Virus record (IMG/VR): IMGVR_UViG_3300025282_000092
Location: 1 to 39,256 of that record
From: a virus
Strand: one strand, 5' to 3'
Length of the DNA stretch: 39,256 bases
Shown here: one piece after another, positions 1-39,256 of the stretch
Layout of the letters: each line of letters opens with the position of its first letter
How positions within the stretch are numbered: position 1 is the stretch's first letter
Translations under genes and position numbers: made by a program
The notes under the pieces: generated by a model
Told to the model about the DNA's origin: nothing
Seen by the model: only the letters and a program-made list of their open reading frames with translations
Databases searched by the model: none

Positions 1-267
1 GTGCAAAATATTAGAAATGACCGCAGCGTAACAAACAATCTATTAACTGACTTGTTAATAGAAATGAAAAAAACTTCTGATTTAGATACTCACAAACAAT
101 TGGGCTTTATTGCTTCCAAATATGTTGAAACCCTCCAACGATCAAACGAACAATTAGTAAAGATTGCCGCACTTTTACAAAAAAGGGTTTCTAAAGAAGA
201 ATATGCTTCTCTTTCAAACGAAGATAAAGATGAATTATTTGATTTAATTCAAGGCAATAAAAAATGA
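1..267 (+). CDS. Small helical protein, unknown function, possibly 5'-truncated
   Basis: An open frame of 88 codons begins with GTG at the first base of the window, so neither the true start nor a ribosome binding site can be judged. The protein is predicted mostly helical and charged, with Leu/Ile heptad-like spacing around residues 14-60 and an acidic stretch near residues 65-83. It has no Cys, signal peptide or membrane segment. Its TGA stop overlaps the ATG of the next gene (ATGA), which implies translational coupling to the hub-like gene. It is the only full-length gene here that clearly ends in TGA. A small baseplate or tail assembly factor would fit the position, but I do not recognise the family. 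Confidence 0.6.
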   Translation: MQNIRNDRSVTNNLLTDLLIEMKKTSDLDTHKQLGFIASKYVETLQRSNEQLVKIAALLQKRVSKEEYASLSNEDKDELFDLIQGNKK

Positions 268-2366
268 GTGATTTAGGAAATCAATTTCCCGATGCCGAAT
301 TAGTCGACCTGGATAATCTCCCAGACCTGTATACCTCCGTTATTAAGATAAATGCTGATAAATTTAGAAACAAATACGATCTTACTAAGTTTAATGGATA
401 TGAAGCGATTGTATATGGCATTGACAATGCTCATGCACATGAATATTTAACTGATGATGATTCGATAAGAATGAGATCTTATCCCGGTTTTATTTCAGGA
501 AAGTTTAAAATTTATGCTTATGTCGAAGACATTATGTCGATGATTCCAAAACCACATGGTTTTATGAGAAATTTCCCTTCAGGAGAAAGTGGTGGTATAC
601 AAGATACCCTCTTGGGAGAACAGGTTCGTATGTTGCCTCGGTTTTATGTAAGAGAAGATATGTCACCACCATCATTGGGAGATAGGGTATGGGTTGATTG
701 GCGTATAAAGCCAAGCAATGATACATCACAGTGGAAGGAACCCATATACTTAGGTCAGATCGCCCAAAGTCGACCACACAAGGTAGATATAGAAACTCCT
801 TCAGAAGGCGCCCAACAGGCATATATGAAAGTGGCCCAAGGCAAAATTCGAAAGTCTAGTCCTATACTCGATGAGAATCTTTATAATAATCCTCCTCCTG
901 GTTATCCCAATATAGCGATGGAAGGTGTTCTAGAAGCTTCGGGTTTAGTGCACATGATAAAAGAAATATACATAAATAAAGAAATAGATTATTCGAAAGT
1001 AAAAAAATATAATATTATACCTGGATCTAAGAAAATTGAAGATATATCCCCGGAAGCGCTAGCTAATGGCAAATACATTCAGCATCATCCAAAAAATAAA
1101 GTTTTCCTTTTACCAGACAATGTTACAATTAAGCAAAGAAAAGCAACAAAACTTTTTATAATAAGAGAAACAGGAAAAAATTATATAGAAACATATAAAA
1201 ATATTTATTCTAGCCCAACAATGCATTATAATATTGCAATGAATTCTGTTTTTGATGGCGCCCACAAAGGTTTGGAGCAAAAATCTGTAATAAATAAAGA
1301 TAGACTTTGTACTATTAGAGTTAATGTGCCATATGGTTTAGTTATTAATGAAAAAGATGAATTTTCTGCTAATTCTGTTGGTTGTATGATCTCCTCTCCA
1401 TTCGATGGCAAACATTTTTTTGGCACTGAAGCACTATGGGATAGAAGCAAAACAGTAAAACAAATTAACGAGAGCGATAAATTTAAAAATTTTAAATCCA
1501 AACTCAACACATGGGTTACAGAAAAAAAACTACCAGATGGCTCGGATCCATTTATTCTTGGACCATATGGTTTACCGGGTCTTCGAACAGGAAAAATGGC
1601 TGATCAAAACTCTTCTGTTCTATCATTATCTAATAGTCACTATTGGTCTGGTAGATTAACTTGGACCTCTACGGGACATTATTTTTTGCCCACTTTGGAT
1701 CAAGTTGATGCTTTATATGAGTTGCTGACTAGTCTTTTCGAGAGTCCACCAAGAACAAATTATTCTTGGGGATTTAAAAAGCCCACAAAACATAAAAATT
1801 TATTAACCTGGAATTTCCCAGCATCAGGGGGTGGTTCTCCGTTACTTTCAATGAATCATTTCATAAATACACAAAAATATTATACTGAGACCGACCCAGC
1901 TTTTCCATGGGGTCAAGTTGGGCCACTTTTATATGAAAAACGAAATAAGCCTATTCACTTGTGGGAAGAAGGATTAAAACAAAAAGGACCAAAGGCTATA
2001 TATGGAATAGTTTCTTATTCTAGATGGGGGACCGATAGTAGCCCATTTATAGAGTACTATATTTTAAGTCGAACATTAGGCTTAGGACACATGGAATCAT
2101 GGTATGTTTCTTTAGCTGTGGCTGCAGAAACATATCCTAAAATACAACAAGGAAAGGGCCTAGGCCCAACAATAATACCTGCTTTCGGAGATATTGCTCT
2201 AAATAAATATCTTGAAATAGGACAAAAAATGTGGTTCAAAGCGCTAAGGTATTTACAAGATAAAAAAGCGCTCACACCAGAAGAAAAAGCTAAAGAGACT
2301 ATACCTCCTGCACAGAGTCTTGATAGCCCTGATGATTATAATATTGGTCCTCGTTGTGAATATTAG
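264..2366 (+). CDS. Putative baseplate hub protein: OB-fold-like region plus degenerate amidase-like domain
   Basis: 700 residues, starting at an ATG that overlaps the previous stop. Residues ~80-165 (KIYAYVEDI, then VRMLPRFYVRED, then SLGDRVWVDWR and PIYLGQI) resemble the OB-fold of gp5-like hub proteins of marine myophages, where 'GD-V-V-V-DF' is followed by an '-IYLG' strand. Residues ~290-555 follow the order of an amidase_2 (AmpD/T7 lysozyme) fold: strand TKLFII, PTMHYNIA, NSVGCMIS, helix DQVDALYELLTSLF, and NH...TDPAFPW. The expected first zinc His falls at Arg301 and the catalytic Glu at Met375, while His532 and Asp544 could still match ligands. I infer a structural hub with an inactive cell-wall domain, analogous in layout to T4 gp5 (OB-fold plus lysozyme). 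The family assignment is by eye. The C-terminal ~140 residues are unassigned. Confidence 0.5.
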   Translation: MSDLGNQFPDAELVDLDNLPDLYTSVIKINADKFRNKYDLTKFNGYEAIVYGIDNAHAHEYLTDDDSIRMRSYPGFISGKFKIYAYVEDIMSMIPKPHGFMRNFPSGESGGIQDTLLGEQVRMLPRFYVREDMSPPSLGDRVWVDWRIKPSNDTSQWKEPIYLGQIAQSRPHKVDIETPSEGAQQAYMKVAQGKIRKSSPILDENLYNNPPPGYPNIAMEGVLEASGLVHMIKEIYINKEIDYSKVKKYNIIPGSKKIEDISPEALANGKYIQHHPKNKVFLLPDNVTIKQRKATKLFIIRETGKNYIETYKNIYSSPTMHYNIAMNSVFDGAHKGLEQKSVINKDRLCTIRVNVPYGLVINEKDEFSANSVGCMISSPFDGKHFFGTEALWDRSKTVKQINESDKFKNFKSKLNTWVTEKKLPDGSDPFILGPYGLPGLRTGKMADQNSSVLSLSNSHYWSGRLTWTSTGHYFLPTLDQVDALYELLTSLFESPPRTNYSWGFKKPTKHKNLLTWNFPASGGGSPLLSMNHFINTQKYYTETDPAFPWGQVGPLLYEKRNKPIHLWEEGLKQKGPKAIYGIVSYSRWGTDSSPFIEYYILSRTLGLGHMESWYVSLAVAAETYPKIQQGKGLGPTIIPAFGDIALNKYLEIGQKMWFKALRYLQDKKALTPEEKAKETIPPAQSLDSPDDYNIGPRCEY

Positions 2367-2368
2367 AG

Positions 2369-2374
2369 AAGGAG
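2369..2374 (+). promoter_or_regulatory. Ribosome binding site deciding a GTG start
   Basis: AAGGAG lies 6 nt before the GTG at 2381, directly after the TAG stop of the hub-like gene. It supports GTG, rather than a later ATG, as the start of the spike-like gene. Confidence 0.75.
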
Positions 2375-2380
2375 ATTGTT

Positions 2381-3412
2381 GTGGCTATTGACAGATCTAG
2401 AGAAAATGCTATCGCTAAGACTAGCGAATCAGCAAAAATAGACAAATTAGGAATTAATTGCGGAAATTTGCGAGAGCCAATAGCTCAATTTGCTAAAGCA
2501 GATTGTGAAAAAATTACATCTGGTAAAAATAATTCTTATATTGTTTTAGGCAGAGATCGACCTTCATCAAAACACTCAGGATATGGGGGTGCAGGTGCGC
2601 CACAATGCGGAATGATTGATCTTGTTGCAGGTAGAATGAGTTGTAAAGAGGGCCCACAAGAAACATTTACTAGTACAGATGATACAGCTGAGCCAGTATT
2701 AGTTGATCCAATGTTTGTTCCATATCGGCCATTATTACAGGGTCTATCGAGTAACGAGGTAGCTGTTGAATGGGCGTCTGATGCTGCTAGAGTGTATATT
2801 TGTCAAATGACCGATGTCGACGATAATTTTAATTTACCTGAAGGAAGAGTTGGAACCAGTTGGAACAAATCAGCTGTTGCTGTTAAGGCAGATGCTATAA
2901 GAATTATTGGAAACGAAGGAATTAAAATTTGTACAAACATAGATGGCACTAATTCTTCTGGTTATCTTACAACAAAAAGTGGTATCGATTTAATCGCGAA
3001 TGGAGAAGCTAGCACAGACAACGCAGAACTTATTAAACATGGTAAAAAAACATTATTAGGAAAGGGTGCATCTTTGCAACCTTTAGTTAAGGGCGATAAT
3101 TTAAGAGCATGCTTGGATGAAATTGTGGAAGAATTAATAAAATTACAAAGCACAATGCAAGGATTTATCACCGATGTAATAACAGCAAACGTACTAATCG
3201 GAATGCATATGCATCCTCCGCCGATACCATATATTCCAGTTTTGACTGACGCGGATCTCATGAACGCTACAACGGATATTAATAATACGCTTGCTACAAA
3301 AAGCTTAGCTTCTGTTAAAGGGCATTCTAAAAATTTTGATAATATAAAAAATAAATTTTTAGCAAAAACCGGAAAATGTTTCATTAATAGTGAATATAAT
3401 AACACGAATTAG
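2381..3412 (+). CDS. Putative baseplate spike-like structural protein, Cys-rich, with HMH motif
   Basis: 343 residues from a GTG start backed by AAGGAG. Residues ~165-245 (AVAVKADAIRIIGNEGIKI, then LQPLVKGDNLRACLDEIV) resemble the C-terminal part of gp5/spike-type proteins, in which a short beta-structure is followed by 'PLV-G--L---L' and a helix ending in an H-x-H. Here HMH lies at residues 276-278, followed by a proline run. In known membrane-piercing spikes, H-x-H motifs can bind iron at the tip; metal binding here is inference only. Eight cysteines (27, 42, 76, 88, 141, 184, 244, 333) are unusual for a phage structural protein. The position just after the hub-like gene and before the baseplate genes fits a spike or hub component. 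Alternatives are a tail-fibre base or another trimeric baseplate part. Confidence 0.5.
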   Translation: MAIDRSRENAIAKTSESAKIDKLGINCGNLREPIAQFAKADCEKITSGKNNSYIVLGRDRPSSKHSGYGGAGAPQCGMIDLVAGRMSCKEGPQETFTSTDDTAEPVLVDPMFVPYRPLLQGLSSNEVAVEWASDAARVYICQMTDVDDNFNLPEGRVGTSWNKSAVAVKADAIRIIGNEGIKICTNIDGTNSSGYLTTKSGIDLIANGEASTDNAELIKHGKKTLLGKGASLQPLVKGDNLRACLDEIVEELIKLQSTMQGFITDVITANVLIGMHMHPPPIPYIPVLTDADLMNATTDINNTLATKSLASVKGHSKNFDNIKNKFLAKTGKCFINSEYNNTN

Positions 3413-3420
3413 GATAAACT

Positions 3421-6400
3421 ATGGCACTATACCTCAAAGAGAAGCTTGATATAATACAAAAAATTAGGGACAAATGGGAATCAGATAAAGATATATGGGA
3501 CTCAGGACTTCTTGGGACCCAGATCACAGATATAGAAGTCCCCCTCGACCCCGGCGCCGAGTTTAGACCAGGGTTCCCTAGACAAGTGACGGATTCCAAC
3601 AGCTTTATTTACCAAGTGACAGAAAACAACATTTCTATGGCTAGCATAACACCATTAAGTGTTGACTCTGCAAATTCTGATCCAACTGGTGAAACTGATA
3701 GCAAAAAATCAGAAGTCCAACTCTGGTATTATTATAAATTTGATTGGAGAGGCTATCAAAATATAGTGGGGGATGATGTAGAAGATTATGATTTTAATGG
3801 AGTGCTTACAGATTATTTTAAAAAATTAGCACTAGCTTCAATACCATATGCAGTACGCTTGTGGGGTAAAAAATTTAAACCAGATGTTAATCAAGAAGAA
3901 TGGTATAATAAATATGTACAATTTGGAGATTTTGACGTCAAATCCAGAGTAGACCCTTCCACTGATCTTAAAGATAAAGAACACTTAAGTCAAGTTAATC
4001 CTGGTCTTACATTTTTATTTGGAATGGCACAGAAAGGTTTTAGTGAACTTATTGACGATGATACTGTTGAAATTGATATGGCAGATCTCGCACCAGAAAA
4101 CGCTATTATTGTAAGACTTGACTCAATCGATAAAGAATTTAATAAAATAGCCAGGACATTGAAAATATATCACGGGATTAGAAAAGAAATGGAAACTCCA
4201 TTTGATATTGAACCAATCGAATGTGATTTCGAAAAAGAAGCTGATCTGATAAAAGAGGTTGGATCAGCAGTAAAGAAATTATTAAAAGATTCGGCCGAAA
4301 AAGGCGGCGGAGTATCAAGTGGAGTACTTGGAGACCAACCAGAACATAAGACCTCTTCTCAACTCGAAGCCTTCTTCAAATATCCAGAACTATGGAATGA
4401 TCCTAAAAATATTATTGAAATTGGCATAACAAATAAGTGGGAAGTTGCTTATGTGAGAGAATATGCCCCTGTAGGTACTTTTAGAAAAAATTTAAGCACT
4501 GCTTCCGGCTGGGATGCTGTAGAAACGCTAGGAAAGATTCAACAAGCTAGAATTATTGGAGGAGGATATAGTAAATCACAAAAACAAATGTTTGCTTCTT
4601 TTAAACAACAAGAGGGTGTACGAGATCCAAGAACTGTCGCATTTGTTTCTAGAATGCACGGAAGCAATGGTTTTAATGATGGTCTTAAAACAGAATATAA
4701 TTCAAATCCCCAAACAGGAATTCCTAACCAGCCAATATTGGATTTTATTAAAAAAGTAATATTACCTGATGGATCGACTGTTTCGTGGAAATCAGAGGAC
4801 CCAAAAGCCTGGCAAAAAGCAACAGAAGTTTATCTAAAAAAACATGGAGGCTCTGTTGCTACTCCTAGACAAAGAGCACAAGCTGGTGCCAGATTAAATA
4901 ATCCTAGTTGGGCAGCACAATATGAACAATATAGTAAAAATTGGATTATTAACAAAACAGATCAGTTTTTTGCTAGTTTACCACAAACAAAAGAAAGATT
5001 AAGGATTAACGAAGGTTCACCATATATTCTAGATGCACTTTATACTGACGTTTTAAGTCGAGCAGATGTAAAAAGATTAACAGCAGAAGTAATAAAATGT
5101 TGGCTAGATCCCAATTCATGGCTTGAGCTTGCTTGTAGATATGCAATGAAAGAATTAGGAGTTGATGCCTGGTTTGAACAAATGCAAAAAGATGGCACAA
5201 TGGATAAACTAAAACAAAGTGCCGAAATAGGAAATCAAATCAGCGATTCATTTAATACTATAGCAAGCGAAAAAAGAGTGACCCAAGCTACTTTTGACCG
5301 GCTTGATACAGAAAGAAATAAATATAACAATCAAGGTTTAGAACTATTAACTAAAAGAAAAGCCATAGAAGCAGACCTTAATGTGGCCACAGATTCTGAA
5401 GACAAGAAAAGATTAAGGCAAGAAATAGAATCTATCAATTTTGAATTAAAAGTAGCAGTAGGCAGAAGACGACAAGTTGAAATGGACTCAGGAATAGCAA
5501 GCGTTAATAGGGCAACTGGAGCATGGGTACCAATGACCCCTGAAGGCGCCTCAAGGGCCGCAAAATCGGCCCAAAATATTTCAAACGCAATAATGGATAT
5601 ATCTGATCCAAATTTTAAAAAAGAACTTTGTGCAAACATAATAAGTTATAGTTTAAAAGCAGCACAGATGCTTTATGATTTGTACAGAGTCACGGCGGAA
5701 TACTTTAAAGATGACCCCAATAAAGAAGATGGAAACGACTCTCTAAAACAAGAAAATAGACCTAAAGCTCAAACTGACGATATTGGACTGTATTTTGTAG
5801 AGGCGGTTCGCGCAATTGCGGCGCAAGCTTTGGCAACTACAGTGCTCTTTTTTGTTAGAAAGCTTTTAACTGAATTGGTCGAGGCGTGCCAAAAGCTTAA
5901 GAGCAGTCTATGGGACGATATTAATAAAGAGGATTCAAGAAAAAATGATAAAATTCCTGGGAAGGCTCGGTATAATGATCTACTAGCACAAACTCCATCG
6001 AAAGCTGCACGCGATTTAACAGCAAAGCTGTCTGGCTTCATTGATATAGCTGATGAAGATATTACTACCGATCTTCTTGGTTTAATGGAAGATTTAGAAT
6101 TATTATTGTCTCAACTAGAGATATGCGCTTTAAGCAGAGGCACTGCTACAGTTGAAGTTTTAACAATTATTAAGAACTTGCTACAAATAAGATATAACAA
6201 GCTTTATTTAAATTTGAAAGGCGAAGATAAATCTCTTTCGTTTGCAAGAATTAAAAGCTTTTTTATTAATTTTGAACCTTTGATAAAAACAGAATATTGC
6301 GAGGAGTTACAAAAATCTGATAAACCGTTACAAATTTATCAAGAGTGTCCTCCCTATATTCAAACTTTATGTGGAGATTTATTAATTGGGCATTGTACAA

Positions 6401-9400
6401 ATGAGCAAATTGATAATATTTGCAAAAGAGCTAAAATTGATAGGCTGGACGCTCTTCTTGATTTAATTGATATTGCATATAACCCTGAACGTACAAATAT
6501 ACCTGATCCAGCCGATCCTAGAAGTCCAAATGCAGTGCCACAGGATATGTATCCCAATAATATAATAAATGACATGTTGGCAGATCAAAATTTAAGACCA
6601 GCGGCTAGTGCATTCAAAAGTGAAATGTTTGCTTTTTCAAATAAATTATTTCACGAGGGTACTGCTGGCTTTCCAGCAGTAACAGATGACGATGCAGGAA
6701 AGGTTGCTAAAAGACATGCCAATGCTGCTGAAGGTCCCGATGGTGCTAAGCCATGGTCCGGAAGCCCGGGCGACGATACTGCGAATTTGGTGCAGCCACC
6801 TAAAGAAAAAACGCTATTAAAGCCAATACAGAATTCTTTAATCAGCCCACTTAAATGGGAGCCCGAACCCGGCACTACTAGTCTCAGTAGTTTTAACTTA
6901 CCGCAATCCTTTACCGCAGGCTGGTGGATAAATTGGCAATTAGTTGGTGATGAAACTTCGCAAATTATAAGATTAGGCCGCTTTGGCGACAATCCGAAAT
7001 GGATAAAAGGGCAGCTTACATATCCGATGAGAGAGGGAAAGGTAACTTTTTTACCTGTAGCAAGATTTGATTCATTTTTGAATATTTATGGGACTACCGC
7101 TCCAAAAGTAAAAAATGGAATTTTAGAATTGACTTCTTTTAAAGATAATTCTGGGTGGGCTCAAGGCCCACTTGATGATCATTTTGAAGATTTATTTAGT
7201 TCTTTATCCGCAGAAGAATTTTACGATAAAGTGAATAGTATGTGGCCAGAGTGGTCAGGAAACAGTAATAGTTCTCTTGAGGGATCTGAAAAAGGATTAA
7301 AATTTATTTTTAATTTATTAGTAAAAAACATTGGAAATAGAATTTTTTCTAAAGTATACGAATCTATACTTTTCACACCAGAAGGCAAAGAGACACTTGA
7401 ATCATTTTTTAATAATTTTTTCCCACAATTAGCATTTAATGCAGATCAGAGTTGCGATGTAAAAGAAGTTTCTTTGTTGAAGGTTAATAGTGTAAAAAAA
7501 TATATACAGGATAGGAATAATGATTTAGAAAAAGAACTACATCAGCCAAATTTGAACGAGGAAACCCCAAATTTAGCCAGAGCACAAGCTGAAGGGGCTG
7601 TCATGACATTAATGAGAGTATATGCTTTTGAAACTGCTCTTCGTTTGTTACCCATGCTTCCTATTATAAGAATTAAAGATATGTTAACTTCTGAAATAAT
7701 AATAAATGTTTTATTAGAACACATATTATATGAACTGGCAATGCTAGATTATAAAAAAGTACGTAAAACCTTGTCAAGTAAAAATGCCAAAGACCTTAGA
7801 AACACTAAACCAGTAAAAGGCAATCAGCTTGATCCAAGCGGAGGAAGATTAGAATATACTCAATCTCCTTCAGGCGAAGGAAGATTTGTAGAAGAACCTC
7901 CATGCCCAGCAACTGCCGCAGAAAATGGTAAAGCTTTTGAACCAAAATTTCAGGCACATGTAGTTTATTATGCAAATAATATAATGAAGGGCAGGGTAGC
8001 TAAAAAAGTAGAAGAAGGAGAAGTTTTATTTGATCCGATAACAAAAGAAGAATATACACACTCTGTAGATTATAGCACTGGCATGCCCATAGACATCAAT
8101 CCATATAGTTTAAGTGGCATTTCTTATTTATTAAAAGAACAAATGGCCGAGATCTCTGATTTTCTTGAAAGAGAATTCAATTTCCAGAAAATACCTTTGT
8201 CTAGTGGCGGCACAACAGAAGTAGATATAAAAAGTTTTGAACACTTTTTTCTAGAATCTTTTTTATATAAAGATATGCTAGCCAAAGATAATGCACTTGG
8301 TGGTCACATTGTACACAACGAGGGTTTGGCTATAGGCGACATTCCATGGCAAAGCACACAGCCCATGGCCAAACAAATGCTTGGACCAAAATCCGATTTT
8401 TTTGATTTAATGCCTTCGATTAATAATTTAAGTGACAACTGGCCCACCGAATGGAATATATCATATCCAGAATATATTAAATCTATTTTTGATGACTATA
8501 GCGGTACCGATAAAGAAGATAAGGTATATAAAACCGATATATCGAAAGAACTTGATCAAGGAGGGTTGGAAAGTAACTTAAATTCTCATATAATAATGAA
8601 CCCGCGTTTTTATGAATTAGGGCTAGTTTCTTCGTATTGGCAAAATGAAGAAGTTGTTAATTTGATTGAGAAGGCCAAAGAACTTGCCAGTACAATTATT
8701 TATAATAGCGGCCAAAATATCAATGACGCTGGCGAATGGGTAGAAGTTGAGGTAGATGTTAATAACACACTCCATGTCGACGCGCTACAAAGTATTATAA
8801 ATAAGCTTAAAGAGTTAGGCGTAGTGATTACAGCACCTCCGGAGATTGTTGTTAAAGAAGGTAAGGAAGCTTCCAAATTTGCCTTCATTTATAACGCGGC
8901 TTGGATAACTCCACCGGGATTATCCGAGGAACTCAAGAACTTTTTACCCGAAGGGACTGCTCCACCTGCAGGACAAGTTTTATATGTTTTGACAAATTTT
9001 GCTCGTGAAGCGGGATTTGAAGAGGGTGGATTTATATTAGAACCTTATATCCGCGTTAAACAACATACACCTTTTGAAGAAACTGATTATTTTGAAGCTG
9101 ATCCACAAATTAAGCAAGCCCTAGCAGAAAAGGCATATAAAGACAAATTTGACGAGTATACTGACAATAAAACGTCGCTCCAAGATGCCATGATCTGGGA
9201 AAAGTGTAACGACGGAGGCGCCGGAGGCGCCACTAATGCAGAATACAATGCCTGCTCACAAGCAATAATAGATAATTGGCACTCTACCACACAAATCGCC
9301 GCTCAACAAGCTTATAACAATGTTGTCGACACTCCATTTAAGTTACAATTTGATAAACATTTAGGTGATTTTTGGAAGCCCAAAGGGGCTTATATTAATA

Positions 9401-12400
9401 TAGCCCATTGGTCAAACTCTATGTCTGGAAAAGGTTCAACTACATCGGAGTCTTTAGATCCACTTAAATTGAATTTAAATCCTGAAGGGGCAAAGCGACC
9501 TCACACTGATTGGTTTGATCAGTGGATGTATGGGCTAAGGCTAGTTTATGTTCTTCCACTAAAAACGAATACAACCGATAGCTTTTCAACGGATAATGAA
9601 CTTTATGAGATACCAAGAGATGAGGTTCTAACAGCATTCAATGATTATATTGGAGTTGAGCATATTAATGCGAATGATCCGTGGGATATTTTGAATAAAA
9701 AAGCTTATATTTTACATGAAAGAATTAATTTAGCGACTATTGGTCAAAATAAATTATATTATGAGTTGCTACAACAAAAGAAAATAGAAGAGCTACCGGA
9801 CCTGTCACGAGAAATGGTTTCAGGGCTAGTTGGTCCACCTATTTTTTCTGTGCCGATGTTAGAAGTTGAGGTACCTGTTGGTAGTGTTACATATGATGAA
9901 AAACTTTATGCAAAACAAATAGTTTACAGTGAGGCATATAATGATGCCATAGCCAATGGTAAATCTCCAGATGAAGCAGCAAATGAAGCAGAAATTGCCA
10001 GCAATGATTTTTTTGAAAAAATAAATTCTTCTGTTCCTCTAAACTATTTTACATTTCAAAACTGGAACAATCGAAGCGATTATCCCTTAGAACAGCTTTT
10101 ATGTGCAATGATGAAAAATAAAGAATTTGATTTTTTTACTAAAATTTTCCCGTTAGAAAATTATAAAGCTTTGCTTGGTTTATATTTGTTACTACAAACA
10201 TTTGAAATGAATGAATACCAAGGAGAATATTCTAGTCTTTTCGCGCAAACAAAGGGACAATTAAGACATATTTTTTATTCTAATACATTGGCACACGATC
10301 GTAATACCAATATACCAATAGACAAATCGGAAAATGTACAAGCACAACAAAATGAAGAGGCCCCAGAAGATTGGTGGGCCAATCTCGGAGAACTTTTACT
10401 TGGCACTCCTCCAAATTATGCTAAAATTTTTGCAATGACCCCGATCGGTGTACTAAAAGCAATGGTAACTGTTACTGACCCATCCTGGAAAAATGTTCCA
10501 TGGACGGTACCGGGGATTATTATGCATCTTTTACAGAATAAAGCAGGCGCATTATCTGGACCGTGGTTTTCTAGCGATCAGGACGCGAAACCCTCACAAA
10601 AAGCACTAGTCCCATGCCCAGAACAATTTAGTGCAAAATCTTCTATAGATTTTACCCAGGATGAATTAGACTTCATTGAAATGATGAAGTCTTATGGTCT
10701 TGGATTAGAAGATAGAAATTTTATTCTTTTGACTCCTTATAGACTTCCTACGATCTTAGAAGGCGGGAAGGCAATTAATGAGGAAAGCAATGTTGATTTC
10801 AGTCAAGATCATTATTTTAGTGAATCAGCTTTGTTTAAAGTATTATTATCTGCTTGGAAAAATAAAAAAAGCGAAGAGTTACAGAAAATAAGTGTTATTT
10901 TTAACAATCTAAGAGAATATTACGATGCATCCCTTGTTCTTTTTCAATCTTTTAATGACCATTCTAAAAATTATATGAATCATGCATATAAAGTCTACGA
11001 AGAATATTATAAACCAGCAGGCGCATGGATCGTAGGGACCGATTTTGAAGAGACTTTATTTATTAATTGCAATGAAATTGATGACCTCCGATATAATGGG
11101 TATAACGATGTTAACGATGTTTGTGCAAATAATTTTATGTTTGAAAAGGTAAAGCAACAAGTAAATGCTTTAGAGCTGTTATTTAATACAATATTGTCTC
11201 AAATAGAATTAAACCTTCCTCAGAATTCTTTAGAGCTTATGGGACCAACAGATATGGTTTTAATTGATGAAAGTGACGAGAAAGTACCATTATTAAGCAA
11301 TACTATTTCTCCTATAGATCAAGAAAAACTCTTCCCATATGGGACATCTTTAAATGAAGATCAGGTTATTGAACTTATTAACAATGAAGATTCGCTTAGC
11401 TATGCAATACCTAGTTATTTGATATCTGAAAAACAATTGGCATATAAAATATCTCATATTTTGACTAATTTAGTTGGGCATAATAAGAAACTATTTGAAT
11501 TTAAAGGTTCTGGTATCAACGCCGCGTGGCAGGGATTGGTGATGAGCCCCCTCACACATGAGAACTGGTCAACTGCTAAAAAAACAATTAATTTTAATTC
11601 TGTTGACGGCCACGATTTGAGAACTTTTTGGCTAATGGGGAACGATTGGGATGAGCTTATCAAAGGCCCGGGCAATGGCAAACCCATGTGGCATTTTCAA
11701 CTTGGTAGCGTACACCCAAATGCAAAGCCACATTCAGCAGATTTTATGATGAAACATCTTTTTAAAGCAGAGGAATATACCAATTACCCAACAAATAAAC
11801 TTAACAGCTTTGTTAATCTTTATAATCTTACTAAAGAATCCTTTAGTTACTCTAACAATTTAGTTGGTTTTCATCTTGATGCTTTGACTAAAGACCCAAC
11901 CCATAGCAATGATCTACTATTCTCTTATTATGATGATTTTGATAGTTATACAAAAGATAAAATGAACTACCCTACGGATAAAACTATACAAGATGTGATA
12001 CAACATACTCAAGAGGGCTATGAAATTTCATTTTACGATATGTATAATTTAGGCCACCATTTGGATATTGGTAAATATTGGACAGAATCATGGTTTAGCC
12101 CATTGGTTGTTAAAAATCGTAAAGATGTCCCCGAGGTTTATTTCGGTGGCGGCCCGGGCAAAAAACCTGGGTTCTACCTTGAGCTAGGTGAACATACGCC
12201 TGAATTTTATTGGGAGTTTGCTGATTTAGAACATGAGTATTTTTCCTATGCGGGGGATATTACTGACGATGCATTTCTCAAGTACCAGCCGGGTTATTCG
12301 AACGCTATCGACAAATCAGGCCTAGTTTTGGATCATGTTGCATGGTATTACCCAAAGCTAGCCGCTGTTATTGCTGAAATGATGTATAAATTATATAACA

Positions 12401-12711
12401 TTGCATTACGAACAACTTGTATAGAAGTTTTTGAAAGTAAAGTGCCTGAAGCTGGAGATCTGTGGCACGCAGAAATAAATATTAAATCCATGCGTTCGAA
12501 CGAATCTTTTTATTACGGCTATCCTTTGTTAAAGTCGCAGAGCCAGCCTAAGCCGCATGAAGGCTTCAGCTATGACGTGCAAACCGACTACAAGACGTAT
12601 GGAGCAGAATACACATCTCAACCCAAAGTAGCACCTTATCCACTAGTAAAACTTATAGTAAATAAAAAAGCAACTAGAAAGGATCTAATTGATCGTGAAT
12701 TTATATTTTAA
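3421..12711 (+). CDS. Giant virion protein (3096 residues), unknown function
   Basis: One uninterrupted 9.3-kb frame, with ATG preceded by TTAGGATAA 8 bp after the previous stop. I recognise no enzyme domain. Visible features are a charged coiled-coil-like stretch at residues ~617-695, an amphipathic hydrophobic helix at ~789-826 (AIAAQALATTVLFFV core), a low-complexity Gly/Pro/Asp linker at ~1087-1127 whose DNA is strikingly GC-rich, and a hydrophobic helical segment near residues ~1400-1435. There is no signal peptide. Its place between the spike-like gene and gp25 suggests a baseplate or tail component. A tape measure is conceivable from length alone, but the sequence looks globular and aromatic-rich, and tape measures normally precede the hub genes. 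The last codons and stop lie inside the first unit of a 36-bp tandem repeat. Certainty that it is a gene is high; its function is unknown. Confidence 0.85.
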   Translation: MALYLKEKLDIIQKIRDKWESDKDIWDSGLLGTQITDIEVPLDPGAEFRPGFPRQVTDSNSFIYQVTENNISMASITPLSVDSANSDPTGETDSKKSEVQLWYYYKFDWRGYQNIVGDDVEDYDFNGVLTDYFKKLALASIPYAVRLWGKKFKPDVNQEEWYNKYVQFGDFDVKSRVDPSTDLKDKEHLSQVNPGLTFLFGMAQKGFSELIDDDTVEIDMADLAPENAIIVRLDSIDKEFNKIARTLKIYHGIRKEMETPFDIEPIECDFEKEADLIKEVGSAVKKLLKDSAEKGGGVSSGVLGDQPEHKTSSQLEAFFKYPELWNDPKNIIEIGITNKWEVAYVREYAPVGTFRKNLSTASGWDAVETLGKIQQARIIGGGYSKSQKQMFASFKQQEGVRDPRTVAFVSRMHGSNGFNDGLKTEYNSNPQTGIPNQPILDFIKKVILPDGSTVSWKSEDPKAWQKATEVYLKKHGGSVATPRQRAQAGARLNNPSWAAQYEQYSKNWIINKTDQFFASLPQTKERLRINEGSPYILDALYTDVLSRADVKRLTAEVIKCWLDPNSWLELACRYAMKELGVDAWFEQMQKDGTMDKLKQSAEIGNQISDSFNTIASEKRVTQATFDRLDTERNKYNNQGLELLTKRKAIEADLNVATDSEDKKRLRQEIESINFELKVAVGRRRQVEMDSGIASVNRATGAWVPMTPEGASRAAKSAQNISNAIMDISDPNFKKELCANIISYSLKAAQMLYDLYRVTAEYFKDDPNKEDGNDSLKQENRPKAQTDDIGLYFVEAVRAIAAQALATTVLFFVRKLLTELVEACQKLKSSLWDDINKEDSRKNDKIPGKARYNDLLAQTPSKAARDLTAKLSGFIDIADEDITTDLLGLMEDLELLLSQLEICALSRGTATVEVLTIIKNLLQIRYNKLYLNLKGEDKSLSFARIKSFFINFEPLIKTEYCEELQKSDKPLQIYQECPPYIQTLCGDLLIGHCTNEQIDNICKRAKIDRLDALLDLIDIAYNPERTNIPDPADPRSPNAVPQDMYPNNIINDMLADQNLRPAASAFKSEMFAFSNKLFHEGTAGFPAVTDDDAGKVAKRHANAAEGPDGAKPWSGSPGDDTANLVQPPKEKTLLKPIQNSLISPLKWEPEPGTTSLSSFNLPQSFTAGWWINWQLVGDETSQIIRLGRFGDNPKWIKGQLTYPMREGKVTFLPVARFDSFLNIYGTTAPKVKNGILELTSFKDNSGWAQGPLDDHFEDLFSSLSAEEFYDKVNSMWPEWSGNSNSSLEGSEKGLKFIFNLLVKNIGNRIFSKVYESILFTPEGKETLESFFNNFFPQLAFNADQSCDVKEVSLLKVNSVKKYIQDRNNDLEKELHQPNLNEETPNLARAQAEGAVMTLMRVYAFETALRLLPMLPIIRIKDMLTSEIIINVLLEHILYELAMLDYKKVRKTLSSKNAKDLRNTKPVKGNQLDPSGGRLEYTQSPSGEGRFVEEPPCPATAAENGKAFEPKFQAHVVYYANNIMKGRVAKKVEEGEVLFDPITKEEYTHSVDYSTGMPIDINPYSLSGISYLLKEQMAEISDFLEREFNFQKIPLSSGGTTEVDIKSFEHFFLESFLYKDMLAKDNALGGHIVHNEGLAIGDIPWQSTQPMAKQMLGPKSDFFDLMPSINNLSDNWPTEWNISYPEYIKSIFDDYSGTDKEDKVYKTDISKELDQGGLESNLNSHIIMNPRFYELGLVSSYWQNEEVVNLIEKAKELASTIIYNSGQNINDAGEWVEVEVDVNNTLHVDALQSIINKLKELGVVITAPPEIVVKEGKEASKFAFIYNAAWITPPGLSEELKNFLPEGTAPPAGQVLYVLTNFAREAGFEEGGFILEPYIRVKQHTPFEETDYFEADPQIKQALAEKAYKDKFDEYTDNKTSLQDAMIWEKCNDGGAGGATNAEYNACSQAIIDNWHSTTQIAAQQAYNNVVDTPFKLQFDKHLGDFWKPKGAYINIAHWSNSMSGKGSTTSESLDPLKLNLNPEGAKRPHTDWFDQWMYGLRLVYVLPLKTNTTDSFSTDNELYEIPRDEVLTAFNDYIGVEHINANDPWDILNKKAYILHERINLATIGQNKLYYELLQQKKIEELPDLSREMVSGLVGPPIFSVPMLEVEVPVGSVTYDEKLYAKQIVYSEAYNDAIANGKSPDEAANEAEIASNDFFEKINSSVPLNYFTFQNWNNRSDYPLEQLLCAMMKNKEFDFFTKIFPLENYKALLGLYLLLQTFEMNEYQGEYSSLFAQTKGQLRHIFYSNTLAHDRNTNIPIDKSENVQAQQNEEAPEDWWANLGELLLGTPPNYAKIFAMTPIGVLKAMVTVTDPSWKNVPWTVPGIIMHLLQNKAGALSGPWFSSDQDAKPSQKALVPCPEQFSAKSSIDFTQDELDFIEMMKSYGLGLEDRNFILLTPYRLPTILEGGKAINEESNVDFSQDHYFSESALFKVLLSAWKNKKSEELQKISVIFNNLREYYDASLVLFQSFNDHSKNYMNHAYKVYEEYYKPAGAWIVGTDFEETLFINCNEIDDLRYNGYNDVNDVCANNFMFEKVKQQVNALELLFNTILSQIELNLPQNSLELMGPTDMVLIDESDEKVPLLSNTISPIDQEKLFPYGTSLNEDQVIELINNEDSLSYAIPSYLISEKQLAYKISHILTNLVGHNKKLFEFKGSGINAAWQGLVMSPLTHENWSTAKKTINFNSVDGHDLRTFWLMGNDWDELIKGPGNGKPMWHFQLGSVHPNAKPHSADFMMKHLFKAEEYTNYPTNKLNSFVNLYNLTKESFSYSNNLVGFHLDALTKDPTHSNDLLFSYYDDFDSYTKDKMNYPTDKTIQDVIQHTQEGYEISFYDMYNLGHHLDIGKYWTESWFSPLVVKNRKDVPEVYFGGGPGKKPGFYLELGEHTPEFYWEFADLEHEYFSYAGDITDDAFLKYQPGYSNAIDKSGLVLDHVAWYYPKLAAVIAEMMYKLYNIALRTTCIEVFESKVPEAGDLWHAEINIKSMRSNESFYYGYPLLKSQSQPKPHEGFSYDVQTDYKTYGAEYTSQPKVAPYPLVKLIVNKKATRKDLIDREFIF

Positions 12712-12776
12712 CTGATAATTATAAGGTGAGGTGAATTTATATTTTAACTGATAATTATAAGGTGAGGTAAATTTAT
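12695..12776 (+). repeat. Perfect 36-bp tandem duplication plus partial third copy at a gene junction
   Basis: Unit 1 is 12695-12730 and unit 2 is 12731-12766, identical base for base. A third partial copy, 12767-12776 with one change (GTA for GTG), runs into the ATG of the gp25-like gene. Each unit contains the end of the giant gene (codons for EFIF and the TAA stop) and a purine-rich AAGGTGAG sequence. Unit 1 supplies the actual stop and unit 2 supplies the ribosome binding site used by the next gene. The duplication therefore enlarged the junction without disturbing either gene. Confidence 0.97.
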
Positions 12777-13169
12777 ATGGCATCCGGACTATCACCAAAA
12801 TTACCATTGCAGCTTGACCCAAGTGACGGCTATGGTCTAAATAAAACTTATATAGAGATGGTGAGTCAAAATTTAAAAATGCTTGTTTTAACGGCACCCG
12901 GCGAAAGGATTATGGATCCAGAATTTGGTGTTGGGATTAGAAATTATCTTTTTGAAATGAATAGTTCTATTACATATGAAGAAATAGATAATAGAATTAC
13001 TAATCAAGTTGATAAATATATGCCATTTTTAGATGTGCGTACGGTAATATTAGAACCGGACGATATTGAGAATGGAAATCCAAATTTAATAAAAATTCAA
13101 ATTAAATATTTTATTAAGCCTTTACAGATCTTTGATATAGTAGAAATCTTATTTGAAGATACTATTTAA
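12777..13169 (+). CDS. 25: Baseplate wedge protein, gp25-like
   Basis: 130 residues, close to T4 gp25 (132). Residues ~40-60 (APGERIMDPEFGVGIRNYLF) carry the hallmark of the gp25/GPW family: a Pro-Gly-Glu-Arg turn, Pro-x-Phe-Gly-x-Gly and the Leu-Phe that follows. The remainder (EEIDNRITNQVDKYMPFLDVRTVIL) fits the family's C-terminal helix and strand. In T4-type and other contractile tails, gp25 sits in the inner baseplate and joins the wedge to the sheath, where it nucleates sheath assembly. Start: ATG 10 nt after AAGGTGAG in the second 36-bp repeat unit. It is followed, 21 bp on, by the gp6-like gene, the usual partner. Confidence 0.93.
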   Translation: MASGLSPKLPLQLDPSDGYGLNKTYIEMVSQNLKMLVLTAPGERIMDPEFGVGIRNYLFEMNSSITYEEIDNRITNQVDKYMPFLDVRTVILEPDDIENGNPNLIKIQIKYFIKPLQIFDIVEILFEDTI

Positions 13170-13190
13170 TAACAAAAGGGTCCACAATAT

Positions 13191-15002
13191 ATGTCTGAAA
13201 AACAAATACCAATAAAATATAGTAGCAGAGATTTTAATTCTATAAAAAAAGATCTGATTAACTACACAAAAACATATTATCCAGAAAGTTTTAAAGATTA
13301 TAATAAATCGTCTTTCGGCGCATTAATGCTCGATACAGTTGCATATGTTGGTGATATTTTGTCCTTTTATTTAGACTACCAAGCAAACGAATCTTTTTTA
13401 GACACAGCTGTTGAAACAAACAATGTAATACGACTAGGAAGACAGCTTGGTTATAAATACGAATCTTCATTTTCTTCTTATGGAACTGTTGAGCTTTATA
13501 TTTTAATACCTGCAAATTCAAATGGCATTGGTGTTGATTCTGATTACATACCTATTTTAAAGAGAGGGAGCACCTTTAGAGCCGCAGGAGGGGGAATATA
13601 TACTTTATTAGAAAATATAGATTTTTCCAAGGAAAAAAATGATATAATTGCGGCTAAATTTGATGAGGATTCTTCACTTACAACTCACTATGCTATTAAA
13701 GCTTCTGGTCCGGTTGTTTCTGGTCGTACAGAAACAGAAACTATAGAAATAACCGATCCTGAACCTTTTAGAACTATAGGTTTAGACCAAGCTAATGTTT
13801 CAGAAATTGTTTCCGTAACAGATTCTGATGGAAATGATTGGTATGAAGTTGATGAACTATCTCAAGATACAATTTATATACCTATTAGAAATACAAGTTC
13901 AGATAAACAAGATGTACCTTTTATATTAAAAGCGGTTGCAGTACCTAGACGATTTATTGTAACAAAAGAATATGGTCTAACATCATTACAATTTGGTTAT
14001 GGTTCCGAAGATCAATTAACTCCAGAAGTGCAAGCCGTACAAGATCCTAGCTCTGTTATATTAAAAATTCATGGTAGAGATTATATTACCGATGAAACAT
14101 TCGACCCAACAAACCTATTATCAACAGATAAAATGGGTATTAGTCCTTCAAACACAGTATTAAATGTTGTTTATCGAGTAAATGGTTCTGATAATGTTAA
14201 TGTTGCCGCGAACATGCTCACAGCCAAAGGGACAATAAACCTAGAGTTTCCTTCCGTACTAGATAATGCTGTATTAGCTGGTAATAAAATAGCAGATGTA
14301 TATTCCTCTTTAGAGGTTAACAATGAGGAGCCAATATTAGGAGATATTACGGTACCTAGTGTTAAACAAATAAAACAAAGAATTAAAAGTACCTTTTCTG
14401 CACAAGGTCGTGCAGTGACTTTGGATGATTATTCTAATTTAATTTATCGCATGCCCTCTCAATTTGGAGCAATTAAAAAATGTCATATTATTCGCGATGT
14501 AGATTCCTTTAAAAGAAATCTTAATCTTTATATTTTATCAGAAGGGCCCGACACAAAATTAACAAAAGCAAACACTACACTTAAAAACAATCTCAAAACC
14601 TGGATTAATCGTTATAAAATGATTAATGATACAATTGACATCTTAGATGCTGAAATCGTAAACATTGGTATTGAATTTGAGCTTATAAGTTATTCTGTTT
14701 CAAACAAATATGAAGTTTTAGAATCCGCTGCGCGCATTTTAAGAAGAGAGCTTAATAAAAAAGTATTTTCAATTGGAGAACCATTTTTTATTACTGATGT
14801 GTATACAATATTAAACAGAGTTAGAGGAGTGGCTGATACAACAAATGTTAAAATAGTACAAAAAGATTCAAGTCAATATTCACAAATTGGTTTTGATGTG
14901 GATTATTTTACTTCCCCAGATGGTAGATACATTGCGATTCCTCAAAATGCAATTTTTGAAATAAAATTTCCAGAAATAGATTTCAAAGGAACTGTTAAAT
15001 AA
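13191..15002 (+). CDS. 6: Baseplate wedge protein, gp6/gpJ-like
   Basis: 603 residues, somewhat shorter than T4 gp6 (660). The N-terminus (IPIKYSSRDFNSIKKDLINY, then SFGALMLDTVAYVGDILSFY and YQANESFLDTA) is typical of gp6-type wedge proteins. Residues ~390-560 have the baseplate-J pattern: QIKQRIKSTFSAQGRAVTLD, DYSNLIYRMPSQFG, a conserved strand-helix region and SIGEPFFITDVYTIL. The protein should form the dimeric iris ring around the hub, binding the gp25-like and gp7-like wedge parts. The ATG follows AAAGGG at about 10 nt. The TAA stop shares its last A with the next ATG (TAATG), so translation is probably coupled. Confidence 0.92.
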   Translation: MSEKQIPIKYSSRDFNSIKKDLINYTKTYYPESFKDYNKSSFGALMLDTVAYVGDILSFYLDYQANESFLDTAVETNNVIRLGRQLGYKYESSFSSYGTVELYILIPANSNGIGVDSDYIPILKRGSTFRAAGGGIYTLLENIDFSKEKNDIIAAKFDEDSSLTTHYAIKASGPVVSGRTETETIEITDPEPFRTIGLDQANVSEIVSVTDSDGNDWYEVDELSQDTIYIPIRNTSSDKQDVPFILKAVAVPRRFIVTKEYGLTSLQFGYGSEDQLTPEVQAVQDPSSVILKIHGRDYITDETFDPTNLLSTDKMGISPSNTVLNVVYRVNGSDNVNVAANMLTAKGTINLEFPSVLDNAVLAGNKIADVYSSLEVNNEEPILGDITVPSVKQIKQRIKSTFSAQGRAVTLDDYSNLIYRMPSQFGAIKKCHIIRDVDSFKRNLNLYILSEGPDTKLTKANTTLKNNLKTWINRYKMINDTIDILDAEIVNIGIEFELISYSVSNKYEVLESAARILRRELNKKVFSIGEPFFITDVYTILNRVRGVADTTNVKIVQKDSSQYSQIGFDVDYFTSPDGRYIAIPQNAIFEIKFPEIDFKGTVK

Positions 15003-17431
15003 TGACTATTAAAAGGTACACAGCAAATGCAGATACAACAATTACAAATGCTTTTGAAGCGAATTTAACAACTCGCGGTACAGGCTCTAATATGGGCCTT
15101 TCTGACACTTTAGAGGTGTTTTCAATATACGGACAAACAATTAGCGGTTCTAATGCCACAAATACCGCTGAATTATCAAGAATATTAATTAATTTTCCAG
15201 TTGCAGATATAGCAACAGATAGAGCAAACGGCGATATTCCTGTTTCTGGAAGCGTGAGCTTTTTTCTAAGAATGTTTAATGCAAAACACTCATTTACAGT
15301 GCCGAGAAGCTATACATTGTCGGCTTCTGCTGTAACTGCAGATTGGGAAGAGGGCAATGGCCTTGATATGGAGGGTTATAGAGATTTAACTTATGATAAT
15401 ACCGGATCAAATTGGATGAATGCAAATAGCAGCAACACGCAAGCGACCGCAACAATCACTGTAAGTACCACTGATGTAGCTAATATTGGTGAGGGAGATA
15501 CCATTAAGTTGATTACTACTGATAGAACGACTGTTACGCTTACTTTGCAGGGCCAAGCCGGTTCAACAACCAGTGCGGAAACAAGCGGAACTACGCTTAC
15601 TGCAAAGACTTTAGCTGCAGGGAGTTATGCCTCTAGTGCTTTGCACGCCACTGCTCAAGCAGATGAAATTATGAGAGCAATTAATCATCATACAAAGTTT
15701 TCTGCGACAAAATCTTCCAACGTAATTACTGTGACTCAAGCTACTGGAGGTGGTCGCGGAAATACAGAAATTACAATAACCGAAATTGGAGCTACTGGAC
15801 TATCGAAAACAGATTTTACTGGTGGATCCGGTACCTGGACAAGACCAGGAGGAGATTACGATAGATATCCAACTTCTTCTTTTGAACAAAGTTTTGTTCA
15901 TGGCACAGAAGATTTAGAAATGGATGTAACTAAGCTTATGGAACAATGGCTATACACGTCAACAAGTGTTTTAGGTGATAAATCTAGTGCACGATATGGA
16001 ATAGGCATACATTTAACAAGCAGTCAAGAAGCTAAATATGTTGACACGTCAATTACTGATGGCGATTATGGTTTACTTAAAAATCCAACTGGCTCAATTA
16101 ATTCATATTATACTAAAAAGTTTTTTGCGAGAGGTTCTCAATATTTCTTTAAAAGACCAATAATAGAAGCTCGTTGGGATTCTTCTAAAAAAGATAATAG
16201 AGGCAATTTTTATTTGAGCAGCTCTTTGGCGCCCGCCGCAGATAATTTAAATACTCTTTATTTATACAATTATGTTAGAGGTCAATTAAAGAATATTCCA
16301 AAATTAGGAGGTGCAGGATTTAAGCGCGCCACTGCCGAGATTACTGTAACAAATTCTACCGTGGCTAATATTGGCGAAAACGATACCATTGACCTAATTT
16401 CCACCGATGGTCAAACTGTTACGCTAACTTTGCAGGGTCAAGCCGGTTCAACAACCAGCGCGGAAACAAGCGAAGACACCCTTACAGCGAAAACATTGGC
16501 TGCAGGTAATTACGCGACTACTGCACTACATGCTACTGCGCAAGCAGATGAAATTATGAGAGCCATAAACTATCATGAAAAGTTTTCTGCAACAAAGGCC
16601 GCGAATACCGGCACAGCGTGCGTAATCACAGTAACTCAATTTACTAGCGGTGCTGACGGAAATACAACGATTACAATAACTGAATTGGGAGCCACGGGAT
16701 TGTCAAAAGCAGATTTTACCGGTGGGACAACTGGCGAACCTCATAGAACAAAGTTAAACGTTAGAATCTATACTTCATTGACTGGAAGTGATGCAAAAAC
16801 ATTACCAATTGGCGGTGGAGTAACAGTTGCTGATCAATTTGTAATAACTGCTTCTTATATTTCTTCAGGAACATATAGTGCTTCTTTTGCCTATACAGGT
16901 GCACTAACCACAATTTATGATGTTTGGTCAACAGGGAGTAACACTTCATATAGAGGCTCCGGAGCATCGTATAAAGAATTTCACACAGGATCAGGAATAA
17001 GTGTTAAAAGCTTCAATTCATACGATTATAACCCAAACGATACTTATGTTACTTCTATACCAAATCTTAAATCGATTTACTCTACAGCTGAGACAGCTAG
17101 ATTTAGATTATTTACCAGAAAAAAAGATTGGAATCCAACTATTTACACTAAGGCATCAGCGGAAGCTGAAACTGAAATTATTGAAGATGCATATTATAAG
17201 GTTTTTAGAATATATGATGATTTGACTGTTATTGATTATGGCACTGGAAGCTTAAACCACACAAGAGCATCATATGATATTAGTGGAAGTTATTTTGACC
17301 TTAATATGTCTATGCTGGAGGCTGATTACATGTACGGTATTAAAATGATTTATTATTTAAACGGAAAATACGTAGAACAGCCAAAAGTCTTTAAATTCAG
17401 AGTTGAAAAAGATTTGACGAATATAGAGTAA
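15002..17431 (+). CDS. Tail/baseplate structural protein with two inserted copies of a ~130-residue domain
   Basis: 809 residues, beginning one base inside the gp6-like stop codon. The scaffold resembles DNRLRE-type phage structural proteins: an N-terminal beta-rich part (MTIKRYTANADTTITNAFEA; WEEGNGLDMEG), a central part (DLEMDVTKLMEQWL; RPIIEARWDSS; LYLYNYVRGQLKNIP) and a beta-rich C-terminal part ending FKFRVEK. Two copies of a Thr/Ala/Gly-rich domain, residues ~148-276 and ~443-576, interrupt it at apparent loops. Both start ATA-ITV and end in a DFTGG motif. The position after gp6 is where T4 has the wedge arm gp7, so a role linking wedge to fibres is plausible but not shown. The domain names are from memory of sequence pattern. 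I see no catalytic motif. Confidence 0.75.
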   Translation: MTIKRYTANADTTITNAFEANLTTRGTGSNMGLSDTLEVFSIYGQTISGSNATNTAELSRILINFPVADIATDRANGDIPVSGSVSFFLRMFNAKHSFTVPRSYTLSASAVTADWEEGNGLDMEGYRDLTYDNTGSNWMNANSSNTQATATITVSTTDVANIGEGDTIKLITTDRTTVTLTLQGQAGSTTSAETSGTTLTAKTLAAGSYASSALHATAQADEIMRAINHHTKFSATKSSNVITVTQATGGGRGNTEITITEIGATGLSKTDFTGGSGTWTRPGGDYDRYPTSSFEQSFVHGTEDLEMDVTKLMEQWLYTSTSVLGDKSSARYGIGIHLTSSQEAKYVDTSITDGDYGLLKNPTGSINSYYTKKFFARGSQYFFKRPIIEARWDSSKKDNRGNFYLSSSLAPAADNLNTLYLYNYVRGQLKNIPKLGGAGFKRATAEITVTNSTVANIGENDTIDLISTDGQTVTLTLQGQAGSTTSAETSEDTLTAKTLAAGNYATTALHATAQADEIMRAINYHEKFSATKAANTGTACVITVTQFTSGADGNTTITITELGATGLSKADFTGGTTGEPHRTKLNVRIYTSLTGSDAKTLPIGGGVTVADQFVITASYISSGTYSASFAYTGALTTIYDVWSTGSNTSYRGSGASYKEFHTGSGISVKSFNSYDYNPNDTYVTSIPNLKSIYSTAETARFRLFTRKKDWNPTIYTKASAEAETEIIEDAYYKVFRIYDDLTVIDYGTGSLNHTRASYDISGSYFDLNMSMLEADYMYGIKMIYYLNGKYVEQPKVFKFRVEKDLTNIE
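15443..15829 (+). repeat. Inserted domain, copy 1 (within the 809-residue protein)
   Basis: Encodes residues ~148-276. It aligns along its whole length with copy 2 at 16328-16729. DNA identity is highest around 15543-15590, where a 45-nt stretch differs at only two positions, and again around 15655-15680. The copy is bounded by an ATATITV-type start and a DFTGG end. Confidence 0.95.
16328..16729 (+). repeat. Inserted domain, copy 2 (within the 809-residue protein)
   Basis: Encodes residues ~443-576. It is five codons longer than copy 1, with the extra residues near the AANTGTACVITV segment. The shared blocks include LTLQGQAGSTTSAETS, ALHATAQADEIMRAIN and GATGLSKADFTGG. Synonymous and conservative differences are scattered along the copy, so the duplication is not brand new, or the two copies arrived separately. 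Confidence 0.95.
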
Positions 17432-17435
17432 ATTT

Positions 17436-20400
17436 ATGGACACAAAGAAATATTTTGATGACCCACAAACTATAGTAACTTCAACAGATATTGAATCTTT
17501 GGCCAAAGAAGTTGAATCTCACAACTATATGGAAGCCTATGTCGAGAGAAGAGATAAATTTATTCCTCGAATTGATTTTACGTCTGCTTCTAATTTTGCC
17601 TTTTTTGGCTCGGCAGAACAATATTACAATGACGCAATTAAGAGAATCTATCAAACATATCCATATGATGGCTCTTTATATGAGCGAACTGCGTGGATTT
17701 TCTCTTCATCTTATTTAGATAACCATATTTTTGATCAAGAATATCCCAGAACAAATGGATTTATTCGTCTTGCTGCGCGAGATAGTGCAACTCCATACGA
17801 TGGCGCCGACTCAAATAATTATTTTAGTTCTTCCACTCCAGAATATATTTTATTTAGAGGTGGCCCACATCCAAGTTCTCGCAGTACGGGCAAAGCAATA
17901 ACAGATACTGCTGGAACTTATAAAAGCGGCTATTCAAATATTCTATCTCAATCTCAAAATAGAGAATCTAATTTAAAAATTGATGGTGCGGACGGAAATA
18001 CTGTTGAATTTTGGATGAAAAAAGAAGATATCACTTCTGGTAAACGAGAAGTCATATTTGACACTTATACTGCAAACGCCACAGAAACACAAGATGGATA
18101 TGGCCGTATGACTATAGAAATTCTTGGAACGACTCCAGGATTTCAAGTTACATATATAAGCGGTAGTAGTGGTTTTCAAACGGCTTCTATTGGCCAAGGA
18201 ATAACAAGTAATTTTAGTGATGAGGAATGGCATCACTATGCATTTACATTTGCAAACTCTGGAAGCAATTTGCAAGCAAAATTATACGTTGATGGTAGAT
18301 GCAATAATGCAATTATTGGCAGCGCTACCAATTTAATTACGGAACCATCAAGCGCAACCATTGATTACGTAAGCGGAGGTATGCTTGCTACAATTGGTGG
18401 TCTTGCAACTTCTCCGCGCGGAGATAGTACACCACAATTAGGTTGGGCGCCTCTTTCTGCTTCATTGGATGAGTTTAGATTTTGGAAAACAAAAAGAGAT
18501 GCTCGGCAAATTGGACGACATTGGTTTACACAAGTAGGTGGCGGAACAAACACTGATGATGCGAATACACAGTTAGGTGTTTATTATAAATTTAATGAAG
18601 GAATAACAACCAATTCTTCTTTAGACTCAACTGTATTAGATTATTCTGGACGTATAAACAACGGATCTTGGACAGGATATACTTCCGGCCACAGAGCAAC
18701 AGGCTCAGCAATGGTTATAAGCAATCTAGCAACTGCTTCGTTCGAATTTAAGGATCCTATTTTATATTCAAGTCATCCAAATGTTAATGGCTATTTGACT
18801 TCTTCTTTAGAAAAAGGAAAGTATCACGATTTAAGCAACAATGCCTCCATTTATAACTCATTACCAAATTGGATTATTGACGAAGACAGTGAAAATGGGT
18901 ATGTGCTAAAAAAATTAGTGCAAATAATGGCCAGCTATTTTGATACTTTACAGTTACAGGCACAATCATTGCCTTTGTTGCAAAACATATCTTATCCAAG
19001 CGGAAGTCAAAAAGCGCATCCTTTTATTAGACAAGCTTTAGAATCAAAAGGTTTTGTAACTTCAGAAATATTTGCAGATGCTACTATATTAGAACAATTT
19101 TTAAACCAAGCAGATAAAGAACTTTTTGAAGAAAAACTTTATAATATTAAAAATCAAATTTATCAAAATATTTATAATTCATTATCGCGTATAAATAAAA
19201 CAAAAGGAACAGAGAAATCTTTTAGGAATCTGATTCGTTGTTTTGGAATAGATGATGAAATATTAAAATTAAATTTATATGGTAACCAAGTTGATTACCC
19301 TCTAGAAGAAAGCTTTTCTTCTACTACCGTTAAGAAAAATTGTATAGATTTTAACCATCCGGATAGATACGCCGGGACAGTTTATCAATTTACATCTAGT
19401 GCAAATGCAAATTCAGTATCTTTTATTTCTGGCTCGCAAGGTAACACAATAGCGCCGCTGGATCGCGACGGGAAAGATTTTGCAATACCATTTACAACTG
19501 AAGCAGAAGTTATATTTCCCAAAAAGAGATCCTCAATATATGACAGCCAATATACATATTCAGATCTTTCAGCGTCTCTTTTTGGTATGCACACAGCCAG
19601 ACAAACAAATTATGAAGAAGTACCTAGCAATGTGGAAAATTATAATGATTTAGCTTGGCACAAGCACGATGTTGCAAACTTCCAAGTTTATGTATGTCGC
19701 AAAACATTAAATGAAAATATAACCCATTCAAATGGTCATACCAATAGAGATGCATTTTTCTTATTAACGGGTTCATCAAACGGAATAGCCTTAAAATTAA
19801 CAAGTAGTCTGTTTTTTGATGTTTATGATGATGAAAAATGGAATTTTGCTGTTCGTATAAAACCAGAAAAGCACCCATTAGCAAATTATATATCCGGTAC
19901 TCTTTCCGAAATGGATGAAAAGATGGAGGCTGTTGATAACCCCCTTGCTTATGTAATAGAATTTTATGGAGTCAACAATAATTTAGATGTTGTAAATAAT
20001 GAATTCTTATTAACTGGTACGCTAACTAAAAATCAAGGAGAACACTTTTTATCTAGTTCAAAGCGTGTATATGCTGGTGCGCACAGAACAAACTTTACAG
20101 GATCTGTATTAACCAAGACTGATGTAAGATTCTCTTCTTTAAGATGTTGGCTAGATTATCTAGATAACAAAACAATTCAAGCACACGCAAGAGATCCAAA
20201 AAATATTGGTAGAACAAATCCATATAAGAGCGCTTACTTGTTTGAAGCGCTCCCAACCGATGGCAGTGATCTGTATAGCTCACGACCTTATGTCCCTCAA
20301 ATGGAAACTCTAGCTTTAAATTGGGACTTTACAGGATTAACTGGATCAAGCCCAGCTAGTAGTGATGCATATTACGGTGGTGCACCTAAAAATGCCAATT

Positions 20401-23400
20401 TTCCAGTTAAAGACATGTCTTCTGGCTCCGTTGATATAACTTCCAGTTATGGCTGGGTAAGTGAAGTTACACATCTTCAACATACGGGTAAAGGAGATTT
20501 CTTTTTACCATCTAAAAAAGACGTCATAAACAAAGAATATATTTATTCAGCGAAACAAAACCTACCAGAAAATTTACATTCATCAGATACTATTAATATT
20601 GTAACAACAGATGATGCTGTTTTCACAAGACAAACATTGCCCACTACACATTTCTTTACAATTGAAAAAAGCATGTATCAAACAATTTCTGAAGAGATTT
20701 TAAAATTCTTTGCGACTATTGTTGATTTTAATAATTTAATTGGAGAACCCATTAATCGTTATAGGCAAGATTACAAAGCTATAGCTAAATTAAGACAATT
20801 ATTTTTTGAAAGAAAAACTGAGGATACACCAGAGATTATAAATCCTGATTTCGAAAAATATATTGATTATTATCGATGGATAGATCAATCAATTTCCAAA
20901 ATGATACAACAAATTATACCTGCATCAGCTCGATTTTCAGAAGATATTAGAAACATGATCGAAAGTCATATATTGGAAAGAAACAAATATTGGTCAAAAT
21001 TGCCTATCGTTGAAGAAAAGGTTAAACACACTAAAGTACCGCTAGAAGCTCCTGCTTCTGGTCAAGAACAAAAAACATCAAGCACTTTCTATACGCAAGA
21101 ATCTGGAATCCCAAAGAAAACTGTACATCACAACACTGCGTATGGTTCACCAGATCTTGAAAAACAGCTAAAAGAAAAAGCGCCTATCCAAATGGGTGTG
21201 CGACTTTCAAAAAAAGAAAATTGGACAAAAGATAATGAAAACATAAACACATTAGCATGGATACGGGCAGACAGAGATGAGCCCGCAGTTTCAACTGGTA
21301 ATAGCAGTATAGATGACGAGAGAAAGAAAATATTTGATACAACAATTAAAACACGCCAAAGGATAAATCGTACCCCAGCCAGGTTATTTGCACATGCCCT
21401 TAGACCAATACATGGTGGAGTTAATAACTTAAAAAATAAAAAACCAGATTTGTTTAGAACTTTAATAAACAGTATTACTGGTTCTGAAAAACGAGGCCTA
21501 GAAATAACCACAGGAAGTGTACAAGAAAATGTCATAGTAACAGAATTTAAAGAACTTTTCTATCCAGAAGATAAAAAAAGAAAATTTTTAACTACCTCTA
21601 GAATAAAAAGCACCAGGCCTGACGCTGATACTGGAGAACGTGATTATTTTGGAAATTCGTATAGCAAATGGACTGTCCCTTTTACTATTATTAGTTCTTC
21701 TGTCGAAACAGGGTACAATTATAAAATTTCTACTCATTTTTCTGGTGGTGTAGATTTTGCCAACCTACATCAAGATATATATGGCCCTCATTACGAAGTC
21801 CCAATGCAAGGGCCTTTCACAGAAAAATGGGTCGGAGGTTTTCCATATAGGCATGTTTGGTCACAATTTAGTGGTAGTGCTAAAGTTGGTTCTTCTTTAG
21901 ATACTAGAACAAATAGAGTAGAAGGCTGGAGACTAGTATTTAAAGAAGATTCGAAGGGTAAATATGCAGCGCTTGTTTCACCCATATCTTCTTCTGTTCA
22001 GAATCCTCGTTCGATGATTTGGGAAGGTCCAAAGCGACCTGTTAATGTTGCAAACATTCGAATGACTACTGGTTCTGGAGGATATAGAGATCCAAAACAT
22101 ACAACAAAAATAGGAAACTATAGATTTGATTATAATATTATTTCTACAACTGGTAGAAAAATTAATAATAGGTATTTTGTAAAAAATCAAGGCATCGATT
22201 TTACTTGGCACGATTATCAAAAACCAGATTCGTGGGCACTACCAATATTGGGTGTATCAAACTTTACAACTATAGATCGATCGGTGAGCGGTTCAAATGA
22301 TTTTGTTTTTGTTAATAGATTTAACGCTCCAGGTGGCCCGGAAACAATGTGCGAATCCTTTTTAGATTTAGAATCTGGAGAATATTCGGTATATAATTGT
22401 CTTAACTATAGAAACTTATCAGTTCGATTGCCGCTCAAAGAATATTTGACAAATCATTCAAATAAATTTGGATTTTGGAGCGACACACAATATTCTGCTA
22501 GTTGGCAAACTGCTATCGATAGCGGGTTCAAACCAGCAGGATCCTATGCAGGGACAGCTACCAATGAAACTTCAGGACATTATCGAGGCACCAGTACATC
22601 TAATCAGCCAATGTCTTCTTATCATAATGTTAATAGAAACTCACGAAGAAGAATAGAACTTGAAGGTGCCTCAAGCACTAATACTGTTACAGGAACTGTT
22701 CATGATAATTATTGGATTCAACACCCAATCCCGAGAACGGGTATACAATATAGTTGGATATCTGCTAGTTTAATAACGGGCTATAGCGGATCCGCTTTAT
22801 ATGGCTATGAAAAATCAAGATCTAATGAAGGCGGGAGGTTTTATCCAAAAGCATCAACAACACTTACATTTATCAGCGCTAGCGAATATGGTAGTTATCT
22901 TCGGGAAAGCGTAGGGCTTCGCTATTTTGGGACAACAAAAGAAACTCTTGATGCTGCTGCTGGTTTAAGTGGGTTTGTTTTTACAGACTTTGCTGGTTTA
23001 AATTTAAATGTTGTTGATCCAATAACCGCTTCTACAAATACGATTGGACATGCGTCTGGGATAGGACTGAACTCTTATTCTAACACTGGTTTTATTACAA
23101 GCGTAAATCCAGAAACGGATGCAAGGCCTGGTACGCATGCTATGTTAAACGCTATTTTGTTAAATAGAAATGGACCCTATCAACACCCAAGCTGGAAACA
23201 AATGAGACAAGCAAATCATCCAATTGCTAGAAATGAAAGAAAAAATAGCATACTCTCATTTATGTATCATGAAGAGCTTAATAGATTTACGGAATCATTA
23301 GCGACACCTCGTTATAAACCGTTGGTGCATGTTTTTAAAGATGGAGTGATAAAACACACGTATGCAAACAACTTAGCTAATTTTGCAAATGTTGAAGTTC

Positions 23401-26400
23401 GTGATCAATTAAATATTGTTATGCCCAAAGGCGATCAACCTTATGATCATATAAAAGATCTTTATTTAAAAGATATTCTTTCTTTGAAACCGGAATTGAT
23501 TAGTTTCTATTATAGAGAAATGCTATATCCTAGAGAAATTAATGTATATCTGAAAAAAGCAAGATTACGTGAAAATTATGTTGTGGGTTTTTGGAGAGGA
23601 ACAAGATCAGATAGGACTAAAAATAGCGAAACAAATTCGCAAGGCCAAACAATTCTTAAGCAAAGTATATGGCCCTTAGATGCTAGAGAAACTTTTGCAA
23701 CTGTCGCGGCAAGAGGAAAAGCTAGTTCTGCCGGAAACGACGGAGCAGGAGAACTACTAAACAATTATACAACCTATCATGGCCAAGCAGGGCCCTCTTC
23801 TGATGCGCATCCAAAGATTATCCCCGCTGCTTTGTATAGTAGGCCTGTTAGTGCTAGTGTGGCTGACGGAGATCTATTATATGGAGATACACTATGGGAG
23901 TCTGGTGATCCGTTTTATGATTCATATGCTGCATATTCCGACGAAATCAAAAGAGCAGGGCAAACCTTTTCTATAAATTCTGAATTTAGAATAAGCGAGC
24001 ATATGGAATATTATTTAGATGAGAAAAATGGTGATTTCTTTGCAGATCGCGAAGGATTTTTAACATGTACTGGCTCAAGCTATGCCGATAGCACGGTAGA
24101 TAATTTTTTTAAAACCTATTCGCATACTGATTTCTTAAAATATTTTTCTGCTATGTATGAGGACCATGATGGAATATTAGATCCAGCAAAAGTAACTTTT
24201 ACATGTAATGGCATAATGAAATTATTACCTTATAAAGGATTTTACCCAGCAGACAGAACATTACAATTGGCAACGCTATTCAGTCAATCATATAACTCAA
24301 CGGAGTTTACAACAAGTTCTTACGGCGATAATGCTAAAAGAAGAATTTCTTTAACACCATTTTTTGCGCCTGGAATCTTATATAATTCAATTAAATCTGG
24401 AATTGCTGTTGATTATCCGATATATACAAAACAACCCGGATCTACAGCTGCAAAGGGAGCAATTGATAGAGATGTGGTATATACTGTAGGTACTGGTGGT
24501 TCTGCCGCCAATTCAGATGTATATCGGCTTTCTGCATCATTTGACTATAGATTGCCTTTTGACAGCTTAGTCCGTCCAGAAGATTATATTGGAAACGGCA
24601 GATATATTTACGAAGCAGAACCAGATCCAACAGCGCGAGTTAGCGGATCCGCCACTACAAACGTGGCAACAAGTAGTATTAAATTAGATCTTGTTAAAAG
24701 TGACACGTATAAATTAGCAATGCATAATTTCCTTGCTACTTCTATCGATTTATTTTTGAAAAATGGTGAAGTATCTACTCTTGTTTCTTCTCAAATGAAA
24801 GATATTTATATTGTTGATAGAACTCAAAGTAGTTATAAAATGAGATTTTATTTATCAGACCATCAAGATATTTCCACAACTAATAGTAGAAACTTTTCCA
24901 TGTACAATCGTCAAACTTCTTTTGGCCCAACAGTTAATGCACCGGGTAATGTAGGTGGATATGCTCCATTTACGCCACCTTATTATCACAACGACACACA
25001 GACTGGTTACTCTTATATTGAATATGCATTTACACCATGGAAACACACGGTTGCAGACAAATATGGTACGGAAGGTACAGATGAATATACATTAGATGAA
25101 ATTATATCAAACTCTACAATTACAGCTTTTAGAAGTGTTGGTAATTCACAATTATCTGGTGCTGCTTCTGGCAATAATTATGTACAAGATATTGACATGA
25201 TGAGCTTAACAGCTTCTATTAATATTTTTCAAAAAGATGCGCATCTTATTGCACAGCCTAGATTTGAAAGCCCTATATTTAATTTTACAAATGTTACAAA
25301 AACTTCTCCTTCTAGTGGTGATGCATCGACAAAAGGAATTTGGCATCAAAAGGGTGTCTACGAAACTGATAATTCAAAAGGAATATTTTTTGGCGCCCTT
25401 GACGTTGAAGGCAACGCCTCATTGGCAGATTTAATTACAGTTGAAAAAGGTCTTAAAAAAATAGGTACTTTACCTGATGATGGCGAAAAAATAATAAGAG
25501 AAGCCATTGTTGCTGTACCAGTTATTAAAAAATATAATAATAGAACCAAAAAAGTTGAAACAAAATTTATTAATATAAATAAAAATATGGTTAAAAGGGC
25601 TGTATCTTCTGTTCTTTCTGATCAGCCATCTCAGAATGTTTCTCCTTCTGTATTTAATATGGTAAAATCAATGCTTCGCTATGTTATTCCTCCAAAGTTC
25701 GATTTTTTAACTCAATTGAAAAAGTTTGGTACTAAGAGATATAGACCGTTTGCTATGTACTTCTTTGAGTTTGAACATGAATTTTCACAAGAAGATATTG
25801 CAAACATATGGCAGAATTTACCACCAGTAATAAGTTCATCGTTTAAAAAAGAACAAGTTACGATTTGTCACTCTTTAGAACGCGGCGAACTACTAACTAT
25901 AAAGGAATTAAAAAATCCAGATTTGCATTGGATGGTTTTTAAGGTTAAACAAAAAGCAAAATGGAATTATTTTGATAAAGTTATTGATCTTGCTGGCAAT
26001 TTACCACCTAGACCAGATGCAGGAATAGCCCCTATTAGTGTGCAACTAGGACGTGAGGCCGAAGCACCACTAACGACCCATCAGTTAGCACCGGACGGAG
26101 GATCACTTATTCCACCAGGAGGGCTAAAGGGTTTTGATTTTATTAGGACTGGCACACGTGATAATCTAGAAGACATTGTACAATATGCGCGCCAAGAAAG
26201 CGACGTAGCTTCTGGATATGGTTTGGATTATAGTTATAATTGGCCATACGATTTTTGTTCGTTGGTAGAACTAATTAAACTAGATACAGAAATCCATTTA
26301 GGTGGAAATGATGCTATACAGGTATACCCACCAATAGTGGACAGTGATGGAGAATCTTTAGGTAGTGATAAAAGAACTATAGTAACTACTGGTTTGGGTG

Positions 26401-26609
26401 GAGAGATATTAGGTGCCAAAGAAGCAACATCAGATGATACAAGAGAAGAACTATTATCCCAAGTTAATATGACTGGCCCACAAGCAACTGCGAAACCAAC
26501 TGGAGTAAAGTTAGCACTTATAGACGGTCGAGACCAACAAGGTGAAGGGAATGAAGACGCTGGAAATCAAAAATCTGGTGGAACAAAAAAATTAGAGCTT
26601 TTGGATTAG
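17436..26609 (+). CDS. Giant virion protein (3057 residues) with two LamG/concanavalin-like regions
   Basis: A single 9.2-kb frame whose ATG lies 4 nt after the previous stop, in the context TAAATTTATGG, with no strong Shine-Dalgarno; coupling to the gene before is likely. Residues ~183-395 form a LamG-like jelly roll: NTVEFWMKKED, DEEWHHYAFTF with LYVDG downstream, LDEFRFWKTKRDARQI, then LDYSGRINNGSW. Residues ~720-930 look like a second, more divergent lectin-type region (WNFAVRIKP; RVYAGAHRTNFTGS; VRFSSLRCWLDYLDNKTI). Near the C-terminus, ~2755-2800, FGTKRYRPFAMYFFEFEHEF is followed by NIWQNLPP. The rest is Tyr/Ser-rich and beta-like, without known motifs. Such lectin folds in virion proteins usually bind glycans or make structural contacts, so a fibre network or host-adhesion role is inferred. 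I recall related long proteins in uncultured marine myophages. Confidence 0.82.
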   Translation: MDTKKYFDDPQTIVTSTDIESLAKEVESHNYMEAYVERRDKFIPRIDFTSASNFAFFGSAEQYYNDAIKRIYQTYPYDGSLYERTAWIFSSSYLDNHIFDQEYPRTNGFIRLAARDSATPYDGADSNNYFSSSTPEYILFRGGPHPSSRSTGKAITDTAGTYKSGYSNILSQSQNRESNLKIDGADGNTVEFWMKKEDITSGKREVIFDTYTANATETQDGYGRMTIEILGTTPGFQVTYISGSSGFQTASIGQGITSNFSDEEWHHYAFTFANSGSNLQAKLYVDGRCNNAIIGSATNLITEPSSATIDYVSGGMLATIGGLATSPRGDSTPQLGWAPLSASLDEFRFWKTKRDARQIGRHWFTQVGGGTNTDDANTQLGVYYKFNEGITTNSSLDSTVLDYSGRINNGSWTGYTSGHRATGSAMVISNLATASFEFKDPILYSSHPNVNGYLTSSLEKGKYHDLSNNASIYNSLPNWIIDEDSENGYVLKKLVQIMASYFDTLQLQAQSLPLLQNISYPSGSQKAHPFIRQALESKGFVTSEIFADATILEQFLNQADKELFEEKLYNIKNQIYQNIYNSLSRINKTKGTEKSFRNLIRCFGIDDEILKLNLYGNQVDYPLEESFSSTTVKKNCIDFNHPDRYAGTVYQFTSSANANSVSFISGSQGNTIAPLDRDGKDFAIPFTTEAEVIFPKKRSSIYDSQYTYSDLSASLFGMHTARQTNYEEVPSNVENYNDLAWHKHDVANFQVYVCRKTLNENITHSNGHTNRDAFFLLTGSSNGIALKLTSSLFFDVYDDEKWNFAVRIKPEKHPLANYISGTLSEMDEKMEAVDNPLAYVIEFYGVNNNLDVVNNEFLLTGTLTKNQGEHFLSSSKRVYAGAHRTNFTGSVLTKTDVRFSSLRCWLDYLDNKTIQAHARDPKNIGRTNPYKSAYLFEALPTDGSDLYSSRPYVPQMETLALNWDFTGLTGSSPASSDAYYGGAPKNANFPVKDMSSGSVDITSSYGWVSEVTHLQHTGKGDFFLPSKKDVINKEYIYSAKQNLPENLHSSDTINIVTTDDAVFTRQTLPTTHFFTIEKSMYQTISEEILKFFATIVDFNNLIGEPINRYRQDYKAIAKLRQLFFERKTEDTPEIINPDFEKYIDYYRWIDQSISKMIQQIIPASARFSEDIRNMIESHILERNKYWSKLPIVEEKVKHTKVPLEAPASGQEQKTSSTFYTQESGIPKKTVHHNTAYGSPDLEKQLKEKAPIQMGVRLSKKENWTKDNENINTLAWIRADRDEPAVSTGNSSIDDERKKIFDTTIKTRQRINRTPARLFAHALRPIHGGVNNLKNKKPDLFRTLINSITGSEKRGLEITTGSVQENVIVTEFKELFYPEDKKRKFLTTSRIKSTRPDADTGERDYFGNSYSKWTVPFTIISSSVETGYNYKISTHFSGGVDFANLHQDIYGPHYEVPMQGPFTEKWVGGFPYRHVWSQFSGSAKVGSSLDTRTNRVEGWRLVFKEDSKGKYAALVSPISSSVQNPRSMIWEGPKRPVNVANIRMTTGSGGYRDPKHTTKIGNYRFDYNIISTTGRKINNRYFVKNQGIDFTWHDYQKPDSWALPILGVSNFTTIDRSVSGSNDFVFVNRFNAPGGPETMCESFLDLESGEYSVYNCLNYRNLSVRLPLKEYLTNHSNKFGFWSDTQYSASWQTAIDSGFKPAGSYAGTATNETSGHYRGTSTSNQPMSSYHNVNRNSRRRIELEGASSTNTVTGTVHDNYWIQHPIPRTGIQYSWISASLITGYSGSALYGYEKSRSNEGGRFYPKASTTLTFISASEYGSYLRESVGLRYFGTTKETLDAAAGLSGFVFTDFAGLNLNVVDPITASTNTIGHASGIGLNSYSNTGFITSVNPETDARPGTHAMLNAILLNRNGPYQHPSWKQMRQANHPIARNERKNSILSFMYHEELNRFTESLATPRYKPLVHVFKDGVIKHTYANNLANFANVEVRDQLNIVMPKGDQPYDHIKDLYLKDILSLKPELISFYYREMLYPREINVYLKKARLRENYVVGFWRGTRSDRTKNSETNSQGQTILKQSIWPLDARETFATVAARGKASSAGNDGAGELLNNYTTYHGQAGPSSDAHPKIIPAALYSRPVSASVADGDLLYGDTLWESGDPFYDSYAAYSDEIKRAGQTFSINSEFRISEHMEYYLDEKNGDFFADREGFLTCTGSSYADSTVDNFFKTYSHTDFLKYFSAMYEDHDGILDPAKVTFTCNGIMKLLPYKGFYPADRTLQLATLFSQSYNSTEFTTSSYGDNAKRRISLTPFFAPGILYNSIKSGIAVDYPIYTKQPGSTAAKGAIDRDVVYTVGTGGSAANSDVYRLSASFDYRLPFDSLVRPEDYIGNGRYIYEAEPDPTARVSGSATTNVATSSIKLDLVKSDTYKLAMHNFLATSIDLFLKNGEVSTLVSSQMKDIYIVDRTQSSYKMRFYLSDHQDISTTNSRNFSMYNRQTSFGPTVNAPGNVGGYAPFTPPYYHNDTQTGYSYIEYAFTPWKHTVADKYGTEGTDEYTLDEIISNSTITAFRSVGNSQLSGAASGNNYVQDIDMMSLTASINIFQKDAHLIAQPRFESPIFNFTNVTKTSPSSGDASTKGIWHQKGVYETDNSKGIFFGALDVEGNASLADLITVEKGLKKIGTLPDDGEKIIREAIVAVPVIKKYNNRTKKVETKFININKNMVKRAVSSVLSDQPSQNVSPSVFNMVKSMLRYVIPPKFDFLTQLKKFGTKRYRPFAMYFFEFEHEFSQEDIANIWQNLPPVISSSFKKEQVTICHSLERGELLTIKELKNPDLHWMVFKVKQKAKWNYFDKVIDLAGNLPPRPDAGIAPISVQLGREAEAPLTTHQLAPDGGSLIPPGGLKGFDFIRTGTRDNLEDIVQYARQESDVASGYGLDYSYNWPYDFCSLVELIKLDTEIHLGGNDAIQVYPPIVDSDGESLGSDKRTIVTTGLGGEILGAKEATSDDTREELLSQVNMTGPQATAKPTGVKLALIDGRDQQGEGNEDAGNQKSGGTKKLELLD

Positions 26610-26621
26610 GAATGCTAAATA

Positions 26622-27692
26622 ATGGAATTTTTTAACAAAAAAGAAGATGTAATGGATTTAGAGTTAACGCCATATGGAGAGTATTTGCTTTCACAAGGTG
26701 ATTTCAAACCAGAATTTTATGCTTTTTTTGATGATGAAGTTTTATATGATGGTAAATGGGCTGGCACCGACGCTGAAGAACAAAATCTAATCAAAGATAG
26801 AATTAAAGAAGTCCCTAGATTAAAAACTCAATATTTATTTACAAACACAGAACTTCCTAATTTTGAAGAATTACAACAAATGGGACTAGATCCATACGCA
26901 CCGGATCCGGGTACTCTTAGTTACCCACCAGAAATGTATATAAAACAATATGCTTTGCCATGGCCTCTTGGAAATTCTAGTCTAGATTCAGATAAAGCTC
27001 CAGCTTGGGATATAAATTTATTATATAATAGCCTATCAAGCTCAATTGGTTATTTTTCTTCTAGCATGCACCCTTATTTAAAAATACCTCAATTAAATGT
27101 AATTATACAATATGAAACGGAAGCTCTGCCTTTAAATAAATCTCCTAAAACTTCCGAGGATAATAGTAAAAAAGCAGAAAATCTTAGACTAAAAGAATTT
27201 GACGAGTTACATGAAAACCCTCCTTTATATGAAGATGGTTATTATGACTTTCAAGAAGACTTTATAGTTTTGGAGATTAATGAACATAATGTTCCTTATT
27301 TAAAAGACAATTTTGATATAGAAATATTTGAAATGTGGACAGATAAAACTGAAAAATATGATATGGCATTAGAACAAAAATATTTTACAAAAAAATCAAC
27401 TGTTGTAAATGAAAAAGGGCTTCTTAAGTCAGAAAAAGAAATTATTAAGTCAAATGACGAAGATTTAGAACTTAAGTTAGTGCCATTGGATAAATCTTAT
27501 GTTAATTATTTTTTAAATGTTTACGTTGATCATGAAATTGAAAAAGATTTAATGTGTCAATTAAAGCCGAGTATAACACAAAAAGGCTTTTTCATCTCAG
27601 ATCCATTAGATTGTACAGAAGATAGTGAAGTTAATATTTTATCTTCAGATATTTACAAGGAAGCAGTTGAAACAACACCGGAGTGTGATTAA
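26622..27692 (+). CDS. Virion structural protein of an unnamed marine-phage family (356 residues)
   Basis: The ATG follows TAGGAATGCTAAATA just after the giant gene's stop. The N-terminus (MEFFNKKEDVMDLELTPYGE, then LLSQGDFKPEFYAFFDDEVLYD) is a pattern I recall at the start of many uncharacterised structural proteins in marine myophages, always next to long tail genes. The protein is acidic (pairs and runs of Asp/Glu throughout) and has Cys near the C-terminus. No catalytic motif, signal peptide or membrane helix is seen. Its stop shares one base with the following ATG (TAATG). A baseplate or tail-fibre connector role is a guess from position. Confidence 0.7.
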   Translation: MEFFNKKEDVMDLELTPYGEYLLSQGDFKPEFYAFFDDEVLYDGKWAGTDAEEQNLIKDRIKEVPRLKTQYLFTNTELPNFEELQQMGLDPYAPDPGTLSYPPEMYIKQYALPWPLGNSSLDSDKAPAWDINLLYNSLSSSIGYFSSSMHPYLKIPQLNVIIQYETEALPLNKSPKTSEDNSKKAENLRLKEFDELHENPPLYEDGYYDFQEDFIVLEINEHNVPYLKDNFDIEIFEMWTDKTEKYDMALEQKYFTKKSTVVNEKGLLKSEKEIIKSNDEDLELKLVPLDKSYVNYFLNVYVDHEIEKDLMCQLKPSITQKGFFISDPLDCTEDSEVNILSSDIYKEAVETTPECD

Positions 27693-30600
27693 TGCAATAT
27701 TCAGGTACAAATACTTTACAGCCATATGTTTCTAAAGTTATTTTAGAACAGCTATCTGATAAACAAACAAAAGCTATTGTTAGAGTAGCTTTAAAAAACA
27801 ATTCAATGCTTGATGGTGATTTGAGAGATGCTATGATAACAAGTATAGTAAAAGTTTCTGATTCTAAAGTAATCAAAAAACTTTCACGAAATAATAAAAA
27901 TATAAATATTGAATTAATAGAAAATGCAAGAAAATCAGGAAAATTTGGAACTTTAGATTTATCCATCGCTGAAGTGAAAGTTTTACCTAGACGCTCTAAA
28001 GAAGAAGAAAAAGGTTACCACATTGCAACTACTGAATTTACAATAAATCAAAACACAAGAGCGTTAACCTTTTATATTGTTTGTCAATATGATATTGATC
28101 ACCCCAGATATAGTAAAATGGTATCAAGTAGAAATTTTAAAAGAAAAATTTATAATGATGCTTCAATTGTTGCAGAAGATATAATCCGCGCAGGCAAATT
28201 AGTAAAAAAATCTAAAGCATTTGTTTATAATGATACTAAAGAAATCGAAGACAAACAAAGAGATTACTCTATTACGCGCGGAAATAAAAGAATTTGGACT
28301 GGCCCTGTTCATTATTATTCTAAAAATAATCCAAGACTTGATGGATACGTTGGGTATACAACACATAGTTTAACCACACAACACAATACACCAAAATTAA
28401 AATTAGTTAATTTTCCAAATGCCACAATTCATGATTATAGAGTTTTAGAAAAAATTTCTAGAATACCTTTTAACTGTAAAATAAATGAGAATAGACCTTT
28501 GGCACATAAAAGAAATGCTTATTTTTCTAATTTATGTATAACAAATGATAGAGATGGGCTGGTTAAAATGTTTTTTGCCGTTGATGTGGGTGAAATTATT
28601 AAAAACAATATTAAAATACCTAGATTCATTTCGACCGCCGCCGGAAACTCTATAGATTTAGACCCTACGAGGACTAGTTTTGAAGATATAATGAAATTAA
28701 GTATTTTTAAAAATTTATCGATAACTCGCCAAAGAGTTAAAAGTTCTGGTGAATTGTTAGAGGGAGGAGAAGAAGATTTTATAGAAAAAGTTGTTGAATC
28801 GACTCAAATGGGTCTAAACTTATCAAATTCAGTAAATGCTGCATTATCTGTTGACAATGACGACGAAAACAATATAGAAATAAAAGCCCTCGGTACTATT
28901 AGGGAAGTTGACAATTTATTTATTGATAATATCTACGGAAAAAGATTTTCTAATAATATTCGATTCTTTACCATCTCAGATTTATCAATGTTAGATAAAA
29001 AAAATGGAATATATAAATATGGCGTGAGTTTAGATATCGAGGACGGCTCAATTGTTTATTTAAAAGAATTGCATAAATCATTAAAGCTTGGCTTAAGGGC
29101 CATGGAGGTGTATTATACTAGTTTTGCTGATAAATATACTTTAAGCGCTGATTATTATCAAAACAATCAAGGTCCATGGGTGTGGGCACTAAATAGCTTA
29201 ATTAAAGTAATAAAATCTTTTGACGATAAAAGTGAACAATTAATACCTGGAGGTTTAGAAGAGAAATTATATATTTTAGCTTCGCCTACAACTTGTACAA
29301 TAGAAAGCCTTTCAAAGGTTGTTAAAATATATGAAAAAGTCACTTCCAGAATACAACACATAGTAGAAGAACTACCAACTAAAAGCAAAAGAGATGTAGA
29401 AAACATGAACCCCGACTCAGTAATTTCTGGAAATCGCGCGTTTCCTCAAATAATAAAAGTTGAACACACTTTTTCAGACTCTTATGAACCAGATGGCGGT
29501 AGTGACTCTGGTTATGAATACTTATTGTCATCCGGAATAAACGCCCCGGGGCTACTTACAGTAAGCAATCAACAATTTTTATCTAGGATTTCGCAAGAAA
29601 CTTTAAGATTTTTTAATCAAAGAAGCGTACAACAATTGAGTCCTTTAGAATATTCTTATTTGACACCTATAACATTAAAATTACAAGATAAAACATTTCA
29701 AACGTACAATAGTGATCAGACAGGTTTGCCAACAAATAATACTGAATTAGCTAATTTTAATGCATTAATAAATTTATATAATTATAAAAAACATGGTAAA
29801 ACAATAACAGAAACTAAACAAACTTTAATTGAGATTGAAAAAATAAAAACAAATGAATGTGCACCAGATAGTTTATATTCTCAACAACTGAATTCATTTT
29901 CCACACATGTCAAAAATAATTTATCTACAACAATGTCAGATATTAATGTTATTGGACTAAGAAAATATGAATCATCATGTTATGATAGTACTGAAACACA
30001 AGAAGCAGAGTATGCAAAATTAATGATGCCCACTAATACAAGCAATAAATATAAATCAGAGATATCTGCAACAAATGTCAAAGATGCGCGCGGCGAAAAA
30101 GAAACAGTGGGTTCTGTTAATTTATCTTCTATATTCGCTCCATTGTTTTATATGAAACATTTAAACATTTCTAAAGACTTGTGTTGTTTTATTGAGAAGA
30201 TAAACAATATTGAAACGCTTATGCTGCCAAACCAATTAAAAGCAATGACTTTAAGCAATAAAGGTGTAACAAGGCATACATGGTATGATGCATCTGGAAA
30301 ATCTTCTTTAAAATCACTTAACAATGCAGCATTTCATTATTTAAATAATAAGAATTTAGCTGTAGTAGAGGTACTAAAAGGGTTCGCACAAGGAAAAATA
30401 AAAGCACCTATCTGGGTAGAGCTAAGAGAAACACATGTTACGGCTGCAGCTGCTGCTGAAAAAACAACTTTGTTGTGTCGTTTACGCCCTTACATTAATG
30501 AGGCCCTGTGTTTTATGAGAAACGAACTCTTAAATTTAAATATATTTAATCAATGCTTTTTGCTGGAAGTTGCGCAAATTCCAGTGGCGCCAACAAGGCC

Positions 30601-30841
30601 TTTTAGAAGGACACAACCAATAAATAAATTAACCTCTTTAGATAAAAATGATTTCTTAAAACTAGAAAGTAGTTTTATGAGAACTAATTTAATATTCGGC
30701 CAAGTTAATAAACAAATTGCCAAGAGTCAGAAGACCAAAGGAAAACAAAAAATTGCAGCTTCGACACAAGGCCCAACAATAGCAACGACCAGTAGTCCAA
30801 TGGGCACAACAGGTGGTACATCAGGCGGAGGATCATACTAA
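27692..30841 (+). CDS. Large virion protein (1049 residues), unknown function
   Basis: The ATG overlaps the previous TAA by one base, with GGAG about 12 nt upstream inside the preceding gene. Composition is Lys/Asn/Ser-rich. The N-terminal ~150 residues alternate helices and strands (VSKVILEQLSDKQTKAIVRV; TTEFTINQNTRALTFYIVC), while residues ~560-1000 look helical. The C-terminal ~35 residues are Thr/Ser/Gly low complexity (TSSPMGTTGGTSGGGSY), a typical flexible virion tail. No enzyme motif was found. Genes on both sides overlap it by one base, so the 356-, 1049- and 1223-residue products are probably made in linked amounts and may form one sub-complex. Confidence 0.75.
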   Translation: MQYSGTNTLQPYVSKVILEQLSDKQTKAIVRVALKNNSMLDGDLRDAMITSIVKVSDSKVIKKLSRNNKNINIELIENARKSGKFGTLDLSIAEVKVLPRRSKEEEKGYHIATTEFTINQNTRALTFYIVCQYDIDHPRYSKMVSSRNFKRKIYNDASIVAEDIIRAGKLVKKSKAFVYNDTKEIEDKQRDYSITRGNKRIWTGPVHYYSKNNPRLDGYVGYTTHSLTTQHNTPKLKLVNFPNATIHDYRVLEKISRIPFNCKINENRPLAHKRNAYFSNLCITNDRDGLVKMFFAVDVGEIIKNNIKIPRFISTAAGNSIDLDPTRTSFEDIMKLSIFKNLSITRQRVKSSGELLEGGEEDFIEKVVESTQMGLNLSNSVNAALSVDNDDENNIEIKALGTIREVDNLFIDNIYGKRFSNNIRFFTISDLSMLDKKNGIYKYGVSLDIEDGSIVYLKELHKSLKLGLRAMEVYYTSFADKYTLSADYYQNNQGPWVWALNSLIKVIKSFDDKSEQLIPGGLEEKLYILASPTTCTIESLSKVVKIYEKVTSRIQHIVEELPTKSKRDVENMNPDSVISGNRAFPQIIKVEHTFSDSYEPDGGSDSGYEYLLSSGINAPGLLTVSNQQFLSRISQETLRFFNQRSVQQLSPLEYSYLTPITLKLQDKTFQTYNSDQTGLPTNNTELANFNALINLYNYKKHGKTITETKQTLIEIEKIKTNECAPDSLYSQQLNSFSTHVKNNLSTTMSDINVIGLRKYESSCYDSTETQEAEYAKLMMPTNTSNKYKSEISATNVKDARGEKETVGSVNLSSIFAPLFYMKHLNISKDLCCFIEKINNIETLMLPNQLKAMTLSNKGVTRHTWYDASGKSSLKSLNNAAFHYLNNKNLAVVEVLKGFAQGKIKAPIWVELRETHVTAAAAAEKTTLLCRLRPYINEALCFMRNELLNLNIFNQCFLLEVAQIPVAPTRPFRRTQPINKLTSLDKNDFLKLESSFMRTNLIFGQVNKQIAKSQKTKGKQKIAASTQGPTIATTSSPMGTTGGTSGGGSY

Positions 30842-33800
30842 TGTCATCAAAAGATCCAAACGTGTATGGCAAAGAATCAACCAAGCCCCCCGCCGACATT
30901 GACGAAGGAGTCATAGCCGGTACTAATATCGACGATCCGGAACACCCTGATATTATCACTGCTGACGATCTGGGCGATTTTGATGCTAACAATCTTGATC
31001 TGATAGGTAATACTATGCCCTGGATTTATCATCCTTTTTATCCGTCTCCTTTATATTTGAATCATAGCGTTGTCTTTGAAAAGTTTTCAAAATTGGCAGG
31101 CGCCTGGCAAAAACTAATGCCTGAAAATTATGATCCTCTAAGGCCTCGTATAGGACACTGGAGAAAGCTGGTTGGACCCTTTCTCGGAAATACCACCCCA
31201 CCAGAAATCTTGTCGTTGCAGAAGATCTGGTTTGATACGACAAATAACTTGAAATCTCCAATTAATTCTGATTATTACGACTTTACAAAACCAGGCTCTA
31301 GAATCTTCGTAAGGCCTTATATGTATTCTTGGCCTGAAGGAGAGTCCTCGTATGGGAAGATAGACCATCCAATGGGCTGGACTCCTGATTCTGATATTGA
31401 ATGGAATAAAGGTTTTCGATTTTTAGCAACTAATTTGGTACAAATACAATCCACTGAGACAACTGAAAAGTGGGAATCGGCTAGCGTCCTTGTGGCGTAC
31501 GCCCTAGCTGGCGGTCCGTACGAAGGTGACCTTCAGACGCTGATCGCGGAAACAATCAACGATGCCGCAAATTATGGTCCACTACCTCATAGTCATACAG
31601 GCTATATTGATAAAAATGGAGTCGGGTTTACAGTTTCGATGGATATACTGCCAAAATATTTAGGTTTATATGAGATAATACTGACGCTTGGGGAGGATAT
31701 CCAACGAAAGGCAATTCCGATGTATCATACACACACACTTACAAATTTCGGGGTTGGCAATTTTTCTCATGAAAATAACCAATCATATGAATATTCTGGT
31801 CTGTATTCTAAAGAGCCTGAAGGCGAGCAAGACATTCTAATGTCCCTTGGGAATCATCCTTCAAACTATCTTATAGCAGGAGATGTTGATACATCATTAT
31901 TTTTGGAGTTTATGCACCTTTATTATAACAATAAAGAATTAGAAAATATTGTACGTTTAACCGAGCAAGATGTTGGTTCTGGCCTGACTTGGGATGCGTA
32001 TGAAACAGAGAAGAGTGGCCAACCTTTATTCTTAGGTGAAATAACTAAAGATGTTCACCCGGAAGCACCGACACCAGTAGGTTTACCACAAGTTTACGAA
32101 AAATATTTTTATAAAAGACAAAAATTAAAAAAACATTTTCTTGACACATACATCAAACATATGCATAAACCTTCTATAGGGTATAAAAATATAGCCAGTT
32201 ACAAAATATTTCAAGATAAAGTATTTAACCCTAGAACATTAAAAAATCAGATGAGTTTAGGCTTTCGCGAATCAATATTTAATCATATCCCGCCACTTTA
32301 CGAGGACGCAATAAATTTACTACCTGGTGGTCAACATAAATTAATTCCAAATTCATATTTATTTGGTCAGTTTGAAGAGGACAAAGAACGATTTTCACCA
32401 ACGGCAGGTAAATATGGAAATTTATTTTTATTAGGTCACCCTGTTAAAAACAAAGAATCTGTATTTGGTCATACTGTGGATAGCTATTTATATAATTGGT
32501 CACAAATGATAATTAAAGAAAATTATGTCATTCTTGATCCTTCTAGCACACCAACATATGGCTTTCCTAAATATGATTTCATAGCAAAATATAATTCAAT
32601 TGGTCACACAATGCCATGGAGCGCTAGATTGATTATTAATACACCAGCACCCCTTAAACAATCTTCAATTGAATTCCCAGACAAACGTGGCACTTTTATA
32701 AATGACACTTTTATTGGTCTTTATCACGATGATTCCATAAAAACAAAAAAAGATGAATTGATGTTGTTTTTTATGGCAAGAGTTGCAGATAAAAATCCTT
32801 CGACATCTTTTAGCACTGGTGATCAATACTATAAACAAGATTTTTATATAAGAGATATTAATAATCTTGAAAAAAAAGAAATTGAAACATTTAATTTCAC
32901 CGATTTTACTATTGGTACGTACCAAGATACCCAAGAATTTGATCCCACATCAAATGAATTGCTCTCTTTTGATCCCGGCACCAAAGAAAAATGGGGTCAG
33001 ACTACCGGTCATAATATTGAAAATGCTTTTATTGAATTTAAAGATAAAATTGAAGAATTTCAAAATACAAGATCTGTTTATGAAGTTTTAGATGCGGCGA
33101 ATACGCATGATATGGAAAAACATGGTTACACTATGCATCCTTTTGCTCATAATGAAATTATGTTTTATGAAATTGAAAAGTGGACCGGAGATCCGGGCAC
33201 CAACTCAAAATTAATACAAAAATATTTTATTGCGCCACCGGACGTCAGAGCAGGAGATACCGGTGTAATTGAATTTATTGATTCTCAAATAAAACTTGAT
33301 AAAGGTTATTATTATAACGTAAATGTTTACGTTTTAGTTGTAGGTAATAAATACCAGTATACCGATATTCAAACTAGGGGTTTTAAACTTATAGAACAAA
33401 AAACAGGTGAAGATGAAGTGATAATAGGCGCCGCCGGTGAGGGTAGCGTCAACATCTCGGAGATCGCCGCCGCAAGTCTTGAAGATTTTAAATATTATAT
33501 TAGCGCCGAACACCGGGCCATGGCTGGCAGCACAGTGTTCGCTCCGGTTGCTGATATATTTGTCCTTAACAGACCCAATATAGAATTATTAAAAATACCA
33601 TACACTAGTTTTCAGACTTTATATATTACGAACAAACCACCTTTACATCCAAGTGTAGTTATTTATCCTTATAAAAATGTTAACAATAACTTATTATTTA
33701 CTTTTAGTCAACTTGCGGGAGAGAAAACAGAAAAGCCAATAGAAATATTGCCAGGGGATAAAGAAATATTTATGAAAGCCGCTTACGCGCAAGAAAAAAT

Positions 33801-34512
33801 AGATGCAGATGATCTTGAACTACCAAGTAGAATAGAGTTTGCATCTGATGAACCCGATCTTAGATATCAAGTTTTTAGAATAGAAGAACATCCAAGTAGT
33901 TGGTCTGATTTTGCAATGGCTTTAAGAAAACCAGTTCTTCTTCCAGATGGAAGTTACAGAGAACTACAGCAACATGAAAAAGACTTTGTTGAAAGCTTAA
34001 GTCCAAATAAAAAATATTATTACGCCTTTAGAACTATTGATCCGAAAGGATATATTTCAAATCCAAGTCCAATTTATGAAGTTGAATTAGTTGATGACAG
34101 TGGTGCGGTTTATTTAATAACAAAAATTATTACTTTTAAGCCCAAAGTCCCTAAAGAAATGACAAAAAGTATGAGAAAATATATACACATAGCCCCGACT
34201 TTAAAACAAAGCAATTTACAAGCACCTCCGGGCCAAAGTATTTATGCCGTCGAAGGCCTTGATAGTGATGTACATCTTGGAGATTTATTTGGTGTAGAGG
34301 AAGACCCACGGCGGTTTAAAATTAGGTTTACCAGCAAATCTTCGGGTAAAAAGTTTGATTTAAATTTGAATTTTGTGCACAAGCACAAAGGTGTAATTCA
34401 AGTATTATCTGAAGACCCCGGCCAGACAGGTGAGAAAGAGACCACGACACCCACTAGTGCAGCCGACAAGGGCGATACTGGGCCTACAGGCGATGTTGGG
34501 TTCGATTTTTAG
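30841..34512 (+). CDS. Large virion protein (1223 residues) with FN3-like region and collagen-like tail
   Basis: Starts at TAATG, with GGAGG 9-13 nt upstream. There are three His-x-His motifs: HSH at residues 250-252, HTH at 296-298 and HMH at 440-442. T4 gp12 uses a His-x-His pair for zinc, so metal binding is possible but unproven. Residues ~1000-1085 (DLRYQVFRIEEHP, LSPNKKYYYAFRTIDPKGYI, SNPSPIYEVEL) resemble a fibronectin type III strand pattern, and an earlier KGYYYNVNVYVLVV stretch is similar. The last ~15 residues include GDTGPTGDVG, a short collagen-like Gly-x-y run. The first ~720 nt are much richer in G+C than the rest of the gene, suggesting a patchwork origin. A host-facing fibre or baseplate-periphery role is inferred. 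Confidence 0.75.
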   Translation: MSSKDPNVYGKESTKPPADIDEGVIAGTNIDDPEHPDIITADDLGDFDANNLDLIGNTMPWIYHPFYPSPLYLNHSVVFEKFSKLAGAWQKLMPENYDPLRPRIGHWRKLVGPFLGNTTPPEILSLQKIWFDTTNNLKSPINSDYYDFTKPGSRIFVRPYMYSWPEGESSYGKIDHPMGWTPDSDIEWNKGFRFLATNLVQIQSTETTEKWESASVLVAYALAGGPYEGDLQTLIAETINDAANYGPLPHSHTGYIDKNGVGFTVSMDILPKYLGLYEIILTLGEDIQRKAIPMYHTHTLTNFGVGNFSHENNQSYEYSGLYSKEPEGEQDILMSLGNHPSNYLIAGDVDTSLFLEFMHLYYNNKELENIVRLTEQDVGSGLTWDAYETEKSGQPLFLGEITKDVHPEAPTPVGLPQVYEKYFYKRQKLKKHFLDTYIKHMHKPSIGYKNIASYKIFQDKVFNPRTLKNQMSLGFRESIFNHIPPLYEDAINLLPGGQHKLIPNSYLFGQFEEDKERFSPTAGKYGNLFLLGHPVKNKESVFGHTVDSYLYNWSQMIIKENYVILDPSSTPTYGFPKYDFIAKYNSIGHTMPWSARLIINTPAPLKQSSIEFPDKRGTFINDTFIGLYHDDSIKTKKDELMLFFMARVADKNPSTSFSTGDQYYKQDFYIRDINNLEKKEIETFNFTDFTIGTYQDTQEFDPTSNELLSFDPGTKEKWGQTTGHNIENAFIEFKDKIEEFQNTRSVYEVLDAANTHDMEKHGYTMHPFAHNEIMFYEIEKWTGDPGTNSKLIQKYFIAPPDVRAGDTGVIEFIDSQIKLDKGYYYNVNVYVLVVGNKYQYTDIQTRGFKLIEQKTGEDEVIIGAAGEGSVNISEIAAASLEDFKYYISAEHRAMAGSTVFAPVADIFVLNRPNIELLKIPYTSFQTLYITNKPPLHPSVVIYPYKNVNNNLLFTFSQLAGEKTEKPIEILPGDKEIFMKAAYAQEKIDADDLELPSRIEFASDEPDLRYQVFRIEEHPSSWSDFAMALRKPVLLPDGSYRELQQHEKDFVESLSPNKKYYYAFRTIDPKGYISNPSPIYEVELVDDSGAVYLITKIITFKPKVPKEMTKSMRKYIHIAPTLKQSNLQAPPGQSIYAVEGLDSDVHLGDLFGVEEDPRRFKIRFTSKSSGKKFDLNLNFVHKHKGVIQVLSEDPGQTGEKETTTPTSAADKGDTGPTGDVGFDF

Positions 34513-34523
34513 GATAAATTATT

Positions 34524-34553
34524 TTGATGAGAGGAAACAAGAAAGTTCATAAT
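34524..34553 (+). promoter_or_regulatory. Candidate sigma70-type promoter
   Basis: TTGATG (34524-34529) and CATAAT (34548-34553) are separated by 18 bp. They match the TTGACA/TATAAT consensus at 4 and 5 of 6 positions. The location, in the only sizeable gap and 65 bp before the 350-residue gene, is suitable. In DNA this AT-rich such a match can arise by chance, and a large phage may use its own late promoter sequence. Confidence 0.25.
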
Positions 34554-34595
34554 AAAACAAAAAAAGATTTTATTCATAATAAGGACTATTTATAA
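34527..34595 (+). CDS. Possible 22-residue Lys/Asn-rich peptide
   Basis: ATG to TAA with 22 sense codons, preceded by TTAGGATAA (AGGA 12 nt before the ATG), the same junction sequence that precedes the 3096-residue gene. The peptide is strongly basic and contains HNK twice (KKVHNK and FIHNK), encoded by the TTCATAATAA direct repeat. It fills most of the gap. The length and AT-rich composition mean it could be a chance frame; it also overlaps the candidate promoter. Confidence 0.3.
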   Translation: MRGNKKVHNKTKKDFIHNKDYL

Positions 34596-34618
34596 GTGCG
34601 CAAAATAAGGAGTATAAG

Positions 34619-35671
34619 ATGGCTTTTTTAGATAATAGCGGCGACATTATATTAGATGCAGTTTTAACAGACGTTGGAAGAAAGCGATTGGCCGATGGCG
34701 ATGGCTCTTTTAGGATTACTAAGTTTAAATTAGGCGATGATGAGATAAATTATGGATTACACAATCCTGACCATACAGGCGGCATCGCTTATTATGATTT
34801 AGAAATTCGACAAACACCAATTTTAGAAGCCTTTTCTAACCATGCGACGTCTTTAAAAAGCACTTTAATTTCTTATACAAATCCAAACCTTCTTTACCTT
34901 CCAGAGTTGATATGGAACACAAATGAAAATAAAACTTATGGTTCTCAAGTTAGAAAATTTCCATATGACCCAGTAGCAACTGCTGTTGTTCTTACAACTA
35001 CTAATGGAGCAGTCACGGCTTTTGGGAAAACAGAAGGGGTTTTAAATGGCATCAACCCACGTAGTGCGCCAAACAATCACATTAGATTAGAATATGGACT
35101 CAACGCAGAAGGTAAAACTCCCGGCTCCTTAAGGGATAGAGAACCTGAATTGGATGAAACACAATTTATGATTGAATGTGATACTAGATTTTGTTCGCCT
35201 ACAGATATAGCCGGAAACACAATACGACCCAGTTTTATTGATGAAAATATGATTGGGACATTTATTGTTACTGCTGGCTCAAGTCCTAGTATTGTTACAG
35301 AAATGACTCAGTTTGGTTCTTCTAAAAACGCAGACCAACCAGAAATGAAGTGGTTGCGCGGAGCCATGATTAGATTTAAGCTTCGAGCTTCTCTTCTGGC
35401 TCAAACTGGTTTGCCTGCAGAATCAAAAAGTATTTGGGGGAAACATGGAGTTGCTTACACTTCAACAGATTGGGATACTGCAGCTAGTTCAATTGGCTCT
35501 AGAGAAACGTGTGGTCTATCCGGCCAAGCAAATAATTTAGATACCCGAGCAACAGATGGAGACTTGTTTCATATAGACACTAGCGTTCGAGTTACGGCTA
35601 TGAATACTGGCGCCAGAATAGACATACCAGTTGTTCTCATCAAATCGGTTAATTTTGTAACATCATGTTAA
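34619..35671 (+). CDS. Virion structural protein (350 residues), family starting 'FLD-SGDIILDAVLTD-GR'
   Basis: AAGGAG lies 6 nt before the ATG. The N-terminus (FLDNSGDIILDAVLTDVGRK, then GDGSFRITKFKLGDDEINYG and AYYDLEIRQTPILEAF) matches a family I recall as a recurrent virion component of marine and other aquatic myophages, encoded beside fibre genes. The protein is beta-rich in its second half and ends IPVVLIKSVNFVTSC. No enzymatic motif is seen. It begins the last structural trio (350, 372 and 536 residues), which follows the candidate control region, so these three may be expressed as their own unit. A tail-fibre or fibre-attachment role is inferred. Confidence 0.75.
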   Translation: MAFLDNSGDIILDAVLTDVGRKRLADGDGSFRITKFKLGDDEINYGLHNPDHTGGIAYYDLEIRQTPILEAFSNHATSLKSTLISYTNPNLLYLPELIWNTNENKTYGSQVRKFPYDPVATAVVLTTTNGAVTAFGKTEGVLNGINPRSAPNNHIRLEYGLNAEGKTPGSLRDREPELDETQFMIECDTRFCSPTDIAGNTIRPSFIDENMIGTFIVTAGSSPSIVTEMTQFGSSKNADQPEMKWLRGAMIRFKLRASLLAQTGLPAESKSIWGKHGVAYTSTDWDTAASSIGSRETCGLSGQANNLDTRATDGDLFHIDTSVRVTAMNTGARIDIPVVLIKSVNFVTSC

Positions 35672-35690
35672 ATAAGAAAGAGGTATAACA

Positions 35691-36809
35691 ATGGCAAACA
35701 ATCAAAAAATAATTAATAAAAGCGACACAATAAGTCGCTCTACTTTGCTGCACGAAGCAATTCCAATTACAGGAAGTATACTTTCTGGAACTTATGAAAG
35801 CGCTGACGCCGATGAAAATGTTAAAGCCTATTCTCATGGAATGTTTAAGTCGATATATGATTATCCATATTTAAGTTCTTCTGCAAATCACATTTTAGAT
35901 ATTGCTTGTGGGTATTCAAATCTCTCGGTTTTGTCTGGTGCTTCTAATACACAGAATGCCAAAAAGATCAATATTTATAATCAAATGGCGCAAGTTCTAG
36001 CAGGGTATGATCACACCGGTTCGGTTTTTCGATTTGATCAAAGAGGAGAAACTGTTGATTCTGGAGTAAAGATGGATGATGTCTACTTTATAAATTTTTC
36101 TAGACTTCTTGTAAAAGATGAGATTAAAAAAGGAACGTTTGAATTAGAATTAGGCGTACAACAAGGTTTTGATCATAATGTAGGCGCCTCCGGAGGAGCA
36201 ACATTTAACAAGAGAATAAAAGTATCAGATGCTAGTGGCTCAGATGCGTTTAAAGTAAACTCACCTGCAGGTGAATATGGCATACTTTATGCCACAGCTA
36301 GCACACACCATGCTGCAAATCTTATACAAAAAAACGAGTATATGGAAGTCGGCCTGCTTTATTATCAAGCAGGAATAGCAGTTATTAGCGGTTCTGTTTT
36401 TGGTGGACATGCGCATGGTATATTGCAAGGATCTGCTTCATGTGAATTGGCTGCAGATATATCTGGATCTGGTTTCAAAGCAATAACTGGCTCTACGATT
36501 GATACTATGGCAGATGGGCTAAGAAATCGTATATACAATATTCAATTCAACAATACAACAGAATTAAATTCTACAATATACTTTTGCAGAGTAAATCATA
36601 ATGAATTTAATTATAGTACCAATCCAACATACACATCAGGTAGTCAAATTGTTGTAAAAGAAAATAAAAATGATACTTCTACAGCTTATATTACAGCTGT
36701 TGGTCTCTATAACGCAAATGACGAACTACTAGCTGTTGCAAAAACTTCAGAACCATTAGTAAAAACGCCGGAAGACGAACTTACAATCCGAGTTCGATTA
36801 GATTACTAA
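35691..36809 (+). CDS. Tail/fibre-like structural protein (372 residues), C-terminal module shared with next gene
   Basis: AAAGAGGT precedes the ATG. The first ~115 residues include YDYPYLSSSANHILDIACGY and FRFDQRGETVDSGVKMDDVY. The C-terminal ~75 residues (EFNYSTNPTYTSGS, then YITAVGLYNANDELLAVAKT and TIRVRLDY) form a module widespread in marine phage structural proteins and present again at the end of the 536-residue protein. Two small inverted repeats lie in codons 11-24. The protein is Gly/Ser/Thr-rich and beta-like, without catalytic motifs. The role is probably a trimeric fibre or baseplate appendage; inference only. Confidence 0.75.
   Translation: MANNQKIINKSDTISRSTLLHEAIPITGSILSGTYESADADENVKAYSHGMFKSIYDYPYLSSSANHILDIACGYSNLSVLSGASNTQNAKKINIYNQMAQVLAGYDHTGSVFRFDQRGETVDSGVKMDDVYFINFSRLLVKDEIKKGTFELELGVQQGFDHNVGASGGATFNKRIKVSDASGSDAFKVNSPAGEYGILYATASTHHAANLIQKNEYMEVGLLYYQAGIAVISGSVFGGHAHGILQGSASCELAADISGSGFKAITGSTIDTMADGLRNRIYNIQFNNTTELNSTIYFCRVNHNEFNYSTNPTYTSGSQIVVKENKNDTSTAYITAVGLYNANDELLAVAKTSEPLVKTPEDELTIRVRLDY
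35721..35760 (+). other. Two adjacent potential hairpins near the start of the 372-residue gene
   Basis: AGCGAC (35721-35726) pairs with GTCGCT (35734-35739) around a 7-nt loop. Five bases later, TTGCT (35745-35749) pairs with AGCAA (35756-35760) around a 6-nt loop. Both lie inside codons 11-24. Function, if any, is unknown. Confidence 0.4.
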
Positions 36810-36824
36810 TGATGGAATAAATTT

Positions 36825-38435
36825 ATGCCATATTACAGATTTAGCGAAGACGATGTTTTTTATAATCGATTGAAAACACATCCAAGCTGTCATTTTATCA
36901 CCTGGAAGGGATGTACGTACTATAATAATCAGTATACTTTAAGCGGCACGCTTAATGATCCAGGAAATGTTAAGCACATTTCAAGCCCTTACACAAGTTC
37001 TTGTAATTCTGGTTTTGTTAGTCTATACGAAATGAATATTGATAGGCCTGAAAGCTTACATAATTTTGATACAAACCATATAAAAGGTGGTGGCTGGCAT
37101 GCAATACCTAATCGTCCGACAGGTTCCGATGGCGCGCCATCCTTCGGCGGCCGACAAACTATGATATATCCTTTTATGACAAAGGGTGGAACTAAAAATT
37201 CTTTAAAAAGCGTAACATACGATTCATATGTAGATGATTTTAGCAAAGGAGATATAATAAGCGGAAGTTATCCCCTGTCTGCCTCTATCAAAAGAATTTT
37301 TCATGCCGAAGGCTCAGCAGAAAATGGAAATGAAGTAGATCCAAGCCCGCATGAGTCTGGTACCAATCCCGATGGCAAATCATATTATTATCAGAACAAG
37401 GAACAAGTTACGGTAAAGACAAAAAATATAGATAGTCCAGAAAAAGAAGACTCAATAACCGATGCTCCTAAATTAAAAAAAGCCTATATTCAAGCACTAA
37501 AAGAAACTATTAATTATTATAAGAATTTAAGTCCCCATTATATCTATTCTTCTTCTATTGATCCAATAACCGGGGAAAGTGTAGCAACTGGCTATACTTG
37601 GGACAAAAGTTATCAAGCTTTGTCCATCATTGACATACCTACAATATTTTATGGAAGTTCAATTAAAAAAGGAACTGTAAATTTAAAATATTATATAACT
37701 GGTACTTTAATCGGAGAACTACAAGATTCAAAAAGAAATGGAGAACTGATTCAAGTTGGCCCATCTGGAAGTTTTAAATCTGGTTCTGTTGCCGGTATTA
37801 TTCTTTATAATGAGGGCGCCCTAATTTTAACAGGTGCATGGGATTTAACATCTAGAGCAGCATTTACTGGGCCGCAGTCTCAAGAAACTGGTTTATTTGG
37901 CCCTCCAGTAGGACAAGATTATCAATATTTTAATTCTGGTGATAGCCCTTCTTGGATATTTTTTGGAACAGGGATGAATGATGGATATCCAAATCATTGG
38001 GATGCTAGTCAAGGCCAATATACAACAGATGAAGGCGATAGTTACAAAAGTTTAGATACAAAACATTTTCTTAGCTCTTCTTTTGAGCTATTACTCTCAG
38101 GAACAAACTATATTCCAACAATTACTATGATGGCGCATGCAAAAAGAGGATATTTAAATTGGTCGAACAATCCAACATATATAAAACATGGTCAACCCAC
38201 TGGTTCTGCTACTGGATCCACTTTTTATAAAGAGCATGAAAATGTAAATATTAAAAATACAATTAGTAGTTCTTTTGCTTGTGATTATACTGCTAGCTTT
38301 AAAAAACAAACATTTATTAATAAAATAGGCGTATATGATAAAGATAAAAATCTTATAGCAATTACAAAAGTTGCTACGCCTGTTAGAAAATTAGAAACAG
38401 ATGAGTATACATTTAAACTTAAACTAGACATTTAA
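36825..38435 (+). CDS. Tail/fibre-like structural protein (536 residues), paralogous C-terminus to previous gene
   Basis: The ATG lies in GATGGAATAAATTTATG, 15 bp after the previous stop. Early residues contain two Cys (PSCHFITWKGCTYYNNQYTL). A middle region includes YPLSASIKRIFHAEGS and a charged helical stretch (TDAPKLKKAYIQALKETINY). The C-terminal ~110 residues (LNWSNNPTYIKHG, then FINKIGVYDKDKNLIAITKV and YTFKLKLDI) align with the end of the 372-residue protein. A host-facing fibre or appendage component is likely from this module and from the position at the end of the structural block. The stop is 4 bp before the resolvase ATG. Confidence 0.75.
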   Translation: MPYYRFSEDDVFYNRLKTHPSCHFITWKGCTYYNNQYTLSGTLNDPGNVKHISSPYTSSCNSGFVSLYEMNIDRPESLHNFDTNHIKGGGWHAIPNRPTGSDGAPSFGGRQTMIYPFMTKGGTKNSLKSVTYDSYVDDFSKGDIISGSYPLSASIKRIFHAEGSAENGNEVDPSPHESGTNPDGKSYYYQNKEQVTVKTKNIDSPEKEDSITDAPKLKKAYIQALKETINYYKNLSPHYIYSSSIDPITGESVATGYTWDKSYQALSIIDIPTIFYGSSIKKGTVNLKYYITGTLIGELQDSKRNGELIQVGPSGSFKSGSVAGIILYNEGALILTGAWDLTSRAAFTGPQSQETGLFGPPVGQDYQYFNSGDSPSWIFFGTGMNDGYPNHWDASQGQYTTDEGDSYKSLDTKHFLSSSFELLLSGTNYIPTITMMAHAKRGYLNWSNNPTYIKHGQPTGSATGSTFYKEHENVNIKNTISSSFACDYTASFKKQTFINKIGVYDKDKNLIAITKVATPVRKLETDEYTFKLKLDI

Positions 38436-38439
38436 AAAT

Positions 38440-38982
38440 ATGATTTTAGGATTAGATATAAGCACTTCGATCACTGGAGTTTCCATTGTTGATCGGAATA
38501 ATGAATTAATATACTGTGAAGCTTGGAGAACCGACAAGCCAAAGCTATCAGTTTATGAAAAATTCGATATTATTAAAGATAAAATTTGTTATATAAAATC
38601 ACAATATCCAATTGAAAGAATTTATGTTGAAGAACCTTTAGGTATGTTTGCTGCTGGAAGAAGTTCTGCACAAGTTATTGCAAAGATTCAAAGATTTAAT
38701 GGCGTTGCATGTTGGATATTAAGAGAAGTCTTTAATTTAGAACCAGAGTATATTAATGCTTCTACAGCAAGAAAAATATGCGGTATAAAAATCAGAAGAG
38801 GGCAGAAGGCAAAAGAAATTGTATTGAAACATGTACTTGAAAATGAAAAAACTTTTAAAGCAGAGTATACCAAGAAAGGCAATCCTGTAAAAGGTACATA
38901 CGATAAAACTGATTCTTTGGTAATTGCTAAAGCTGGATACTATTTAAGTAAGAAGAAGGAAAACTCTTATGAACATGACTAA
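38440..38982 (+). CDS. RuvC-like Holliday junction resolvase
   Basis: 180 residues, close to bacterial RuvC in length. The RNase H-like fold is marked by GLDISTS at residues 4-10 (Asp6), IYVEEPLG at 61-68 (Glu64 or Glu65), and YDKTDSLVIAKAGYYL at 154-169 (Asp155 and Asp158). These four acidic positions correspond to the Asp-Glu-Asp-Asp metal-binding set of RuvC nucleases. GRSSAQVIAKIQRFNGVACW fits the helix after strand 4. It should cleave four-way and other branched junctions, resolving recombination or replication intermediates before packaging, the task done in T4 by the unrelated endonuclease VII (gp49). There is no clear Shine-Dalgarno; the ATG is 4 bp after the previous stop, so translation is probably coupled. 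Its last 14 nt overlap the next small ORF. Confidence 0.88.
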   Translation: MILGLDISTSITGVSIVDRNNELIYCEAWRTDKPKLSVYEKFDIIKDKICYIKSQYPIERIYVEEPLGMFAAGRSSAQVIAKIQRFNGVACWILREVFNLEPEYINASTARKICGIKIRRGQKAKEIVLKHVLENEKTFKAEYTKKGNPVKGTYDKTDSLVIAKAGYYLSKKKENSYEHD

Positions 38983-39049
38983 AAGTCAATTAAGACAATT
39001 GATTACAGAGGCTCTTGATGAAATGCTTCAAGCAATGGAAGAAGGGTGA
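38969..39049 (+). CDS. 26-residue TKSQLR-motif peptide, ended by an in-frame TGA
   Basis: The ATG overlaps the end of the resolvase gene by 14 nt and is preceded by AAGAAGGA, a good ribosome binding site. The peptide starts MNMTKSQLRQLITEALDEML and is an amphipathic helix. The same TKSQLR(Q/N)L pattern begins the next ORF. I recall this N-terminal motif on many otherwise unrelated proteins of uncultured marine phages. If the TGA at 39047-39049 is read through, the frame continues 28 codons, mostly acidic, to a second TGA at 39134-39136. Whether the short form is complete, truncated by mutation or recoded cannot be told here. Confidence 0.55.
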   Translation: MNMTKSQLRQLITEALDEMLQAMEEG

Positions 39050-39059
39050 CCAGATTTAG

Positions 39060-39076
39060 TTCGTGGGGCCCACGAA
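39060..39076 (+). other. Strong hairpin between the two TKSQLR ORFs
   Basis: TTCGTGG (39060-39066) and CCACGAA (39070-39076) form a perfect 7-bp stem with a GGC loop. It starts 10 nt after the TGA of the 26-residue ORF and ends 19 nt before the next ATG. No T-run follows, so it does not look like an intrinsic terminator. Confidence 0.6.
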
Positions 39077-39095
39077 GAAAAGGAAGAGGAAGAAG

Positions 39096-39256
39096 ATGAC
39101 AAAGTTTACAAAATCACAGTTAAGAAATCTAGTTGAAGAATTGGTAAGTGAACAATTAAATGAAGCTGCCGAATCTCTCTCTCCCTTTCTTGAAAAGCCC
39201 GGCTGGGAAGTTAGAGACCACACGGAATTTCGCCGCAGAATTAGCGATATTAACAC
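39096..39256 (+). CDS. TKSQLR-motif protein, 3' end cut by the window
   Basis: The ATG is preceded by a long purine-rich stretch (AAAAGGAAGAGGAAGAAG) that includes good ribosome binding sequence. The frame stays open to the window end, giving 53 residues so far. It starts MTKFTKSQLRNLVEELVSEQ, aligning with the preceding 26-residue peptide over about 12 residues. After residue ~27 it becomes Ser/Pro-rich and then charged (WEVRDHTEFRRRISDIN). The product is unknown. The helical start followed by an unrelated body suggests a detachable N-terminal tag. Confidence 0.65.
   Translation, partial: MTKFTKSQLRNLVEELVSEQLNEAAESLSPFLEKPGWEVRDHTEFRRRISDIN

Follow-up and report, generated by a model that had tools for sequence, protein, structure and literature searches.

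What is the meaning of two adjacent open reading frames that begin with the same short helix and then diverge? The question is raised by the 3′ end of IMG/VR record IMGVR_UViG_3300025282_000092, a 39,256-base virus fragment that was analysed over its whole length and is called here the window. An earlier note on this DNA had proposed that the shared helix is a capsid-targeting tag, removed by a prohead protease of the T4 gp21 type. By its gene content, the window covers tail and baseplate genes of a contractile-tail phage, with a gp25-like protein (PF04965), a gp6-like wedge protein and a RuvC-like Holliday junction resolvase (38440..38982, + strand; phrog_159, E 8e-12). The resolvase gene is outside the tag system and serves as a syntenic anchor. 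Two very large proteins are also encoded in the tail region (3421-12711, 3096 residues; 17436-26609, 3057 residues). The start of the first ORF, ORF1 (38969..39049, + strand; MNMTKSQLRQLITEALDEMLQAMEEG, followed by a stop codon), overlaps the 3′ end of the RuvC-like gene. The second, ORF2, starts with an ATG at 39096, just downstream of a Shine-Dalgarno-like purine run, and is open at the window end (39096..39256, + strand). Both ORFs of the tandem described in the earlier note are real; the description has to be corrected in that ORF1 is a complete miniprotein of 26 residues, made essentially of the tag only, and ORF2 is truncated by the window end. The visible part of ORF2 comprises 53 residues (MTKFTKSQLRNLVEELVSEQLNEAAESLSPFLEKPGWEVRDHTEFRRRISDIN); its body is retained, with the remainder lying beyond the window.

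The helix corresponds to residues 1-16 of ORF1 (38969..39016, + strand) and to residues 3-17 of ORF2 (KFTKSQLRNLVEELV; 39102..39146, + strand), the equivalent of the latter in the relative L002 being LTKSQLRGLVENLVDESL. TKSQLR is common to both ORFs, after which the sequences diverge. With a matrix built from marine tags, ORF1 scores 37.9 and ORF2 19.7, despite ORF2 being one residue out of register. The best score in about 1.07 million windows of reversed reading frames is 13.9 (without the M position), and nothing scoring above 18 was found with this matrix in 0.99 Mb of random viral contigs. Thus, the likeness is not due to chance and the shared starting helix is confirmed. At the same place, L002 encodes a 172-residue protein that starts with MNVTKNQLRQLITEVLKE and ends with VLDTLEEG before the stop codon, both as in ORF1. 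Hence, ORF1 of the window is devoid of about 146 body residues, in frame. ORF1 is one of twelve tag-only peptides of 23-42 residues, the eleven others being found in related contigs. From these comparisons, ORF1 would be a tag-only peptide that has lost its cargo, perhaps a core peptide. A GTG frame at 39046-39099 (MTRFSSWGPRRKGRGRR) was rejected as a gene; it is not conserved and L002 has a stop after FSS.

The helix, hereafter tag A, has the consensus MK[LI]TKxQLKQIIKEEL, then a floating [LI]xE, and the helix of ORF1 fits it. It starts at least 311 dereplicated proteins of at least 45 residues in viral contigs. The collection was made with a degenerate DNA pattern (at least 120 stretches in viral contigs) and completed with loci fetched later; the pattern fixes residues 1-5, 8, 12 and 14 in one gene per locus, so that conservation at these positions is partly by construction. 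The carriers are uncultivated, mainly marine, T4-like phages. The bodies behind tag A can be as short as a few residues or exceed 1,000, and for the most part resemble neither one another nor any Pfam family. When 138 tag A proteins were aligned, only the N-terminus was in common (mean column identity 4%), and searches of these 138 proteins with Pfam and PHROGs identified almost no bodies. Near-complete contigs carry 2 to 15 tag A genes, commonly in tandem runs (L083, L054 and L028 for example). Among paralogues of one genome, 44% of the codons for identical residues differ synonymously, which places the constraint on the peptide itself. The search for other proteins starting with the motif, suggested in the earlier note as a check, thus had a positive outcome, related phages having many of them. 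Tags are scarce in the named isolates of the group (none in RM378, a weak one in immuto, a single 25-residue peptide in Mel-JY01), and this was counted against capsid targeting. No occurrence of the tag DNA pattern was found in 84,980 bacterial and archaeal genomes. A tblastn search of the named-phage collection with the bare 22-residue consensus, a query probably masked by the low-complexity filter, gave no match.

Some tagged proteins have other features. Many of them carry further internal tag-like helices with LxE, and extra tag-like helices occur inside the chain or at the C-terminus in L089, L112, L067, L085, L050, L182 and L176. Cys-rich, very basic domains (CTRIAKRKYDVWPSAYASGAVVRC...), possibly DNA-binding, are observed in tagged proteins of L172 (5648-6460), L048 (8424-9815) and L130 (6122-7069). 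DUF6321 forms the end of the tagged protein L150:9460-10884; many cyanophages also have this domain, and in S-B43 its annotation is that of a structural protein.

The gp21 protease of T4 cuts after L/I-x-E (PMC9026906), and the specificity of the S77 proteases of the present phages was assumed from T4. In searching for such a site behind tag A, proteins were chosen by residues 1-16 only and the test was confined to residues after 16. The [LI]xE triplet was observed 189 times at residues 19-32, versus 109 expected from the columns (z 10.3), and the other [LI]-to-E lags of 1, 3, 4 and 5 gave z values of -4.8, 0.3, -1.1 and -1.0, respectively. The enrichment persists when each locus contributes a single protein (z 6.5). 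Column shuffles gave 87 ± 6 proteins with a site (maximum 108) versus 172 observed. There was no excess when D, K, Q, N, S, A or G was tested in place of E at P1, nor when V, M, F, A or T was tested in place of L/I at P3. Asn is enriched 5.5-fold at P2 and Ala 2.2-fold at P1′, Gly also being enriched after the site.

In the window, the I-T-E triplet followed by Ala at residues 12-14 of ORF1 (39002..39010, + strand) fits the gp21 motif and could be cut. The same triplet, ITE-A, is contained in T4 IPI (MKTFKEFTSTTTPVSTITEA). ORF1 also has LDE-M, and the lack of a late LxE at its residues 19-26 was counted against capsid targeting. In tag A as a whole, the IxE at residues 12-14 is near-invariant and is mostly followed by Glu, which by expectation from T4 would be an unusual P1′ residue for gp21; this too was counted against the proposal. 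Because the position-14 triplet is near-invariant, it does not lend itself to a covariation test, and the site that has statistical support is at residues 19-27. The cleavage site envisaged in the earlier note is therefore upheld as regards the enrichment of L/I-x-E behind the tag and the LNE of ORF2, the support being displaced from the ITE position to the later one. ORF2 carries the candidate triplet L-N-E followed by Ala at residues 21-23 (39156..39164, + strand), the most favoured late-site type, and would be a tagged protein of the predicted capsid-targeted kind.

The gp21-like protease whose presence had been suggested as a check was indeed found. Of the 30 tag contigs, 20 encode Peptidase_S77 (PF03420, T4 gp21 family). 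Among them is every one of the ten contigs that reach 128 kb, a size class absent from the control set and hence without size-matched control. In random viral contigs of 41-84 kb, S77 was seen in 1 of 21 (Fisher 7e-6 overall, 0.005 when size-matched). Tag contigs without S77 mostly also lack a gp23-type capsid gene, so that they are probably fragments missing the head region; the exceptions are G032, with a capsid gene at its very start and the upstream part cut off, and G034, with only weak capsid-like pieces. The window is itself a fragment, and its closest relatives, G004 and G006, carry S77 (E 1.7e-30 in the closest one). S77 of G006 (80% identical) begins 16.6 kb downstream of the RuvC-like gene. 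By synteny with these relatives, the S77 gene of the window phage would be located about 16.6 kb beyond the window end. In G004 and G006, the tail genes are followed by RuvC, a tagged 88-residue gene, replication genes, TerL, portal, a 1071-residue tagged protein, S77, a 140-residue core protein, scaffold and MCP. A T4-like head cluster with TerL, portal, core genes, S77, scaffold and gp23-type MCP in order was found in G004, G006 and G008, which share the RuvC locus of the window; it is absent from the window fragment.

The order in T4 is gp20, gp67, gp68, gp21, gp22, gp23. Thus, tagged genes beside S77 occupy the slot of the T4 prohead-core genes 67/68/22. A tagged gene directly flanks S77 in six of eight near-complete tag genomes (0.57 expected, P=3e-6), in a test that counts both tag A and the second tag described below, as well as immediate neighbours only, a choice made after the second tag had been found. 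With tag A alone, the distance from S77 to the nearest tag gives a modest combined p of 0.018 over the eight genomes. The conserved 140-residue protein downstream of S77 has a similar starting helix, clearest in G012 (MKKSELKSLIKECIKEVIFEEG, score 30.0) and lower elsewhere. The layout in G001, the window's fullest relative, was counted against capsid targeting: the genes adjoining S77 do not reach the score threshold, and both tag A genes are remote from it.

Other observations concern the same region. The 1071-residue tag A protein just upstream of S77 (L226:2337-5552, that is G006 22337-25552) has a second copy of the tag near residue 544, and no Pfam or PHROG match was found for it. A small basic gene adjoining the protease and the core gene, inside the head cluster, encodes a homologue of ribosomal protein S21 (PF01165, E 7.6e-10; L226:7066-7299 in G006, 22183-22410 in Mel-JY01), which is present in most of the tag genomes examined for the S77 neighbourhood. 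S77 is part of a 559-residue frame with two separate matching stretches in G015 (74605-76284), and of a 646-residue frame in G027.

A second N-terminal tag, tag B (MKLLLENWRKFLNE), is found in the same genomes as tag A. Its pattern is [WY][RKQ]x[FY][LI]xE after a short lead; in 1,889 genes, it begins at one of the first 10 residues in 24 cases, versus one case in reversed proteins. In T4 IPIII, targeting is directed by residues 4 and 7, and processing by residues 8 and 10 (PMC9026906). The spacing of tag B is that of Y4-F7-I8-E10 in IPIII and also that of MKTYQEFIAE, the proven targeting sequence of T4. E is at the expected position in 62% of the dereplicated cases, versus 8-17% at neighbouring positions. 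Tag B genes are near tag A genes more often than by chance (P 0.006). Their bodies include NUDIX (E 1e-16), a zeta-toxin-like P-loop kinase (E 2e-11) and a cytidylyltransferase-like domain, and one body weakly matches Pfam ART-PolyVal (E 6e-4). In at least four cargo families, the N-terminus is tag A in one phage, and members from another phage start with tag B or a close variant of it. For instance, a kinase-like cargo carrying tag A in L048 (10813-11892, - strand) and L083 (8476-9621, + strand) has a relative in G001 (9258-10193) that starts with MKLILENWRNFLNEQ, a tag B. The cargo displays a Gly-rich loop and the motifs VLKIF, DVHxxN and IFDF. It has no Pfam match and its AlphaFold prediction has a mean pLDDT of 36; a kinase function would be a guess from these motifs.

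The shared tag, the presence of S77 in the same genomes, the neighbourhood of this protease, the enriched [LI]xE and the exchange of tags between homologous cargo together lead to the reading of tag A as a capsid-targeting propeptide removed by the S77 prohead protease. Every sequence-based test being favourable, the interpretation of the earlier note is supported, and we consider it very likely. In such a mechanism, the amphipathic N-terminal helix would bind the assembling prohead core and bring the attached protein inside. S77 would then cut after the Glu of Leu/Ile-x-Glu at or just behind the helix, at residue 14 and/or at residues 19-27. The cut would free the mature protein inside the head, and at least some of the mature proteins may be expected to be ejected into the host together with the DNA, to which the effector-like bodies behind tag B point indirectly. 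Tag A would thereby act as a reusable address for up to 15 proteins in one genome, alongside the T4-IP-like tag B. More broadly, we lean towards the view that uncultivated far-T4-like phages have two interchangeable N-terminal codes, the new A and the T4-like B, by which a large and rapidly evolving repertoire of proteins, numbering up to about two dozen in one genome, is brought into the head. If so, the injected arsenal of these phages would be readable directly from sequence.

Other explanations may be envisaged. In the first, the tagged proteins would be scaffold-like parts of the prohead core, digested at maturation like gp67, gp68 and gp22, and the tag would mean "join the core" only. 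The location of tagged genes in the gp67/gp68 slot agrees with this, as do the similar N-terminus of the 140-residue protein beside S77, the internal tag-like helices with LxE and the existence of tag-only peptides. However, tag genes are also present in distant clusters, where they encode enzyme-like (kinase-like) bodies and one with DUF6321. In relatives of such cargo, the N-terminus is tag B, elsewhere found on NUDIX, zeta-toxin-like and ART-like bodies. Delivery fits these enzyme-like proteins better than scaffolding, and a role limited to the core appears unlikely, though worth keeping in mind. In a second model, the helix would be a docking peptide for a target other than the head, such as the membrane, the host RNA polymerase or a replication complex, and the link with S77 would be a by-product of T4-likeness. 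The tag is indeed amphipathic and charged, and some tagged genes are far from head genes (G001, G011). Yet docking predicts neither the gp21-specific LxE spacing, nor the adjacency to S77, nor the swap with a T4-IP-like tag. Moreover, the T4-like C48C1 and RM378, scanned nearly or fully, have an annotated head protease of the S77 kind and no tag, so that the tag does not simply go with being T4-like; this second model is thus quite improbable. Finally, a functionless relic of recent gene duplication or of a mobile 5′ gene segment, as tandem arrays of tagged genes might suggest, is disfavoured and highly improbable in the face of the synonymous divergence between paralogues of one genome, the unrelated bodies and an LxE that floats but is kept.

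If the capsid-targeting reading is right, a simple N-terminal signature would single out, among the many uncharacterised small genes of abundant marine phages, those whose products enter the head and are probably delivered at the very onset of infection. The proteins bearing it would be the likeliest to counter host defence. The principle of capsid targeting, worked out mainly in T4, would also extend to a large uncultivated group having a second, unrelated code.

How does tag A compare with known systems? In the phiKZ-type giant phage SPN3US, gp53 and gp54 have an identical 15-residue N-terminus, cut after Glu by the prohead protease (PMC5694885). As in tag A, a conserved N-terminus is thus found on otherwise diverged proteins, with a Glu cleavage motif, which in the case of tag A is predicted. 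However, the phiKZ-type motif is A-x-E or S/A/G-x-E, the propeptides often exceed 100 residues and the protease is strongly diverged; the passages of PMC5694885 consulted describe no comparably wide use of one short tag. Phage-injected enzymes are known, T4 Alt, an ADP-ribosyltransferase, being the classic example (PMC5512222). Phage polyvalent proteins and the Dar proteins of P1, for which packaging in the head and injection have been predicted or shown, contain ART domains (PMC5512222), and the weak ART-PolyVal match of one tag B body provides a link with them. They differ in being large and multidomain, and the passages of PMC5512222 consulted describe no shared short N-terminal label. The exact tag strings were absent from the open-access literature searched, and none of the reports found on capsid targeting sequences deals with this phage group, as judged by title and abstract.

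In T4, a capsid targeting sequence (CTS) is carried by the internal proteins IPI, IPII and IPIII and by Alt, and is cut by gp21. Tag A resembles it as a short N-terminal propeptide on unrelated proteins, with L/I-x-E at its end, S77 in the genome and a prohead-core neighbourhood. It differs by its greater length (a helix of about 16 residues and a supported site at 19-27), by little sequence identity, by its presence on up to 15 genes per genome and by its use together with tag B. The arrangement of the T4 CTS, with aromatic residues at i and i+3, I/L at i+4 and E at i+6, is found in tag B and not in tag A. Since the aromatic pair is missing, tag A would work like a CTS without being by sequence a member of the T4 CTS family, to which tag B is much closer.
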